A DNA stretch of 64,000 nucleotides from Nitrosotalea devaniterrae (lineage in GTDB: Archaea; Thermoproteota; Nitrososphaeria; Nitrososphaerales; Nitrosopumilaceae), in NCBI GenBank assembly GCA_900065925.1, contig LN890280.1, positions 1,046,451 through 1,110,450 of the forward strand, given 5' to 3'. Within the stretch, counting starts at the first letter, position 1. Every line of letters starts with the position of its first letter. The notes under the pieces were generated by a model. The model made no database searches. It was not told the DNA's origin and saw only the letters and a list, made by a program, of their open reading frames with translations. Below are positions 1 through 64,000 of this stretch, in pieces. The translations under genes and the position numbers were made by a program.

Positions 1-2391
1 GAGTTGGCTTGCCACCCTTGTTTGTCCCTCATCAGCATAATTTTCTCTAGTCAGTGAGATACGCTCGTCAAGTGACGACTCGTATGATTGTAATTTTGAT
101 ATGTTGACCATGATGCTCTCTTCTCTTCTTCGTAATTGCGAGATTCTTGAAGTGAGTTGATCTTCAGACAGACCCAAGTTCTTGAGTTTTGCCTTGATGT
201 CTGCAAGACCAAGGCCCACATTTGCAAAGCCAGTCTCAGATGAGTTGTACCTGTTTTCAAGGCTGTCAGTTATTCTTTCCAGTTTTTTTAGTTGCCCCTT
301 TTTGTTTTGGATGAATCTTCGTAGCAGTTCAAGTGATTGGACAAGCCCATCTACTGAGGTACTCAACAAAATAATTTTTGTAAGGTGGGAAACTTTGGAG
401 TTTACATCAACTATAACGGCATTTGCGTCTGCTTCAAAGAACTGTCCATCAACAGTTACTGCCTTGTAGCCTTTCTTTGATAATTCGTATGCCTTGTCCT
501 TTGAATCAACCAATACAATATTTCCGAAAATGAAATTTTTAAGCGACGTGAATTTATCATCACACTTGACAAAGTCAGACAAGACTCCAAGTATTCCAGG
601 CTCTTTGTTTACAGATATTTTTGAATCAGATATTGCATCAAGTGGAATTATCCTAATCTTTGGCAATTTTTTCTCTTGTGCAAATTCTGCCAGTCCAAGT
701 AATGTTGCAAAATCATTTACAACCAATCCTTTGAGCCAGTCAGAGCCTGCTGCAAGCAGAGGTCGCTCGTATTGCTTGTCCCAGGTCAGTATTTCAAAGA
801 CCAGGCCCTGTATTCCAAGCCTCTTTGAATCTTCTTTGAGTTTTGCAATAGAATAATCTTCGTGCATTACTTCTTTTACGACTTTTATCTTTGCTTCATA
901 TTGTGCAGCAGCCTTGCTTGCCTTTTCAAAAATTATCGTAGTCTCTTCAATGTCTTTTTCTATCTTGACACGTTTTTCGCGCAGGTTTGAAAGCCTTGAC
1001 TTCAAATCATTGATTGCTGCCTCATGGCCTGCTCTTACGTGTCGAAGTTTTACTTCAAGACCCAAGAGATTTTCTTTTTCTTCAAGTATGGATTTTACTC
1101 TCAGCGAGTTTTGGTCAATCTTACTTTGGATATCCGCACGTTCTTGTTCAAATTTAGATAGTGATAGTTTTGTTTCGTTTAATTGATCAGTGAGTTTTCG
1201 TACAGTTTCATCAACTCGAAGTTTGTTTGTAGCAATTTGCGATTGTTGTTTTAGAACTTGGTTGATTTCAGTGTCAACAGATGCAAGTTCTGCATTTGCA
1301 GATTTTCTAGTTTCATTTATGGTACCAATAGAATTTTTCAGTTCTGTAATTTGATTTTCAAGTAACGCACGTCTTTCATTTAATGTAACAAGTTCAGATT
1401 GGATCTCAGGAAGTCTGGAATCAATTTGTGATAGCCTTCTTGCATTTGTTGCAAGTTTGCTGTTTGCAGATTCAAACTGGTGCATTGCAGATGCAAGTTC
1501 AGAGTCAATTGTCGCCTTGGCCTGGTTGTATACGTTTACCTCGTCCATGAATTTTTGTTTCTCTTCTTCAAGTTTTTTTATTTCATCACGGAGTGCACTT
1601 CGTTGCTCATCAAGTTTCTTGGCTTCAGATTTTATTGCATTGAGATTTCGCTCTTTTGATATTTTTGTAGTCTCGATATCTCGCAGCTTGTTTGAAGACT
1701 GGATTGCATACATTCTCTTGAGTTCCTTATCCAAGATATCATATCGAAGCTGATTGTTTCGTTCCAGTTCTAATTCATCAATGCGTTTTTTTATTTCATC
1801 CATTCTGGCAAGTGCAATCTCAAGTCGCCTGTCTGCCTCGTCTAGTTGTTTTAGTGATTCAATCTTTTTTTCGTCAAAGTATGCAAGACCGATGATATCC
1901 TCAATTATTTTTCGCCTCTCTTCTGCGTTAAACTCTGAAATTCTTGTAATAGTTCCCTGCTGGACAATGTTGAGTTTGTGAATTCCACAGTTTGCTACCT
2001 CAAGTATATCCAAAACATGGTTTCTGAGCACCTTTTTTTGGTTTAAATAGTAAATATTTTCGCCGTTTTCATCCATTTCTCGTGTAATTGTAACAGTGTT
2101 AGAGTCGACTGGGATTCTTCTATCAGAGTTATCAAAGTGGCAGCTGACACGTGCAATCTTGGCTCCGTGCTTGGCATTATCCACATCATGTAATAATGAA
2201 CGAAGTTTGTCCACTCTCATTATTTTGGGAGAGTTTTCTCCAAGTGAAAATGAGATGGCATCAAGTATGTTGCTTTTGCCAGAACCGTTTGCGCCAGAGA
2301 TTGCAACGAGTCCTTGCTCAAAGTTTACTATGGTATTTTTGTACCCAAACGACTTGAACCCAAATATCTCTAGTTTACGTATATGGACCAA
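1..2391 (-). CDS. smc: Chromosome segregation ATPase SMC, 5' part
   Basis: N-terminal 797 residues of an SMC protein; the C-terminal half lies beyond the left edge. The ABC-type head opens with the Walker A motif GANGSGKSN at residues 33-41, followed by a long heptad-rich coiled coil (about 170-500), a globular hinge region (about 510-680) and the beginning of the returning coiled coil. SMC dimers compact and segregate DNA. TTG at 2391 is the only suitable start before an upstream in-frame stop; it gives the expected opening VHIRKLEIFGFKSFG after the initiator. It lies 82 bases downstream of ino1 on the same strand. The missing signature and Walker B motifs should be outside the window. Confidence 0.97.
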   Translation of the reverse strand, partial: MVHIRKLEIFGFKSFGYKNTIVNFEQGLVAISGANGSGKSNILDAISFSLGENSPKIMRVDKLRSLLHDVDNAKHGAKIARVSCHFDNSDRRIPVDSNTVTITREMDENGENIYYLNQKKVLRNHVLDILEVANCGIHKLNIVQQGTITRISEFNAEERRKIIEDIIGLAYFDEKKIESLKQLDEADRRLEIALARMDEIKKRIDELELERNNQLRYDILDKELKRMYAIQSSNKLRDIETTKISKERNLNAIKSEAKKLDEQRSALRDEIKKLEEEKQKFMDEVNVYNQAKATIDSELASAMHQFESANSKLATNARRLSQIDSRLPEIQSELVTLNERRALLENQITELKNSIGTINETRKSANAELASVDTEINQVLKQQSQIATNKLRVDETVRKLTDQLNETKLSLSKFEQERADIQSKIDQNSLRVKSILEEKENLLGLEVKLRHVRAGHEAAINDLKSRLSNLREKRVKIEKDIEETTIIFEKASKAAAQYEAKIKVVKEVMHEDYSIAKLKEDSKRLGIQGLVFEILTWDKQYERPLLAAGSDWLKGLVVNDFATLLGLAEFAQEKKLPKIRIIPLDAISDSKISVNKEPGILGVLSDFVKCDDKFTSLKNFIFGNIVLVDSKDKAYELSKKGYKAVTVDGQFFEADANAVIVDVNSKVSHLTKIILLSTSVDGLVQSLELLRRFIQNKKGQLKKLERITDSLENRYNSSETGFANVGLGLADIKAKLKNLGLSEDQLTSRISQLRRREESIMVNISKLQSYESSLDERISLTRENYADEGQTRVASQL

Positions 2392-2473
2392 TGCATCCGA
2401 TAATGCCTGAACCGAGATAACCGATTATTGACAAGTTTCCTTGAGCTGCTGAATAAAAATTATAATGTGAGAT

Positions 2474-3541
2474 CTAACTGTCGCGCTTGCCTTCTACAAA
2501 CTCTCCAAATGCCTTCTTTGCCTCAGTGTATGGCATTTGAATTGGAGGATGCTTAAAGCAGTAAGATGAGATGCTAGTCATCGGGCCGTATAATTTTCTG
2601 TCAAGTGCAATCTTGAGTCCTCTGATTGCATCGATCATGATTCCAGCACTGTTGTATGCATCAATCACTTTTAGTTTGAGATCTAACTTGACTGGGATCT
2701 TTCCAAAGTATTTTCCTTCCAAGTTGATATAGCAAATCTTCTCATTGTCGATAAAATCAACATAATCACTAGGACCAATTCTCATTGGGATATCATAGTC
2801 TGCCATTGCCTTGACTGCACTTGTCTTGCTGATTCTCTTGTCTTCTAGTCTTTCTTCATCAAGCATGTTGAAAAAGTCCATGTCACCACCAATGTTTAGT
2901 TGGTATGTGCCATCAATCTGTACACCTCTGTCTACAAAGAGTTTCACCAATGTCTTGTGGACCACGGTTGCTCCAAGCTGACTCATCACATCATCTCCTG
3001 CAAGCGGAATTTTTTTCTCGGCAAACATCTGCTGCCATTTTGGCTCGGATGCGATAAACACCGGAATTGCATTGAGAAATCCTACACCAGCTTCGAGTGC
3101 CTGGCTTGCATAGTGCTTTACGGCATTAGTGCTTCCCACTGGGAGATAGTTGACAAGCATCTCTGCTCCACTGTCTTCTAGGACTTTTTTGACATTAACA
3201 TCAGGCTCTGAAGAGACTGTGACAATTCTGCTCAGGTGTCTTCCTATGCCGTCAAGAGTAGGACCCTTTTGGACAGTTACGCCCATCTTTGGAACTTCGG
3301 CTACAGTAATTGTATTATTTGGTCTTGCATAGATTGCTTCTGATACATCTTTTCCAACTTTGGTATCTGCAACATCAAATGCTGCAACAACTTCAATGTC
3401 TCCTGGCTCATATCCACCAATATTGTATGCTGTTAGACCGATAGTATCATGAGTATTCTGTGTATAGTATTTTCCGCCTTGGATGATTGCTGAAGCACAA
3501 TTGCCAACACCGGCTATTGCAATCTTTATTTTCTTACCCAA
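2474..3541 (-). CDS. ino1: Archaeal-type myo-inositol-1-phosphate synthase
   Basis: Converts glucose 6-phosphate to L-myo-inositol 1-phosphate in an NAD-dependent oxidation-aldol-reduction; the product feeds archaetidylinositol lipids and possibly compatible solutes. The 355-residue length fits the short prokaryotic family. An N-terminal Rossmann motif GVGNCAS (residues 11-17) binds NAD, and the family motif with NYLPVGS is near residue 130. An AT-rich box about 26-33 bases before the ATG (around 3566-3574) could be its TATA element. It is divergent from the deoxyhypusine synthase gene and upstream of smc. Family assignment is firm; which inositol product is made is not visible. Confidence 0.95.
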   Translation of the reverse strand: MGKKIKIAIAGVGNCASAIIQGGKYYTQNTHDTIGLTAYNIGGYEPGDIEVVAAFDVADTKVGKDVSEAIYARPNNTITVAEVPKMGVTVQKGPTLDGIGRHLSRIVTVSSEPDVNVKKVLEDSGAEMLVNYLPVGSTNAVKHYASQALEAGVGFLNAIPVFIASEPKWQQMFAEKKIPLAGDDVMSQLGATVVHKTLVKLFVDRGVQIDGTYQLNIGGDMDFFNMLDEERLEDKRISKTSAVKAMADYDIPMRIGPSDYVDFIDNEKICYINLEGKYFGKIPVKLDLKLKVIDAYNSAGIMIDAIRGLKIALDRKLYGPMTSISSYCFKHPPIQMPYTEAKKAFGEFVEGKRDS

Positions 3542-3596
3542 CTTCGATAGCTACCAAATAATCCATTATATTAATTACTTGTGATTTAGAACAGAG

Positions 3597-3606
3597 GATT
3601 TTATAG
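3597..3606 (+). promoter_or_regulatory. Predicted TATA box of the deoxyhypusine synthase gene
   Basis: GATTTTATAG lies with its centre about 26 bases upstream of the ATG at 3628. That is the distance expected between an archaeal TATA box and the transcription start, so the transcript would be leaderless and begin at the ATG. This spacing is why the ATG at 3628 was preferred to the in-frame TTG at 3622. Confidence 0.5.
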
Positions 3607-3627
3607 CCCAGAATTAATTTATTGTTA

Positions 3628-4566
3628 ATGATAAAACCCGGCAAGCCTGTCAAGGATATTCACATCAAAAAGGGCGACAGCATCAGTTCAATATTTGATC
3701 AAATGTCAAAGTCAGGTGGGTTTGAGTCAAAAAATCTAGTAGACGGACTTGACATTCTTACTTCAATGGTAGAAGACAAGAATTGCTTAAAGTTCATGTC
3801 ATTTGTTGGAGCTGTCGTATCAACAGGTCTCAGGGGTGTAATCACAGACATGGTCAAAAACAAAATGTGTGATGTTGTGATTACAACATGTGGCGCTTTA
3901 GATCATGACATCGCAAGACACTATTCTAATTATTTGGAAGGATCATTTACAATGGATGACAGCGAACTTGTAGAACAAGACATTCACAGATTAGGAAATG
4001 TTTTGGTTCCATTGAAAAGTTATGGCCCATTGATTGAAGAAAAAATGCAGGGTTTTCTACAACAAGCTTTCAAGGAAGGCAAAAAAGAAATGGCAACTCA
4101 TGATGTTACAAAAATGATTGGAGAAAATCTTGGAGAAGATTCATTTCTTTACTGGGCAAACAAAAACAACATACCAGTGATTGTCCCGGGAATAATGGAC
4201 GGTGCAGTAGGAAGCCAAATCTGGATGTTCTCACAAAATCATAAAGATTTTAGATTAAATGTTGCAGCAGACGGAGATTTATTGTCAGGATTAATTTTCA
4301 AGGCAAAAAAATCAGGCGCATTGATGATAGGTGGAGGAATATCAAAGCATCATACTTTGTGGTGGAACCAGTACAGAGAGGGTCTAGACTATGCAGTATA
4401 CATTACAACTGCCCAAGAGTTTGATGGAAGTTTGAGTGGTGCATTGGTCAGAGAAGCAATCTCATGGGGCAAGGTTACAAAAAGCGCAAAACAAACCACA
4501 ATTCATGCAGAGGCTACAACGATTCTACCGTTTCTCTACTCTGCACTGCTTGCCAATCTCAAATAG
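3628..4566 (+). CDS. dys: Deoxyhypusine synthase
   Basis: Transfers the aminobutyl group of spermidine to a lysine of translation factor aIF5A, the first step of hypusination. About 312 residues, normal for the family. The catalytic region GGGISKHH is present with the active lysine near residue 240, and the motif ITTAQEFDGSLSG follows. An in-frame TTG two codons upstream is an alternative start. Its 3' end overlaps the convergent acetyltransferase gene by 8 bases. A HEAT protein at 39902-40390 is discussed as a possible partner for the second hypusine step; that link is inference. Confidence 0.95.
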   Translation: MIKPGKPVKDIHIKKGDSISSIFDQMSKSGGFESKNLVDGLDILTSMVEDKNCLKFMSFVGAVVSTGLRGVITDMVKNKMCDVVITTCGALDHDIARHYSNYLEGSFTMDDSELVEQDIHRLGNVLVPLKSYGPLIEEKMQGFLQQAFKEGKKEMATHDVTKMIGENLGEDSFLYWANKNNIPVIVPGIMDGAVGSQIWMFSQNHKDFRLNVAADGDLLSGLIFKAKKSGALMIGGGISKHHTLWWNQYREGLDYAVYITTAQEFDGSLSGALVREAISWGKVTKSAKQTTIHAEATTILPFLYSALLANLK

Positions 4567-5263
4567 TATAGACCGTCTTGTAGTAAACTTCCTGAAAGCC
4601 TAGTTTTGAATAAAATTCCAAGAGGTTATCTCTCTTGTATGTTTCAAGCATCAAAAATTCCAAGTGCATAGAGTCTACCTCGTGTAATGCAAAATCAATC
4701 AATGAAGCTGCCAGTCCACGATTTCTCTTATCAGGAACTGTACCAAGACAGTAAAGCCCCAGGATGGAACTTGCCTCATAGAGTGCCACACATGCACTGT
4801 GAGATTCATCTACAAAATAATCCACATATGAGATAGATTTCTCCAATATGGAAGATACAGTTTGTGACCACGCTTGACAGTCATAGGCTTTACAGAAAAT
4901 TCCAGTCCAGGTATCAATATTATCAAGTGTTATTTTGATTGCATTAGGTTTCTTTTGTGGTAGTAAATTTTTTTTCAACACATATTGCGTATCATGATGT
5001 ACAAATCCCTTTTTTTCAAGCATGTTTTCAAATTCAGGATAATTTAATGAGTAAACATATGGCACAGAATGATTTTTCTTAAAATCCTCCAGTGATTTTT
5101 CAATCATGGTATCATCAATGCACGTAACACTTGTCAGCTTGTTGAAAAAAATGTCATCTGCAAGTTTTGGATTCAAAAAAAGCGTGCCGCAAGGCATTGG
5201 TATAGCATCACTCCACAATCTAGTAAAACCGGTATCATTTGATTCGATTTGCGATATCATCAT
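4559..5263 (-). CDS. GNAT-family N-acetyltransferase
   Basis: Acetyl-CoA-dependent acetyltransferase of about 234 residues. The C-terminal half holds the GNAT fold with the acyl-CoA pyrophosphate loop RNRGLA (near residue 183). The N-terminal half is not an obvious second GNAT domain by eye. The start at 5263 forms an ATGA overlap with the stop of the upstream CysRS-like gene, so the two are very probably translationally coupled; a TTG or similar start at 5287 would make an unnecessary 28-base overlap. The partner suggests that it acetylates an amino-acid conjugate made by the ligase, by analogy with MshD of mycothiol synthesis. The substrate is unknown. Confidence 0.85.
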   Translation of the reverse strand: MMISQIESNDTGFTRLWSDAIPMPCGTLFLNPKLADDIFFNKLTSVTCIDDTMIEKSLEDFKKNHSVPYVYSLNYPEFENMLEKKGFVHHDTQYVLKKNLLPQKKPNAIKITLDNIDTWTGIFCKAYDCQAWSQTVSSILEKSISYVDYFVDESHSACVALYEASSILGLYCLGTVPDKRNRGLAASLIDFALHEVDSMHLEFLMLETYKRDNLLEFYSKLGFQEVYYKTVYTI

Positions 5264-6420
5264 ATCTTGATTCCAAGTATTGTGCATATACGGTTAAAAT
5301 CGATTTTATTGATATGCTTTCCATTTTGCACCTCAAGGCATATTCTTTCCAGCACTGCAAGAGCAGCAGGAGAATCAAGGTCATCACCCAGGGAATGCAG
5401 AAAATCACCAATCATATCTGAAATGTGTTCATCAGTTGTATCAGAAACCCTAGTTCCAGTTAGGCGAACCAATTCAAGCAATGGTTTTTTTGCCAACAGA
5501 TCTTTTTCAGAAAAATCCATGTCATCACGATAATGCTTTGAGAAAATATACAATCGGATAAGATCAGAGTCATATTTTTTTATCAAGTCTTTGACCCAGA
5601 CAACATTGCCCAGGGATTTTGACATTTTTTCTCCTCCTGAGAATACAAGACCCACATGCACCCAGGCCTTTACTGGCGCATCAGAATCTGACAGCAACTG
5701 ATATTGTGCAAGATGAGCCTCGTGATGAGGATATAGAAGTTCTCGAGCTCCCCCATGGACATCATAACTTGTACCAAAATTTTCAAAGGCAACTGCAGTA
5801 TCTTGCATGTGCCACCAAGGAATACCAGTTCCAAACTCACTTTTCCACGAGAAATCAAAGTCTTCAGTACAGTTCCACAGCATGACATCCTCAGGATTTT
5901 TCTTTCCAGGACCAATGTCTAATCTATGCAGGTTTAGCTGAGCCCTTGTCTGCTGTGAAATCTTGCCATAGTTTTTCACTTTGGAAACATCAAGGTATAC
6001 ATTTCCATGTGCCATGTAGGCAACACCTTTTTCCATTAATTTTTTTACTTGTTTTTCAATATCAGATACATAATCTGATACATATGCAAGCCTGTTGACA
6101 CTTTGTATTCCAAGTGATTGTAAATCATCTGCAAATGCAGAGGTATAGAATTTGGCCACATCCTTGTAGGTAGTAGAATTTTCTTTTGCCTTGTGAAACA
6201 CATTTTGGTTGATGTCAGTCAGGTTTACAAGAACATCAGTCTTCATCCCTTGATCATTTAGGCACCTAGACAAGAGATCATATGTCAAAAATATTCTTGC
6301 ATGTCCAAGATGCGTGTAATCATAGACAGTGGGACCACAGATGAATATTTTTGCCAGATTTTTTTCAAACGGAATGAAATCTTCTTTAGATAAAGAAAAA
6401 GAATTAAAAAGTTTGAGCAT
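5260..6420 (-). CDS. Cysteinyl-tRNA synthetase-family ligase without anticodon domain, altered zinc site
   Basis: Class I aminoacyl-adenylate-forming enzyme of the CysRS family, 386 residues against roughly 460 for typical CysRS. Seen: HLGH (37-40) as the HIGH motif and KMSKS (265-269). The first zinc ligand Cys28 is kept. The region matching the bacterial WHIEC motif reads WHMQD, putting Asp207 at the second ligand. PHHEAH keeps His232 but has His236 at the position of the fourth ligand Glu. The protein stops at the helical bundle, so the C-terminal anticodon-binding domain is absent. It is the middle gene of an operon, 10 bases after a Lrp-type sensor gene and overlapping a GNAT gene by ATGA. 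It may be a divergent CysRS or, as MshC, a ligase acting on a small molecule. Confidence 0.88.
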   Translation of the reverse strand: MLKLFNSFSLSKEDFIPFEKNLAKIFICGPTVYDYTHLGHARIFLTYDLLSRCLNDQGMKTDVLVNLTDINQNVFHKAKENSTTYKDVAKFYTSAFADDLQSLGIQSVNRLAYVSDYVSDIEKQVKKLMEKGVAYMAHGNVYLDVSKVKNYGKISQQTRAQLNLHRLDIGPGKKNPEDVMLWNCTEDFDFSWKSEFGTGIPWWHMQDTAVAFENFGTSYDVHGGARELLYPHHEAHLAQYQLLSDSDAPVKAWVHVGLVFSGGEKMSKSLGNVVWVKDLIKKYDSDLIRLYIFSKHYRDDMDFSEKDLLAKKPLLELVRLTGTRVSDTTDEHISDMIGDFLHSLGDDLDSPAALAVLERICLEVQNGKHINKIDFNRICTILGIKI

Positions 6421-6430
6421 TTTTTTCGAC

Positions 6431-6676
6431 TTAACGTCCGCCTTGTGAAAGGATTGGAGTTAATGTCACAGTAGAACGAACTTTTGGTAATCTTCGTATC
6501 TTGTGTGTAATTACGGCTTCAAGTGCAGGACCTGAATCGGCTTGCAATTTTACAAAGATATCATAGATTCCATATGTGCCTCGTACTTCTTTGACTTCAG
6601 AAATTTTTTCAAGTTCTTTGATTATCTCTACTTCTGAACCTAGATCGCAATTGACGAGTATGTAGAGTGTTTCCAT
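6431..6676 (-). CDS. Stand-alone Lrp/AsnC ligand-binding (RAM) domain protein
   Basis: Small protein of 81 residues that matches only the C-terminal sensor domain of Lrp/AsnC regulators; there is no helix-turn-helix. The GTYGIYDIFVKL stretch is the typical beta strand and glycine turn of the amino-acid-binding dimer interface. The ATG at 6676 begins directly with the domain (METLYILVNCD); the frame is open further upstream but that part looks non-coding. It is the first gene of an operon with the CysRS-like ligase and the GNAT enzyme, which suggests amino-acid sensing for that pathway. The ligand is unknown. Confidence 0.85.
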   Translation of the reverse strand: METLYILVNCDLGSEVEIIKELEKISEVKEVRGTYGIYDIFVKLQADSGPALEAVITHKIRRLPKVRSTVTLTPILSQGGR

Positions 6677-6742
6677 AAAGAAATACTGTTTTTGCCACAT
6701 AAAACGATATCCATATCTAAAACCAAGTATTGAGTCCAAATC

Positions 6743-7459
6743 ATGGGAAACGAAGTATTTGTCAGAGAAGTTATTCCAATCGATGTAAAAGACGGTTACC
6801 TCATTGATGGTTTTCCCTACACAGGTCTGGCAAATGCAATTGCAACGGAATCACTTGTCAATACCACATCCCAGTTTGAACTGGCAGGAGTTCTTGATTC
6901 AGAGTTGTTTCCTCCAATTAGTATCGTACGAGACGAAGTGCCAAACTTTCCAGCACGAATTCTAGTAAATAAAAATCTCAAGGTCGCAGTGTTTTCATCA
7001 TATCTTACACCTCACGAATCAATTCATCGCGATGTTGCAAGGGTCATGCTAAAATGGGCAAGTGACCACAAGTGCTCTTTTATCATAAGCAGTTCTGCAA
7101 TCAAAAGTGACGATGAAGCTCCATTTGTGATAGGTGTTGGAAGTACTGAAACAGCAAAGAAAAAGCTACGTGAAGTAGACATTCCGGTGCTAAAGAATGG
7201 AACCATTCCAGGCATTCCTGGAATTTTGTTAAATGAAGGCATGATATCTGGCATAAACGTCATCGTATTATTATGCAAGGCAAAAGAATCAGGACCTGAC
7301 TTTAAAGCAGGTGCAGATATCTGCATGGCCATGTCAAAGATCGTTCCAGGATCTTCGTGCAATCTCAATTTATTACTTGATGAAGCTAAAGGTGTAGAAC
7401 AAAGCCTCAAGCAAACAGAACAAGAAGCAGGTCCACTACGAGATGCAATTTACGGATGA
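6743..7459 (+). CDS. PAC2-family protein (proteasome assembly chaperone-like)
   Basis: 238-residue protein of the archaeal PAC2 (DUF75) family, related to proteasome assembly chaperones. Motifs visible by eye are the N-terminal strand ending in GFPYTGLAN, a central FVIGVGST segment and the glycine/proline-rich stretch around GIPGILLNEG, all usual for this family. The C-terminus is helical and probably forms a coiled coil. It is divergent from the sensor-domain gene and its stop overlaps the following small gene by 4 bases. No proteasome gene is in the window, so the role is taken from the family only. Confidence 0.88.
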   Translation: MGNEVFVREVIPIDVKDGYLIDGFPYTGLANAIATESLVNTTSQFELAGVLDSELFPPISIVRDEVPNFPARILVNKNLKVAVFSSYLTPHESIHRDVARVMLKWASDHKCSFIISSSAIKSDDEAPFVIGVGSTETAKKKLREVDIPVLKNGTIPGIPGILLNEGMISGINVIVLLCKAKESGPDFKAGADICMAMSKIVPGSSCNLNLLLDEAKGVEQSLKQTEQEAGPLRDAIYG

Positions 7460-7704
7460 TCTACAAAGAAAAAAGTATAGAAAAAGAAAATCTTGAAAAA
7501 TTTTTAAGGACTTTGGATTCTGATGAAGGAGTCAGAATAGATAATGAGTCAGAGCACGTGTTTATCAACAAGACTTCAAAAAGATACTGCGTCAACATAT
7601 CAATAGACAACAAGGATGAATTCATTTACAAAGACAGTACAGGTGAAGTGATGGATTTTTTAAAAAATCATATCAGACAAGAGACAAAGATTTCAACATA
7701 CTAG
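7456..7704 (+). CDS. Hypothetical protein, coupled to the PAC2 gene
   Basis: 82 residues, charged, no membrane segment or recognised motif. Its ATG overlaps the stop of the PAC2 gene (ATGA), which implies translational coupling and makes it a real gene despite its size. The predicted secondary structure is an N-terminal helix followed by beta strands. No function can be assigned. Confidence 0.7.
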   Translation: MIYKEKSIEKENLEKFLRTLDSDEGVRIDNESEHVFINKTSKRYCVNISIDNKDEFIYKDSTGEVMDFLKNHIRQETKISTY

Positions 7705-7707
7705 ACA

Positions 7708-7947
7708 TTAACCACAGTCCAATTCCTCAATATTTGATTTGCACATATCATTGAATTGTGATATTTTAGAATTTAATGCATCACAGAATTGAGGGTTTAG
7801 AGTTTTGTCATATTTTTGGATATCAGATGCAATGCTTAGCTGGCGTGTAGGACAGGTGTTTGATAATTCCATTTTATATGAAACAACTGATGCGATAAAA
7901 CCAATTACAACTATTGCCAAAATCCACTTTAGTTGTCTATTGAGCAT
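7708..7947 (-). CDS. Hypothetical single-membrane-span protein
   Basis: 79 residues. A hydrophobic segment (about residues 8-24, WILAIVVIGFIASVVSY) is followed by an extracytoplasmic-looking tail with four cysteines that could form two disulfides. The start at 7947 overlaps the end of the alba gene by 11 bases; the frame is open upstream, but that part lies inside alba. It probably shares the alba transcript. No family recognised. Confidence 0.65.
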   Translation of the reverse strand: MLNRQLKWILAIVVIGFIASVVSYKMELSNTCPTRQLSIASDIQKYDKTLNPQFCDALNSKISQFNDMCKSNIEELDCG

Positions 7948-8227
7948 TCTGGCTTTTAGAAACGTCAACTTCAATTGTTGAGACATTTCGTTCTTTACCA
8001 TCGTTTGATTCAAGCCTTTCAGAGAAGATCCTCACACCGCTTACCGTGTACCCCATTGCACTCATTCTTTTGACTATCATTTGTGATACATCAACAGCAG
8101 TGACCATGCTTCTGCCCCTTGCCTTTATGGTTACAGTTGGCTCGTTTGCAAGAAGTGTAAGAGTGGCATTAAGATATGTAAGAATGGGCTTTTTGCCAAT
8201 AAACACAATATTAGGCGGTCTTGACAC
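7937..8227 (-). CDS. albA: DNA/RNA-binding chromatin protein Alba
   Basis: Dimeric basic protein that coats DNA and RNA in many archaea. 96 residues, the usual length. The N-terminal FIGKKPILTY and the following TIKARGRSMVTAVD are the family signature and hold the nucleic-acid-binding lysine/arginine residues. The beta-hairpin arm is the segment around residues 70-85. A small membrane-protein gene overlaps its 3' end. Confidence 0.95.
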   Translation of the reverse strand: MSRPPNIVFIGKKPILTYLNATLTLLANEPTVTIKARGRSMVTAVDVSQMIVKRMSAMGYTVSGVRIFSERLESNDGKERNVSTIEVDVSKSQNAQ

Positions 8228-8320
8228 AAGACCACTCTTGTTGTGTTTTATTTAATAGTTAGCACAAACAAAAACACGGTTTGTCACTTTCCAGTCAAGT
8301 GTAACCTACATCAGGTACAA

Positions 8321-8578
8321 TTAACCAAGATTCTTTTTTTCTACATATTGTTGCAAGATTTTTTCAATGTCTTCTGATTGTGATTGTTTTACCTCTTCAA
8401 CAACATCTTTTTCTGCGATTTCATAGCAGTTTAGCATTTCATTTTGTTCTTTATAGAACAATAATATTTTTTCTTGATATATGCAATAGTATAATTTGTC
8501 AACTTGCATTTTTTCTGATCTAATCTTTACGCCTTCTGGTTCCACTACAATCGGATAATCCACGTCATGTATACCCAT
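8321..8578 (-). CDS. Hypothetical protein
   Basis: 85 residues, acidic, with a beta-rich N-terminal half and a helical C-terminal half. No signal peptide, metal motif or family was recognised. It stands alone between alba and dinB and is transcribed away from dinB. Codon use resembles that of the neighbours. Confidence 0.6.
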   Translation of the reverse strand: MGIHDVDYPIVVEPEGVKIRSEKMQVDKLYYCIYQEKILLFYKEQNEMLNCYEIAEKDVVEEVKQSQSEDIEKILQQYVEKKNLG

Positions 8579-8654
8579 GGAGCATATTTAGATTATAGCA
8601 AATACACAAGACTGCAGCAATAACGTAATAAGGATTTCAAATCATAAATTTACC

Positions 8655-9749
8655 ATGGATGGAAAAATCATATTCCATATTGACTTTGATTATTTTTATG
8701 CCCAGTGCGAAGAGATACGCAGACCAGAACTCAAGACAAGGCCAGTGGTAGTATGTGTCTACTCTGATCGTGGCGGAGACAGTGGAGCCATTGCAACTGC
8801 AAACTATGTTGCCAGAAAATACGGAGTCAAGTCTGGGATGCCAATTAAATTTGCAAAAAAGAAGCTAGAAGACATTCCAGAATCAGTTTTTCTGCCCACA
8901 GATTTTGAGTATTATACAGAGACATCAGAGAAGGCCATGAGCATAATCAGAAACCATGCAGACATTTTCGAGTACGTTGGAAGAGATGAGGCATATCTTG
9001 ATGTTACAAACAGAACAGAACAAGATTTTAAAAAAGCAGCTCACCTGGCACAACAACTCAAAAATGCATTGCGCACCTCAATGAAGCTTTCAAGTACAAT
9101 AGGAGTATCATCAAACAAACTTGTTTCAAAAATTGCATCAGATTACAAAAAACCCGATGGTCTTACAGTAGTAGAGCCCCAAGAAATAGAATCATTTCTT
9201 GGACCATTACCAATAAGGACAATTCCTGGCATAGGTAAAAAGTCAGAAGAAAAGTTTTCTGAAATGAACCTTGATACAATATCACAACTTCGTAGCGTAG
9301 ATGTGTTTACACTAAATGGGTTATTTGGAAGAAAGTGGGGGTCTTACATTTACAATGCAGCGCGAGGAATAGATGAAGACCCAGTCTCTCCAAGACATGA
9401 CCCCATTCAGTATAGCAGAATTGTAACACTAAAACAAGATTCCAAAGATTTTGATTTTCTTGCAAAAGATTTGGAAAAACTTTGTGATGACTTGCATGAA
9501 ACCATAATCAAGGATAACATACTTTTCAAGTCAGTAGGGATACAGTTTGTCCAGTCGGATTTATCCAACAGGACAAAATCAAAAACTCTTAGAAATCCAA
9601 CATCAAGCTTGGACGAATTGAAAAAAGCTGTAATTCAACTGCTAAAAGACTCACTTGAGGACCAAAAATTACCCATAAGGCGACTGGGTGTACGAGTTTC
9701 AGACTTTTCACAGATTAGTGGACAGGTAGACATTACAAGATTTTTTTAA
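8655..9749 (+). CDS. dinB: Y-family DNA polymerase IV (Dpo4)
   Basis: Translesion DNA polymerase, 364 residues. The palm carries the catalytic acidic residues in DFDYFYAQ (near residue 10) and in DEAYLD (near residue 106), where the more usual SIDE is GRDE. The helix-hairpin-helix region with GIGKKSEEKF is around residue 195. The little-finger domain ends at about 345. The last eight residues, QVDITRFF, fit the PCNA-interacting consensus Qxx(I/L)xxFF, so the enzyme should bind the sliding clamp. Its 3' end overlaps the convergent HExxH gene by 4 bases. Confidence 0.96.
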   Translation: MDGKIIFHIDFDYFYAQCEEIRRPELKTRPVVVCVYSDRGGDSGAIATANYVARKYGVKSGMPIKFAKKKLEDIPESVFLPTDFEYYTETSEKAMSIIRNHADIFEYVGRDEAYLDVTNRTEQDFKKAAHLAQQLKNALRTSMKLSSTIGVSSNKLVSKIASDYKKPDGLTVVEPQEIESFLGPLPIRTIPGIGKKSEEKFSEMNLDTISQLRSVDVFTLNGLFGRKWGSYIYNAARGIDEDPVSPRHDPIQYSRIVTLKQDSKDFDFLAKDLEKLCDDLHETIIKDNILFKSVGIQFVQSDLSNRTKSKTLRNPTSSLDELKKAVIQLLKDSLEDQKLPIRRLGVRVSDFSQISGQVDITRFF

Positions 9750-10231
9750 ATCAAGACGCCGACTCGTGATGCCAGCCGTTTATGCTCATCATGAGATATC
9801 CATTCCACATGTAAATAGTCAAATATCTCACTGTCTGCCATCCCAAGATTTCGTGCTTCCTCAACTGCAATTGCATATGCTTCAATCTCAGTTGGCCTAT
9901 CAACATAGGAATATGACTTGTCATACAGATCCAAGCCTTGTCTTTGTTGTTTTACATGTACCAGCTCATGGATGATATCCAAGTAGAGGATTTTTTTTTC
10001 AGAATTTTTGAGGTGGTTTTTACCTATTACGATTGACGCATCCTCGTTTTGCACGTGCATATAGTGTGTCTTCTCGTTTATGATGACAGATACATTTTCA
10101 AATACATCATCAAGGTCTTCTTTTGTTTCAAATATTTTTAAAAGAATTCCAGTATTTTTTAGATTGACAAAAATCTCTTCTAGTCTATAGGTTCCATTTT
10201 CTAGATCATTATTTACTTTGATCTGGTTCAT
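9746..10231 (-). CDS. Putative HExxH zinc metallopeptidase, exosortase operon
   Basis: 161 residues with the zinc motif HELVH near residue 89 and a downstream acidic segment PTEIEAYA, whose glutamate could be the third ligand of a gluzincin-type site. There is no signal peptide or membrane segment, so it appears to act in the cytoplasm or at the inner membrane face. The start overlaps the 3' end of the exosortase-family gene by 23 bases, so the two are almost certainly one operon. A role in processing or regulating sortase substrates is inference. No precise peptidase family is assigned. Confidence 0.75.
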   Translation of the reverse strand: MNQIKVNNDLENGTYRLEEIFVNLKNTGILLKIFETKEDLDDVFENVSVIINEKTHYMHVQNEDASIVIGKNHLKNSEKKILYLDIIHELVHVKQQRQGLDLYDKSYSYVDRPTEIEAYAIAVEEARNLGMADSEIFDYLHVEWISHDEHKRLASRVGVLI

Positions 10232-11156
10232 TTTTTCCTGCCCCTAATTTTTTGATTCGTTTTGTTTCAACATATGTTACAATGAGCAAGAATATGAAAA
10301 GCCATGGCAAGAACATTATTTCTCCCGCAATCCCGTGGAATGATTCAAACTCGTTTACATTAGTTGATACCTTGAGGACAAAGATTGAAAGTGACAATAT
10401 CCTGATCACGTTTACAGTTATTGTTCCTATGACTCCCATGACAAAGTACCCGACCTTCCTGTTGCGCGGTATGTTCATCTTTAACAAAAATGCCATCATC
10501 ACAAGCGAGTAGATTATGATACTATGTACACCAGCGGACGGCCAGAATACTTGCAGTGCAAAGGGGCCATGATCTCCATTGAGGAACATCACGTTCCCGT
10601 GCGAAGTTGCCATTCCCAAGTGGAACAGGTTTATCAAAAATACATCTAGTTTTACAAGATATGGTACAACATACTGTAACGGGCCAAGTGAATCATATGG
10701 AAAAAATGCATCAAGTGATAAAATGATTGCAGTCCCTGCAGCATATATCGGGCCTGCAGGTGATATTCGAATCCACCTCTTGCCAAATAATACGGTCATG
10801 CTTACCATGAAAAATGCTGCAAGTATGATAAAGTCCCACATCCAAGTCCACGAGTCTTTTAGTAATACATGGAAACTTGGTGCAGCTGATACCAAATAAG
10901 ATTTCAAGCCAAATTCTAGGCCAATGAGGTACCCAATTACTATACCAGCAAGCGGGATTATCATCAGTAGGCGTTTTTTTGGGATATCTAGTTTGAGGCC
11001 AATCAGTTCTGCTGCAATAAACGCCATCGCAAAAAGGAACCCTCCCCTGCCTTGGTTCCACCCAAGACTGAACGTGTTGGGAAATACCACCAGTGCAAAT
11101 ATCACAGGAGATGCAAGTATTGCCAGTGCAAATATGACGCTTTTATTTTGCAACAA
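10209..11156 (-). CDS. Exosortase/archaeosortase-family transpeptidase with Ser at the catalytic Cys position
   Basis: Polytopic membrane protein of 315 residues with about eight hydrophobic segments. The family triad region is recognisable: WPSAGVHS (205-212) aligns with the Cys-containing active loop of exosortases, NVIRI (249-253) supplies Arg252, and FHGIAGE (273-279) supplies His274. Ser207 stands where the nucleophile Cys is normally found. Family members cleave proteins at C-terminal sorting signals such as PEP- or PEFG-CTERM and may attach them to lipid. It is co-transcribed with an HExxH protein. The alignment is by eye, so the Ser/Cys statement should be verified. Confidence 0.85.
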   Translation of the reverse strand: MLQNKSVIFALAILASPVIFALVVFPNTFSLGWNQGRGGFLFAMAFIAAELIGLKLDIPKKRLLMIIPLAGIVIGYLIGLEFGLKSYLVSAAPSFHVLLKDSWTWMWDFIILAAFFMVSMTVLFGKRWIRISPAGPIYAAGTAIILSLDAFFPYDSLGPLQYVVPYLVKLDVFLINLFHLGMATSHGNVMFLNGDHGPFALQVFWPSAGVHSIIIYSLVMMAFLLKMNIPRNRKVGYFVMGVIGTITVNVIRILSLSIFVLKVSTNVNEFESFHGIAGEIMFLPWLFIFLLIVTYVETKRIKKLGAGKNEPDQSK

Positions 11157-11193
11157 GTTAAGTCCAAAGTGCGTTAAATAAAAACTCTAGTAA

Positions 11194-12354
11194 CTAGAAA
11201 AAATCTGATATTGATTTTTGTTTTTTTGCCAGATATAGTTTGCTGTGAGCAAGCCATTCTTTTTTTCCAATGCTCAATTTCTTGCAAGCAAAATCTAGTC
11301 CTTCTTGAAAATTTGAAACCTCCAATGGTTTTTGTTTTAGCGCCATGCGAATTCCCTCTCGTACTTGCCAGACTCCAACTGGCACGGCATATTCAGGCCT
11401 GATCTCTCGAAGCACCATAACAGCAGCCTGTGCTTTTTTCTCTGTAAGATACTCTGATACTGCAAGCCTTGAAGCAAAATGTGCCCCAGCAGTTTCTGGA
11501 TAGTGAGTCATTCCCTTAATGTCTTCAAAATCAGATCCAAATCCAATATTTCCTTGTTCATCATACCACGCTTCTTGCATTTCAAACATCCACCGACTTG
11601 GAAACATGACAACTGCAAAAAAGTTACCCAAGTGATTATACGAAAACACCAAAGAAGTATCAAGTACATCATACTCGGTTATTTTCTCAACAAGAGATTT
11701 TGAAATTATGTCATCTGTTGCAGTGATGCTCCATCTAGTTGGGACTAGTTTTCGTGTCTTGCCAAACATTCCTATGCTAAAGCATTTCTGGATTCGTGAG
11801 ATCTCTATTCCCCTATTGTAAAGTTCCACCAGTGCATCATTTGCCAAAAGATCATGGTCATAAAATGTACGTTGCATATTTTTGTCAGAAGAAGAATTTG
11901 CAAACTTTGCAGATTTTATCTCACCGATGGGCCCAAAAATAGGACTGTCACCATCAATTGAGACTGTGGGTGATGCATTTTTTACAAGTTCCATCTCAGC
12001 GTCAGTTGATTTTTCAGACATGGACATCTCCTGAAGGCTTTCAATGTACTTTTGCCCAACATCGTCTATCTTTACAGGTTTTATCCCGCGAACCAGGCTT
12101 AGCCTATAGTTTACTATATCTTCAAGACTTTTTCCAGTCCATTTTTCTGGCAAGTCCAAGATCATTGTATCCCCATGAACTGGAGGTAACATTGGTCCCA
12201 CCAAGACTTTGGGATAACCATACGCCCCAACAAAAACAGAAGGCGGTGTAGAACCATCAACATGGTTAGAAGAAAAGAGATTGCCATAACGTGAAAGGTA
12301 TTCGTTCCAGTTGGATTCAATGGCCTTTCGTATATCAGTAGCAGTACGTTTCAT
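11194..12354 (-). CDS. nreA: Nre-family DNA repair protein
   Basis: 386-residue archaeal DNA repair protein of the NreA/NreB family (DUF650/DUF651). The family opening GAYGYPKVLVGPM is at about residues 43-55 and the C-terminal conserved region with VGVWQVREGIR is near residue 330. The last eight residues, QKSISDFF, form a PCNA-interacting box, a known feature of Nre proteins. No N-terminal zinc finger is visible. It is transcribed alone, convergent to nothing, with the next minus-strand gene starting 38 bases downstream. Confidence 0.92.
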   Translation of the reverse strand: MKRTATDIRKAIESNWNEYLSRYGNLFSSNHVDGSTPPSVFVGAYGYPKVLVGPMLPPVHGDTMILDLPEKWTGKSLEDIVNYRLSLVRGIKPVKIDDVGQKYIESLQEMSMSEKSTDAEMELVKNASPTVSIDGDSPIFGPIGEIKSAKFANSSSDKNMQRTFYDHDLLANDALVELYNRGIEISRIQKCFSIGMFGKTRKLVPTRWSITATDDIISKSLVEKITEYDVLDTSLVFSYNHLGNFFAVVMFPSRWMFEMQEAWYDEQGNIGFGSDFEDIKGMTHYPETAGAHFASRLAVSEYLTEKKAQAAVMVLREIRPEYAVPVGVWQVREGIRMALKQKPLEVSNFQEGLDFACKKLSIGKKEWLAHSKLYLAKKQKSISDFF

Positions 12355-12440
12355 GAGAACCCTAATTCATTCGTGCTAATAATATTATTCAGATCATTTG
12401 TTTCAAGTTATATTCAACTAATCAGACAACATATACAATC

Positions 12441-12824
12441 ATGGATTCTGAAACTTTTGGGATCGAAAAAGGATATGGTGAACGAGCAGTAGAGTGGATG
12501 AATGAAGAGGCAAAGAAGATGGACCGCAAGTTTGAGGCAAGGTTATACAATTATGAAATTCACACAAAGAATTTTGGTTCATTTGAAATGTTTTCATTAA
12601 TTGGAGATCCAAAAGCTGCACGAGAAATAACCATGATGGCAAGCAAGCGATTTAAGATAAAGGTCATAGAAGGAGGGTACAAGACAAGAAAACTATTGGT
12701 CAAGGTTGCAAAAAATGAATACGGGATTGTAAAAAAAGGCGACAGGGCAGTAGGTCAGATCGAGTTTGAGTCTGCAAGGTTTGGACACCGAGACTGGAAG
12801 ATAACAAAGGAAGAAAGAAAATAA
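12441..12824 (+). CDS. Hypothetical protein
   Basis: 127 residues, charged and soluble, alternating helices and strands; compact alpha/beta domain followed by a basic C-terminus. No catalytic or metal-binding motif was seen. It is divergent from nre, separated by about 85 bases. It may be a lineage-specific protein. The function is unknown. Confidence 0.75.
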   Translation: MDSETFGIEKGYGERAVEWMNEEAKKMDRKFEARLYNYEIHTKNFGSFEMFSLIGDPKAAREITMMASKRFKIKVIEGGYKTRKLLVKVAKNEYGIVKKGDRAVGQIEFESARFGHRDWKITKEERK

Positions 12825-12835
12825 AATTACATTTT

Positions 12836-12961
12836 TCAATATGCGTTAGATTCATTTTTCTTTGCTCTAGTAAATCGTCTATAAAACAAACCCACTAGAA
12901 CCATACAGACGGCTGTAAATACAGACCATGATGTTAAAGCGACATTGTCAAGCAGAGTCAA
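12836..12961 (-). CDS. Possible single-span membrane microprotein
   Basis: 41-codon frame beginning with TTG at 12961. It encodes a short lead, one hydrophobic helix of about 20 residues (VALTSWSVFTAVCMVLVGLF) and a basic tail RRFTRAKK, the charge pattern of a type of membrane-anchored microprotein with the positive end inside. There is no sequence family to cite. The stop lies 12 bases from the convergent neighbour. Support is only the composition, so confidence is low. Confidence 0.35.
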   Translation of the reverse strand: MTLLDNVALTSWSVFTAVCMVLVGLFYRRFTRAKKNESNAY

Positions 12962-13036
12962 ATCTCATGATATGATACATGGTTGGCCTATTTTAGTGAA
13001 TTCAAAAATTAGGTATTTTTAATTTTTAGAAATTAT

Positions 13037-13957
13037 TTATTTTATGATTTTTCCGCTTCCCACAATGCGAATAGAAGCAGATTCTGGCTTTAAAATGACG
13101 CACACATCCCCTTTTTCATATACAGTAGATTTTCCAAGTGAAAGCTTCATTGGGTTAAGCGAGATAATTTTTACTGGTCGTATTTGTAGTCCAATGCTTA
13201 CAAGAAACATTTGGTTTTCAGCCACCTTATCTTTGAAGAACTTGCTTTGAATGTAATCAATCTCAATTTCTTGTGAAATCAGCATTTTATCAGGCATGCA
13301 AAGCACATCACCCCGCTGTACATCATCAGGCCCCACACCCTTTACTGCCAAGCCCACTCGTGCAGGAGATACTGCATCTTCAACAGAATCATCATGCATC
13401 TGGATTGATTTTACCACAACATCAGAGCCTTTTGGAAGTAGTTTCAAATTGGCATATACTTTGAGAGTTCCTTGAGTTATTTTGCCAAGTATGACAGTGC
13501 CAACACCCTTTACATCAAAGCAATGATCAATTACAATAGCAGTTGGACCGTCTTTAGAAATTGGCTCTAGTAAATCAATTTCTTTTTTTAGATTTTCAGG
13601 TTCTACTAGTTTGTATTGTTCCACAACAGTTCCTTTTATCATAGAAAGCAAAGTGTTCTTGTCAACATCAAAAGAATGAGAAAGAATTCCTTGTTTTTTC
13701 CCAAGTACATCAAGTGCAATTATTTGCTCACCTGTAAATTTATCAAGTTTTGTTACATGAAATATGACATACTCTCCCATGTTTATGGCTTGGAACAAGG
13801 ACTGGATCTTGTCTGGAAATGAAGTCGGTATAGTCCAGGTACGCAAAACACCAGATTCTTTCTTGTCATAGATTGTGATATCTGTAGTTGTTCCTTTTTT
13901 TCCAAAATCCTTTGCAAGCGATTCATCACCAAGAAGTGTAAAATTGATTGATTTCAT
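13037..13957 (-). CDS. SelB/EF-Tu-like translation factor with degenerate GTPase domain
   Basis: 306 residues. Residues from about 145 on match the domain 2 and 3 barrels of SelB/EF-Tu, including GVGTVILG, VKSIQMHD and ARVGLAVKGV. The first 140 residues sit where the G domain belongs but have no P-loop: the expected GHVDHGKT position reads as an unrelated LLGDESLAKDFGKKG. No DxPGH or NKxD is evident. Archaeal SelB-like proteins of this kind are known in organisms without selenocysteine; their role is unclear. It probably binds RNA or ribosome without GTP hydrolysis, which is inference. Confidence 0.8.
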   Translation of the reverse strand: MKSINFTLLGDESLAKDFGKKGTTTDITIYDKKESGVLRTWTIPTSFPDKIQSLFQAINMGEYVIFHVTKLDKFTGEQIIALDVLGKKQGILSHSFDVDKNTLLSMIKGTVVEQYKLVEPENLKKEIDLLEPISKDGPTAIVIDHCFDVKGVGTVILGKITQGTLKVYANLKLLPKGSDVVVKSIQMHDDSVEDAVSPARVGLAVKGVGPDDVQRGDVLCMPDKMLISQEIEIDYIQSKFFKDKVAENQMFLVSIGLQIRPVKIISLNPMKLSLGKSTVYEKGDVCVILKPESASIRIVGSGKIIK

Positions 13958-14019
13958 TTTATTTTTAAAATTTATGGACTAGTAAAATATCTTGTGGAAT
14001 TTTGACTAGTTAGAAACGC

Positions 14020-14667
14020 TTAGCAGGTTGCAGGCTGACCAGGTATATTCACACAGTTTGTGTTGTTTGTAGTAGCTGCATGACCCATAGCGCCAGATGG
14101 CATAGAGGTCATCATCATGGCTAACTGTGCAACTGCACTAGCCATAGCGGTTTGACTTACAGATTCTCCACGTGCATCACTTAGGAAAACCATTACACTT
14201 GCTCGATATTGTTTTATCAAGCCATTGTATTGACTTCGTTCATCTTGATATTTTGCCTTGATAGTGTTAAGTTGTAAAGAACAATCTTGTTTTATTTTAT
14301 CAATATCACTTGGAGATGCAGATATCTTGTCTCTGCAGTCAAATATTACTTGACGTGTATCATCACCTTGTTGTTTAAAGTCTGTAACTGCTTGATGGAT
14401 AAAAGTAGAAACTTGCATTGCTTGCGTATTATTAACTTGTGGAACTGGCGGAGTCATAGTTTGATTTACACCTGTTGAATTAGAAGGCATGGTCATTGTC
14501 TGGTTCATCACACCGGTGCTGTTAGAAGACATCATCATGGTTCCGTTTGTACTTGTCTGATTAGACATGGTACCGTTAGAAACTTGTGCATAAGACATAC
14601 CAACTGGCAAAAGCATTGCACTTGCAATTATCATTGCAACTAGTGGTATTGCGTTAAGTTTCAACAA
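14020..14667 (-). CDS. Secreted Asn/Thr/Met-rich protein with sequon repeats
   Basis: 215 residues. An N-terminal signal peptide ends near AMLLPVGMSYA (about residue 27). The mature N-terminus (28-85) is made of imperfect repeats such as NSTGVMNQTM and NSTGVNQTM, dense in NxS/T N-glycosylation sequons. The following part is helical with a pair of cysteines (C-x18-C) and a Met-rich stretch (MMMTSMPSGAMGH). It is probably a glycosylated cell-surface or periplasmic-space protein. Met and His could bind copper, which is speculative. Start is TTG at 14667 or 14664. Confidence 0.75.
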   Translation of the reverse strand: MLKLNAIPLVAMIIASAMLLPVGMSYAQVSNGTMSNQTSTNGTMMMSSNSTGVMNQTMTMPSNSTGVNQTMTPPVPQVNNTQAMQVSTFIHQAVTDFKQQGDDTRQVIFDCRDKISASPSDIDKIKQDCSLQLNTIKAKYQDERSQYNGLIKQYRASVMVFLSDARGESVSQTAMASAVAQLAMMMTSMPSGAMGHAATTNNTNCVNIPGQPATC

Positions 14668-14795
14668 TGGTAGGTTTTTTTAATTATGCTTTAAATCAAA
14701 AGAAGAATTTCCATAATGCTGGCAGTGAATATTTTTACACCAATTTTGAATGCAGTGTACTGTCACAACATCAAAAATAACACATTTTTTGAATA

Positions 14796-15674
14796 TTATT
14801 TGCTTGACATAACTGCCAAAATTAGATCTACTTTGTAATTTAGTTCAAGTCTTGGATTGACATCCAGTTTCCAAGAGATAAAACTTGGCTTGGTAGTGTC
14901 ACATGTTAACTTGAATCCAAGTTGCTGTAGTTTTGATCGTAGTGATTTTGCATCAAGTTTAACTTTAACAGAACTTTTTCCTCGCTCATAATCATAGGGA
15001 TCTGATAAGATTAGAAATTTTTTGGCTTGTGTTTTGATAATTGTCAAAAGTTTTACAGGCTCAATTAATTCAAGCACATTGAGGGCAAGAACAATATCAA
15101 ATTTCATTGTACCAAATGGTCCAGATAGAGAATCAGCAAGTACAAAGTCAGCATTTTTTATTTTACGCTTCTTTGCTTCAAGCAATGCAAAAAATGACTT
15201 GTCAATACCAAAGAACATTTTATGGTGTCTTGCAACAATTTCAGACATTTTCCCTATTGAGCAGCCATGTTCTACAACAAAATTACATCGAGGAAGTTTT
15301 TTTACGATATTTTTTATTTTTGACTCAAATGCTGCAGGTTTGCTTTTCTTGTATATTTCCACCCAGTTTTTTTCTAGATCCGTTGTGTCATCTCCAACTT
15401 TTTTAATTTGTTGCAGAGATTGTCTTATCAAAGATTTTAATTTCTTATTTTTTACATTCAGCAAAAGATATCCCCCAAGCTTTGTCCTAACAGAAAAAAA
15501 CAAGGAAAGATCCTCGACCAAAAATGGAATAGAGGAAATTATTGGGTAACTCCCAGTGCAGTGTTTACAGGAAAGTAATCCTTCAATGATTTCATTTGTA
15601 GTTTCAAATGTTTCCAGATTCAGATCATGCCCACATTTGACACATCGAAGATACAGCAGACTAGACTGGTGCAA
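14796..15674 (-). CDS. SAM-dependent methyltransferase with N-terminal Trm112-like zinc domain
   Basis: 292 residues. The N-terminus has a four-cysteine zinc site (CVKC near 11-14 and CKHC near 36-39) followed by SYPIISSIPFLVED, the usual Trm112-like layout. The class I methyltransferase fold follows: VVEHGCSIGK around residue 134 is motif I, and ALNVLELIEP is near motif IV. The substrate may be a lipid, quinone, protein or RNA; the sequence does not say. TTG is the likely start. Transcribed in the same direction as the regulator upstream but separated by 43 bases. Confidence 0.88.
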   Translation of the reverse strand: MHQSSLLYLRCVKCGHDLNLETFETTNEIIEGLLSCKHCTGSYPIISSIPFLVEDLSLFFSVRTKLGGYLLLNVKNKKLKSLIRQSLQQIKKVGDDTTDLEKNWVEIYKKSKPAAFESKIKNIVKKLPRCNFVVEHGCSIGKMSEIVARHHKMFFGIDKSFFALLEAKKRKIKNADFVLADSLSGPFGTMKFDIVLALNVLELIEPVKLLTIIKTQAKKFLILSDPYDYERGKSSVKVKLDAKSLRSKLQQLGFKLTCDTTKPSFISWKLDVNPRLELNYKVDLILAVMSSK

Positions 15675-15717
15675 TGAGACTCAACAAACGATAAGAGATT
15701 AAATCTATAACGGTTAT

Positions 15718-16518
15718 CTATTCTGAAATTTTATTCTCTTGGAATGGTCCAGAGTTATACCAGCAATACCTGAAATAATCAAGGCACCACTCATGGAATA
15801 GCTGATCTTTGCTGTAGAACATTTCTCGCATGTCCGCATCACCATCAAGAGTTGGAAACAAGATACATGCCTCTTTTTCATTTAGTACGACAACGACTTT
15901 GACGCCTTCTTTCATTTTTCTTTCAACCAGTCCTTTGTCAAGCAATTCCTTTATGCCCAACTTGTGGAGCAGTTCTTTTCTTCCCTTTGGTACAATCACA
16001 GTATCAGAAAATATGTAATTTAGCGTAATACCGCGTTTTACCCTTGCAAGTAACGGTTCAATCAGGTCCAAAGGAACTTCTGTGAACAATTCGTAGATGT
16101 ATTCATCTGCATTTTTGTACACGTGCTTCCATTGCTCCAATACATTGACAAATCCCTTGATCTGTTGCCCTCCTGCAAGAGCCCCAATTCGTTGAATGAA
16201 TTTCATTGGAATGTCACCAAAGTCATGAGTTTCAAAATATTTTCTATTCTTTGATAAAAATAACAGAGACGGAACCTGAGTACACATTGTCTTTCCGTAT
16301 GTAGTTAGATCATAGTATCCATCTTTGTCCTTCATTATTAGACCAGCATTTGAAAGACGCTCAAAGTTTCGGTGCACTTCTTGTACAGTAGCATGCAACT
16401 CTTTTGCCATGTTAGAAATTTTTGATTTTTGCTCTAATAGTTTAAAAATTATCTTAAGTCTCTGCTCACTTGCAAGTTCTAGGAAATCATTTGCGGCGTT
16501 TTCATAAATTGTGCCCAC
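15718..16518 (-). CDS. Winged-helix transcriptional regulator of the FilR1/DUF1724 type
   Basis: 266 residues. Residues 8-75 form an ArsR-like winged helix (recognition helix TVQEVHRNFERLSNAGLI). The C-terminal domain, about 95-255, resembles the DUF1724/FilR1 domain found in archaeal regulators; it has a conserved cluster of basic residues and a Trp/Tyr-rich end. GTG at 16518 is the start. Target genes and signal are unknown; the next gene on the strand is the Trm112-type methyltransferase. Confidence 0.82.
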   Translation of the reverse strand: MGTIYENAANDFLELASEQRLKIIFKLLEQKSKISNMAKELHATVQEVHRNFERLSNAGLIMKDKDGYYDLTTYGKTMCTQVPSLLFLSKNRKYFETHDFGDIPMKFIQRIGALAGGQQIKGFVNVLEQWKHVYKNADEYIYELFTEVPLDLIEPLLARVKRGITLNYIFSDTVIVPKGRKELLHKLGIKELLDKGLVERKMKEGVKVVVVLNEKEACILFPTLDGDADMREMFYSKDQLFHEWCLDYFRYCWYNSGPFQENKISE

Positions 16519-16640
16519 GGCATATTTGATTCAAGTATAAATGTAAATCTTACTAAGACAAATCTGATAAAACATCAAGATTAGTAAAAATTTAGTGTCA
16601 CATTGTTAAACTAAAATATCATCACATAACTTTGGTAGAC

Positions 16641-17009
16641 ATGATAACAGTAGATTGTAGAGTGGTACCTTCCCTAAAGTCACCTCTCGCAGTTTACACA
16701 TCAGACCAAGTAGGAGCAATACCTGCATTGAAGATACATGAGTTTATGCTTGCTCCTGTAAACGATGAGGATGTTGACTCCAATAGAGTCATAAAAGCAA
16801 TCAAGGATTTTCTCAATTCACTATCAATTGAGAAGCATTATGCAGTAATACAGAACAGAAACATAATCTCAATAGTAGCATTAGATGATTTCAAGTTAGA
16901 GACATTGCCAGCGCAATCATCAGACCAATTTTTTTCATGTGTACACTGCGGTCATGTAACCCAATTTGAGACAGTGCACAATAATCATATGAAGATACAT
17001 TATTTGTAA
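16641..17009 (+). CDS. Hypothetical protein with C-terminal C2H2 zinc finger
   Basis: About 122 residues. The first 90 form an alpha/beta domain of no recognised family. The C-terminus carries CVHCGH and HNNHMKIH, a Cys2His2 finger with the usual spacing (C-x2-C, then His about 11 residues later and a second His close to the end). An in-frame TTG at 16632 would add three residues. It is divergent from the regulator upstream. It may bind RNA, DNA or a protein partner. Confidence 0.72.
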   Translation: MITVDCRVVPSLKSPLAVYTSDQVGAIPALKIHEFMLAPVNDEDVDSNRVIKAIKDFLNSLSIEKHYAVIQNRNIISIVALDDFKLETLPAQSSDQFFSCVHCGHVTQFETVHNNHMKIHYL

Positions 17010-17035
17010 AAATATACAACAAGTGATTTGAAGGC

Positions 17036-17320
17036 CTATTGAGACACTACTTCGTAGAAGGTTGGCTTGGGCGGTCCGTCCATGTAAGAATGCCCCTTTG
17101 ATTGAATTTGAAAGTGTTCCTGAGTTTTATGCATGCTTTCAAACTGTTCCTTTGTTTCAAACTCTATCAAGATTACATGTTTGCCAGTACGCGATTCAAG
17201 TAATCTCCTTCTTACAAAACCATCAAACTTTGCAAGTTCGGCATTTGATTTGCCTATCCAGTCCTTGAATTCCGCTTCAGAGCCTTTCTTTATCTGAATT
17301 TCGGCTGTAACAATAAACAT
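17036..17320 (-). CDS. Antibiotic biosynthesis monooxygenase (ABM)-domain protein
   Basis: 94 residues with the dimeric ferredoxin-like ABM fold: MFIVTAEIQIKKG at the start, a GFVRRRLLES strand and a LIEFETKEQFESMHKT helix. ABM proteins include small oxygenases and haem-degrading enzymes, but many have no known activity. The ATG at 17320 begins directly with the first strand; the frame is open for 30 more codons upstream, but that part lacks family similarity. The active site residues cannot be assigned. Confidence 0.8.
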   Translation of the reverse strand: MFIVTAEIQIKKGSEAEFKDWIGKSNAELAKFDGFVRRRLLESRTGKHVILIEFETKEQFESMHKTQEHFQIQSKGHSYMDGPPKPTFYEVVSQ

Positions 17321-17452
17321 GAAATTTAACAATATTGGTTCGAATAATAATATTTCTAAGATTTTCATGTACAGTAAACGTAGTACATGTTTCCCACAGA
17401 ATTTGGTCACAGCCTCAATAGTCCTAAATAACGGAATAATTCGATCAAGTGT

Positions 17453-17713
17453 ATGAATGAGAAACTCTTGGCATATGGATCAATTGCAGCCGCAATTATT
17501 GTCATGACAACAATAGTTTTCCCGTTTTGGAATTTGATTCCTGACATGGTAACAGAAAAAGTCCGAGTCGTATACAAAGAAGGAGACAAGTGTACAGTAG
17601 AAACAAGTGATGGCTTTAACATACCACACATACCATGCGCCAATGCAAAGATAGGTGACAACATCACTGCATCATATGACGTAAAAGTAAAAGACCGAGA
17701 ACACAAGATTTAG
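17453..17713 (+). CDS. Hypothetical membrane-anchored protein
   Basis: 86 residues: an N-terminal hydrophobic helix (about 8-28) and a small extracytoplasmic beta domain with two cysteines (near residues 46 and 62) that could form a disulfide. Convergent with pth2, whose stop is 4 bases away. No family recognised. Confidence 0.65.
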   Translation: MNEKLLAYGSIAAAIIVMTTIVFPFWNLIPDMVTEKVRVVYKEGDKCTVETSDGFNIPHIPCANAKIGDNITASYDVKVKDREHKI

Positions 17714-17717
17714 CAGA

Positions 17718-18074
17718 CTAGAGAAGTTTTAGATCCTTTGTAACCTTATCAATCATTTCTTCTGGCGCAGGACCTATTGATATGCATGTTACAGTTCCAG
17801 GCTCAATCTGAGTGTGACCTGCATCGGTAACTTCAGACCAGGGCAGATCATGTGATATTGCATCTCTTTTTACCTTATCAAGTTCTGACAAGCTAGATAC
17901 TTTGACAACAACTTTTTCTTGGCCATATCTTTCCCACTGGTCAAACCACTCTCGTTTTGATTTTCTAACATGTTCTGCTCCCAAGACACATGCATGTCCA
18001 ACTTGAGCGGCAATTTTTCCGGCGCCCATTCCAAGATCTTTTCTTACTACAATTACCTGTTTTATAACACCCAT
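17718..18074 (-). CDS. pth2: Peptidyl-tRNA hydrolase, archaeal/eukaryotic type
   Basis: Releases peptides from prematurely dropped peptidyl-tRNA. 118 residues, the normal Pth2 length. The signature KQVIVVRKDLGMGAGKIAAQ (5-24) is followed by GHACVLG, then the C-terminal motif DAGHTQIEPGT around residues 84-94. The monocistronic arrangement is common. Function is secure from the family. Confidence 0.97.
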   Translation of the reverse strand: MGVIKQVIVVRKDLGMGAGKIAAQVGHACVLGAEHVRKSKREWFDQWERYGQEKVVVKVSSLSELDKVKRDAISHDLPWSEVTDAGHTQIEPGTVTCISIGPAPEEMIDKVTKDLKLL

Positions 18075-18191
18075 ACTAATTTGAAATTACACTAGGACAT
18101 GTTAAACTTTTGAATCAAAATATAACAAAAGTGCATGTTTTACATTTTCGGATTATAATATCAATAAATAACGGCAGTGTTTAGTGCATAC

Positions 18192-18332
18192 ATGCCCGGT
18201 ATGAAATGCGTATCATGCGGAATCGGATTCTTTTCTGCCACTGGTTCAGATAAATGCTCCAAGTGTTCAGGTAAAGGTCAAGAGGAAGCCGCACATGGTC
18301 ACGACTCTTGTGGCTGCGGTCACAGTCATTAG
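18192..18332 (+). CDS. Cys/His-rich zinc-binding microprotein
   Basis: 46 residues, MPGMKCVSCGIGFF at the start, with CVSC and CSKC forming a four-cysteine zinc knuckle and a metal-rich tail (HGHDSCGCGHSH). It has its own ATG and a stop 60 bases before the next TATA-rich region. Proteins of this size and composition are common in thaumarchaea. The tail could act as a metal-binding or chaperone segment; function is unknown. Confidence 0.75.
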   Translation: MPGMKCVSCGIGFFSATGSDKCSKCSGKGQEEAAHGHDSCGCGHSH

Positions 18333-18445
18333 AAAATTCTAGTGGTATGTGATTAATCTCCCTTTTTTGATACAACACAACAAAATCAAGTTTTTAAAAA
18401 TCCGTAGTGAATTAATAGTGCAGACGTGACAAAAAATAAGACGAT

Positions 18446-19582
18446 ATGGATTATGATGTAGTAATAGCAGGCGGAAGTGTTGCAGGACTCTTGTGTGCAC
18501 GAGAGATTGCAAGTAAGAATCACAGTGTTCTAGTAATAGAGGAAGATTCGGAGCTTGGAACACCTGAGCATTGTGGTGGTGTGGTCAGTATACCTGCAAT
18601 GGACGACCTTGGCATCATACCCATGAGGGCCACACTTGACAACAAGATACGTTCTGCAAGAATAGTAGCACCATCTGGAAAAAATTTTACTCTGGATGCA
18701 AGACCACAGCAAGTCATAGTTTTGGATAGACGAGAGTTTGACAAGCAGATTGCACATCAAGCCCAAGTCAAGGGAGCTGAAATCAGAGTAAAATCATCAC
18801 TAAGGGAGATAACAAAGGAAGGAGTGCGAACATCAGATGGAGAGATAAAATGCAAAATTGTTGTAGATGCAAGGGGGGTAACATCACTTGTTCAAAAAGA
18901 TAGGACTGGAACACTCCAGTCTGCCCAATACGAAATCTTTGCAGACTGGATAGACAAGGAAAGAATCGAAGTATATCTAGATCAAGAAAAGTATCCAGGA
19001 TTTTTTGCATGGGTCATACCCACTAGAAGAGACGAGGCAAAAATAGGAGTAGCAGGAAAAGGAATCAATCCAGCATTAGCAATAGAAGAATTTCTCAAGT
19101 CAAAGGGAAAATATTCTACCATCAGAAAAATATTTGCACCAATTTGGGTCAAAGGACCAATCAAAGAATTTGTGACAGGAAATGTTGTCACCATCGGAGA
19201 TGCAGCAGGACAAGCAAAACCTACCACTGCAGGCGGAATTTATTCATCAGGAGTTGGGGGAATACTTGCTGGAAATGCCATTTCCAAGTTTTTAGAATCA
19301 GGAAACAAATCCAAACTTTTAGAATACCAAAAAGAATGGCATGAAAAATTTGGTAAAGAGTTTGAGAATATGCTTCTTGCCCGCTCTTTACTTGAAAGAC
19401 TGGACAACAAATCAATTGATGGAATCTTTGAATCAATAACACCGAAGATGCTCGATGAGATCTCAAAGGAAGGAAGTTTTGATTTTCATACAACATCAGT
19501 TGCAAAACTATTGGGTGTACGAGGATCGGTCAAAGCAATCCAGGCAATTCTTGGAAATGAATTGAGAAGATTGTTAAACTAA
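18446..19582 (+). CDS. Geranylgeranyl reductase-family flavoprotein
   Basis: 378-residue FAD-dependent reductase. The N-terminal dinucleotide-binding GGSVAGLLCA is near residues 10-19, CGGVVS near 43 marks the family, and the second FAD motif VVTIGDAAGQAKP is near residues 250. Family members saturate the isoprenoid chains of archaeal membrane lipids or of quinones. Which of these is used cannot be told from sequence. It is monocistronic, with a small zinc-ribbon gene 50 bases downstream. Confidence 0.93.
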   Translation: MDYDVVIAGGSVAGLLCAREIASKNHSVLVIEEDSELGTPEHCGGVVSIPAMDDLGIIPMRATLDNKIRSARIVAPSGKNFTLDARPQQVIVLDRREFDKQIAHQAQVKGAEIRVKSSLREITKEGVRTSDGEIKCKIVVDARGVTSLVQKDRTGTLQSAQYEIFADWIDKERIEVYLDQEKYPGFFAWVIPTRRDEAKIGVAGKGINPALAIEEFLKSKGKYSTIRKIFAPIWVKGPIKEFVTGNVVTIGDAAGQAKPTTAGGIYSSGVGGILAGNAISKFLESGNKSKLLEYQKEWHEKFGKEFENMLLARSLLERLDNKSIDGIFESITPKMLDEISKEGSFDFHTTSVAKLLGVRGSVKAIQAILGNELRRLLN

Positions 19583-19632
19583 GTGATATTTGATAAGCAA
19601 GGTATAAATTCGGTAGAAATCGACTTTTTATC

Positions 19633-19812
19633 ATGTCATCAACTATAGCATTACCTGTGTGCAGTTCTTGTCACAGACCAATAATGCCTAACGATAAGTG
19701 TGTAAAATTTAACTGTCCTAGTTGTGGCTCCGTATTGCTTTGGAGATGTGAAAGTTGCAGAGAAGCTGCAAGAGTATACAAGTGTAATTCATGCACTTTT
19801 GAAGGACCTTAA
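19633..19812 (+). CDS. Zinc-ribbon protein, 59 residues, upstream of aEF-1beta
   Basis: Small protein with four CxxC pairs (CSSC, CPSC, CESC, CNSC), predicted to bind two zinc ions, ending in TFEGP. This is the archaeal HVO_2753-like/DUF1610 zinc-ribbon type often found beside translation elongation genes. A TATA-like GTATAAATT about 30 bases upstream fits a leaderless message. It is only 3 bases before the aEF-1beta start, so they form one operon. A translation-related role is likely but not proven. Confidence 0.85.
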   Translation: MSSTIALPVCSSCHRPIMPNDKCVKFNCPSCGSVLLWRCESCREAARVYKCNSCTFEGP

Positions 19813-19815
19813 AAA

Positions 19816-20097
19816 TTGGCCCGACTTTCACTTAGAGCAAAAATCCTCCCAACTGGAACTGAGATAGATCTAGATGATATTGCAAAAAAGATAACATCTT
19901 CATTAAAAGAAGGCATCGTACTTTCAAAATATGTAAAAGAACCACTTGCTTTTGGTCTTTACTTTCTTAATGCAGAATTTGCCCTAGACGACAAGGAAGG
20001 TCAAATGGACTCCCTTGAAAACACAGTGCGTTCAATTGACGGGGTAGGAGAATTCGAAGTGTTAGGTTTGAGCCGAACATCGGTCGATATGAAGTAG
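19816..20097 (+). CDS. ef1b: Translation elongation factor 1-beta (aEF-1beta)
   Basis: Nucleotide exchange factor for EF-1alpha, 93 residues. It has the archaeal ferredoxin-like fold with LPTGTEIDLDDI at the N-terminus and the C-terminal GEFEVLGLSRTSVD. TTG start, immediately after the zinc-ribbon gene. The following cdc48 gene starts 8 bases after its stop, so all three are likely co-transcribed. Confidence 0.95.
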   Translation: MARLSLRAKILPTGTEIDLDDIAKKITSSLKEGIVLSKYVKEPLAFGLYFLNAEFALDDKEGQMDSLENTVRSIDGVGEFEVLGLSRTSVDMK

Positions 20098-20105
20098 GTG
20101 CCCTC

Positions 20106-22274
20106 TTGGTAAAAAAAGACGAACTGCTACAAATGCGGGTCGGCGAAGCAAAACAAAGAGATGTTGGAAAAAGACGTGCCAGGATAGAACCTGAGGCAAT
20201 GGAATTTTTAAAAGTAGAAGCAGGCGACATGATTGAAATTGTTGGAAAGAGATCAAGTTGTGCCATAGTTTGGCCTGCAGATGATGACAACAAGACACCA
20301 GACGTCATACGAATTGACGGTCAAACAAGAAAGAATGCAGGTGTTGGAATAAACGACCTAGTCAATGTGAAAAAAATAATTGCAAAACCAGCAAAGAGTG
20401 TTACATTAATGCCAGTGAACGGCAACGTTACAGTCGATAAAGAATTTACAGACTTTGTAAAAAATAGACTCAGAGGTTTACCACTCTCTGAAGGTGACGA
20501 GATATCAGTTATGATTCTTGGAAATTCAATGGACTTTAAGATTCACAAGATTGCACCAAAGGCTGTTGTAAAAATAGAGCGAAGTACTACGGTTACCATA
20601 CTTACTGAAACATCAATTGATAAAAAAATCAGAGTTACGTTTGAAGAGATAGGTGGTCTTAAGACACAGACAAAAAGAATGCGAGAAATAGTAGAGCTCC
20701 CACTAAAACATCCTGAAATTTTTACAAGACTCAACATAGAGCCGCACAGTGGAATATTGTTGTACGGTCCACCAGGATGTGGAAAGACATTGATTGCAAA
20801 GGTGCTAGCAAGCGAATCAGAGGCAAACTTTTACTCAATTAACGGTCCAGAAATAATGAACAAGTATTACGGTGAGACAGAGGCAAGACTCAGAGACATT
20901 TTCAAAGAGGCAAAGGAAAATTCTCCAAGTGTAATATTCATTGATGAGATTGATGCAATTGCTCCAAAAAGAGAAGAGGCATACGGAGACGTAGAAAAAA
21001 GAGTAGTGGCCCAACTCTTGGCATTGATGGACGGCCTCAATGACAGAGGAAATGTCATAGTCCTTGGCGCAACAAACAGGCCAGAAAGTGTAGACCCAGC
21101 TTTGAGAAGACCCGGTAGATTTGACAGGGAAATTGAAATCTCAGTTCCCAATGCAGACGGCAGATTAGAGATATTACAGATTCACACACGTGGCATGCCA
21201 CTTCAAGATGTTGATCTTAAGACACTTGCTGCAGAGTTGCACGGATACACTGGTGCGGATATCAAATCATTATGCAGAGAGGCTGCAATGAAAGCAGTAA
21301 GGACATACTTGCCAGAGATTGAAAACGAGACTGAAAAAATTGCTCCAGATATTTTATTAAAGTTAAAGATCACATTACAGGACTTTTACGATGCAATGCA
21401 CGAAATTGTACCAACAGCAATGCGTGAGTTTTACGTAGAAAGTCCAAAAGTATGGTGGAGAGAAGTAGGCGGACTGGATGATGCAAAAAGAACTCTAGAA
21501 GACAATTTGATAACTGCAATAAAAGAGCCTGCAAAATTCCAAAAAATGGGAATCAAGCCACCAAAGGGTGCACTACTATACGGCCCATCAGGATGTGGAA
21601 AGACATTGCTTGCACGAGCACTTGCAACAGAGAGTGGTGCAAACATGATACTGGTAAGAGGCCCTGAGATTTTATCAAAATGGGTTGGCGAATCAGAAAA
21701 AGCAATAAGGGAAATATTTCGAAAGGCAAAGACATCCTCGCCTTGTATAATAATATTTGATGAACTTGATTCACTTGCTCGCTTCAAATCAAATGAAGAA
21801 GGCGGAGTGGGGGAGAGACTGTTAAGCCAGCTTTTAACTGAAATGGAAGACGGTGGAGCATCCAGAGTCATCGTACTAGGAATTTCAAACAGGCCTGATC
21901 TTATCGACCCATCCCTGATACGACCTGGTAGACTAGATCTAGTAATTTTTGTTCCAGCACCTGACGAGAAGGGACGATTTGAGATAATCAGACTACTTAC
22001 AAAACAGATGCCACTTTCTGGAGATATCGATTTGAAAGAGATTGCAGTTGCAACAAAAGGATATAGTGGAGCAGATCTTGTTGCAGTGTGCAGAGAATCT
22101 GCAGTAAATGCAATGAGAAACAACAGTCCAAAAATTACCAGCGGAGACTTTTCTGCCGCACTCAAAAATGTAAAGCCATCAATCACAAAAGGAGTTGAAG
22201 ATTGGTATTCCACAGTTAAAGATAATATCTCTTATGCGCTACCAAAGCCAATGGATAAGGCATTCTACGGTTAG
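20106..22274 (+). CDS. cdc48: Cdc48/VCP-type AAA+ unfoldase
   Basis: 722 residues. The N domain opens with [20 protein letters not shown] (residues about 12-31). The D1 ATPase has Walker A GPPGCGKT (221-228), Walker B IFIDEID around 277 and an arginine-finger region GRFDREI. D2 has Walker A GPSGCGKT (493-500) and Walker B IIFDELD. Pulls apart proteins or complexes for the proteasome or for cell division and repair. TTG start. Operon with aEF-1beta and, 2 bases downstream, a winged-helix-like protein. Confidence 0.96.
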
Positions 22275-22276
22275 AC

Positions 22277-22591
22277 ATGACAGTTCCACTACGAAATACC
22301 ATTTATGAGAAGATCAAGATTGCAGGATCCCTCACTGATTCAGAGCTGTCAAAAGCTTTGATCAAGGCAGGCATTTCAATCCCAGAAGATGAGTTCAACA
22401 AGACATTGCTCAACTTGGAGATTTATGGTTTGATCAAGGTCACTTGGTTAACCAAGGATGAACGTAGAATAGAGATATCTGAAAAAGAAGAAGACGAAGA
22501 CGAGATTGAAAAACAAAACATGGAAAACCTGGAAAAAGAATACGAGTCAGGATTTCCTGGCGTAGGCCAAGAAGAAGAAATCCAAGAATAA
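22277..22591 (+). CDS. Winged-helix-like protein, downstream of cdc48
   Basis: 104 residues. Residues 5-72 have the pattern of a small winged-helix domain (helix SLTDSELSKALIKAG, then KTLLNLEIYGLIKV). The C-terminus is a highly acidic helix with runs of Glu and Asp. Starts 2 bases after the cdc48 stop, so co-transcribed; it may be a Cdc48 cofactor or adaptor, which is inference. It ends directly against the convergent ctaB gene. Confidence 0.75.
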   Translation: MTVPLRNTIYEKIKIAGSLTDSELSKALIKAGISIPEDEFNKTLLNLEIYGLIKVTWLTKDERRIEISEKEEDEDEIEKQNMENLEKEYESGFPGVGQEEEIQE

Positions 22592-23491
22592 TTATCTTAT
22601 CACTGGAAAGTGAAATGCTGCATCAAGTGCAATTCCTACAAAGATGATTGTAAGATATGGTGCAGTCACCTTGTATGCCTTCCATGCAAAGTCCGAAGTT
22701 GGAGTCTTTGTTAGTTTATAGTGATAAACAAGCATCAGACCACCTGACACCAGAGCAACTCCAAGATACACATATCCCAATCCAAATGCAACAAGCATGA
22801 CAGAATACGGTAACAATATTGCAGTATTGAGTAGAATATACTTTGAAGTTTTTTGCATGCCAATTAGGACTGGTAGCATTGGTACTTTGGCTTCAGCATA
22901 ATCATCTCGTATCTTCATTGCAAGACACCAAAAGTGAGAAGGTGTCCAGACAAAGACCAAGATGCCAACCAATGCTCCAAGAACATCCATAGAACCAGTA
23001 GCTGCAGCCCAGCCTGCCATGGCTGCACAGCTTCCTGCAAATCCACCAATTACAATGTTAGACCAATTGCTGCGCTTAAGCCAGACTGTATAGATTATGA
23101 CATAGAAAAATATTCCAAGCGCGATGAAAAATGTCGAAATAGGATTTAGAAAAACCCAAGCATAAACCACAGAAATACAACTTACTGCAAGTCCATACAC
23201 TAAGACACTACGTGCAGACATTCTTCCAGATGGAATTGGTCTTGTGCTGGTTCGTTTCATCAAGGGATCAATATCTCTGTCATAGTAATGATTCAGGGCA
23301 CTAGAGCCTGCAGACGATAATGCTCCAGCCACTATGAGATGTAAAAGTGTGATATTGTCAAGAGGTTTGTGTGCGATCAGAATGCTTGCCGCATACATTG
23401 AAGTGATTGCTGTAATAACAAGTAAAACTATGATTCTAGGTTTTGATACTTCAAGTACTTCCTTTAATCCCACGATCTTTAGCCGATTCAC
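22592..23491 (-). CDS. ctaB: Protohaem IX farnesyltransferase (haem O synthase)
   Basis: UbiA-family membrane enzyme that adds a farnesyl group to haem B to make haem O for terminal oxidases. About 299 residues with roughly nine membrane helices. The first aspartate-rich motif NHYYDRDIDPLMKRT, and the following TRPIPSG, are diagnostic; the second, IRDDYAEAKVPMLP, is present. The GTG at 23491 leaves a 60-base divergent promoter gap to the cupredoxin gene; the frame is open to a TTG at 23566, which would overlap that gene. Supplies the respiratory chain. Confidence 0.93.
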   Translation of the reverse strand: MNRLKIVGLKEVLEVSKPRIIVLLVITAITSMYAASILIAHKPLDNITLLHLIVAGALSSAGSSALNHYYDRDIDPLMKRTSTRPIPSGRMSARSVLVYGLAVSCISVVYAWVFLNPISTFFIALGIFFYVIIYTVWLKRSNWSNIVIGGFAGSCAAMAGWAAATGSMDVLGALVGILVFVWTPSHFWCLAMKIRDDYAEAKVPMLPVLIGMQKTSKYILLNTAILLPYSVMLVAFGLGYVYLGVALVSGGLMLVYHYKLTKTPTSDFAWKAYKVTAPYLTIIFVGIALDAAFHFPVIR

Positions 23492-23551
23492 AGGGAATTT
23501 AATTTCTTCGAAGATTATCTGGGGGTTCAAAAGAATTAAGTATGTCACTTC

Positions 23552-24688
23552 ATGGAACATCCACAAATGAGTGACTGGGACCTCATGATGCCAGGAATGG
23601 GACTAACAGCAATTGGTCTTGCAGGAGTAATTTTATCATATTTGGGTATTGCAAATACTTTCCTTACAGGAATGCAGGCTCTTTCAGGTTTAACGATGTT
23701 TATCGGCATGATTTTCTTATCAGCAGGAATCCTAAGTGGTGGAGTTTCCACCAGTCCACGAGCCAAGGCAACCACTCTTGTGATCTTTGGCATAGCAGGT
23801 TCGGTTGGAGCATACGCAATAGGCTTGAACAAGGTAATCACATCATTGCCAGCATTTGTGGGTCTACTTATCATAATTCTCATACCAACAATAGTTCTAG
23901 CATTCTTTTCAATGAAGTCACCAAAGCATTTCAAGCCAATAGCAACAATATTTGTTGCAGCAATGATAGTAGGTGTTGGCTCTTACACAGCATTTGGTTT
24001 TATCGGACCGGGGGCACAATTCCATTTCCAGCCAATGGTTCAGAATTCAACAAACTCTACTACACCAGCAGCTACATCAAATGTTCCAGTGATATCAATC
24101 GAGATTCCTGCAAACGCATCAATGCAAGGACATACCAGTTTCAACCCAGATTCAGTGACAGTTCCCAAGGGAGACATTATCGAATGGACAAACAATGACA
24201 AAGTTGCACATACAGTAACTAGCCAAGATGGTACGATATGGGATTCAGGAATAATAAAACCAGGAAATACATTCAGACTAGATACATCAAAGCTTAACGA
24301 TACAACATACCAGTATCTATGTACGGTTCATCCATTCATGTCAGGAAACATAACCATAGTAGCTCCTGCCAAGCCAGTATTTGCAAATGTTACCATTACA
24401 AGCGGTGCAGGTGCAAGTGCAAATGCAGCATGTGTTGGAACAAACAATTGTTTTGCTCCAAATCCAACTAGCATTAAATCTGGAACTACCGTAACTTGGA
24501 CAAATAGCGACAGTGTTGCACATACAGTGACAAGCGGTAAACCAAGTGATAATGTCCAAGGAGATGTGTTTGATTCAGGCCTTATCAAGCCAGGAAAAAC
24601 ATTCCAGTTTACATTTACAAAGGCAGGTTCACAAGATTACTTTTGTTCAGTCCACCCATGGATGGTTGGAAAAGTAACAGTAGGATGA
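23552..24688 (+). CDS. Membrane-anchored tandem cupredoxin (two type 1 copper domains)
   Basis: 378 residues: about four N-terminal membrane helices (to residue 155), then two plastocyanin/azurin-like domains on the outer side. Each domain has the copper ligands: domain 1 with His in VAHTVTSQ and CTVHPFM, domain 2 with His in VAHTVTSG and CSVHPWM (Cys, His and Met). Probable electron carrier in a copper-rich respiratory chain, such as to a terminal oxidase. Thaumarchaea carry many such proteins. It overlaps the JAMM gene by an ATGA stop/start and is divergent from haem O synthase. Confidence 0.92.
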   Translation: MEHPQMSDWDLMMPGMGLTAIGLAGVILSYLGIANTFLTGMQALSGLTMFIGMIFLSAGILSGGVSTSPRAKATTLVIFGIAGSVGAYAIGLNKVITSLPAFVGLLIIILIPTIVLAFFSMKSPKHFKPIATIFVAAMIVGVGSYTAFGFIGPGAQFHFQPMVQNSTNSTTPAATSNVPVISIEIPANASMQGHTSFNPDSVTVPKGDIIEWTNNDKVAHTVTSQDGTIWDSGIIKPGNTFRLDTSKLNDTTYQYLCTVHPFMSGNITIVAPAKPVFANVTITSGAGASANAACVGTNNCFAPNPTSIKSGTTVTWTNSDSVAHTVTSGKPSDNVQGDVFDSGLIKPGKTFQFTFTKAGSQDYFCSVHPWMVGKVTVG

Positions 24689-25098
24689 CTGGGCCCAAAG
24701 CAGTAATTTTATCCAAACCCCAAGTCCAGATTCTTGTAAATCATGCACGGGAGACTGCCCCAAACGAATCATGTGCCATACTATTTGGCGGTACAGCAGA
24801 TGGAAACATCCTAGTAGAAGAAATTTTTCTTACAAAAAATATTGAAGCTTCGCCTGTAAACTTTACCATTGCACCTGAAGAACTAATATCTGCGTATGAT
24901 ACCGCAGAAAAGAAAAAACTCGAAGTCATAGGGATATTTCATTCACATCCAGATTCTGTTGCATACCCATCATCAACTGATAAAAAATACATGGAAATCA
25001 ATCCAGTACCATGGATTATTTTTTCAAATCAAAATAACGAATTCAAGGCGTACATCTACGATTCAGGTCTAGTCCCAGTTCCAGTAAAGATTTCGTAA
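24685..25098 (+). CDS. JAMM/MPN+ metallopeptidase
   Basis: 137 residues with the full JAMM motif: catalytic Glu in ESCAILFGG, HSHPDSVAYPSSTD (HxHP plus Ser and Asp ligand). Archaeal relatives remove ubiquitin-like SAMP modifiers or process sulfur carrier proteins. ATG at 24685 overlaps the cupredoxin stop as ATGA; an in-frame ATG at 24643 would place the start deep inside that gene. Pairing with a cupredoxin is unusual and may be only transcriptional convenience. Confidence 0.88.
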   Translation: MTGPKAVILSKPQVQILVNHARETAPNESCAILFGGTADGNILVEEIFLTKNIEASPVNFTIAPEELISAYDTAEKKKLEVIGIFHSHPDSVAYPSSTDKKYMEINPVPWIIFSNQNNEFKAYIYDSGLVPVPVKIS

Positions 25099-25100
25099 TT

Positions 25101-25199
25101 CTACTTTTTGTGAACGTGTTTGTGTCGTTCTAGATGATCCTTGTCTGTAAAAGTCGTATCACAATCTTTACATTTGAATTCGGCTTTAGCGCCCCACAT
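25101..25199 (-). CDS. Single C2H2 zinc-finger microprotein, 32 residues
   Basis: 32 residues starting MWGAKAEFKCKDC. It is one complete classical finger: C-x2-C-x12-H-x3-H (CKDC ... HLERHKHVH), ending in KK. The sequence DHLERH resembles eukaryotic-type finger helices. Too short for standard gene calling, but the motif spacing is exact. Convergent with the JAMM gene, 2 bases after its stop. Probably binds DNA, RNA or a protein. Confidence 0.75.
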   Translation of the reverse strand: MWGAKAEFKCKDCDTTFTDKDHLERHKHVHKK

Positions 25200-25449
25200 C
25201 GTCAATCTATACCCAAACTAATGTAAAAGGCTTTAGCAAGATTACCTGAGAATTATATTTCAGTTATCAATATTTATTAGAATTTTTACATGTTTTGACA
25301 TGAATTTTCCAATTATTGCCTACTTTGAAAATTAATCATATTCTACAAACCAAGTCAGATCGCATTTTGGCTTGTGAATTCTACGTCAATATTATATCTG
25401 CATCAATTCACCTACAAACTCTAAATATCCCTATTCTAGAACAACAAAC

Positions 25450-25707
25450 ATGGAAATTCACGTATACGATACATATGTAGAAGCAAAAGACGGCCACACC
25501 ATGCATTTTGACGTCATTACAAGCCAGAAGGATCACGACAAAGCAATCCAGTATGCAAAAGAATGGCTCAAGACCATCGGAGAAAGCGAGTCAAAGGTTT
25601 CAACGGAAGAATGCCAGTTCTGCCACTCACAAGGTGCACCTGAACCCATTGCCAATGAAATCCAAAAGAAAGGCTACTTCATCCAAAAGATGGAAGGCTG
25701 CCCGTAA
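25450..25707 (+). CDS. DUF2024-family protein
   Basis: 85 residues, soluble, starting MEIHVYDTYVEAKDGHTMHF, the typical opening of the DUF2024 family. It has a CQFC pair near residues 56-59 and a lone Cys near the C-terminus. A fold is known for the family but no activity. Stands alone, preceded by about 250 bases without a gene. Confidence 0.8.
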   Translation: MEIHVYDTYVEAKDGHTMHFDVITSQKDHDKAIQYAKEWLKTIGESESKVSTEECQFCHSQGAPEPIANEIQKKGYFIQKMEGCP

Positions 25708-25783
25708 AGATACCGTCTAAATTTTTTAATTCAATCATTATTTTTAAAAACTCTAATAGCGTCACGCTTGGTATAATCATATC

Positions 25784-25972
25784 ATGGCAAAGAAAAGCGA
25801 CTATAACAGACTATCAGTAGAAGGCGACATACAGACAAAATGGATATGTGGTTGTTTTGAGACAGTTGATGGTTTTTTCAAGTTCTGCCCCCAACATAAT
25901 GAAACCATGAGACATACAATTGAATCTCAGATAGACAAGCTTGACATGACCACAGTTGTAGAAGAAAAATAA
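25784..25972 (+). CDS. Hypothetical small Cys-containing protein
   Basis: 62 residues with CGC near 23-25 and CPQH near 36-39, a possible zinc site of the ribbon type. A charged helix follows. 7 bases before the convergent metallopeptidase stop. No family known to me. Confidence 0.65.
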   Translation: MAKKSDYNRLSVEGDIQTKWICGCFETVDGFFKFCPQHNETMRHTIESQIDKLDMTTVVEEK

Positions 25973-25978
25973 AACCAG

Positions 25979-26365
25979 TTAGCGTCTTTTAGCATATGGC
26001 TTGAATGTCCAGCCTGCAAGACCACGTCGTACCATTTTGTTAAACCTCCTTCCATGGCTCAGATATGGAAAACGCATGTGAATCAGTTCATGTACAATCG
26101 TATTTTCAAGGGTCTTTTCGTCTGGAATCTTTCTGACATTTATGAAGACAACATTGTCTTGGATGTATGATACCCCAAGATACTTGTATGCTGAAGTTCG
26201 TCTTCCTTCAGTTACTTCCTTTGGCATTTCCAGGACCTCTTTTGTTGTCAACAATATCTTTGGCTCTGAAATACTAAATCTTGCACAATAGACTCCCACT
26301 TTTTCAAGTATCTTAAAATGCAGATCAGAGTCTAGCTTCACAAAATCAAAGACTGTAAATCCCAA
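25979..26365 (-). CDS. Zinc metallopeptidase of the SprT/WLM-like type
   Basis: 128 residues, the HELIH motif near residue 91 with a further His (SHGRR) about 11 residues later, the HExxH...H ligand pattern of SprT/WLM-like zinc peptidases. No signal peptide. SprT-type proteins in eukaryotes act on DNA-protein crosslinks, but this small archaeal form has no known substrate. TTG at 26365 is the start. A positively charged C-terminus (KPYAKRR) suggests nucleic acid contact. Confidence 0.78.
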   Translation of the reverse strand: MGFTVFDFVKLDSDLHFKILEKVGVYCARFSISEPKILLTTKEVLEMPKEVTEGRRTSAYKYLGVSYIQDNVVFINVRKIPDEKTLENTIVHELIHMRFPYLSHGRRFNKMVRRGLAGWTFKPYAKRR

Positions 26366-26499
26366 GTTTAATGCATATTGTCAAAATTCGTATTGACACT
26401 GGTGGATTTTTTTGTTTCAACCATTAAAGTGGTTAAGTGGGGTCAGAAATTTCGTTAGGTTAATCATAAATCATACAGCCACCGTCTCCTCATTCCCCA

Positions 26500-26994
26500 T
26501 TAACTCATAGAATTCATTATAGATTTAGCCCTATTTCTTACCTCTTCTGTCATGTGTACCAAGACAAGCCCCTCATTTGGTTGACCATACAAGATTACAG
26601 AATTATCAGGTGCATAAACTGCAACCGGCAGTACAAGCAAGTCTTCTTCACCATTAACTATAATCCGTACTGGAAAAGTCATTGATAGCGCCTTGCGAAT
26701 TACAGAAATGCTTTCTTCTGTTATTTCTGCAGCAGGATTTGTGCACGTCAATACAGTCTCAGTTGTTCCAGCAGGCAAATCCCTCTTGTTTCTTTTCTCC
26801 AGCGCATCTACTATCTGAAGTGACGGAGTAAGACCAAATGATAGCATCTTTTCAGTTGTAGCATCGCCCACGGTAATCACAAGTGCACCTTTAGGAATCT
26901 TATCAGAAATACTAGATTTAGTTACTGACGAATCTTGCATTAGAAGTCCAAGCGGTTTTTTTAACTGTGGTCGTAGACTTTCAGGAAGGCGCAC
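26500..26994 (-). CDS. GTP-dependent dephospho-CoA kinase
   Basis: 164 residues of the former DUF359 family, the archaeal enzyme that phosphorylates dephospho-CoA with GTP in the last step of CoA biosynthesis. Conserved features seen: VITVGDATTEKM, VDALEKRNKRD and the NGEEDLLVLP loop. GTG start at 26994. It follows the Mrp gene by 26 bases on the same strand. Confidence 0.92.
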   Translation of the reverse strand: MRLPESLRPQLKKPLGLLMQDSSVTKSSISDKIPKGALVITVGDATTEKMLSFGLTPSLQIVDALEKRNKRDLPAGTTETVLTCTNPAAEITEESISVIRKALSMTFPVRIIVNGEEDLLVLPVAVYAPDNSVILYGQPNEGLVLVHMTEEVRNRAKSIMNSMS

Positions 26995-27020
26995 AAGGTA
27001 ATCTTTGTCTTCAACTATTT

Positions 27021-28103
27021 TTAGTTAGCTGCAGCATCTTTCATCTCATCGCTTAACTGAGATGCAAGAACACTGCATCGTGCAGCGACGTTTTTTGCCA
27101 CAGCCATAAATGATTGCGACATTGTAGAATTTGGATCAGATACCAGTACTGGTCGTCCACTATCAGAGCCTTCCATGATACCAGGGTTCAGAGGAATTCC
27201 ACCCAAGAATTGCAGTTCATGTTTTTCACTCATTCTTTTGGCGCCGTCTTTTCCAAAGATATAGTGTTTTTCAGTACATTTTGGACATGTAAAGTAGCTC
27301 ATGTTTTCTATTACACCCATGATTGGTATGTTTAATTTCTGGAACATTCCAAATGCCTTGACTGCAATATTACTTGCAACATCTTGTGGAGTTGTAACAA
27401 CAACTATACCAGTAATGGGTATGGTCTGTGCAAGTGTAAGAGGAATGTCACCAGTACCAGGTGGAAGGTCAACTATGAGATAGTCAAGGTCAGACCAGTT
27501 TGTATCAACAAGAAATTGTTTTAGTATTCCAGAAATTATTGGTCCTCTGTAAATTGCGGCCTGGTGGGCTTGCTCTGCAAAGAAACCAAATGACACCACT
27601 TTGATTCCGTGTGAGTCAACTGGCTGTAATTTATTATTGTCAACTTCCATTGCAGCTTTATTCATACCAAGCATCAGTGGAACACTTGGTCCATAGATGT
27701 CTGCATCAAGTAGTCCAACCTTTGCACCAGTCTTTGCCAATGCAAGTGCCAAGTTTACAGATACGGTAGTTTTTCCTACACCGCCTTTTCCACTTGCAAC
27801 ACCAATAATATTTTTAACAGTAGGCAGCATCTGGTCAACACTGAGGGATCGTCCTTCCATGACTTTGGCTGTCACCTTGAGATCAAGCTTTGATACTTCT
27901 TTTATCGAGGCAATTGCTTTTCTGACATCTTGTTCAATTTCATCATTGAACGGACAAGCAGGAGTAGTAAGTTCAAGTGTAAATTTTAATTCGCTACCGT
28001 TTATCTCAATGTCTTTTATCATACCCATTGAAACGATACTCTTTTTGAGATCTGGATCGATTACCAGACTCAAAGTCGAAAGTACTTGATCAACTGAGAC
28101 CAT
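27021..28103 (-). CDS. mrp: Mrp/NBP35-type Fe-S cluster carrier ATPase
   Basis: 360 residues: N-terminal MIP18/DUF59 domain (1-85, with TPACPF), then a deviant P-loop GKGGVGKTT (105-113), followed by a switch region with DLPPGTGD. The CPKC pair in the C-terminal half (about 270) is the usual bridging site for a shared Fe-S cluster. Loads Fe-S clusters onto client proteins. It starts the operon with the dephospho-CoA kinase and is divergent from RpoE'. Confidence 0.95.
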   Translation of the reverse strand: MVSVDQVLSTLSLVIDPDLKKSIVSMGMIKDIEINGSELKFTLELTTPACPFNDEIEQDVRKAIASIKEVSKLDLKVTAKVMEGRSLSVDQMLPTVKNIIGVASGKGGVGKTTVSVNLALALAKTGAKVGLLDADIYGPSVPLMLGMNKAAMEVDNNKLQPVDSHGIKVVSFGFFAEQAHQAAIYRGPIISGILKQFLVDTNWSDLDYLIVDLPPGTGDIPLTLAQTIPITGIVVVTTPQDVASNIAVKAFGMFQKLNIPIMGVIENMSYFTCPKCTEKHYIFGKDGAKRMSEKHELQFLGGIPLNPGIMEGSDSGRPVLVSDPNSTMSQSFMAVAKNVAARCSVLASQLSDEMKDAAAN

Positions 28104-28204
28104 AAAGTGAAAAATCCTGAGTACGATATTTAAACATAGGCAAAAATAATATCCAAGTCATCCAAAGATTCATAAATTCAAATTTTCTGACTTTTCTTAG
28201 GTTC

Positions 28205-28825
28205 ATGTTTTCTATATCGACCCTTACTGATGTAGTTAGAATACCGCCTAAACTATTTGGGGAATCTCTCAAAAAGGCAGCAATCACAATTCTTCGAGAA
28301 AAATATGAGAGTATGATAAATCCAGAACTTGGCTATGTCATAATGATACTTGAAACCAAGGTAGAAAAAATGGGCAAAGTAATTGCAGGGGACGGCGGTA
28401 CATATCATAGAGTAGAATTTACAGCATTAACATTTTCACCAAAACTCCAGGAAATTGTCCGTGGAGAAATTGTCGAGATTACAGACTTTGGAGCATTTGT
28501 CAGAATTGGTGCAACAGATGCATTGTTACACTTGTCACAGATAATGGACGACTACCTAAAAAGCGATGTCAAGTCTGGTATGATCTTGGCAAACCAGAGT
28601 GGAAGAACAATGAAGATTGGAACAACACTTCGTGCAAGAATTACAGCCGTATCAATTGGCAAGACAGCAGCAATGAAAGTCGGCATTACATGCAGACAAC
28701 CATTCTTGGGTGCAGATGAATGGATTGAAGAAGAAATCAAAAAAGCAAAAGCACCAGCTGCTGCAGCAACACCAGACAAGGCAAAGAAACCAGAAGCCGA
28801 GAAAGGAAAGAAATCAGACAAGTGA
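28205..28825 (+). CDS. rpoE1: RNA polymerase subunit E' (Rpo7)
   Basis: 206 residues. Part of the stalk of archaeal RNA polymerase. The N-terminal tip domain opens with MFSISTLTDVVRIPP, and the S1-like RNA-binding domain is at about 80-165 with ITDFGAFVRIGATDALLH. The C-terminal tail is rich in Lys, Ala and Pro and is probably unstructured. Followed at 6 bases by the Spt4 gene. Confidence 0.97.
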   Translation: MFSISTLTDVVRIPPKLFGESLKKAAITILREKYESMINPELGYVIMILETKVEKMGKVIAGDGGTYHRVEFTALTFSPKLQEIVRGEIVEITDFGAFVRIGATDALLHLSQIMDDYLKSDVKSGMILANQSGRTMKIGTTLRARITAVSIGKTAAMKVGITCRQPFLGADEWIEEEIKKAKAPAAAATPDKAKKPEAEKGKKSDK

Positions 28826-28831
28826 TTATAG

Positions 28832-29020
28832 ATGGTTAGAGAACTGGCTTGTCGTAAATGCAAATTTGTAACAGTTGGTAAAGTATGTCCAATATGCAAA
28901 TCATCCGATTTGAGTCCAGACTGGAGTAGTTCAGTTCTTGTTGTAGACCCAACAAATTCTCTTGTTGCCAAATCTCTTGGAATAAAAGAGAAAGGCAAGT
29001 ATGCACTCAAGGTAACATAG
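28832..29020 (+). CDS. spt4: Transcription elongation factor Spt4 (RpoE'')
   Basis: 62 residues, zinc ribbon CRKC and CPIC, partner of Spt5 in processive transcription. This small protein is usually encoded just after RpoE', as here (6 bases apart). The C-terminus carries the conserved SLGIKEKGKYALKV. Its stop is 1 base before the nadC start. Confidence 0.95.
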   Translation: MVRELACRKCKFVTVGKVCPICKSSDLSPDWSSSVLVVDPTNSLVAKSLGIKEKGKYALKVT

Positions 29021-29021
29021 G

Positions 29022-29849
29022 TTGCAATCAAGTACAAAAAAACAACTAGAAAGATTTCTTGCCGAAGATATTAAGAGCGGAGACATTACAAGCAAATTAC
29101 TTGCAAGAAAAAAAATTACTGCAAGCATAATTTCTCGTGAAAAAAGCATTGTTGCGGGAGTTGCATATGCAAAAGAGATTTTTACATCCAGAAAATGCAA
29201 AGTCGCCATACACAAAAAAGATGGACAGACTGTCACTCCCAATCAAAAAATCATGACAATTTCTGGTGACACTTACTCAATATTGTCATGTGAGAGAACT
29301 GCATTGAATTTAATGTCAAGAATGAGCAGTATTGCAAACCAGACAAATACATATGTGAAAAAAATCCATGCTGTCAACCCCAAGGTTGGATTGTACTCTA
29401 CAAGAAAGACCGCACCAGGTCTTAGAATCTTTGACAAGGATGCAGTGGAAATCGGAGGCGGACACAAACATAGAATGTCACTTGACCAGACGGTCATGAT
29501 AAAGGACAACCACATTGCTGCGTCAGACTCGCTTTATGATCTAGTCAAGCGTGCAAGATTACAGCACAAGAAAATCGAGGTTGAAGTAGAGAACCTAGAT
29601 GATGCAATTACTGCTGCAAGAGAAGGTGCATACATCATCATGCTGGATAACATGCCGCCTGGAAAAATTAAAAAAATAATCAAAGCACTAGAGCAACTTA
29701 ACCTTAGAAATAAAGTACGAATAGAGGCATCAGGCGGAATAAATCATTCAAACGTAACCCAATATGCAAGATCAGGTGTAGATATGATATCTATTGGAAA
29801 ACTAACAAGTTCAGTTTCAGGTCTTGATCTAAGCCTAGAAGTTAATTGA
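29022..29849 (+). CDS. nadC: Nicotinate-nucleotide pyrophosphorylase (carboxylating)
   Basis: Converts quinolinate and PRPP to nicotinate mononucleotide in NAD synthesis. 275 residues with the family segment YSTRKTAPGLRIFDKDAV (about 125-142) and the C-terminal IEASGGINHSNV. TTG start. Shares a transcript with rpoE1 and spt4. Convergent with nadA, 8-base overlap at the 3' ends. Confidence 0.96.
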   Translation: MQSSTKKQLERFLAEDIKSGDITSKLLARKKITASIISREKSIVAGVAYAKEIFTSRKCKVAIHKKDGQTVTPNQKIMTISGDTYSILSCERTALNLMSRMSSIANQTNTYVKKIHAVNPKVGLYSTRKTAPGLRIFDKDAVEIGGGHKHRMSLDQTVMIKDNHIAASDSLYDLVKRARLQHKKIEVEVENLDDAITAAREGAYIIMLDNMPPGKIKKIIKALEQLNLRNKVRIEASGGINHSNVTQYARSGVDMISIGKLTSSVSGLDLSLEVN

Positions 29850-30780
29850 TTGCAAGCATTCGTTCTATTGCAATCTGAGCCTTTTGTGCAATATTTTTTG
29901 GAACTTTAACTTGATACTTGTTTTCTTGCAGTGATGCATAGACCTTGTCAAGTGTTATCATTTTCATGTACTTGCATATTGCATTCTCAGACATGGGTAT
30001 GAATTCCTTGTCGGGGTTTTGTTTTTGCATTCGGTACAATATTCCAGTCTCTGTTGCTACAACAAATTGTTTTGACGGAGAATTTTTGGCATGGCTCATC
30101 ATTCCTTCTGTTGACAAGACTTGGACTTGTCTTGAGCCATAATCCCCTGATGCAATATCATACATTACTGAAGAGGTGCAACTACATTCTGGATGAACTA
30201 AAAATTCTGCATTGCTGTATTCGCGGAGTTTTTCCTGTACATCCTGAGATCGTATGCCTGCATGTACGTGGCATTCACCTGCCCAGATGAACATGTTGTG
30301 TCTGTTTGTCATCTTTGCAACATAAGAGCCCAAAAACATGTCAGGCAAGAAAAGAACTTCCTTGTCTTCTGGGATTGATTTTACAACATTTACAGCATTA
30401 GATGAAGTACAGCAATAATCAAGCTCTGCCTTTACTTCAGCAGATGTGTTAACATAACCTACGGTGATTGCTTTTGGATGCTCTGACTTCCATTTTCTGA
30501 GCTCATCTGCATTTATGGTATCAGCAAGGGAACATCCAGCACCAAGATCTGGAATCAATACGGTTTTGTCAGGACATGTAATTGCGGCAGTCTCTGCCAT
30601 AAAGTGGACACCACAAAAAAGTATCGTCTTGTGATCAGTCTTTGCAGCCTGTCTTGAAAGCCCTAATGAATCACCTACATAATCTGCAACATCTTGTACA
30701 TCAGGCAATTGGTAATTGTGAGCTAAAATGAGAACATCCTTTTCTTTTTTGAGTTTTAGTATCTCAGACTTGACATCCAT
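29842..30780 (-). CDS. nadA: Quinolinate synthase
   Basis: Condenses iminoaspartate with dihydroxyacetone phosphate to quinolinate; needs a [4Fe-4S] cluster. About 312 residues. Cysteine motifs CGVHFMAET (near 82), CCTSSN (near 120s) and HPECSC (near 195) are the usual cluster and active-site positions. The start is the ATG at 30780; an in-frame start at 30792 is possible. Upstream is nadX on the same strand. Confidence 0.96.
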   Translation of the reverse strand: MDVKSEILKLKKEKDVLILAHNYQLPDVQDVADYVGDSLGLSRQAAKTDHKTILFCGVHFMAETAAITCPDKTVLIPDLGAGCSLADTINADELRKWKSEHPKAITVGYVNTSAEVKAELDYCCTSSNAVNVVKSIPEDKEVLFLPDMFLGSYVAKMTNRHNMFIWAGECHVHAGIRSQDVQEKLREYSNAEFLVHPECSCTSSVMYDIASGDYGSRQVQVLSTEGMMSHAKNSPSKQFVVATETGILYRMQKQNPDKEFIPMSENAICKYMKMITLDKVYASLQENKYQVKVPKNIAQKAQIAIERMLAIN

Positions 30781-30870
30781 ACACAGAACCATAGCATTAG
30801 TTCATCTTTAAAGCGTCATGATGTTGACAAATTTATTGCCGTAATTGATCCAAATGGCAAAATTTACCAA

Positions 30871-31689
30871 TCATGTACCTATGTTAAGAGAAGTACCACA
30901 AATCTTTCTGAGGCACTCTATTGCAGCAAGGGTTGCAAGTCTGCTTGTCTTGGGATTGCTAGGGCTTGGCACATTTTCCACCTTGACTGAAAATTTGCCA
31001 AACGTTCCTTCAGCCTGGATTTCATGAGTATTCTTGTCAGTGTGCGGGTCTGCAACTATCTTTACCCTAGTCTTTTCACTGCCAATTCCTGCAAGACTGA
31101 GAAGTGCTGCAACATTGATGTTTGCAGGAAATAACCTCACTGCTTCTTGTGCACTTCCTTCATAGATTACAGTAGATTGTGTAATTTTATCAGGGTCAAT
31201 GTTTGAGGTCTCAAAGAATTTTGCACCCTTCAATGCTTTTGGATTTTTTGTTGTCACAAGTGTTACCAATTCAAGTTCATCTTTTACGGCACGAATTCCA
31301 TCAAGTCCAATTATCGCACCAGATGGAAGGTATACACGCTTGTTAAAATCCCTGCATCCATCAATTACAATATCAAATATCGATTCATCCAAGAGCGCCC
31401 CTACACTCATTATCATTACATCTTTTCTGTTTTGCAATATGCTTAGTATGTCATCTCTTACTGCATCTTGTGATGCTGCTTCAATTATCATGTCAACTGG
31501 AGAAGCTGCAAGCAGACCAACATTTTCTGTTATAATTGGTTTATTCTGTAGTTTGTCAACTAGATTCTTTGAATTTTCTTTTGAGAAATCATAGATGTGT
31601 GTAAGCTTGGCAGAGATTTTGCCAGAGTCTATTGCAAGTGCTATCTCTGATCCTATGGCACCGCATCCAAGTAATCCCACTCGTTTCAA
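30871..31689 (-). CDS. nadX: L-aspartate dehydrogenase
   Basis: 272 residues. NAD(P)-dependent oxidation of aspartate to iminoaspartate, the substrate for NadA. Rossmann motif GLLGCGAIGSEIA (5-17), and the catalytic region with PSGAIIGLDGIRA. It replaces the bacterial L-aspartate oxidase NadB. TTG start. With nadA (90 bases downstream) and nadC it makes the complete de novo pathway to NaMN in this window. Confidence 0.95.
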   Translation of the reverse strand: MKRVGLLGCGAIGSEIALAIDSGKISAKLTHIYDFSKENSKNLVDKLQNKPIITENVGLLAASPVDMIIEAASQDAVRDDILSILQNRKDVMIMSVGALLDESIFDIVIDGCRDFNKRVYLPSGAIIGLDGIRAVKDELELVTLVTTKNPKALKGAKFFETSNIDPDKITQSTVIYEGSAQEAVRLFPANINVAALLSLAGIGSEKTRVKIVADPHTDKNTHEIQAEGTFGKFSVKVENVPSPSNPKTSRLATLAAIECLRKICGTSLNIGT

Positions 31690-31780
31690 TCTAAACTTGT
31701 TAGAGATTTGGCCTTGTTAAATCTGTTATTAGGTTTTTGACATAACAAAATATTGAATTATCATAAAGCCACATAATCAA

Positions 31781-32671
31781 ATGAGCAAAGACCGGTTGGA
31801 AAAACAAGAATCTACACTCATAGAAAAAGTCCTATTCAAGATAGCAAAACAGTGGATAGCAGGTGACACCATGGAAGATGCACTCAAGTCTGCACGACAG
31901 GCAAATGGTAACGGCATGAGTGCCATTTTGAACAAGTTAGGAGAGCACATGGCATCAAAACAAAAAGTTAACCAGACAGTTTCAGACTATCTCACTCTGG
32001 TCTCAAGCTTGCGTAGATCAAAAATTATTGGGGGGTTATCGATAAAGCCTACTCAAGTTGGACTTGCCATCAGCGCAAAAGAATGTCTTGGAAACCTTGA
32101 CACCATAATAGAAAAGGCATTACAGTTCCAGTCTTTTGTCTGGATAGACATGGAGTCATCAGAGTTTACAGATGACACATTTAACATATACAAAAACCTC
32201 TTTGAAAAATATGAAAGGGTCGGCATAGTCATACAGGCTAACCTTAAACGCACTGGAAAGGATCTCGATACATTACTAAAACAGGGCGCCAAGATTCGCT
32301 TGGTCAAAGGAGCATATCATGAAAATTCAAAGAATGCATACAGGACAAGACATGAAGTGGATGAAAACTATAGAAAACTGATGAATATATTATTTGATCA
32401 GGGAAACGAGTTTGCAATTGCAACACATGATTCCAAATTAATCGACCTTGCAATGGAACTATCCAAAAAACATGAACGAAAGTTTGAGTTTCAGATGTTA
32501 AAAGGAATACGAGATGAGCTAAAACCGGTTTTGGTAAAAAGTGGATTTACAGTTTCAGAGTATATCCCATATGGCACAAACTGGCTCCCTTATTCAATCA
32601 GAAGACTAAGGGAAAGAAAACGTAACATATTATTGCTTGGAAGTTCATTTATTCACTCACATCGAGTCTGA
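31781..32671 (+). CDS. Proline dehydrogenase
   Basis: 296 residues, a flavin-dependent monofunctional enzyme that oxidises proline to pyrroline-5-carboxylate. Family motifs RLVKGAYHE (about 183-191), ATHDSKLI, FQMLKGIRDE and YIPYGTNWLPYSIRRLRER at the C-terminus. Convergent with the P5C dehydrogenase gene and overlapping it by 19 bases, so catabolism of proline to glutamate is a two-gene module. Confidence 0.95.
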   Translation: MSKDRLEKQESTLIEKVLFKIAKQWIAGDTMEDALKSARQANGNGMSAILNKLGEHMASKQKVNQTVSDYLTLVSSLRRSKIIGGLSIKPTQVGLAISAKECLGNLDTIIEKALQFQSFVWIDMESSEFTDDTFNIYKNLFEKYERVGIVIQANLKRTGKDLDTLLKQGAKIRLVKGAYHENSKNAYRTRHEVDENYRKLMNILFDQGNEFAIATHDSKLIDLAMELSKKHERKFEFQMLKGIRDELKPVLVKSGFTVSEYIPYGTNWLPYSIRRLRERKRNILLLGSSFIHSHRV

Positions 32672-34218
32672 GTCTGTTCTCTTAGGAATTGTAAAAGATA
32701 GTATGCTCCACCTGCACCCTTGCCAGAAATTCCAGAGTCTTTCCACCCCACAAAGGGTTGGGCACCAACCATTGCACCAGTAGTCGCGCTGGCTGCTCTA
32801 TTTGCATAGGTAACACCTGCCTCAATTTTTTCAAAGAATTTCTCAATCTCATTTTTGTCTTGGCTGAAGACTCCGGCAGTTAATCCATAACTGCTCTTGT
32901 TTGCCATAGCAAGTGCATCATCAAAGTTTTCAAATTCCTCGACACAGAGAAACGGTAGAAACAATTCTTCACGTATCAATTCATGATCTAGTGGAAGGTT
33001 TGCAACAATTGTTGGCGTGACAAAATTTCCATTCTTGTTGGTATCATCAGAAACAAGAGAGCCACCACATAGTATCTTGCCATCTTTTTTTGCAATATCA
33101 GATGCTTTTTGAAACTTTTTTACCGCGGCATCATTTATGACAGGTCCAATGTAGGTGTCTTTTTCCCATGGCTTGCCAATTTTTAATGCTACAGTCTTTG
33201 CAACAAGTCTTTCCAAGAACTTGCTTGCAATTGATTTTTGTACATAGACTCGTGAACATGCACTACACTTTTGCCCACTAAATCCAAATGCTGCACGCAG
33301 TACACCATCAGTTGCTTTTTCAATATCAGATGAGGCAGAAATTATTGCAGGATTTTTGCCACCCATCTCAGAAATAAATGGTCTAGGTCTGCTTGCTTCA
33401 AATGTAGAATATCCAGTCATACCTACCTCTTGTGAACCAGTAAATGCGATGCCATCAACCAGTAGACTCTCAAGTATTGTTTTTCCAACTATACCTCCAG
33501 AACCTGTTACAAAGTTTATTGCAGCTGGAGGAAGTTTTGGATAAATAGATTCAACAAACTTGAATGCAGAAATTGGAGCATCACTTGAAGGCTTGAGTAC
33601 AGTGGTGTTTCCAGTAATCAGAGCACCAGATGTCATTCCTATTGCGATTGCAGATGGAAAATTAAACGGAGATATGATTCCCCAGACCCCATATGGTTTT
33701 AGTGTACTTTTTGTCTTTTCAGTTGGATTATCATTTTTTGTATCCTTTGAGAATCCTTGGTTTATTTCAAGTTGTTCTGCATAAAATCTCATAAAGTCTA
33801 TTGATTCATCAAGGTCGCCCATTGCCTCAAGTCGGTTCTTTCCGTTTTCAAAGCTCATGATTGCAGCAAGACGGAATTTATCGTGAGAGAAAATATCAGC
33901 AACTTCTCGAAATATCTGGACTCTTTTTCGATATGGTACTAGAGACCATTTGTAAAACGACTCTTTTGCAGCTTCAATTGCATGTAGAGCATCATCTTTT
34001 GTAGCAAGTGGAAAATTTCCAAGTATTAGATTCTTGTCAGCAGGAGACCTGACTTGGAATACATCATCAGAGAAGATCTCTTTTCCTCCAATTATCATGG
34101 GATATTTCTTGCCAAAGTCTTTTTGCACTTGGCCTACAGCATCATCAAAGTTTTTATGAAAACTATCAGTTGAATTATTTTCTACAAACCTTGCCCATGT
34201 TCTCTCATTCTCGAACAT
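32653..34218 (-). CDS. L-glutamate gamma-semialdehyde (P5C) dehydrogenase
   Basis: 521 residues, aldehyde dehydrogenase superfamily. Catalytic Glu in ISEMGGKNPA and the catalytic Cys in GFSGQKCSACSRV. It makes glutamate from pyrroline-5-carboxylate. The ATG at 34218 (MFENERTW) was chosen; upstream codons to 34296 look non-coding. Its 3' end overlaps proline dehydrogenase. NAD is the likely cofactor. Confidence 0.95.
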   Translation of the reverse strand: MFENERTWARFVENNSTDSFHKNFDDAVGQVQKDFGKKYPMIIGGKEIFSDDVFQVRSPADKNLILGNFPLATKDDALHAIEAAKESFYKWSLVPYRKRVQIFREVADIFSHDKFRLAAIMSFENGKNRLEAMGDLDESIDFMRFYAEQLEINQGFSKDTKNDNPTEKTKSTLKPYGVWGIISPFNFPSAIAIGMTSGALITGNTTVLKPSSDAPISAFKFVESIYPKLPPAAINFVTGSGGIVGKTILESLLVDGIAFTGSQEVGMTGYSTFEASRPRPFISEMGGKNPAIISASSDIEKATDGVLRAAFGFSGQKCSACSRVYVQKSIASKFLERLVAKTVALKIGKPWEKDTYIGPVINDAAVKKFQKASDIAKKDGKILCGGSLVSDDTNKNGNFVTPTIVANLPLDHELIREELFLPFLCVEEFENFDDALAMANKSSYGLTAGVFSQDKNEIEKFFEKIEAGVTYANRAASATTGAMVGAQPFVGWKDSGISGKGAGGAYYLLQFLREQTQTRCE

Positions 34219-34333
34219 AATATCACTATGGCATGCTTCATTATTTAGTCCTACTAGTGTTGATTTCCTGTTAACTCTTGGACAAACATAATTCAAACGA
34301 GAAACATTTTATCTCTGCAGGCAAAGGTGTTTT

Positions 34334-35173
34334 ATGCTCAATACGGTATATCGTGACGCCATAAAGAAGCGAGATGAGGCACGATCCATTTTCAAGGGAG
34401 AAAAATTTGATCAAATAATCAAAACCGCCAGAGAAAACTGGGTTGAGTACAACCCACAGAAAAAAGATGCTGACATTGCAGGAATAGACAGTAGTTACAA
34501 CAGCACAAAATTTCAAGGGTTAGAATTATGGGTAGTAACTGGCGTGTCTGTAAAATCAGACGGCAAAATAATAACTGAAAACCACAACCAGGGACTCGGC
34601 CAGCCCACACCTGAACTTGAGACACAGGCAAGCAAGATGGAAGTTGAGGCATGTATCAACTCAGTGGACAAGGCAGACTTGGTCATACTAGATGGCTCAC
34701 TTTATTCACAATTTCTTACAAGACAGACATCACTTGGAAATTCCATCACATCTGCAATAAAAAAGAGAAACAATGTAATTTTCATATCAAAGACATCATC
34801 TGCAAGAAAACAATTTGAAAGACTAGGCTCCATGGCAGGCGATATTTTCTATTACAATCACGCAGTCAAGACACCAGGATTTAGCAAGATATTTGTTGAT
34901 ACAAGTCTTGGAGCAGGCAAAGTAGTATCATATGTCTATGCAAGGCTTAGAGATTCCACACCATTGATCAAAATCGAATTATTGGGCTTAGACCACAAGG
35001 AAGATGAAATAAAATTACTCTTAGACATGATAACAAAAAATAGCGTTGGCGGATATCCATATTCATTGAAGCTTGCACATGAAAATTGCAAGATATCCAA
35101 CTCAGATCTTGCAAGACTTGTTAGTCTATATGGACTTGGAAATGAAATTGGTTCAAGAGAGGTATTGAGTTGA
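34334..35173 (+). CDS. nurA: DNA-end resection nuclease NurA
   Basis: 279 residues. 5'-3' nuclease working with HerA. The NurA catalytic acidic motifs are seen in AGIDSSYN (near 49) and LVILDGSL (near 117). First gene of a four-gene cluster, with its TGA overlapping the TTG of herA. The spacing and gene order nurA-herA-mre11-rad50 confirm the assignment. Confidence 0.92.
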   Translation: MLNTVYRDAIKKRDEARSIFKGEKFDQIIKTARENWVEYNPQKKDADIAGIDSSYNSTKFQGLELWVVTGVSVKSDGKIITENHNQGLGQPTPELETQASKMEVEACINSVDKADLVILDGSLYSQFLTRQTSLGNSITSAIKKRNNVIFISKTSSARKQFERLGSMAGDIFYYNHAVKTPGFSKIFVDTSLGAGKVVSYVYARLRDSTPLIKIELLGLDHKEDEIKLLLDMITKNSVGGYPYSLKLAHENCKISNSDLARLVSLYGLGNEIGSREVLS

Positions 35174-36690
35174 CAATAGGTGTAGTAATCGGAGAGTCAA
35201 GACCAACTGATGTTACAGCTCAGTCATCAAAACCGCTTTCAGTTGGAGAATATGTAATAATTGATTCACAGGATGGACAAATTTTAGGCCTAGTTGAAAA
35301 ATCAATAATATCAAGTGAGGCATTAACAGATGTTAGAAATTTTGATGAAGCCGTAGAAAGCAAAGAAGTTGCAGACATTAATTCAAGAGACAAAAATTAC
35401 AAGGTAAAAATTGGAATATTAGGCTTTTTGGATAAACTGCAAAAAGGCCAGATGATCTTGCCTGCAGTGCCACCGCTCCCGGGCACTTCAATACTAGAGG
35501 CAACCCAAAAAGACCTCGGAGTGATATTTGGGCCCACAACAGAAGAATGGGTCAGGATTGGTTCGCTTTTAAGAAATTCAAGTATTGAGGCCAAGATTAA
35601 TGTCAACAAGATTGTATCAAGACATCTAGCCATACTTGCAATGACTGGCATGGGAAAAAGTAATCTTGTATCCCTCATTGCAAGACATGTTGCGTCATTG
35701 AATGGTACCTTGATTATTTTTGATTACCACAATGATTATGAAAATCTCGATGTTCCAAAAATGAATTACATGTTAGCAAAGATAAATCCAAGATTATTGC
35801 CTGCAGACAAGCTAGCTGAAGTAATTGAGCTCAGAGAGAATGCAGACAAGCAGCAAAGGGCATTACGTGAATCTTTTACAGAGTCAGTGAAACAGTCAAA
35901 GGATTTCTGGCAAGCGCTAGAGGAGAGCACTTCATCTTTTGGGCGTACCACCAAGGGTTATGCAGACAGTGCAAGTAGAGTACTGGACAAAATAGACGAT
36001 GCAAAACATAGATTCTCAGACATACTAGACCCAGACTGTGGAGATCCAGTAGATCTCATAAAAGAAGGCCGAGTAAATGTGTTGAACATATCAGAACTCA
36101 GCGAAAGACAGGCAAACGCCGGACTGGCATATTATTTACAGGAATTATTACAGCATAGAAAAGATGCAGTCTGGGAAAGAAAAGGAAAATCATCAGGTAA
36201 AAAAAGCAACAAGTTTCTTGCGCCAATATTTGTGATAATAGAAGAAGCACATGTTTTCATTCCAAAGGGGGAACATACTGATACAAAATACTGGGCATCA
36301 AAGGTAGCACGAGAAGGTCGTAAGTTTGGAATTGGTCTTGGAGTTGTTTCACAGAGACCAAGAAACATTGATCCCAATGTACTAAGTCAGATGGGCTCTC
36401 TTGCAATAATGAAGATAGTTCAAGATGATGATCAACAGCAGATTGCATCTGCAGCAGAGTCACTAAGCAAGGATCTGCTCTCACAGCTTTCATCTTTGAA
36501 CATAGGAGATGCTGTGTTGATTGGACAGTGGGTAAACCTGCCATCAATTGTACATGTAGATGAAGTCAAGAGCAAGAAATCAGGATCTGACCTAAACGCA
36601 GTATCAGAATGGAATCAGGCTGACAAGTTCAAAGACATTGCAAAAGAATCAACCAAGTCAATGATTCAAAAAGACTTGTTACTTGATTGA
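35170..36690 (+). CDS. herA: HerA hexameric DNA translocase
   Basis: 506 residues. The N-terminal HAS barrel (about 1-100) is followed by the FtsK/HerA motor with Walker A TGMGKSN (159-165), Walker B FVIIEEAH (near 357) and the motif SQRPRNIDP. Unwinds DNA to feed NurA in double-strand break repair. TTG start in a 4-base overlap with nurA. Confidence 0.95.
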   Translation: MTIGVVIGESRPTDVTAQSSKPLSVGEYVIIDSQDGQILGLVEKSIISSEALTDVRNFDEAVESKEVADINSRDKNYKVKIGILGFLDKLQKGQMILPAVPPLPGTSILEATQKDLGVIFGPTTEEWVRIGSLLRNSSIEAKINVNKIVSRHLAILAMTGMGKSNLVSLIARHVASLNGTLIIFDYHNDYENLDVPKMNYMLAKINPRLLPADKLAEVIELRENADKQQRALRESFTESVKQSKDFWQALEESTSSFGRTTKGYADSASRVLDKIDDAKHRFSDILDPDCGDPVDLIKEGRVNVLNISELSERQANAGLAYYLQELLQHRKDAVWERKGKSSGKKSNKFLAPIFVIIEEAHVFIPKGEHTDTKYWASKVAREGRKFGIGLGVVSQRPRNIDPNVLSQMGSLAIMKIVQDDDQQQIASAAESLSKDLLSQLSSLNIGDAVLIGQWVNLPSIVHVDEVKSKKSGSDLNAVSEWNQADKFKDIAKESTKSMIQKDLLLD

Positions 36691-36691
36691 G

Positions 36692-37846
36692 ATGATCTTT
36701 TCACATATTTCTGACACTCATCTGGGTTTTGTACAATACCACTCTGAAGAGCGTGAAAATGACATGTACACAGCATTTGACCAGGCAATTGACATATCCA
36801 TAAAAGACCATGTGGATTTTGTCATACTTGCAGGAGACATATTTCATGTGCCAAATCCAAGTGGAAAGGCAATTGTTGTTTTAGCAAATGCCCTAAAACG
36901 TCTAAAACAAAATAACATTGATTCTTTTTTCATCTTGGGAGAGCATGACATTAGCAGAATGAGGGCAACACCTGTTCCCTTTGTATACCACAACCTAGAA
37001 TTTTCAAAATACATTGGAAACGGCAAGCCATTTGTTTACAAAGATGTGCTCATAACAGGATTTGACAAACGCAGAAAGACAGAGATTGAATCATTTGAAG
37101 AAGATTTTGCAAGAGCTGATGTAGAAGCCAAGAAACACCAGGGACACAAGATACTAGTTTTGCACCAGGGAATTACTGAAATCAACAAGTTTGCAGGAGA
37201 GATAAATTCAGTAGATTTGCCAAAGAGTTTCACATATTATGCAATGGGTCATCTCCATGAAAAAGAGTTGAAACAGTTTTCTCACCTAGGAGGCCCACTA
37301 GCATATCCTGGGTCAATTGAACTTACATCAAGTGAGGGAATAAAAGAAACACAAAAGGGATTTTATCAAGTAGACATTTCAAGACAAGAGCCATATCCGA
37401 CCTGGATAAAACTTGACACACGTCCACAATTTTCCATCAATGCTTCGATTGATAACATTTCAAGTGAGGTAGATGCAATTTCTGAAAAGATCAAATCGCT
37501 TACAAGAAAGCCCATAATAGAACTAAAAGTTACAGGCGAAATATCAGAACCCGGATTGGTACAAGCACAAATTTCCAAATTGTCAGACTTGGCGCTACGT
37601 TGCTTTTGGAGACATGTTTCCAACGAGCAGTCAGTCGGTTCTGTCTTTACAGACAAGCCATTGAAGATTGAAGATGAGATGTATCGAATTGCAAAAGAGA
37701 TACTTGGCTCTACAGACATGGCAAATTTTGCAATAAATGAACTCTTACCATTACTATCAAGAGGCAACACAGATGAGGCAAGTCAAGCAGTAGTCGATAA
37801 TTTTGCAAGATTCAAAAAAGGAGTAGAACATGCTGCAATCAATTGA
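36692..37846 (+). CDS. mre11: Mre11 nuclease
   Basis: About 384 residues. Manganese-dependent phosphodiesterase; metal-binding motifs SDTHLG (near 6), GDIF, GEHD (where GNHD is usual) and GHLHE. Partner of Rad50. An in-frame TTG at 36683 would overlap herA; the ATG at 36692 is 1 base after its stop. The 3' end overlaps rad50 by 17 bases. Confidence 0.95.
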   Translation: MIFSHISDTHLGFVQYHSEERENDMYTAFDQAIDISIKDHVDFVILAGDIFHVPNPSGKAIVVLANALKRLKQNNIDSFFILGEHDISRMRATPVPFVYHNLEFSKYIGNGKPFVYKDVLITGFDKRRKTEIESFEEDFARADVEAKKHQGHKILVLHQGITEINKFAGEINSVDLPKSFTYYAMGHLHEKELKQFSHLGGPLAYPGSIELTSSEGIKETQKGFYQVDISRQEPYPTWIKLDTRPQFSINASIDNISSEVDAISEKIKSLTRKPIIELKVTGEISEPGLVQAQISKLSDLALRCFWRHVSNEQSVGSVFTDKPLKIEDEMYRIAKEILGSTDMANFAINELLPLLSRGNTDEASQAVVDNFARFKKGVEHAAIN

Positions 37847-39905
37847 GCTTGAAAACTTCCTGTCTCATAAGAATACAAAATTAACATTTGATAGAGGAGT
37901 AACAGTATTTGTAGGACAAAACGGTGCTGGAAAATCAAGCATCATTGACGCAATAACATTTGCATTATTTGGAGAGCATGTCAGAAAGTCAACAAAGGGT
38001 CTTTTGCGTAGAGGAACCAACCAGGCATACGCCAAAGTAGAGTTTTCCATTGGAAATAGGCAGTTTGAGGCCGTGCGCAAGATAGACTCCAAGGGGACAG
38101 TCGGGGCAGTATTACATGAAAAGATCAACGGAGAACTAGTTCCACTTGCGGCAGGAGAACGAAAACAGTTTGGAGAATCCATGACAAAAACAATTGAATC
38201 CTTGATAGGACTAGACTATGAAAAACTCAAGGTGGCATCCATTGTCCAACAGGGCGAACTACAGACAATAATTGAGGCAGACCCCAAGAAATTCAAAGAA
38301 TTGGTCAATGCAATAATTGGCATAGACAAGCTTGACATGGCTTTTGAATCAATGAAAAAAACAATTGATGTTTTTAGGACAACTGTAAAATCAAGACTGG
38401 GTTATGATGATACAAGTATTGATGCATTACAAAATAGAATTGATGCACTCTCTAAAGAAATCTCATCTTTAGAACCACAAAAAAAGAAGCTTGAAGCAGA
38501 CAAGATAACACAAGAGCATGAATTTTTTGCACTACAACAAAACATTGAATCAGAGATTCCAAAGGAAATGAAAATAAAGGAATTAGAAAACAAAAAAGAG
38601 GACCTCCTCAGATACTTGAGAAATTCAATAGTTTCAATGAAACGCGAACTTGTAGAAAAAGAAAGAAAGTTTGCCGAGTGCTCAAACAGTTTATCAATTT
38701 TATCATTCAAGTCACAAGTAGAGTCGGACATGAAGCAGACACAGACAGAAATTGACAGAATTGATTTTGAATCAAAAAAAACAGGTGAAAAAATAGCAAC
38801 CATACAAGGCCAACAAGATATTGCAAACAGGTTGCACTTGGTAGACGGTAAATGCCCTGTCTGCGACTCTAAAGTTGATAGGCTCAACCCATTGTTTGAT
38901 GAAAAACATATCACATCAGAGCTTGAGACATTAAAGAAAAATACAGAGCTTTTGACAAGAGATAAGATAACAGTTCAGAGCAAAAAAAGAGAACTAGACA
39001 TGAAACTACAGCAGATCATAAAGGCAGAAGGGGTCTTGTTGATGAACAACGTCAAAAGCCAGGACGACTTGATAAACATGAGAGAAGAAATATCAAAACT
39101 GCAGGTCAATACCAAAGATATTCCTCTTGAGATAAGCGTAGGAAACCTAGTACAATATGCAATTGACGAGTATTCCACAGATGCAATAAAATCAATCTCC
39201 ACACTAGTTCGAGAGACCCAAGGCTTTGACGTCAATAACTTTAGAAATCTAAAATCAAAATTAGAGCAACAAAGACGAATTCTCAGTACACTAGACCAGG
39301 AAGTTGGTGCAGTAAATACAAAATTAAGATTGCATAAAGACGAGTCTGAGAAAATTGTTTTAATTTTATCAGAACTACAAGATGTAAAGCAGTATGTATC
39401 AAGTCTTGAAACAATACGCAGTCAGATTTACAACAGAGATGGGCCCGTTGCCACAAGCCTTCGCTCCTGGGCATTGAATACCATATCACAAAAGGCTTCA
39501 GATTATCTTTCTACATTTAATGTAAAAATTCAGAGGATAACACTAGAAGACAAGTCAAGAGATATTGGAATTACATGTTACTCTGGAAATTTAGAGTTGG
39601 ATTTAGAATCATTGAGCGGTGGAGAAAAAGTAAGTGTGGCACTTGCACTACGTCTTGGGATGGCCCATTTCATGGGATCATCAAACTTGAATTTCATCAT
39701 TCTTGATGAGCCAACTACTCACTTGGATCAAGAGAGAAGAAAATCGCTTGTAAATGTGCTTGCACAAGCCTTTGAATCAAACATTGATGCAATTTCCCAG
39801 TTTATCATAATCACACATGATTCAGAAATATTTGAAAATTCAAACATTGATGCAATTTATGACTTCAAGTCAACCCCAGAAGGAACTGTCGTTACGCCAA
39901 TCTAG
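37830..39905 (+). CDS. rad50: Rad50 ATPase, short coiled-coil form
   Basis: 691 residues against roughly 850-900 for many archaeal Rad50 proteins. Walker A GQNGAGKSS (29-37), zinc hook CPVC (342-345), ABC signature LSGGEK (595-600) and Walker B/D-loop ILDEPTTHLD. The coiled coils on each side of the hook are only about 170-240 residues, explaining the shorter length. Bridges DNA ends with Mre11. Final gene of the cluster. Confidence 0.95.
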   Translation: MLQSIELENFLSHKNTKLTFDRGVTVFVGQNGAGKSSIIDAITFALFGEHVRKSTKGLLRRGTNQAYAKVEFSIGNRQFEAVRKIDSKGTVGAVLHEKINGELVPLAAGERKQFGESMTKTIESLIGLDYEKLKVASIVQQGELQTIIEADPKKFKELVNAIIGIDKLDMAFESMKKTIDVFRTTVKSRLGYDDTSIDALQNRIDALSKEISSLEPQKKKLEADKITQEHEFFALQQNIESEIPKEMKIKELENKKEDLLRYLRNSIVSMKRELVEKERKFAECSNSLSILSFKSQVESDMKQTQTEIDRIDFESKKTGEKIATIQGQQDIANRLHLVDGKCPVCDSKVDRLNPLFDEKHITSELETLKKNTELLTRDKITVQSKKRELDMKLQQIIKAEGVLLMNNVKSQDDLINMREEISKLQVNTKDIPLEISVGNLVQYAIDEYSTDAIKSISTLVRETQGFDVNNFRNLKSKLEQQRRILSTLDQEVGAVNTKLRLHKDESEKIVLILSELQDVKQYVSSLETIRSQIYNRDGPVATSLRSWALNTISQKASDYLSTFNVKIQRITLEDKSRDIGITCYSGNLELDLESLSGGEKVSVALALRLGMAHFMGSSNLNFIILDEPTTHLDQERRKSLVNVLAQAFESNIDAISQFIIITHDSEIFENSNIDAIYDFKSTPEGTVVTPI

Positions 39906-40390
39906 CCGCCAGTCAGCTTGGCAAACTTTTCATTCTTGCTCAGGCTTTCCATGAATTTCAGGTTTGACAATGCAACCACTGCAGAATCTCTTACTTGTTC
40001 GCTCGAGTCTTCCAGTGCCTTTTGCAATGTCTCCTTGGCATCTTGAGAGCCTATGACTCCAAGTGCAACAGCTGCTTCATGTCGTACAAACAAGCTAGGA
40101 TCATTTCTTGTTGCATCCTCTAGTGGCTTTATGCCACTTCTTAGGCACATCTGTCCAAGTGAGAATGCGGCTTCATGTCGCACCAATTCATTAGAATCAT
40201 TTTTCAAGATATTTGCAACATGTGGAACAACATCTTCGCCCCCCATGTCTACAAGAATGCAGACTGCCCTGCATCGTATAACAAAATCTTTGTCATTTAA
40301 CAGACCTACAAAGTATTCCTTGTCTTTTTTCTCATACTTTTCCTCCATTTCAGATAATAATTCAAGACGATTTGTTGGAATGACTTCCAT
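39902..40390 (-). CDS. HEAT-repeat protein with two His-Glu motifs
   Basis: 162 residues, four to five HEAT repeats. Two consecutive repeats carry VRHEAAFSLGQM and VRHEAAVALGVIG; the two His-Glu pairs are 32 residues apart, close to the 33-residue spacing of one half of deoxyhypusine hydroxylase (DOHH). DOHH needs four such motifs for its diiron centre; here only two exist, so a dimer would be needed. It may otherwise be an ordinary scaffold of the PBS-lyase HEAT kind. The ATG at 40390 is about 25 bases from the TATA box. Convergent with rad50 by 4 bases. Confidence 0.85.
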   Translation of the reverse strand: MEVIPTNRLELLSEMEEKYEKKDKEYFVGLLNDKDFVIRCRAVCILVDMGGEDVVPHVANILKNDSNELVRHEAAFSLGQMCLRSGIKPLEDATRNDPSLFVRHEAAVALGVIGSQDAKETLQKALEDSSEQVRDSAVVALSNLKFMESLSKNEKFAKLTGG

Positions 40391-40410
40391 GTCACATGAT
40401 TTTATCATCG

Positions 40411-40419
40411 AATATTTAG
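40411..40419 (-). promoter_or_regulatory. Predicted TATA box of the HEAT-protein gene
   Basis: On the minus strand the sequence reads CTAAATATT, with its centre about 25 bases from the ATG at 40390. That geometry predicts a leaderless mRNA and supports this ATG rather than the in-frame ATG at 40408. Confidence 0.45.
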
Positions 40420-40462
40420 TCGTTATTAACAAGTTCTAATCTTGGAGCGATTGCAGATTTTT

Positions 40463-40915
40463 CTACAGGAATGCATTTGGTTTAACTAGTCTAGATTGTA
40501 GGACAAGATTATTTTTTTGGAAATGATTACGTATCGCATCCTCTGATATAAGCAACTTGTCAGTGTACAAATAGACATCACCTGTAAACTGGAAGATGTT
40601 CATATCTGGCATTTTTGTGTCCAGAATATCTTTTGATCTTGTCTCACTATGTATTTGTAATAGAAATTTCTCCACCAGATCAGGAATCTGGACATACTCG
40701 CTGCTCAGTTCAGGAATAATAACTGCAATGTGCTGATATTTTTTATCACCATTTTGAATTGCAAGCATTCTGAATTTTTTTGTATTTTTTGTTTCTCCAG
40801 TTTTCTTGTCTGTGAGAACAAACTCCCAGTCAGCATGAACTGTAGAACATGTGGAAAACTCGTTTTGTATTTTAGACATGGCAGATTCAAAGACATCTAG
40901 TTTTTTCACTTGCAC
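40463..40915 (-). CDS. Hypothetical protein
   Basis: 150 residues, soluble alpha/beta, beginning with a helix and including a charged KKTGETKNTKK loop. No motif or family was recognised. Same strand as the HEAT protein downstream and MFS gene upstream but with its own spacers. Confidence 0.65.
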   Translation of the reverse strand: MQVKKLDVFESAMSKIQNEFSTCSTVHADWEFVLTDKKTGETKNTKKFRMLAIQNGDKKYQHIAVIIPELSSEYVQIPDLVEKFLLQIHSETRSKDILDTKMPDMNIFQFTGDVYLYTDKLLISEDAIRNHFQKNNLVLQSRLVKPNAFL

Positions 40916-40979
40916 TCAAAACTAGTGATAAAAAATGAGGCCTTTATGTTTAATGTTTGATTTGGAGACACCAAGTCAT

Positions 40980-42404
40980 TTAGTATATCACATGTTCTTT
41001 TTGCGAACGGTTCATCATGGCAGGTATTATGGACACAAGAAGCACAACTGTAGATATGTAAAAAATTATGTGTATTGAACTCATAAAACTAGCAATTGTT
41101 GCCTCAGACTCTGTTTGGCCAGAAGAGCCCAAGAAGATAGACTCCAATTCAGATAACGGAACAGTGCTTGCAATCAAGGCAAATGACATTCCAAGACTCA
41201 TGATATTTCCAAGCGTTACAAGTGTGGTACTCATACCAGCTGCCACTCCTCGCCTTTGAGGTGGAACGGAATTCATAATTGAAGATCTGTTAGGAGATGC
41301 AAAAAGTCCCATGCCTGCACCAACTAGTGAAAGCGGCAAGACCAAGCCATCAAAACTTGTTTTAGCACCAATCTGTGAGAGTACCAAAAATCCTACAGCA
41401 GATAATAACAATCCAGTAACTGTCAACAGTTTTGAGCCATATCTGTCAGATAGCCATCCACTTATTGGTCCAAATGTTGCAATCGTAAACGATACTGGAA
41501 TCAAGTAAAGACCAGCTGTGAAAGGACTGAGGTGCATGGATGGACCTTGGAGATAAAATGCCATTATCAGCACTAGAGCTCCCCTTGCCAATGAATTTAG
41601 AAATATTGTAACATTTCCTGCAGAAAAAAATCTGTTTTTAAAAAGTGACAAATCAAACATTGGCTCTTTTACTTTGGACTCGACATATCCAAACAATGCC
41701 AACAAAGAAAATCCGCCAGACAAAATAAGTATAGCGCCAAGGAAATTTACCACTTGTAAAGAACCAAAAGTGATTCCAAACATCACCAATGTAAGACCTG
41801 CAACTAGAACCAAATTTCCGGTCCAGTCTATCTTGCCTTTTACAATAGACCCCAGTTCTCGAAGTTTTGCCCGAGACCAGATGATTGCAAAAATTCCAAT
41901 TGGAATGTTGACCCAAAATATTGCCCTCCAGCCAAGTGTCTCTGTCAATATTCCTCCAAGCACCAGACCCAATGCAGAACCAATCACAATAGAGACCTGG
42001 TTTAGTCCCAAAGCTTTGCCACGCTCTTTTGCATCAAAGGCATCTGTCAAAATAGCTGCGCTGTTTGAGAACAAAAATGCCGCTCCCAGTGCCTGGATTA
42101 TCCTAAACAATATCAGCTCAGGCCCAGTCTGAGCAAGGCTACAGAGAAATGATGCAATCGTAAAAAGTATCAGGCCAAAGTTGTACAGTTTTACCCTGCC
42201 AAACATATCTGCCAGTCTGCCAAAACTGAGAAGGACAGATGTTGTAACAAGCCCATATGAGAGAATTATCCAGATTGTCTCAATAAGGGAGACATGTAGG
42301 TCAGGGACCAAACGTGGCAGCGCAATAATTAGAATATTGGCATCAAGTGATGCCATCAATATGCATATCGTAGTATTTGTTAGCGCTATCCACTTGTACT
42401 GCAT
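40980..42404 (-). CDS. MFS multidrug-type exporter (DHA2-like)
   Basis: 474 residues with about 14 membrane helices. The motif A region SFGRLADMFGRVK (about 61-73) and the proline/glycine-rich motif C in ALGLVLGGILTE mark drug:proton antiporters of the DHA2 group. Substrate unknown. Monocistronic. Signals of horizontal transfer are not evident. Confidence 0.9.
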   Translation of the reverse strand: MQYKWIALTNTTICILMASLDANILIIALPRLVPDLHVSLIETIWIILSYGLVTTSVLLSFGRLADMFGRVKLYNFGLILFTIASFLCSLAQTGPELILFRIIQALGAAFLFSNSAAILTDAFDAKERGKALGLNQVSIVIGSALGLVLGGILTETLGWRAIFWVNIPIGIFAIIWSRAKLRELGSIVKGKIDWTGNLVLVAGLTLVMFGITFGSLQVVNFLGAILILSGGFSLLALFGYVESKVKEPMFDLSLFKNRFFSAGNVTIFLNSLARGALVLIMAFYLQGPSMHLSPFTAGLYLIPVSFTIATFGPISGWLSDRYGSKLLTVTGLLLSAVGFLVLSQIGAKTSFDGLVLPLSLVGAGMGLFASPNRSSIMNSVPPQRRGVAAGMSTTLVTLGNIMSLGMSFALIASTVPLSELESIFLGSSGQTESEATIASFMSSIHIIFYISTVVLLVSIIPAMMNRSQKEHVIY

Positions 42405-42473
42405 TATTTTGGCTTGAACAAGTTGCTATAAATCTCATATTGATTTGAAAAAAAATTGTTCTAGAAAAAATAT

Positions 42474-43202
42474 CTAGTTGTTGACTGCATATTTTTCCGG
42501 CAGATCAACCAGTATTAGTTCAGTTGGCGCTTGTGCACGTATTGTCATGGTACCTTCCTTTGATATCATGGCAGCATCCCTTGTCTGCATTACATTTTCT
42601 CCCAGAGTCATCTTGCCATCGATTACAAACAGGTATGACTGTCGCCCAGAACCTAACTTGTGTTCCACTTTACTTCCAGATTCAAGTGTTGCAAGATAAA
42701 ATGCTGCATCTTGGTGGATGTGCAATGCATTAGAGTCAGATGTGTTTTCAGATACAACTACTGGCACTAGCTTGTTCATCCGTTCTTCTTTTGTGAATTT
42801 CTTTTGCTCCCAAGATGGCGCCAATCCTTTCTTGTTTGCAAATACCCACATTTGGAGCAGTCTCAATGGTTTTTCTTTTGAATGGTTTGATTCTGCATGC
42901 ATTATTCCAGAGCCTGCTGTCATCCTTTGGACTTCACCCGGATAGATCACTCCTTGATTTCCTTGGTTATCCTTGTGTTCAAGTTCTCCTTCTATGACAT
43001 AGGTTATGATCTCCATGTCTCGGTGATGATGAAAATCAAATCCTGTACCAGGTTGTATCTTATCGTCATTGAATACACGTAATGGTCCAAAGTTCATCTT
43101 GTCAGGGTTTTGATAGTCTGCAAACGAAAAGTGATGGTAGGTGGTAAGCCAGTCAGTCTTGTTTTCATAGTGCTCGTTTGCCCGTATTATTCTAGTGCTC
43201 AT
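42474..43202 (-). CDS. Pirin-family protein
   Basis: 242 residues, bicupin. The metal-binding pattern FDFHHHRDMEIITYV (with His, His and Glu) near residue 56 is the pirin signature. Pirins are quercetinases or transcription cofactors; which applies here is unknown. The ATG overlaps the TFB stop (ATGA), so translation is coupled to a general transcription factor. That link is odd and worth testing. Confidence 0.92.
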   Translation of the reverse strand: MSTRIIRANEHYENKTDWLTTYHHFSFADYQNPDKMNFGPLRVFNDDKIQPGTGFDFHHHRDMEIITYVIEGELEHKDNQGNQGVIYPGEVQRMTAGSGIMHAESNHSKEKPLRLLQMWVFANKKGLAPSWEQKKFTKEERMNKLVPVVVSENTSDSNALHIHQDAAFYLATLESGSKVEHKLGSGRQSYLFVIDGKMTLGENVMQTRDAAMISKEGTMTIRAQAPTELILVDLPEKYAVNN

Positions 43203-44134
43203 TTTGATAGCTCCAGACTCTTTCGTATCACTTTGGCAACATTTCGTATAGTTACGCTGCTTATGCCAGACGCTTGTGCAATTTTATCCTGAGTGGCTTT
43301 TTCTTCATTTAGTATGGCAGACAGGAACAAGGCAGTGGCAGCAAGAGACACGGGGTTTTTTCCATCTACAATTCCTTTTTGCTTGGCTTTTTCTATGATA
43401 TCAAGTGCATCTCTTTTTGCCTTTTCACTTAGACCAACCGAGGTTCCAATCTTTGAGACAAACTCTGATGGATTCAGCGAATCTACATGCAATTCCAGTG
43501 CCTTGACAAATACCCTATAGTGTCTTGACAGATTCTTGAACGAGATATTTCCAGCATCGGAAACATCTTGCAATGTTCGTGGCACACCAGATTCTCTGCA
43601 TGCAACATACAATGCAGAAAGAATTGTTCCAGATATTGTTCTTCCACGGATGATATTTTTTGTCAATGCTTTTCTATACAGATATGCAGCCCGTTCAACT
43701 ACAGCATCAGAAACATCAAGCTTTGGCTGGATTGTACCCATTATGACAAATGCAGAACGCAGGTTTCTTTCAGCAGAGCTAGACTTGCTTCTGCTGTCCC
43801 ATGTTCGTAATCTGTTGAAGGTGTACTTCATGTATGTAGAGATGGAATTTCCAGATGCATCCTTGTCAGTATGTCCAATTATTGTGGACAGGCCCTTGTC
43901 ATGAATTGATAATGCAGAACCAAGTCCTGTTCTTGTACTGTTTGCATAATCATCTGGCGTAAATGATCTTTGTTCAGATCCAGAGTCTTCAGTCCTATCT
44001 GTAATTACAGCACCACAACTAGCACACAGTATCTCACCGCGAACATTGTCTGTTACCAGTGGCCCATGCAGGTTACCATGTATGCATACGTTCTTATTTT
44101 CAAATACGAGTTTTTGTTTTTTATTAGATATCAT
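43199..44134 (-). CDS. tfb: Transcription initiation factor B (TFB)
   Basis: 311 residues. The N-terminal zinc ribbon has CIH in place of the usual first CxxC, followed by CASC (about 37-40). The B-reader part follows, then two cyclin-like repeats (about 115-305), the second ending with KVIRKSLEL. Recruits RNA polymerase to TATA/TBP. Thaumarchaea often have several TFBs. It starts an operon with pirin; a perfect inverted repeat sits at its start site. Confidence 0.94.
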   Translation of the reverse strand: MISNKKQKLVFENKNVCIHGNLHGPLVTDNVRGEILCASCGAVITDRTEDSGSEQRSFTPDDYANSTRTGLGSALSIHDKGLSTIIGHTDKDASGNSISTYMKYTFNRLRTWDSRSKSSSAERNLRSAFVIMGTIQPKLDVSDAVVERAAYLYRKALTKNIIRGRTISGTILSALYVACRESGVPRTLQDVSDAGNISFKNLSRHYRVFVKALELHVDSLNPSEFVSKIGTSVGLSEKAKRDALDIIEKAKQKGIVDGKNPVSLAATALFLSAILNEEKATQDKIAQASGISSVTIRNVAKVIRKSLELSK

Positions 44135-44136
44135 TT

Positions 44137-44151
44137 GTATAGTTACTATAC
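44137..44151. promoter_or_regulatory. Perfect inverted repeat at the TFB start site
   Basis: GTATAGT-T-ACTATAC, 7-base arms with one central base, begins 3 bases upstream of the TFB ATG. It lies between a TATA-like box and the start codon, over the expected start of transcription, a position where a bound repressor would block the polymerase. Confidence 0.5.
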
Positions 44152-44160
44152 ACTCGTAAG

Positions 44161-44170
44161 TATTTAAAAT
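44161..44170 (-). promoter_or_regulatory. Predicted TATA box of the TFB-pirin operon
   Basis: Minus-strand ATTTTAAATA, 27-36 bases upstream of the TFB ATG, the usual distance for an archaeal leaderless promoter. Confidence 0.45.
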
Positions 44171-44238
44171 GGTAAGTGATAGTATGTGTATCAGATTAAC
44201 TCAGGGTAAGTCACCCAGAGATCACCACAGTAAGCATC

Positions 44239-44646
44239 CTAAGCAGCTTCTGACGGTTTTGAGTAAATCTCTTTTAAGAGTCTTGGTTTGCCATCTTTGA
44301 ATATGTCCTTTGAGCAGTATTGCATAGAAAAGGCAGCCATGGATTCAAGAACAGGGTTTAGCGCCAGTCCTTTTTTTGTTATGGCATACTCAATTTTTAC
44401 TGGAGTTCCAGCATAGATTCGCTTCTCGATTATGCCATTTTTCTCCATTTCCCGCAGTCTTGCAGAGAGAGTCTTTGGATTTATCCCTTCTACAGAATCC
44501 AAGAACTGGTTGAATCTTGTTTGACCAAGCTTTGTCATGTTACGCAGGATGTGCACGGTGAATTTTTTTCCAATAATTTTAAAAGTATTATCAATAGGGC
44601 ACGCCTTCAGAGACTCAAGCAAATGTTTGCATTCTTCTTCTTTCAA
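44239..44646 (-). CDS. HxlR-family transcriptional regulator
   Basis: 135 residues. The winged helix carries the HxlR hallmarks: a Cys near residue 7 and at 16 (CPIDNTFKIIGKKFTVHILR), then NPKTLSARLREMEKNGIIEKR. Members sense redox or metabolites. TTG at 44646 is the start. Divergent from a 28-residue gene, with a direct repeat in between. Confidence 0.92.
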   Translation of the reverse strand: MKEEECKHLLESLKACPIDNTFKIIGKKFTVHILRNMTKLGQTRFNQFLDSVEGINPKTLSARLREMEKNGIIEKRIYAGTPVKIEYAITKKGLALNPVLESMAAFSMQYCSKDIFKDGKPRLLKEIYSKPSEAA

Positions 44647-44666
44647 CTTACCATTTCCTCACTTGA

Positions 44667-44678
44667 TATATCTAATAT
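44667..44678. repeat. Operator-like direct repeat, copy 1
   Basis: TATATCTAATAT, 21 bases upstream of the HxlR start codon. An identical copy is at 44707-44718, exactly 40 bases away, about four helical turns, so both lie on the same DNA face. The copies sit in the divergent gap between the regulator and a small gene and may be bound by the regulator itself; they could also simply contain TATA elements. Confidence 0.5.
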
Positions 44679-44706
44679 CACTTTCTAATTTATATGCTTA
44701 CCTTTG

Positions 44707-44718
44707 TATATCTAATAT
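44707..44718. repeat. Operator-like direct repeat, copy 2
   Basis: Second TATATCTAATAT, identical over 12 bases to the copy at 44667-44678, ending 10 bases before the ATG of the 28-residue gene at 44729. Confidence 0.5.
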
Positions 44719-44728
44719 AAGAAAGAAT

Positions 44729-44815
44729 ATGACGACTCAGATACAACACAAACACCAGTGGTCGGTAAGATCAAATCACTGGCAATGCAACACGTGTGGA
44801 AAGACATACGGATAA
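44729..44815 (+). CDS. Possible 28-residue CxxC microprotein
   Basis: 28 residues, Gln/His-rich, ending in WQCNTCGKTYG. A single CNTC pair plus histidines (HKHQW and NHW) could bind one metal. Divergent from the HxlR gene behind a direct repeat. The reading frame is open upstream, so its boundaries rest on the ATG at 44729 and its metal motif. Confidence 0.45.
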   Translation: MTTQIQHKHQWSVRSNHWQCNTCGKTYG

Positions 44816-44838
44816 AACCACCCTTTCCAACTTTTTTG

Positions 44839-44961
44839 TTATTCAAGTGGCTTTGATTTATGGCAGTCAATGCATATCTCGACTGTCTTGCCATATTTTT
44901 TAGAGTAATACGCACCAAGTTCTCTGTGTAATCCACACAGAAAACAGAGACCAAAATTCAT
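44839..44961 (-). CDS. Zinc-binding microprotein, 40 residues
   Basis: 40 residues with CFLC (near 6-9) and CIDC (near 31-34), ending HKSKPLE. The two pairs make a four-cysteine zinc ribbon. Convergent with the 28-residue gene and just downstream of the PEFG-CTERM gene on the same strand (8 bases). Function unknown. Confidence 0.65.
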   Translation of the reverse strand: MNFGLCFLCGLHRELGAYYSKKYGKTVEICIDCHKSKPLE

Positions 44962-44969
44962 ACAAATGG

Positions 44970-45476
44970 TTATGTTGTTGTTTGTAATAGATTTTTTGAA
45001 AAGGCAAAGAGGCCAACAATCAAAAGAATCGACACTCCAAAGAGGGGCATTGCAAGCGGGCCAAACTCTGGAACTGTTGCAGTCATTGTTTTTGTTTGCG
45101 TGACAACAAACCCATTTATCTTTGAGCTTGCAATTATGCTAAAATCCCCAGATGTTGCAGTCGATGGAATCTTGAACTGTAATGCAAAGTTGCCATTTTG
45201 ATCAGACTGGACAGTCCTGATAAGTATCAGATTTCCTGTCGAGTCTTTTATTTGCAGCCCAACAAGTGCATTTGGCTGCCCTGACACAGTACCACTCAGT
45301 TGTACTATATCACCTGGAAGATATTGCTCCTTGTTAGTGGCAAGCATTATTGACTGGTCTGCCTCTTGGGCAAAAGAGTTCATGACACCAGGTGCCGCCA
45401 ACACCATGACTGTCAAGAGAGGCAAAAGTCTGGCGCCGTTTGTCCTATGAAAGGCCGACAAAATATGATAGTTCAT
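44970..45476 (-). CDS. PEFG-CTERM surface protein
   Basis: 168 residues from the ATG at 45476. A signal peptide ends near FAQ (residue 37). One beta-sandwich domain follows (about 45-130) with PGDIVQLSGTV. The C-terminus has PEFG (136-139), a hydrophobic helix (about 140-158) and the lysine-containing tail SKNLLQTTT, the sorting signal recognised by thaumarchaeal exosortase-family enzymes. The start overlaps the giant Ig-like gene by 32 bases; the frame is open upstream to 45581. A candidate substrate of the enzyme at 10209-11156. Confidence 0.88.
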   Translation of the reverse strand: MNYHILSAFHRTNGARLLPLLTVMVLAAPGVMNSFAQEADQSIMLATNKEQYLPGDIVQLSGTVSGQPNALVGLQIKDSTGNLILIRTVQSDQNGNFALQFKIPSTATSGDFSIIASSKINGFVVTQTKTMTATVPEFGPLAMPLFGVSILLIVGLFAFSKNLLQTTT

Positions 45477-48400
45477 TTGATTGTGATGTTCCTCCGTTGT
45501 TTGGCCAGCCAGTAAATACATTAGCATAGACGCTAGCAAGTCCTGTTCCAGACTGGGATGGAACATAGTATGGTAGAACAACTTCAGATTGCCCCGGGCT
45601 CAATGCATACTGGGCAGATGCAGTTCCAAGGCTGCTTATGTTAGAATCAAAGAGGTTTACGGTTATGAGAGACTGGGAGTTTACATTGGATTCTATTACC
45701 ACTTTGACATAGCCCATCTGTCCTCTTTGGATTAGTGATACAGGATTTCCTTGCTGGTCAGTTGCTTGCACTGATACGATGGATATTCCACTTGGTCCAG
45801 TAGAATTGTTTTCAATGTTTTGGACACATGTGTTGACTCCATTAACAACAGTAAGCTGTCCAGTGCTGTCAAAGCACGATTGTATTCTACTGTCTGCAAG
45901 ACCGTATTGAACATTTAATTCATTATTTAGGCTGACCATCTGCACATGATTTATTGTTGCATATTTGTTAAAAGTTGCAAGCGCCTGACCTAGGCTTCCA
46001 CCATTGCTTAGAACAGATTGCATTGCAGTGTTTGCAGTAGTTACTCTTTGTTTCATGAAATTAAATTCATCTTGGAATATTGGATGAGTTCGGTTATCAT
46101 CAACGGTTGTAAGAAAACTAGCATATGCCGCATTAGAGCTTGTAGATGCGCTTGCTTCTGCAAGTGTTGTCAGGTCTTGTTTTAGTTGACTTGCAGCAGC
46201 CTGTCGTTGCTGTAAGATTAACTGTTGGTCAAGTTTTGCAGCAGTTTCATTTCCTATTATGTTTGCCACTTGTTTTTTAGAGATTTCAATCTCTTGCAAG
46301 ATTTTCATTGCCATCGGATTATTCTGAAGATCAGGACCTGCCAATGTTGTAAATTGAGTAGGTCCTACACTTGTTGCATTTGCAGCAGCACTTGTCTTAT
46401 CAAGACTGTTAAGATCAACATTTACTATTCCTACAGAATTGTTGTTACTTGTAGTTCCGTTATCATATGCAAGTGCCAAAAGATGTGCTTGAGTTGGACT
46501 CATGAATACCATGGAATCATTTTGGATTGCAACTCCAAGTGTAATTTGGGCCTGGTTATTTGTCATTGCAGTTGATACAGTGCTTCCAACGCCTAGTCCG
46601 CTAGGTGAGTTTGTGCAGCTATGAGGGGAGGCAGGCACATATGATGCCGGAAGTGTGGAAACGTCCTGCAAGTCTGCTGCAAGACAAGACTCGGCAGTAA
46701 GCGGAGTTCCACCGTTGTTTGGCCAGTCAGAATACACATCAGTGAATACGTTTGCCAGTCCTACCTGCACATTAGACGGGATGAAAAATGACAATGTCAT
46801 AGTAGATGTTCCAGGATTTACAATTGATTTGACCGAAGTTGTTCCAAGGCTACTCTGGTTTGCATCAAAGAGGTTGAGTGTCAAAAGTGCAGGCATTTTT
46901 TCTCCTGAAGATATTGAGACCTTGACAAATCCGTTCTGGCCTTGTGGTAAAATCGATACTGGATTTCCTTGTTGGTTTGTAATTTGTACAGAATCAATTG
47001 TGACCCCGTGAGATTTTATCACATTAAACTCTGTTGAGTTTGTATAATTTTTCCCGTATACGATTGTATTTACAACATCTCGGTAAACGCCGGTTTGATA
47101 TGTATCAGGTATCTTGAATTGTAAAGTACCTGTACCATTTTCATCAGTTGTTATTGTTCTAGATACGATATTATCTCCGCTGGGATTTGAAACTCCAACT
47201 GCAATGCTTTGCATGCTCTGGCCTGGTAGATTAACAGACAGTGTAACTACATCGCCATATGCATAGTATGACTGATCAGATTTCAGTGAAATGAAAGTTG
47301 GAAGTACCAATATTTTTGACTGGACAACATTAGAACTTCCAGCATGCGAGTCATCTCCACTATATGTTGCAGTAATTGTCACAGGGTTAGTAGAGTCAGC
47401 AGGAGGAGTGTACGATATAGAACACATACTGGATGAAAGTACACAGTAGGCCTGAGCAAAAGAACCACCTGCATTTCCGTCACTCCAGGATACATTTCCA
47501 GCTACTGTTGCGGATAGGCTAGAAACATCAGATATGGTTGCAGTTAGTTGAACACTTGTTCCTTGAACTAGAGTAACAGGATTTGGAGTTACTGACGTTA
47601 CAGTCTGGTGTTGAAAATGTACTGTCACAACAGATGTACCCGTACTGCCAGAATGTGCACTGTTTCCCTCATATTCTGCAGTTATTGTGAGTGAATTTGG
47701 AGGATTATTAGATGGAGTGTACGATACAGAACAAGAAGCAGAGGACAAGTTGCAAAAAGATAGACTGAATGTACCTCCAGCACCACCGTCACTCCATGAT
47801 ACCATACCATCAGGGATTGTTGGTAGGCTGGACGTATCTGTGACTGATGCAGTAAATTGCGTTCCAGTTCCTTGGTTTATTGTTACAGTGTTTGGTGCAA
47901 CGGTTGTAGTGGTACTAGCCAGATGAGATATTGCCAAAGTGAATTGACCCGAGTTTGCATTATGAATCAAGTCACCGGCATAGTTGGCAGTTATAGTTAT
48001 GCTACCAGAATAATTTGTAGGCGACGTGTATGATACCGCACATGCTGCAGATGACAACACACAGGAGGCTTGGCGGAATGTGCCCCCCATGTTGTTATCA
48101 TTCCAAGATACAATGCCAGACGGGGTAACAGGAGAACTTGAACTGTCTGCAATTGTTGCAGTAAGCTGGACTTGAGTTCCAGGAGATATGGTTTCAGAGC
48201 TTGATGTCATAGTTTCAGTAACTGGGTGTAATGTAGTGACTTTGATAGTTGAAATGCTAGAGCTCGCAGAATGAGTTCCATCACCTGCATAGTTTGCAGT
48301 TATTGTAATATCTTTTACAAAATTAATTGGTGGAGTGTATGATACGATGCAACTACCAGATAGCAATGCACACATGGTAGAGCTAAACGCACCTCCCATA

Positions 48401-48858
48401 CTTCCATCACCCCACGATATAGTACCAGTAGGGATACTTGGTAAGCTTGAGGTATCAGTTATTTTTACAGAAAATGATATCGATGATCCGGGTTGCACAG
48501 TTGCAAGATTTGGAGTGATTACACTTGACGTAGGATCAATTGTAACAACAGTTACGGTGTTATTGATGGGGGTAGGTGTTGAGGTTTTACTTGAATTTGT
48601 ATTTGTGTTTGATTGTAAAGTAGAAGTGGTGGAGGAGTTAGTCCCAGATGTGGACACATTAGAGCTAGAAGCCGTGTTCGAAGAAGACGTATTTGACGAG
48701 TTGCTGCTAGATACGCTACCTGAAGATCCTTGTGAGACAGTAGAATTTGTCACCGCAGGCACGGTAGATGTTGAATTTCCAGAATCAGTGGAAAAGGCAT
48801 ACTGTGGAAAAACTAGCATTGCCACAAGCGAAATGATGAGTAGAGCCTTCAGATCCAT
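45445..48858 (-). CDS. Giant secreted Ig-like repeat protein
   Basis: 1137 residues: signal peptide (about 1-23), a Ser/Thr/Asn-rich glycosylation-prone stretch (24-100), then four Ig-like repeats of about 100 residues (starting near 105, 210, 310 and 415). Each has a conserved C-x6-C pair and the YAGDGTHSA-type end. A second repeat family of about 110 residues occurs near 625 and at the C-terminus (from about 1030), each with NQQGNP or DQQGNP and WPNNGGT. A helical, Gln/Ala-rich segment (about 850-930) lies between. No membrane anchor at the C-terminus. Probably cell-surface or matrix adhesin. It ends inside the PEFG-CTERM gene. Confidence 0.88.
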   Translation of the reverse strand: MDLKALLIISLVAMLVFPQYAFSTDSGNSTSTVPAVTNSTVSQGSSGSVSSSNSSNTSSSNTASSSNVSTSGTNSSTTSTLQSNTNTNSSKTSTPTPINNTVTVVTIDPTSSVITPNLATVQPGSSISFSVKITDTSSLPSIPTGTISWGDGSMGGAFSSTMCALLSGSCIVSYTPPINFVKDITITANYAGDGTHSASSSISTIKVTTLHPVTETMTSSSETISPGTQVQLTATIADSSSSPVTPSGIVSWNDNNMGGTFRQASCVLSSAACAVSYTSPTNYSGSITITANYAGDLIHNANSGQFTLAISHLASTTTTVAPNTVTINQGTGTQFTASVTDTSSLPTIPDGMVSWSDGGAGGTFSLSFCNLSSASCSVSYTPSNNPPNSLTITAEYEGNSAHSGSTGTSVVTVHFQHQTVTSVTPNPVTLVQGTSVQLTATISDVSSLSATVAGNVSWSDGNAGGSFAQAYCVLSSSMCSISYTPPADSTNPVTITATYSGDDSHAGSSNVVQSKILVLPTFISLKSDQSYYAYGDVVTLSVNLPGQSMQSIAVGVSNPSGDNIVSRTITTDENGTGTLQFKIPDTYQTGVYRDVVNTIVYGKNYTNSTEFNVIKSHGVTIDSVQITNQQGNPVSILPQGQNGFVKVSISSGEKMPALLTLNLFDANQSSLGTTSVKSIVNPGTSTMTLSFFIPSNVQVGLANVFTDVYSDWPNNGGTPLTAESCLAADLQDVSTLPASYVPASPHSCTNSPSGLGVGSTVSTAMTNNQAQITLGVAIQNDSMVFMSPTQAHLLALAYDNGTTSNNNSVGIVNVDLNSLDKTSAAANATSVGPTQFTTLAGPDLQNNPMAMKILQEIEISKKQVANIIGNETAAKLDQQLILQQRQAAASQLKQDLTTLAEASASTSSNAAYASFLTTVDDNRTHPIFQDEFNFMKQRVTTANTAMQSVLSNGGSLGQALATFNKYATINHVQMVSLNNELNVQYGLADSRIQSCFDSTGQLTVVNGVNTCVQNIENNSTGPSGISIVSVQATDQQGNPVSLIQRGQMGYVKVVIESNVNSQSLITVNLFDSNISSLGTASAQYALSPGQSEVVLPYYVPSQSGTGLASVYANVFTGWPNNGGTSQSNELSYFVGLS

Positions 48859-48900
48859 TTTGCTTTACATCCCCAATTCATAAAATAAAGAATTGTTACA

Positions 48901-48918
48901 CATTGTTCAGGAACAATG
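48901..48918. promoter_or_regulatory. 18-base palindrome upstream of the giant surface-protein gene
   Basis: CATTGTTCAGGAACAATG: 8-base arms CATTGTTC/GAACAATG around AG. It is 43 bases before the ATG at 48858 and could be a regulator-binding operator; the palindrome does not sit in a coding sequence. Confidence 0.45.
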
Positions 48919-49075
48919 TTACTGATGACAAGACTAGGTATCATAAACATCACAAGATGAGAGGATTTCATGCCCGTGAGGTGTACGGTACCATGCTCGT
49001 TTAAAAGATTGACGCATCTTTTCTTCTAATCAGTAAAATATGCAGAAAGTGTAACCAGAAAATACAGATCTAGTA

Positions 49076-50536
49076 TCATTTTATTTTTACTTCAACGTGT
49101 GTCCCATCTAGATTCATCTTGATGTTCGAATATGGGTATGAAGATATGTCATACTTTGAAAGATCTTCATCAAATGTAGTTATTGTTTTAGAGTCATTGT
49201 ACAATTCTTGCAATTTCTTGCCACGGTTTAGATCTATTAGAAAATGTGGATCGACCACAAGAAGTATTTTTCCAGTATGGATTTGATTATACAATATGAA
49301 AGAATAATCATTGGGCACGTTTTCTTTGTGGAATACATAGTGCAAAATCCACGCATACGCAGGACTAGCAAGTATCGTAGTATCATTACCAGATACATTT
49401 TGCAAGACAAACGATTCTGTCTGGAACTGGGTGCTTGTCACATTGACACTGATAACCAGTAGTGTACCTACAAGCCCAAAGACTGCGATTCCCAGAATTA
49501 TTCCAAGTGGTAAAATTTTGTTCTTCTTTTTGATATGCTCTAGAAGATTTACAATAAACATTGACGCAGATATACAAAATACTGGAAGTATTGGAATCCA
49601 GTAAAAGTATTGGTTGTATCCAATCAAGAGTAAAAATATTACAAAGGGCATAAACCAAAACAAGACAAAATAGTCTTTTCGTACAATTGCAAAAATTGTA
49701 CCAGTGATTCCAAGAATAAACAATAATGGATCAAGCTTGAAAAAAACTAGCGATATGTACGGCAAGCCAAAACTTGGCCGCTGTGTCTGCCCAATGACAT
49801 CTTTTATCCAAATATCAAATTGGTGTGCCTCTACGGCCTGAAGTGGCCACATCAGAGGAATCAAGACCACGGGAAGCATCAAGAGCAAAAGCATTTTCGC
49901 ATTTTTTCCAGTGTTAAAGTACACCAGACCTGCAACCAATGGAATCATTGTAAAAACTGGAATTTTTGTAAATATCGCAATACCTAGACAAAGTCCAGAC
50001 AAAAGCACCATGAGGTATTTATTTTTAGCATCCTTTGTTTTGAGAGCAAGCAGTATAGACGATAAGAGAAATGGTAACAGTATAGAATCTAGCAGTATTC
50101 TTCTCATCACCCATGTGAATGGCATGACTGCAAACAAAAGAGATGATGCCAGTGCAATCTTTTTCCCATATTTTGCATCAGCAATCAAGTAGACAAGAAG
50201 CGTATCAACTACTGCAAGTAACCCCATGATTATTCGCGGTACAAGATAAAGTGATGCAATAGAATCAGGATCCGTTGTAGGATGCAATGAATTTGGAAAT
50301 CCAACCAGTCCCAGAGATGCAGCAAGAAAGATTTGCCCAAAAAAAGGATGGTCATGAAAATACCTGTCTTGCACACCAAGACCACTCAACACATGCATTG
50401 CCCGTTCCATGTACACTCCCTCATCGTAGAAAATATCCGGAAATCCTACAGCATTCCACAGATGAGTAAATCCAGATATGGCAAGAATCACTCCAAGAAT
50501 GTAAATTGTTTTAACATGTGAAAGTATCCTAGTCAA
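49076..50536 (-). CDS. GT39/PMT-type membrane glycosyltransferase
   Basis: 486 residues, about ten membrane helices. The loop FYDEGVYMERA (near 36-46) holds the acidic residues of the GT39/ArnT/Dol-P-Man superfamily, and VMRRILLDSILLP is a second conserved region. Transfers sugar from a lipid phosphate donor to proteins or lipids on the outer face of the membrane. TTG start. A closely similar gene begins at 63727 on the other strand. Adjacent to surface-protein genes, which it may glycosylate. Confidence 0.85.
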   Translation of the reverse strand: MTRILSHVKTIYILGVILAISGFTHLWNAVGFPDIFYDEGVYMERAMHVLSGLGVQDRYFHDHPFFGQIFLAASLGLVGFPNSLHPTTDPDSIASLYLVPRIIMGLLAVVDTLLVYLIADAKYGKKIALASSLLFAVMPFTWVMRRILLDSILLPFLLSSILLALKTKDAKNKYLMVLLSGLCLGIAIFTKIPVFTMIPLVAGLVYFNTGKNAKMLLLLMLPVVLIPLMWPLQAVEAHQFDIWIKDVIGQTQRPSFGLPYISLVFFKLDPLLFILGITGTIFAIVRKDYFVLFWFMPFVIFLLLIGYNQYFYWIPILPVFCISASMFIVNLLEHIKKKNKILPLGIILGIAVFGLVGTLLVISVNVTSTQFQTESFVLQNVSGNDTTILASPAYAWILHYVFHKENVPNDYSFILYNQIHTGKILLVVDPHFLIDLNRGKKLQELYNDSKTITTFDEDLSKYDISSYPYSNIKMNLDGTHVEVKIK

Positions 50537-50542
50537 AATAAT

Positions 50543-50967
50543 CTATTTCCAGTGATTCGTGTGTTCTAAAAAGACTTGTCCATACTGCTGTGCAATACTT
50601 GATTCTGTTTCCCAGGATACACTGCCTTTTTTCAGCAAGACACTTACTTGATAAAAATAATTTTCTAGATCAGGAGGACTAATTATCAAACCTCTCCACC
50701 GCTTGCACCTGTTGTAAATTTATGAGGAGTATCTTTTGGAACAATAACTACATCACCAGGCACTGCATTGATTGATTCATTTCTGAGTATGAAATTATAA
50801 TTGCCTTTGATAACATAGAAACACTCGTTGCCCCTAGTATGCAGATGTAATGAAGGGCCTACGTTTGGAGGATGTATCGCATAAAGTATCGTATAAGCAC
50901 CGCCAGTTTCAGCAGTCAGCGACTTGATTGTCATCAAGGAGCCATGAAAGTCAAATGTTCTATCCAT
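50543..50967 (-). pseudogene. Cupin-domain gene disrupted by a one-base frameshift
   Basis: An intact N-terminal frame (50686-50967, 93 residues) has the cupin motifs HLHTRGNECFYVIKG and PGDVVIVPKDTPHK and ends with GGEV-stop at a run of three T. Reading on in another frame, without pause, gives LIISPPDLENYFYQVS..., the standard C-terminal extension of such cupins, to a stop at 50543. One more T at the run would fuse both parts into about 141 residues. It is therefore a recent pseudogene, a sequencing error or programmed slippage; which cannot be told here. Confidence 0.72.
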
Positions 50968-51176
50968 GACAGATTAAGATTTTAGATAACTCGTACGATA
51001 TAAAAAAGAGATGACCTGGAATCGTTGTCTACAATAGATCCATAAAGAACATGTTGGAAATCACATTAGATTCTTAGTAATATCAAAACTAGTTTTTCAT
51101 ACAAGTATCACACGTTACACCGTAGTTTGTGTCTAGTAAGGCTCATTAACGGTGAATTTTATCGATTGACTAGAAC

Positions 51177-51635
51177 ATGAGTCGCTTGAGATATTGGAAA
51201 CTCACAGTAGAAGATGTCAGAAAGGCTGTGTATGATCCAAAAAAAGTATTGATTTGGGAGATAAAATGTCCAAAGGACGATCAGGGTGCAGTCTTTGGAG
51301 TATACTCGTATAGAAATGGAACCCCGTGGGATTATGATTTAATCAAAGGTATCGTATTTTATCACAACATGATAGAAAAGGAAGAGATAGACAGACTAAC
51401 CAAATTCCTCAAGGATAAATTTGGTGGAGAGCCTGCAGAAAAGAGTTCAAGAATATTCCTAAAAGGCTCACGTGAGATTTACGATCCAAAAGAGATTGCA
51501 GATCTTGCAGTCCAGCTAGGCGACAATTTTGAGGTAAGTACAGAACTTACAATAGAGCTTGAGAACTTTAGTGTTCCAGAACAAGAACAGAGTAACTTGC
51601 CAGCAGGTAAGATACTTCCAATTCCAGGACTATAG
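51177..51635 (+). CDS. Hypothetical protein
   Basis: 152 residues, soluble, with a compact alpha/beta domain and a tail rich in Pro and Gln. No metal or catalytic motif. 57 bases before tatC and in the same direction. It may be a conserved thaumarchaeal protein, but I recognise no family. Confidence 0.7.
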   Translation: MSRLRYWKLTVEDVRKAVYDPKKVLIWEIKCPKDDQGAVFGVYSYRNGTPWDYDLIKGIVFYHNMIEKEEIDRLTKFLKDKFGGEPAEKSSRIFLKGSREIYDPKEIADLAVQLGDNFEVSTELTIELENFSVPEQEQSNLPAGKILPIPGL

Positions 51636-51691
51636 TTACTAGCAATAGAAAAAATACTATTAATACGGATCAACCTGTTTTATAATCTGCA

Positions 51692-52489
51692 ATGGATAAA
51701 CCACTAACCATTAGCCAGCATCTGGAAGACTTGCGAAAAAGAGTATTCAGATCAGTCCTTGCAATAGCAGCATTCTCGTTTTTCATTTTGAGTTTTCATC
51801 TAACTCCGTTTATGTATAATAGCATCAAGTTGTATTATCCAACATTTAGTCCGTTTGACAACATGGCAGCCCAAGTGACTGTATCAATGAAACATCATTT
51901 GTTGCCATCAACGGTACAGTTAATCCAGACAGCTCCAGGTCAGGCATTTTTCTCCCAGTTTTATATTGCAATACTTTTGGGCATGGTATTTGCAATGCCA
52001 ATCATAGTAAAAGAGTTTGTAGGATTTTTGGCACCAGCATTGCACAGAAAAGAGATCCAGATAATTAGAAACATAACAATTCCGGCAATCATTCTTTTTG
52101 CAATAGGCGGTTTGTTTTCATATCTTTTTGTTACGCCATACATCCTAGAATTTCTTTACAAGTATGGCCAGTCTGCAGATTTGCTTACATTTCTAAACAT
52201 AATGGATTTTATCACATTTGTACTCCAGTTTGTTCTTGCATTTGGAGTATCGTTCCAGTTACCGCTGATAATGTATGCATTGACTGCATCAGGATTAATT
52301 GATCCAAAATTCTGGAGAAACAATATACGGTATGCAATAATTGCAATGGTAATACTTGGTGCAGCGATAACCCCCGATGGGAGTGGAGTTACCATGTGGT
52401 TTGTCGCAGGCCCAATGATTGTATTGTATCTAATAGGCATGGCAATATCAGAAAAACAGGCAAAAAATATTGCAACACTTAAATCTTGA
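51692..52489 (+). CDS. tatC: Sec-independent translocase TatC
   Basis: 265 residues, six membrane helices, starting with the typical cytoplasmic SQHLEDLRKRVFRS (near residues 8-21), which binds twin-arginine signal peptides. Later FGVSFQLPLIMYALTASG is also family-specific. Forms the receptor of the Tat pathway for folded proteins. tatA follows by 21 bases. Confidence 0.97.
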   Translation: MDKPLTISQHLEDLRKRVFRSVLAIAAFSFFILSFHLTPFMYNSIKLYYPTFSPFDNMAAQVTVSMKHHLLPSTVQLIQTAPGQAFFSQFYIAILLGMVFAMPIIVKEFVGFLAPALHRKEIQIIRNITIPAIILFAIGGLFSYLFVTPYILEFLYKYGQSADLLTFLNIMDFITFVLQFVLAFGVSFQLPLIMYALTASGLIDPKFWRNNIRYAIIAMVILGAAITPDGSGVTMWFVAGPMIVLYLIGMAISEKQAKNIATLKS

Positions 52490-52510
52490 TCTGCCGCATT
52501 TAAGCCACTA

Positions 52511-52687
52511 ATGGCATACGAGAATGTAATAATTGCTGTAGTGGTCATCGGGGTTTTAATCTTCGGTGCAAAAAAGATCCCTGAACTTGCACGAACTTTT
52601 GGAAAAGCAAAAGGCGAGTTTGAGAAAGGCAGGATTGAATCAGAAAAAGAGCTCAAGGACTTTAAAGATAAAGAAGATCTCAAGTAA
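52511..52687 (+). CDS. tatA: TatA-type pore subunit
   Basis: 58 residues: an N-terminal membrane helix (ENVIIAVVVIGVLIFG), the hinge GAKKIPELARTFGKAKGEFE and an acidic/basic amphipathic tail. This is the short TatA/E form. With TatC it gives a minimal Tat system; a separate TatB is not seen and usually absent in archaea. Confidence 0.93.
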   Translation: MAYENVIIAVVVIGVLIFGAKKIPELARTFGKAKGEFEKGRIESEKELKDFKDKEDLK

Positions 52688-52807
52688 TTTTTAATATTTC
52701 AATCCCCCGCTAGTTTTCAAATCATCAACATTATTCCCGTAGATAGTTTAGCAAAAGTCAGGTTTACTTTAGATAACGCTTTTTTACCCAAGTAAAATAG
52801 ATACGGC

Positions 52808-53899
52808 GTGATTAAAAAGTCTGAAATTTTAGACATTGTAAGCAAGTATTCAGAGCCCACCATTGGCACACTTGGAAGTCACTCGGCCCTTGAGATAATG
52901 GACGGGGCAAAAGATGAAAATTTCAAGACAGTTGTGGTTTGTCAAAGGGGTAGAGAGATTCCTTACAAGAGATTTGCAAGACTGGCAGATGATATCATCA
53001 TAGTAAAAAAATTCCAAGACATGTTATCTCCCAAGATTCAAGCAAGACTAAGAGATTCTAGTGTAATCGTTGTCCCACACAGAGCACTAACGGCATATCT
53101 TGGATACGAAGGTGTTGAAAACAAGTTCAAGGTACCACTATTTGGAAACAGGGCGTTGTTTCAGGCAGAGGAGCGAGCCAACAAGAAAAACCAATACTAT
53201 TTGTTGCAAAAAGCAAAGATACGATTTCCAAGACTATTCAAAAATCCAAAAGACATTGACAGACCAGTAATAGTAAAAGTCCAAGAAAAAAAGCGTAAAC
53301 TAGAGCGCGCATTTTTCAACGTATCATCATATGCAGAATACAAAGACAAGACAGAGACAAAAATCAGACAAGGCTTAATTTCAAGAGATGCACTCAAGAC
53401 TGCAAGTATCGAAGAGTTTGTCATAGGAACTTATTTTAATTTTAATTATTTCCATACACCAATATCAAAAGAGGTAGATTTTCTTGGAATAGAAAGAAGA
53501 CTACAGACAAATCTGCACGACTTTGTTTCATTGCCTGCAAAACAACAACTTGAGACAAACATTGAATTACAAAATATCGAAGTGGGTCACACACCTGCAA
53601 GCATCAGGGAGTCATTACTTGAAAAAGTCATTGATATCGGAGACAAGTTTGTCAATGCGGTGAAAAAAGAATATGCACCAGGAATCATTGGACCATTTTC
53701 TCTGCAGAGTGTCATAACACGTGAACTTGATATCGTAGTATACGATGTATCACTTAGAGTGCCAGGAAATCCAATTCTTGCAACAACCAGCCCATATACA
53801 AAATACAAATATGGAGAAATTTTTGGAGTAGGACGCAGAATTGCAATGGAACTAAGAATTGCCCAACAAGAAGGAAAACTAGATCAGGTATTGACCTAG
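52808..53899 (+). CDS. purP: AICAR formate ligase PurP
   Basis: 363 residues. Archaeal ATP-grasp enzyme that makes FAICAR from AICAR and formate in purine synthesis. The opening GTLGSHSALEIMDGAK, RALFQAEERANK and GPFSLQSVI are typical. GTG start. The convergent nuclease gene overlaps its 3' end by 4 bases. Confidence 0.95.
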   Translation: MIKKSEILDIVSKYSEPTIGTLGSHSALEIMDGAKDENFKTVVVCQRGREIPYKRFARLADDIIIVKKFQDMLSPKIQARLRDSSVIVVPHRALTAYLGYEGVENKFKVPLFGNRALFQAEERANKKNQYYLLQKAKIRFPRLFKNPKDIDRPVIVKVQEKKRKLERAFFNVSSYAEYKDKTETKIRQGLISRDALKTASIEEFVIGTYFNFNYFHTPISKEVDFLGIERRLQTNLHDFVSLPAKQQLETNIELQNIEVGHTPASIRESLLEKVIDIGDKFVNAVKKEYAPGIIGPFSLQSVITRELDIVVYDVSLRVPGNPILATTSPYTKYKYGEIFGVGRRIAMELRIAQQEGKLDQVLT

Positions 53900-54321
53900 G
53901 CTTCCATTTTCTCTTTTAGTAGGTTTTTCCTAACCAAGATTGGAATATTGTAAAATGTTGCAAGTGCTATTGCGTCAGATGCCCTATAGTTACGCATCAC
54001 AAGATCATGCTTGCCAGTAAAGTAAACATTGGCACGCAAGACGCTCCCGCTTTCGTATACCTTGATTTTTACAAGGACAAGCTCGTTGAGCTCTGCAATC
54101 TCTTCTACCATGTTGTATATGGTAGGAATTGCACCTCGCTGGCCCTCAGTAAAGTTTGTGATATGCCTTGCAACCTCGCCTGAAAATGCACGCATGTGAA
54201 ATTCTTTACCGTCGCCTGATCTTAATATCAAAAGCCCCTCAACGCCATAGGGGTCAACAAAACCCACATAGGTTATCTTGGTCTCAGCATAGTCAGAATC
54301 TTGGGGCTCATCAATCTTCAT
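53896..54321 (-). CDS. Bifunctional nuclease-family protein (DUF151)
   Basis: 141 residues, single DUF151 domain with VMRNYRASDAIALA and NIPILV at the C-terminal end. Plant and bacterial relatives bear RNase/DNase activity and a link to stress; the archaeal role is unknown. Convergent with purP. Confidence 0.87.
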   Translation of the reverse strand: MKIDEPQDSDYAETKITYVGFVDPYGVEGLLILRSGDGKEFHMRAFSGEVARHITNFTEGQRGAIPTIYNMVEEIAELNELVLVKIKVYESGSVLRANVYFTGKHDLVMRNYRASDAIALATFYNIPILVRKNLLKEKMEA

Positions 54322-54401
54322 GATTAAAACAAATATGAGGTTTCATCAAGATAAACACTTTGGAGAAAATCTGAGATAGAATTTAATGTCAGAGTAAAGA
54401 C

Positions 54402-55250
54402 TTGGCACAAGTGGAAAAACAAAAAACACCTGGACGTTCACATATTATCCTAATACTAGTCGGTTTTCTAGCTATTGCAGTATCATTTTTGGCTTATGCA
54501 AAAAACGGTAATTTGATAATTACTCCTTCTGCAATGCCTGCCCTGCAAAGACTTGCAGTTGCAACATATCTTGTATTGCTTGCATCCTTTGCATCAATTG
54601 GTTGGGGACTGTACAAAACGTACAAAATAAAGATCATATCTGCAGACTCTACTATCGTATCAATCATTGCAAATGCAATACACAACAAGAGATCAAAACA
54701 GATTTTCATCATCAGTGCAATAGGATATGGACTATTTTTTGCGTTTACCTCAGGAATAATAATTTACAAACCAGACATTAACGCAACAGACTATGGATTT
54801 CCAAAACCTCCACATGTAGAACTCTCACCATGCTGTGATCTCCCAGGATATATGCCAATGATCTTTGCATTTTTCACAGAACACATAGGGTTACAAATAA
54901 TTCCATTGAACTTACTGCTACTGGTCGCAGTGTCATTTTTGGTTGGCCTGAATTTTGCAATGTCTTCAACAGTATTTTCAATTGCAAAAAGTGGAGGAAA
55001 ACTTGGTGCAGTTGGAGCAGTGACTGGACTTTTCGTGGGTTGTCCCACGTGTGCGGGTACAATTTTCACCATGCTTTTTGGTTTTGGGGCAGGGGCTACA
55101 ACATTTACTTTATTTTTGACAAGCTTTGAGGCGCAGATTCAGACAATCTTTATTGCCATATCAATTCCGGTTCTTCTTACTACACCCATCATAATGGCCA
55201 AAAAGATAAAGTCACAGAATGAAAGTTGTGCTGTAGATCCTAAACAATAG
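54402..55250 (+). CDS. Hypothetical six-to-seven-span membrane protein with Cys motifs
   Basis: 282 residues with helices near 14-32, 45-68, 100-122, 160-182, 205-228 and 240-262. Outward loops hold SPCCDLPGYMPM (near 146) and the helix end GCPTCAGTIF (near 220), a CxxC pair in the membrane. This could be a thiol or metal-related site. TTG start. I do not recognise the family. It overlaps the convergent neighbour by 11 bases. Confidence 0.75.
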   Translation: MAQVEKQKTPGRSHIILILVGFLAIAVSFLAYAKNGNLIITPSAMPALQRLAVATYLVLLASFASIGWGLYKTYKIKIISADSTIVSIIANAIHNKRSKQIFIISAIGYGLFFAFTSGIIIYKPDINATDYGFPKPPHVELSPCCDLPGYMPMIFAFFTEHIGLQIIPLNLLLLVAVSFLVGLNFAMSSTVFSIAKSGGKLGAVGAVTGLFVGCPTCAGTIFTMLFGFGAGATTFTLFLTSFEAQIQTIFIAISIPVLLTTPIIMAKKIKSQNESCAVDPKQ

Positions 55251-55494
55251 TTTTTGTCACATGCGGTCTTTTCCAGTTCCCTATATCATAGCCATCCTGT
55301 CGGAGGTATTTCAGGGTGAGTTTGTACACCAATTCGTCATGACCTGCATTTTCTAGAATAGAATCCCAGCCCACCTGGCCAGTTTGTTCTATTTTTACTT
55401 CAAGTTCAGAGGACAAGGTCTTTGCAATATCCATACACTGATCAAAAGTCTTGCCGTTCTTGTATGCTCTAGTTCTTGAATCACATTTTTCCAC
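55240..55494 (-). CDS. Hypothetical protein
   Basis: 84 residues, charged alpha-helical with a short C-terminal beta region, two cysteines in the first 21 residues. GTG start. No family recognised; convergent with the membrane protein. Confidence 0.6.
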   Translation of the reverse strand: MEKCDSRTRAYKNGKTFDQCMDIAKTLSSELEVKIEQTGQVGWDSILENAGHDELVYKLTLKYLRQDGYDIGNWKRPHVTKTIV

Positions 55495-55597
55495 GGTATC
55501 AGTTATTCCAAGAGGCTAAATAAAAAGATCAATAATTCTGGAAAGATTATAGAAAATTCATATCTTAATAGACCCAATACCATGATCATCTTTCATA

Positions 55598-56446
55598 TTG
55601 AACAACCCAAATCCCATTGACGTAATTTTATGGACGTTACGACGAGGAGAAGGCGATGTCGTGAATTTGTACAATTACCTCTCAGGATTAATGCAGGTCT
55701 CAACGGGAGGAAATTTTCTCAACTTTGGATATTGGGATGACACTACAAAAAATCCAGTGGATGCGCAAACGAACCTTTGCAACATGGTAAAAGACATGGC
55801 GCATCTTGATGATGCGGTAAATGTATTAGATGTAGGAAGTGGCTTTTCAGAACCTGCATTCCTATGGAAGAAAACTAACCCAGGAATTTCCATTACGTGT
55901 TTGAACATCAACTCAAAACAACTCAAGACTGCAAGCAAACAGGCACGCATCCAAGGAATAAACATGCTAAATTCAACTGCAGTCAAGATTCCAATATCAG
56001 ACCAATCACATGACAGGATAATAGCACTAGAATCTGCACAACACTTTAGACCGATTCAGGATTTCATATCAGAGACAAGACGTATTCTAAAAAAAGACGG
56101 AGTTACCATACTTGCAATCCCTGTGCTTTCCAAGCCATCAAAGATGAGCATTACAAAAATAGGCATACTCAAGTTTACGTGGTCTTCTGAACACTATGAT
56201 ATTGAAACAGTCAAGAAAACTATTGAAGGCACAGGCCTTGTGATAACAGAAATCAAATTTATTGGATCAAATGTGTACTTGCCCTTGGCAGATTATTATG
56301 TTCAGAATCGTCAGATTCTAAGAAAAGAGATCTTGAAGAGATATCCATCGTACGTAGAAAAAATATTATTCAGATCAATGCTAAAGATGAAGCAAGCGGC
56401 AGTGGACCATACCATTGAATATGCCTTGATCAAGTGTACAAAGTAA
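55598..56446 (+). CDS. SAM-dependent methyltransferase
   Basis: 282 residues, class I fold: motif I NVLDVGSGFSEP (about 75-86), a following acidic loop and SHDRIIALESAQHF as motif IV. The N-terminal GNFLNFGYWDD is like sterol/ubiquinone-type small-molecule C-methyltransferases. Substrate unknown. TTG start. A hairpin element follows 63 bases after the stop. Confidence 0.85.
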   Translation: MNNPNPIDVILWTLRRGEGDVVNLYNYLSGLMQVSTGGNFLNFGYWDDTTKNPVDAQTNLCNMVKDMAHLDDAVNVLDVGSGFSEPAFLWKKTNPGISITCLNINSKQLKTASKQARIQGINMLNSTAVKIPISDQSHDRIIALESAQHFRPIQDFISETRRILKKDGVTILAIPVLSKPSKMSITKIGILKFTWSSEHYDIETVKKTIEGTGLVITEIKFIGSNVYLPLADYYVQNRQILRKEILKRYPSYVEKILFRSMLKMKQAAVDHTIEYALIKCTK

Positions 56447-56509
56447 AACCTTATCAATATAACAAATCCATAACTTTTCATAGCATACCAAATTCCGTCT
56501 GGTTGCTAT

Positions 56510-56534
56510 TCTGCGTAGGTTCTCTCTACGCAGA
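56510..56534. repeat. Inverted repeat with 8-base arms
   Basis: TCTGCGTA and TACGCAGA flank a 9-base loop (56518-56526) and are followed by a pyrimidine-rich stretch. It is 63 bases after the methyltransferase stop. It could be a transcription terminator or the stem of a small RNA. Confidence 0.4.
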
Positions 56535-56611
56535 GCCTTTTAATTTTCAAAGATTGGTATTGTAGAGTTTTCTCCGTAAGAAATATTATCTCAAAGTAGA
56601 TAATCTGGGAC

Positions 56612-56779
56612 ATGGGACTTTTCAAGAAAAAAGAAGAGCCAGTAGGAACAAAATGCAAAGAATGCGGTCTTGAACTGCACGATCCAGTAAGGCTTGATAG
56701 ACACATGAAAAAGGCACACAAGCACGTCTCACAGAAAAACTTTGATGAGCCTGGAACTAGCAGCGGCGGAATGTGGTAA
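56612..56779 (+). CDS. C2H2 zinc-finger microprotein, 55 residues
   Basis: 55 residues. After MGLFKKKEEPVGTK comes one classical finger, CKECGLELHDPVRLDRHMKK-AH, C-x2-C-x12-H-x4-H, and a disordered tail ending in GGMW. The second such protein in the window, in addition to 25101-25199. Basic N-terminus suggests nucleic acid contact. 41 bases upstream of the DedA gene. Confidence 0.78.
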   Translation: MGLFKKKEEPVGTKCKECGLELHDPVRLDRHMKKAHKHVSQKNFDEPGTSSGGMW

Positions 56780-56819
56780 AGGTACAAGACTTGCAGCAAA
56801 AAAATGAGGTAAACTAACA

Positions 56820-57443
56820 ATGGTTGCTTTAGATATCATAAACAATTTAGCAAATTTTGTAATCCAGACAATATCAAACACAGGATATCTCGGAATATTC
56901 TTTCTAATGGTAGCAGAGAGTGCATTGATACCAATTCCAAGTGAGATAATCATGCCATTTTCAGGATATTTGGCATCCACTGGAAAACTTAATCCAATTT
57001 TGATAATACTTGCAGGTGCGGTTGGAAATCTAGTTGGCTCACTTATAGCATATTTCATAGGGGTAAAACTTGGTCGTGAATTTATTTTAAAATATGGAAA
57101 ATATGTCCTTTTGAAAAAGTCCCACCTAGAATGGACTGAATCATACTTTAAGAAATATGGTGATAGGTCCACATTTGTAAGTAGATTGCTACCTGCAATT
57201 CGAACTTACATTTCATTGCCAGCAGGGGTGGCAAGGATGAACTTGAAGAAATTTGTAGCATATACGTTTGCTGGCTCTATCATATGGAGTGTATTACTAA
57301 CCTATGTCGGAATAGCATTAGGGGATCAATGGACCAAGATTAGACACTATTCAGATTACATTGATGGTGCAGTAATTGTAGGAATAATTATCATAATAAT
57401 TATAATTGCCAAGAAAAAAATTGGTAAGACAGAAAGCAGTTAG
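56820..57443 (+). CDS. DedA/SNARE-associated-family membrane protein
   Basis: 207 residues with about five membrane or re-entrant segments. DedA hallmarks: ESALIPIPSEIIMP (near 33-46), GNLVGSLIAYFIG, and RLLPAIRTYISLPAGVARM (near 121-139). The family acts as lipid scramblase or flippase. The exact lipid is unknown. Its stop lies against the convergent DUF5615 gene. Confidence 0.92.
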   Translation: MVALDIINNLANFVIQTISNTGYLGIFFLMVAESALIPIPSEIIMPFSGYLASTGKLNPILIILAGAVGNLVGSLIAYFIGVKLGREFILKYGKYVLLKKSHLEWTESYFKKYGDRSTFVSRLLPAIRTYISLPAGVARMNLKKFVAYTFAGSIIWSVLLTYVGIALGDQWTKIRHYSDYIDGAVIVGIIIIIIIIAKKKIGKTESS

Positions 57444-57721
57444 CGTTCTTTATACTTGCTTAGCTCTTCTAACATTATTTGCAATAGTTTTTCGCGGTCA
57501 AGCAATACACATCGAATATCATTTTCTTTGCATGCCTCTCCAATTTCCACGTCTTCGGTCACAACAATCATTCCGTTGTCACGAGCATAATTTATTACAG
57601 AATAATCGCTTGATAGTTTTTTTCCTTCCTCTTTTAATTTTTTTACGCTAAATGCATCATATCCAAATTCCTTGAGTTTGACATCAAACCCATCATACAT
57701 CTCATCAACTAGAACTTTCAT
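57440..57721 (-). CDS. DUF5615/PIN-like protein
   Basis: 93 residues, PIN-like fold with the first acidic residue in MKVLVDEMY and VVTEDVEIG near 54-62. This family is found as toxin-like or RNase-like proteins. No antitoxin gene is adjacent, so it may be single. Overlaps the DedA gene by 4 bases. Confidence 0.8.
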   Translation of the reverse strand: MKVLVDEMYDGFDVKLKEFGYDAFSVKKLKEEGKKLSSDYSVINYARDNGMIVVTEDVEIGEACKENDIRCVLLDREKLLQIMLEELSKYKER

Positions 57722-57795
57722 TGAAGTACTCGTTTGGAGCTCATATTATTATGTTAGGATGTGAACAAACTATCAAGCATTCAAAATGCTAGAAT

Positions 57796-58785
57796 CTAGT
57801 AATTTTTTATTGCCTTGAGCAACTTGACGTTATTTTCCAAGTGATTCTCTGGGTAGCAATCAAGCATTATTCCGTTTGTTACATTGTGGAATTTCCAATT
57901 ACTGCATTGTGTATCATACTCAAACTGGGAATTGTCAAATTTCCAGTCAAATCCATTGCGTATTGTCAAATCAGGGTAATTATGACCACGGACCAGAGTC
58001 ATGGTATTAGCATTGTAATCCACACTTATTTTTCCATATAATGCGTTAGGATACAGGTAAACTACATGCGGATGTGTTGTAATTGCATCAAATTCTTTTT
58101 GTGTGACATATTCATTGTGAAGTACAATCACCTTATCATATTGTAACAAGATACCCGGGTTTTTGTCCACGTTAATATCTGTCAGAGTATAATATCCAAG
58201 GGATTGTAAAACATCAACTGCTTTTCCACTTGCAGTATATCCAAGTGGTATCTGGGTGTAAATTATCGATGTTAGACAATTTGAATCACATTGGCCCTCA
58301 TAATATGAATAAAACTCGTGTTCAGAATATGCAGAGGCAGTAAAAACAGGAATGATTATCACAGATTTTTTTGTTTCATTACGTACAGAGGCTTGGTCCA
58401 GCCTTTCTTGTGTGACCTTTGATACAAAATTGTCATCAAGTTCAATTATACCATTTTTGATCAAGTATTCCATTCCATGAACAAACTCTTCATCCGGTAG
58501 ATTCCCTTGACTCCAAGAATACGCAATTTTTTTTACAGAATCAGGCATAGTTGAACTATCTACAGTTTCCACCAGATCTTCTACTGGAATGATTCTGTTT
58601 TCCACAAGCCATCTCATGCCATTAATAAAATCATCATCTGAGATTTCCCCTTGGGACCACCACAATGCATTATGTTTTACCCAGTGTGGCACAAGATTGG
58701 GTTTTGAATCTGCCTGCGCATTATCAAATTGAAGAAACGACGATGTAAGCAAGGCGGTGAGAATTACTAGCAGTATATGTTTCAC
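57796..58785 (-). CDS. Secreted protein with WW-x-G repeats
   Basis: 329 residues: signal peptide to about residue 25, then two copies of a 40-residue motif (HNALWWSQGEISDDDFINGM and IAYSWSQGNLPDEEFVHGMEY), a motif seen in many thaumarchaeal secreted proteins, then an alpha/beta domain of about 190 residues with YDKVIVLHNEY and HPHVVYLYPNALYG, resembling a glutamine-amidotransferase-like (N4-like) fold by pattern only. GTG start. No enzymatic assignment is possible. Confidence 0.75.
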   Translation of the reverse strand: MKHILLVILTALLTSSFLQFDNAQADSKPNLVPHWVKHNALWWSQGEISDDDFINGMRWLVENRIIPVEDLVETVDSSTMPDSVKKIAYSWSQGNLPDEEFVHGMEYLIKNGIIELDDNFVSKVTQERLDQASVRNETKKSVIIIPVFTASAYSEHEFYSYYEGQCDSNCLTSIIYTQIPLGYTASGKAVDVLQSLGYYTLTDINVDKNPGILLQYDKVIVLHNEYVTQKEFDAITTHPHVVYLYPNALYGKISVDYNANTMTLVRGHNYPDLTIRNGFDWKFDNSQFEYDTQCSNWKFHNVTNGIMLDCYPENHLENNVKLLKAIKNY

Positions 58786-58952
58786 ACAAACGTTGACTAC
58801 ATACGGGCTTTAGACATTGCTGATCAATTCTATCAACGTATTTTACAGTCCATAAAATATTCCCAGTTTTTTATTTTTCATATTCGGTAAATTTTTGCAT
58901 CACCCTATAGATTATGAAAAATATTAGGTAAGTTTTTGTTCACGAATAAGTG

Positions 58953-58960
58953 TATATAAG
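58953..58960 (+). promoter_or_regulatory. Predicted TATA box of the CorA gene
   Basis: TATATAAG, with its end about 21-28 bases before the ATG at 58981, so a leaderless mRNA is expected. Confidence 0.45.
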
Positions 58961-58980
58961 TCCAAATTTTCCTCTATGAC

Positions 58981-60024
58981 ATGATAAAGGCAATCAACGC
59001 CGCAGGCATACAAAATGATGGAGTGCCGTTCAAAAAACCAACCGTTGATTTGGCAGAACTATCAGAGATCACATCATCAGGACGTCTCACATGGATTGAA
59101 TGTGTTGTTGACAGTATTATTGATGAAGCACCAAAAATTCTAGAAAAATGCGGTATTACCATGGATGCATCTTTGTTGTTATCAGGATACGTGTCAAGCT
59201 ATGAAGATAGAGGAGATACACTTGGATTGATGATTCCATTTGTAGTACCAGGGAACAACAAGGCACAGACTGCACCTATTTTGATTTTTATGAGAAAGGA
59301 TCTCATTTTAACAATTCATGATGACTATGGTGGAAAGATAACAAAATTATACAATTATGCACCAACACTTTTGCGTAAACTTCCAAAAGATGCCGACACG
59401 TGGGCCGATAGACAGACAATACTCTTAGCTAGAATTATTGATGAAATCTGTGAGACCAATTTCTCAATATTGCGTCTAATAGTTGAAAGAGCAGAACAAT
59501 TTGAAATTGACATTGCAGGCTCCAGGCAGATCACTCGAGATATTTCACTTGAACTATCAGACATGAAGACATCACTTTTGACTTTTTTGAATGCAATATG
59601 GGCAAGCTATGATACAGTACACAACCTAAAGTATGGAGACGCAGAGATGGTCTCAGACGATGAAGTAATTCTAGGCAAGTTCGAAGTAATCTTGGGAAGA
59701 CTAGATAGACAAATACAGATGGCAGAAAACGTCATGCAGATGGTTGCAACAGGAGTCAACGTGGTTCAGGCAGAAGTCACAAACAAGGTTACAATATTTA
59801 TCATCTGGTGGACAGTGGCTGGAACTGCAGCACTTGTACCAAATACCCTTGCAACAGTCTTTGGACTATATCCAAACCACGAGCAATTGTTTGGGCCAAT
59901 ATCATACATGTTGATAATGTCGGCAATACTTTCAACGGCATTTGCATACTATTATGTCAGGAAATTCTTTGGAAAATCTGTAGGCATAGAAAAACTCAAG
60001 CGGTTCCGCAAAAAACCAACCTAG
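58981..60024 (+). CDS. CorA-family metal transporter without a standard GMN motif
   Basis: 347 residues. N-terminal cytoplasmic domain, a long helix (about 190-255) and two C-terminal membrane helices (about 265-290 and 305-325). At the pore mouth, where CorA has GMN, the sequence runs VPNTLATVFGLYPNHEQLFG. The tail is basic (KLKRFRKKPT). Magnesium is the usual substrate, but the change may alter selectivity. Monocistronic with a good TATA box. Confidence 0.88.
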   Translation: MIKAINAAGIQNDGVPFKKPTVDLAELSEITSSGRLTWIECVVDSIIDEAPKILEKCGITMDASLLLSGYVSSYEDRGDTLGLMIPFVVPGNNKAQTAPILIFMRKDLILTIHDDYGGKITKLYNYAPTLLRKLPKDADTWADRQTILLARIIDEICETNFSILRLIVERAEQFEIDIAGSRQITRDISLELSDMKTSLLTFLNAIWASYDTVHNLKYGDAEMVSDDEVILGKFEVILGRLDRQIQMAENVMQMVATGVNVVQAEVTNKVTIFIIWWTVAGTAALVPNTLATVFGLYPNHEQLFGPISYMLIMSAILSTAFAYYYVRKFFGKSVGIEKLKRFRKKPT

Positions 60025-60221
60025 TTTACATCTATTGGGAGTGTTTTTTCCAATATGCCTGGTTTTTAGGCAATATGTAATTTAACAGACAGTTATTTAC
60101 AAAATTCACATATTTGGGCAGAAATTTGCTAGAACCTGTTACAAATCAAGAAAAATGCGATCAACGGCACAAAGTAAAAGATTCATAAATCGAGTTTACC
60201 AATGTCGAAGAATTATAGCTT

Positions 60222-61940
60222 ATGAAAGAATTTGGCACCCTTGAATATGTTTTAGATACATACTCAAAGAACTGGACTTGGAAACTGACAGGCCCCAGAG
60301 CAGTAAGTATGGTGGCACGTGTCATACCCCATGCATGGTATGGCAATGGACCAGAAGAAGCCATAGTCCCAGATACGATACAAAATGTAGAGAAGATAAA
60401 ATGGATAATGGACAGATATCCACTTGAAATAAGATCAAAATCAATATGGCATAGAAAAGTCCGCAAGGTTATCGTTCCGCAAAAAAAATGGACCAGAATT
60501 GAAAAACTTCGCAAGGCAACACCCGGACCTCAGTTTCGCGGCAACCTACTTGACTTTCAAAGAGAGGGGCTTGATTTTCTTTTAAAATCATATGGTAATG
60601 CGTTGCTTGCAGACGAAATGGGCCTTGGAAAGACAGTGCAGACGCTTGCATACATGGCAACAGAAAAGCAGACATTTCCAGTATTGATAGTTGCTCCGCT
60701 TGTAACGCTTAACAACTGGCAGAGAGAAACCCAAAAGTTCCTCAAAAAACGTAGCCGTAATGGAAAAATTTCAGAAAATGAATATCCATCATCTGTTTTG
60801 ATAAGAACAGGTAAGGCACAGGAGATTGGAAAGTATGATGTTTACATCATAAACTATGATTTACTACACAAGAGAATAGATGATCTTTCAAAACTGAACA
60901 TCAAAACAATTGTCTGCGATGAAGTACAACACCTTCGCTCAAAGACAACCAAAAAATATACTGCTGTAAAAAAACTTGCAGCACTTGATTCTGTAAAATA
61001 TAGAGTAGGTCTGTCCGGAACTCCAATTTACAACAGAGGTTCTGAAATATGGCCAATCGTAGACATACTAAGACCTGGCCTTCTTGGAACCTTTGATGAA
61101 TTTTGTGAATATTTCTGCTATGTAAATGAGAAAGGTAAAGCAATCGTTCTTGAGAACAAGCGTGCAAGCTTGGGAGAAGAATTACGCAAGCATGTCATGC
61201 TGAGACGAAAAAAATCGGATGTCCTAAAAGAGCTAAAAGATAAAGTTCGATACAAAGAGCTCATTGATTCAGACATTAACTATTATCAGGCAGAGCTTGG
61301 CAAAATCTGGGAAAGATTGGAGGCAGAACAAAAGAATGCAACAAGTGCATTTGACAAGTTCTCATCATACAAGAGGGCAATACAAAGTGAGAGACAGGCA
61401 GCAGGTGTTGCAAAAGTTCCACATGTCATAGAGTTTGTCAAAAACATAATGGAGATTGAAGAAAGTGTTGTGGTATTTTGCCACCACAAGGCAATCCATG
61501 AATTACTACACCGAAGTCTTTCAGAATATACACCCGCATCCATAATTGGAGGCCAGAGCGATAAAGAAAGACAAGAGGGTATCGACAGATTCCAAAATGG
61601 TGAGACCAAGTTGATAATTGCCGGTCTCAGAGCTGGAAACGTTGGCATAAACTTGAGTAGAGCAAGATACGTCATATTTGCAGAACTTGACTGGAGTCCT
61701 GCAATACACAGACAAGCTGAAGATAGACTGCACAGAATCGGACAGAAAAATACAGTCTTTGCATATTACTTGATGGGTAAAGGTACCCTTGATGATCATG
61801 TAGCAAACGTTCTGGTAGACAAGAGCTATGAAATTGATGCAATCATGGATGAAAAAGCAGAAACATTTGAGAACAAGGAAAAAGCAGAGCTCATTTTAGC
61901 ACAGATTCATGACAAGCTGACACATAGCATGACTAGATAG
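60222..61940 (+). CDS. SNF2-type DNA translocase
   Basis: 572 residues. N-terminal region of about 100 residues of no known type, then the SF2 motor: DEMGLGKT (131-138), DEVQ in place of DEAH (233-236), SGTPI and, in the second lobe, QAEDRLHRIGQ (motif VI). SNF2 proteins remodel DNA or RNA-protein complexes. The short length and DEVQ resemble RapA/SMARCAL1-like small members. Single gene, no partner nuclease or restriction genes nearby. Confidence 0.93.
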   Translation: MKEFGTLEYVLDTYSKNWTWKLTGPRAVSMVARVIPHAWYGNGPEEAIVPDTIQNVEKIKWIMDRYPLEIRSKSIWHRKVRKVIVPQKKWTRIEKLRKATPGPQFRGNLLDFQREGLDFLLKSYGNALLADEMGLGKTVQTLAYMATEKQTFPVLIVAPLVTLNNWQRETQKFLKKRSRNGKISENEYPSSVLIRTGKAQEIGKYDVYIINYDLLHKRIDDLSKLNIKTIVCDEVQHLRSKTTKKYTAVKKLAALDSVKYRVGLSGTPIYNRGSEIWPIVDILRPGLLGTFDEFCEYFCYVNEKGKAIVLENKRASLGEELRKHVMLRRKKSDVLKELKDKVRYKELIDSDINYYQAELGKIWERLEAEQKNATSAFDKFSSYKRAIQSERQAAGVAKVPHVIEFVKNIMEIEESVVVFCHHKAIHELLHRSLSEYTPASIIGGQSDKERQEGIDRFQNGETKLIIAGLRAGNVGINLSRARYVIFAELDWSPAIHRQAEDRLHRIGQKNTVFAYYLMGKGTLDDHVANVLVDKSYEIDAIMDEKAETFENKEKAELILAQIHDKLTHSMTR

Positions 61941-61942
61941 AA

Positions 61943-62113
61943 TTATAGTTCTTGCACTTTATACTGGTCAAAGAAATCTTGGCCCTCACCAAGTTTTTGT
62001 ATCAGAAATGACTCTAGTTTTTTTATGACTTCGGCCCTTTCCATCTTTCCCTCTATGGTGCCATAGTGTGTTGCATTTGACTTTCTGAATTTCTTGTAGC
62101 TCATTGCCTTCAT
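61943..62113 (-). CDS. Hypothetical small basic protein
   Basis: 56 residues from the ATG at 62113 (59 if counted from another start), basic N-terminus (KKFRKSNATHYG) and an amphipathic helix. No family recognised. Convergent with the SNF2 gene. Confidence 0.5.
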   Translation of the reverse strand: MKAMSYKKFRKSNATHYGTIEGKMERAEVIKKLESFLIQKLGEGQDFFDQYKVQEL

Positions 62114-62177
62114 GATATAAAATACAAGGTGGTGTAACAAGTAGTTTTGCGTTATTACACAACAAAAGAATGGATGC

Positions 62178-62444
62178 CTAGAATCCGGATGCAATTACAA
62201 GCGTGGTTGTAGTATGGACATGTTGGATCTTACGAATGTTGTTTTCAATTATTTCCTTCAAAGATTCTACAGTATTTGACTCGATTATAGCCAATATGTC
62301 ATATGGTCCAGTTGTCCTGACGCATTCCTTTACGCCATTTATTTCACGTATTTCATCAATTATTCTGCCTTCAGAACCTGATTCACAATTTATCATGACA
62401 CATGTGGTCTCGGTATTTTTTCGTAGTTGTGATGTTTGGAGCAT
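62178..62444 (-). CDS. Stand-alone Lrp/AsnC ligand-binding (RAM) domain protein, second copy
   Basis: 88 residues. Same architecture as the protein at 6431-6676: only the sensor domain with GPYDILAIIE and a C-terminal TTTTLVIASGF strand; no DNA-binding part. It may be a co-regulator that forms heteromers with complete Lrp proteins. Ligand and partners unknown. Confidence 0.85.
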   Translation of the reverse strand: MLQTSQLRKNTETTCVMINCESGSEGRIIDEIREINGVKECVRTTGPYDILAIIESNTVESLKEIIENNIRKIQHVHTTTTLVIASGF

Positions 62445-62639
62445 TATATTCAGTGATGCAATTTTTGCATATTATACATACTCAACAATATAGCTGATTT
62501 ATCATAAAGGTAGCTTATCGATCAGAGATCGTATATCACATAATGAATTTGAAAAGATTGGAGCGTGGAATATTTTTAACAACATGTGTATAAAATTCTG
62601 TCCCAAGAATCAAATTGAAAAATAAAACCGATCAAAAAA

Positions 62640-62804
62640 ATGTCAAATCAAACAATAAGTGAACTTGTAAGGACGGCAGACAAGATAACAATTGACGAGA
62701 TCAAGGGCAAAAAGGTTACGCTCAAGATAAGCTGGTTTGATCTAAAAGGAGTAAGAAAATCAAAAAAGTTTCTTCTCAATGAAAAAGACAAGATAGAGTT
62801 CTAA
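62640..62804 (+). CDS. Hypothetical small protein
   Basis: 54 residues, lysine-rich, soluble; begins MSNQTISELVRTADK. Strong beta-strand pattern in KKVTLKISWFDLKGVRKSKK. No motif recognised. Good ATG with an A-rich 5' region. Confidence rests on coding-like composition. Confidence 0.6.
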   Translation: MSNQTISELVRTADKITIDEIKGKKVTLKISWFDLKGVRKSKKFLLNEKDKIEF

Positions 62805-62970
62805 GATCGTAATATCTTGCCTTCATATTACAAATCTCCAAACCTCTCTTTTTCTATTTTTTGAACACATTATGAAATAACATTACATTGATGATAGTCC
62901 AAGTATTGGTTTAACAGGAACGGGTTTGTATAATACTCGTGCCAAAAAATATGTCTAATAGTAATCCAGT

Positions 62971-63072
62971 ATGACTTTTGTCCTCTACGAAAAAAATTCA
63001 AGCCTGTACAGAAAGATGTTTGTTTTGTATTCTTTTGATTATGAGACAATAGACGATGAAGATGATGATTGA
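62971..63072 (+). CDS. Possible 33-residue microprotein with acidic tail
   Basis: ATG-initiated frame of 33 codons ending in TIDDEDDD. Tyr/Leu-rich N-terminal half. Conservation unknown, so only a candidate. Confidence 0.25.
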   Translation: MTFVLYEKNSSLYRKMFVLYSFDYETIDDEDDD

Positions 63073-63123
63073 TGAGACAAACATACACACCAACTAAATA
63101 CTAGGACGTCTCAACACAAAAAA

Positions 63124-63318
63124 TTGGACGCTGTACCTTCAAGAGATAAAATCAAGATAGGATCCAGTGTATCCATAGTGCAAAAACAAGACCAAGGTAC
63201 AGGCAAATTAACAAATGGTACAGTAAAACGGATTCTCACTTCAAGCAGTGTTCACCCACATGGAATCAAGGTGGAGTTACACGATGGTAAGATAGGTAGA
63301 GTACAAAAAATGGCTTGA
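63124..63318 (+). CDS. YwbE-family (DUF2196) protein
   Basis: 64 residues with the family pattern KIGSSVSIVQKQDQGTGKL, HPHGIKVEL and GKIGRVQ. Small beta-barrel; function unknown. TTG start. 5 bases before a convergent membrane protein. Confidence 0.88.
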   Translation: MDAVPSRDKIKIGSSVSIVQKQDQGTGKLTNGTVKRILTSSSVHPHGIKVELHDGKIGRVQKMA

Positions 63319-63323
63319 ATCTT

Positions 63324-63545
63324 TTATTGTCTTTTTCTTTTTGGCAGAAATAAAATTACGGTTCCCAGAACAATTAGAATGCCAACCAGTACTGTATACA
63401 TCAATGCCAATGGCAATGATTTGATATAATCAGCATGTACGTTTGGGATTAGAAAATTAGCACCTGTAGATAGCACCCATATCAGAAAAAAACAGCCTAC
63501 TAGTACAGTCAGATCAATAATCAAGATCTTTTGAAAAGGTTTCAT
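63324..63545 (-). CDS. Hypothetical two-span membrane protein
   Basis: 73 residues with two hydrophobic helices (about 7-27 and 46-66) and a basic tail KRKRQ. A GTG at 63557 is an alternative start. Convergent with the YwbE gene. No family known. Confidence 0.6.
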   Translation of the reverse strand: MKPFQKILIIDLTVLVGCFFLIWVLSTGANFLIPNVHADYIKSLPLALMYTVLVGILIVLGTVILFLPKRKRQ

Positions 63546-63726
63546 AAAATCATACACAAGTCATAGTTGTTAAACAATTACTAGCATAGAACTACATGAT
63601 AGCACATGTTTGAAATGTACTGGATAAGATGATCTGAGAGGTACATTGTTTCACCATGTTTTGTAGGATTCATGCCACATCACAAATGCAAATAAGTTTA
63701 ATGCACTAGAAAAGTGTCATACAATA

Positions 63727-64000
63727 TTGAATGTAAAACGCCAATTAAATAACAAATATCACATTATCATCATATCAATACTGATAGTTTCTGCATTTTC
63801 CCATCTTTGGAATGTAGCAAACTTTCCAGATGTCTTCTTTGATGAAGGAGTATACATGCGCAGAGCAATGCATGTTCTAAATGGTCTTGGCCCTCAAGAA
63901 GTACCATTCTATGATCATCCATTGTTTGGGCAGATATTTCTTGCAGGTGTACTTGGATCCATTGGATATCCACAGTCACTTAATTCCTCAGGTGATGTAA
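63727..64000 (+). CDS. GT39-type glycosyltransferase, 5' part (second copy)
   Basis: First 91 codons of a gene running off the right edge; TTG start. N-terminal membrane helix, then FFDEGVYMRRAMHVLNGLG and YDHPLFGQIFLAG, which match the same region of the gene at 49076-50536 in over half of the positions. Presumably also a membrane sugar transferase. The rest of the gene is outside the window. Confidence 0.85.
   Translation, partial: MNVKRQLNNKYHIIIISILIVSAFSHLWNVANFPDVFFDEGVYMRRAMHVLNGLGPQEVPFYDHPLFGQIFLAGVLGSIGYPQSLNSSGDV

Follow-up and report, generated by a model that had tools for sequence, protein, structure and literature searches.

An anticodon-domain-less CysRS paralogue of ammonia-oxidising archaea and its two conserved partners: a candidate conjugation system outside translation

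The 64,000-nucleotide window of Nitrosotalea devaniterrae DNA analysed here encodes a CysRS-derived ligase core, CysL. In archaeal ammonia oxidisers of soils and acid lakes, and in related archaea, CysL is co-inherited with a GNAT-type acetyltransferase and a small protein, Y-tail. CysL sequences form a single clade, keep intact ATP-binding motifs, have lost the anticodon-binding domain (ABD), are coupled to the GNAT and are inherited almost without exception together with Y-tail. Given these observations we lean, if only just, towards the view that the three proteins would belong to a single, dedicated system for conjugation outside translation. Such a module points to an undescribed pathway that would put an amino acid, probably cysteine, on a non-tRNA acceptor, and in the open-access literature searched it is not mentioned. 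If this is true, CysL represents a second, independent route from the CysRS core to a metabolic ligase. The module may lead to a new small thiol or a new modification of proteins, and it offers a role open to testing for the Y-tail family, small proteins whose last residue is always Tyr.

Table 1. Positions of the genes and proteins discussed, in the window and in related loci and genomes
Feature	Position	Strand	Remarks
Ino1	window 2474-3541
GNAT-type acetyltransferase	window 4559..5287	(-)	N-terminal domain of ~110 aa and C-terminal GNAT; directly downstream of cysL
CysL, CysRS-derived ligase core, 386 aa	window 5260..6420	(-)	C28, D207, H232, H236; HLGH; KMSKS; without ABD
Y-tail protein, 82 aa	window 7456..7704	(+)	motif LDxDxGIR; invariant C-terminal Tyr
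Possible accessory protein, 161 aa	window 9746..10231	(-)	HELVHVKQ motif (putative zinc metalloprotease); near cysL in 5 of 15 family groups only
HELVH gene and overlapping exosortase-like membrane protein gene	window 9746-11156		PF09721, sub-threshold
Full-length CysRS of Nitrosotalea	C1:725270-726142		C-C-H-E; ABD present
Second Ino1 homologue	L199 9343-10413 (G000 C1:683857-684855)		~31% identical
Y-tail of G154	L313 8948-9304		C-terminal Tyr
CysRSs without ABD, family f5	L055, L076-L084, L086-L088		chain ends ~113-145 aa past KMSKS
Long-branched CysRS-like family	L159 8986-10245; L160 9078-10304; L161 8405-9714		two ORFs in L161
Thioredoxin/glutaredoxin-like proteins	L162 12243-12626; L240 4335-4685; L243 7475-7822; L245 28-393		CPHC motif
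Radical SAM protein	L155 7592-8668; L034 6461-7537		CNFYCPMC motif

The ligase core and its metal site

A first-pass annotation of this DNA had described a ligase of the CysRS family with intact HLGH and KMSKS motifs and a retained Cys28, and the open reading frame, which starts with ATG, carries all of them (HLGH at 37-40, KMSKS at 265-269, by sequence and alignment). Alignment with E. coli CysRS (1li5), Coxiella CysRS (3tqo) and MshC (3c8z) likewise matches Asp207 to the second metal Cys, that of WHIEC, and His236 to the Glu in HHENE, the second and fourth ligand positions to which the annotation had assigned them. In profile searches CysL scores 308 bits against TIGR00435 (CysRS; cut-off of 340 not reached), 245 bits against TIGR03447 (MshC; cut-off of 485 not reached) and 273 bits against Pfam tRNA-synt_1e. 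Its AlphaFold model (mean pLDDT 90.6) superposes over the whole length of CysL on CysRS 8qhp (Z 47.9, rmsd 2.0, 376 residues) and on MshC 8hfn (Z 46.0). E. coli CysRS 1u0b is covered only up to residue ~395 of 461, so that the ABD is the only part missing, in agreement with the earlier claim that the chain ends before this domain. The annotation had also proposed a search for a second, full-length cysS, and a canonical one is indeed present elsewhere in the Nitrosotalea genome (Table 1). The conservation of CysL is not due to chance: identity is 58-82% within the genus and its sister, and purifying selection acts on the gene (dN 0.10-0.30, dS 0.8-1.8, dN/dS about 0.12-0.17). In a maximum-likelihood tree of 91 rows, unrooted and with a few long branches, MshC included, a branch with support 99/100, present in 100% of the bootstrap trees, separates all CysLs from all CysRSs, and MshC sits among the latter. 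By this tree, CysL is a separate clade, distinct from CysRS and from MshC.

Do the replaced zinc ligands alter the choice of amino acid, as the first-pass annotation had suggested? In a phylum-wide survey the nearest full-length CysRSs read PGWHIED, with Asp as ligand 2 and Glu as ligand 4. No second CysRS-like gene was found in the genomes of these Asp-type enzymes, except for G170, which also has CysL, and from this sole-copy status we infer that they use cysteine. The widened CysL family keeps HIGH, KMSKS, C28, T68, W203, D207 and H232, a few sequences being atypical at single positions, for example W203 or H233. At ligand 4, families f44, f67, f68, f70, f71 and f76 have Glu, Nitrosotalea and many Nitrososphaera have His, and the remaining sequences have Ile, Leu, Gln, Asp or Tyr. 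Judged from these alignments, Asp at ligand 2 is a trait common to CysL and the Asp-type CysRSs, and His at ligand 4 is derived, a late change. Because Asp occurs in sole full-length CysRSs and basal CysLs keep Glu, the metal site gives no ground for expecting a different amino acid; the suggestion is not upheld, the zinc-ligand argument for CysL function is weak, and metal-site replacement as the defining change of CysL is contradicted.

Other positions are more specific to CysL than the metal site. Residues that are near-invariant in CysRS (D72, K183, W196 and R200) are lost in most CysLs, and E206 has become Gln and F230 Tyr in three quarters of the sequences. The Asp-type (WHIED) full-length CysRSs of other Thermoproteota share with CysL the fold (Z 47.9), the Asp ligand, HIGH and KMSKS, whereas CysL is without the ABD, is a second copy in its genome, is coupled to GNAT and Y-tail and has lost these conserved residues. 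The three-gene module, which the first-pass annotation had not noticed, is a stronger and newer line of evidence than the metal site, and extends beyond positions 5260-6420. A DNA pattern for WHMQD was tried as a survey tool and abandoned; it matched true CysLs but also unrelated ORFs. Other Thermoproteota also carry a long-branched CysRS-like family of ~410 aa with the motifs CGPSxYQxPHIGN and PAWNIQD, without a GNAT or Y-tail partner.

Conservation and co-inheritance of the three genes

When all neighbours of cysL were clustered, cysL, the GNAT gene and the Y-tail gene were the only genes common to at least 13 family groups. In 48 of 53 loci, from Nitrosopumilaceae, Nitrososphaeraceae, several deeper families and G170, the GNAT gene follows cysL directly downstream in the same orientation, and it often overlaps cysL by 4-29 nt; in the window the overlap is 28 nt, or 4 nt with a later start codon, the ATG at 5263. 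In two f49 genomes the GNAT is convergent and more MshD-like (61.7 bits, 7e-17 against TIGR03448, MshD, under the cut-off of 163 bits, which the window GNAT with 16 bits is also under), and an adjacent GNAT is absent in three loci (L035, L250 and L252, of which L252 is close to the end of its contig). Against the PDB, the window GNAT matches generic N-acetyltransferases only. In most lineages the Y-tail gene stands just upstream of cysL and divergent from it; in the window an Lrp-like gene and a PAC2 gene stand between the two.

Y-tail proteins are ~80-110 aa long. Across 40 aligned sequences mean column identity is 22%, with Asp23, Gly25 and the terminal Tyr82 invariant, and the stop codon is genuine at the end of all 40 ORFs. 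A profile search added 12 further members, at unlinked positions or from other families; all 52 sequences end in Tyr, at a Tyr frequency of 4.8%, and position -3 is aromatic in 39 of them. No relative was found in Pfam, NCBIfam or PDB sequences, and no plasmid match. The model (pLDDT 87) has no clear match in the PDB (best Foldseek E 0.11; best VIA Z 6.5, in the noise range), which is not proof of a new fold.

Co-inheritance was scored in 275 genomes of one archaeal order. CysL was counted as present when a genome had at least two matches of which one or more fell short of full length, or a single match that was short and scored high, second matches being read individually in part; Y-tail presence came from an independent profile search. 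Both were present in 92 genomes and neither in 180, with CysL only in one and Y-tail only in two, and these three exceptional genomes are 87-90% complete. The genomes are related, so that a Fisher p-value overstates the significance of the pairing. The repeated joint presence and absence of the two genes is independent of that value: family f44 has 18 genomes with both and 7 with neither, and family f43 has 27 and 17. In Nitrososphaeraceae cysL and the Y-tail gene are usually unlinked on the chromosome, and therefore linkage alone fails to explain their co-inheritance. Roughly one in three genomes sampled from the order has the module, including those of the soil ammonia oxidisers Nitrososphaera and Nitrosotalea, and the large marine-type genera in the sample lack it. 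Outside the order Y-tail occurs in four sampled genomes, and in G170, G300 and G220, elsewhere in the phylum, cysL adjoins it and the whole module is found. G154, also outside the order, has a Y-tail (Table 1) and no CysL was found there; either this genome is incomplete or its Y-tail is able to act without CysL.

These distributions bear on the idea that CysL is a backup or condition-specific CysRS, used for instance in zinc shortage, with GNAT and Y-tail as mere hitch-hikers. CysL does belong to the CysRS superfamily and its metal site is altered, but Y-tail is co-inherited almost perfectly, the operon with GNAT is conserved across families and CysL is without the ABD, and we regard the idea as very improbable.

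Possible chemistry of the module

That this protein may be a non-tRNA ligase had been suggested in the first-pass annotation, and this proposal stands in part: a paralogue beside a full-length cysS, without the ABD, with adenylation motifs kept and with no tRNA genes nearby speaks for it, while its metal-ligand argument falls away. CysL is likely a CysRS paralogue acting outside standard translation, and a ligase not acting on tRNA is, from sequence, its best reading. The alternative is a synthetase without ABD that charges tRNA-Cys or a special tRNA, with the GNAT acylating or transferring the aminoacyl group, possibly onto Y-tail. ABD loss is not decisive, since in some other archaea (family f5) a CysRS without ABD but with a C-C-H-E site is the only CysRS detected. 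These enzymes keep the alternative alive, together with CysRS* of Desulfobacterales, an ABD-less CysRS paralogue that charges SelC* (PMC9437257). Next to cysL, by contrast, the neighbours are different and neither a tRNA gene nor a full SelB/SelC pair was found; ARAGORN, in a bacterial mode that may miss intron-containing archaeal tRNAs, gave no tRNA hit either in the window or in 19 related loci. Further support comes from PEARL/pearlin systems such as TglA/TglB, in which an amino acid from aminoacyl-tRNA is attached with a small ribosomal carrier peptide whose C-terminus is important (PMC9016710, PMC9303977). PEARLs are LanB-like and use aminoacyl-tRNA, whereas the present module has a CysRS-like ligase and a folded small protein. 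The likeness is an analogy only, and no LanB-like PEARL gene recurs next to cysL in the neighbourhood clustering. Given also the full-length CysRS elsewhere in the genome and the loss of D72, K183, W196 and R200 in most CysLs, tRNA charging appears unlikely, yet it deserves serious consideration.

In the conjugation system that we favour, CysL, as an ATP-dependent ligase, would form an aminoacyl-AMP, most likely cysteinyl-AMP held by the Cys/Asp/His metal site, and would hand the aminoacyl group to a non-tRNA acceptor. The GNAT would then N-acylate the product. MshC is a cysteine:GlcN-Ins ligase that works with MshD, and by analogy this pair would be a natural model for both the chemistry and its order. 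CysL resembles MshC in its CysRS-derived core without ABD, in its nearly full-length superposition (Z 46.0) and in its functional pairing with a GNAT. It differs in belonging to another clade, in a C-D-H core where MshC has C-C-H, in a score far under the MshC cut-off, in a genome without MshB and in having Y-tail as a partner.

Could the module then be a mycothiol-like pathway for a small thiol, with an MshC-like CysL, an MshD-like GNAT, glucosaminyl-inositol or another small amine as acceptor and Y-tail as a thiol-dependent enzyme or sensor? The architecture and length of CysL, an ino1 gene 1.7 kb away, GNATs that match MshD weakly and, in several CysL carriers, a second Ino1 homologue beside Thi4-, thioredoxin-reductase- and cysteine-synthase-like genes are in line with it. 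Against these, no MshB/PIG-L homologue was found in the genome (TIGR03445, E 0.01), MshA is under its cut-off and MshC is outside the CysL clade. The second Ino1 is absent in the carriers G170, G300 and G350 and present in the non-carriers G186, G251 and G334, and Ino1 proper is in 30 of 30 genomes tested. We consider such a pathway improbable. Mycothiol synthesis proper was rejected, with MshB absent and MshA and MshD under their cut-offs. Likewise, a link to inositol through ino1 was dropped: ino1 has SMC as its neighbour in loci of both Nitrosotalea and Nitrososphaera, and the distribution of the second Ino1 does not follow that of CysL strictly.

Within the conjugation system, Y-tail may be a carrier or acceptor, or a docking subunit, whose invariant C-terminal Tyr would be read by CysL or GNAT. 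A role as acceptor or carrier seems the likeliest, though short of an even chance; a docking scaffold is somewhat less likely, and a small pathway enzyme or regulator less likely again. It is conceivable, if doubtful, that CysL loads the amino acid, probably Cys, onto or together with Y-tail, with the Tyr as recognition or attachment point where the GNAT would act. If true, this would be a protein-carried amino-acid activation unlike MshC, LysW or PEARL, the tRNA being swapped for a folded protein partner. The carrier reading has a real weakness: CysRS chemistry activates a free amino acid, and CysL therefore cannot simply extend the C-terminal carboxylate of Y-tail, which would need different chemistry. 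Counting against the conjugation system as a whole are the unlinked Y-tail genes of Nitrososphaeraceae, the three loci where the GNAT is not adjacent and the Y-tail of G154.

Other neighbouring genes

The HELVH putative metalloprotease gene of the window overlaps a gene for an exosortase-like membrane protein, and Nitrosopumilaceae without CysL do not have the protease at this position. In some lineages, thioredoxin/glutaredoxin-like proteins that carry a CPHC motif are encoded near cysL. Both were considered as module members and set aside, as they recur near cysL in few families only. In some Nitrososphaera a radical SAM protein is encoded just upstream of cysL.

The window Ino1 is 64-72% identical between Nitrosotalea and Nitrososphaeraceae and ~45% identical to that of the other sampled Nitrosopumilaceae genera, values that would fit gene replacement in the Nitrosotalea lineage. 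The cluster around the second Ino1 homologue is kept together in Nitrosotalea and two Nitrososphaeraceae.
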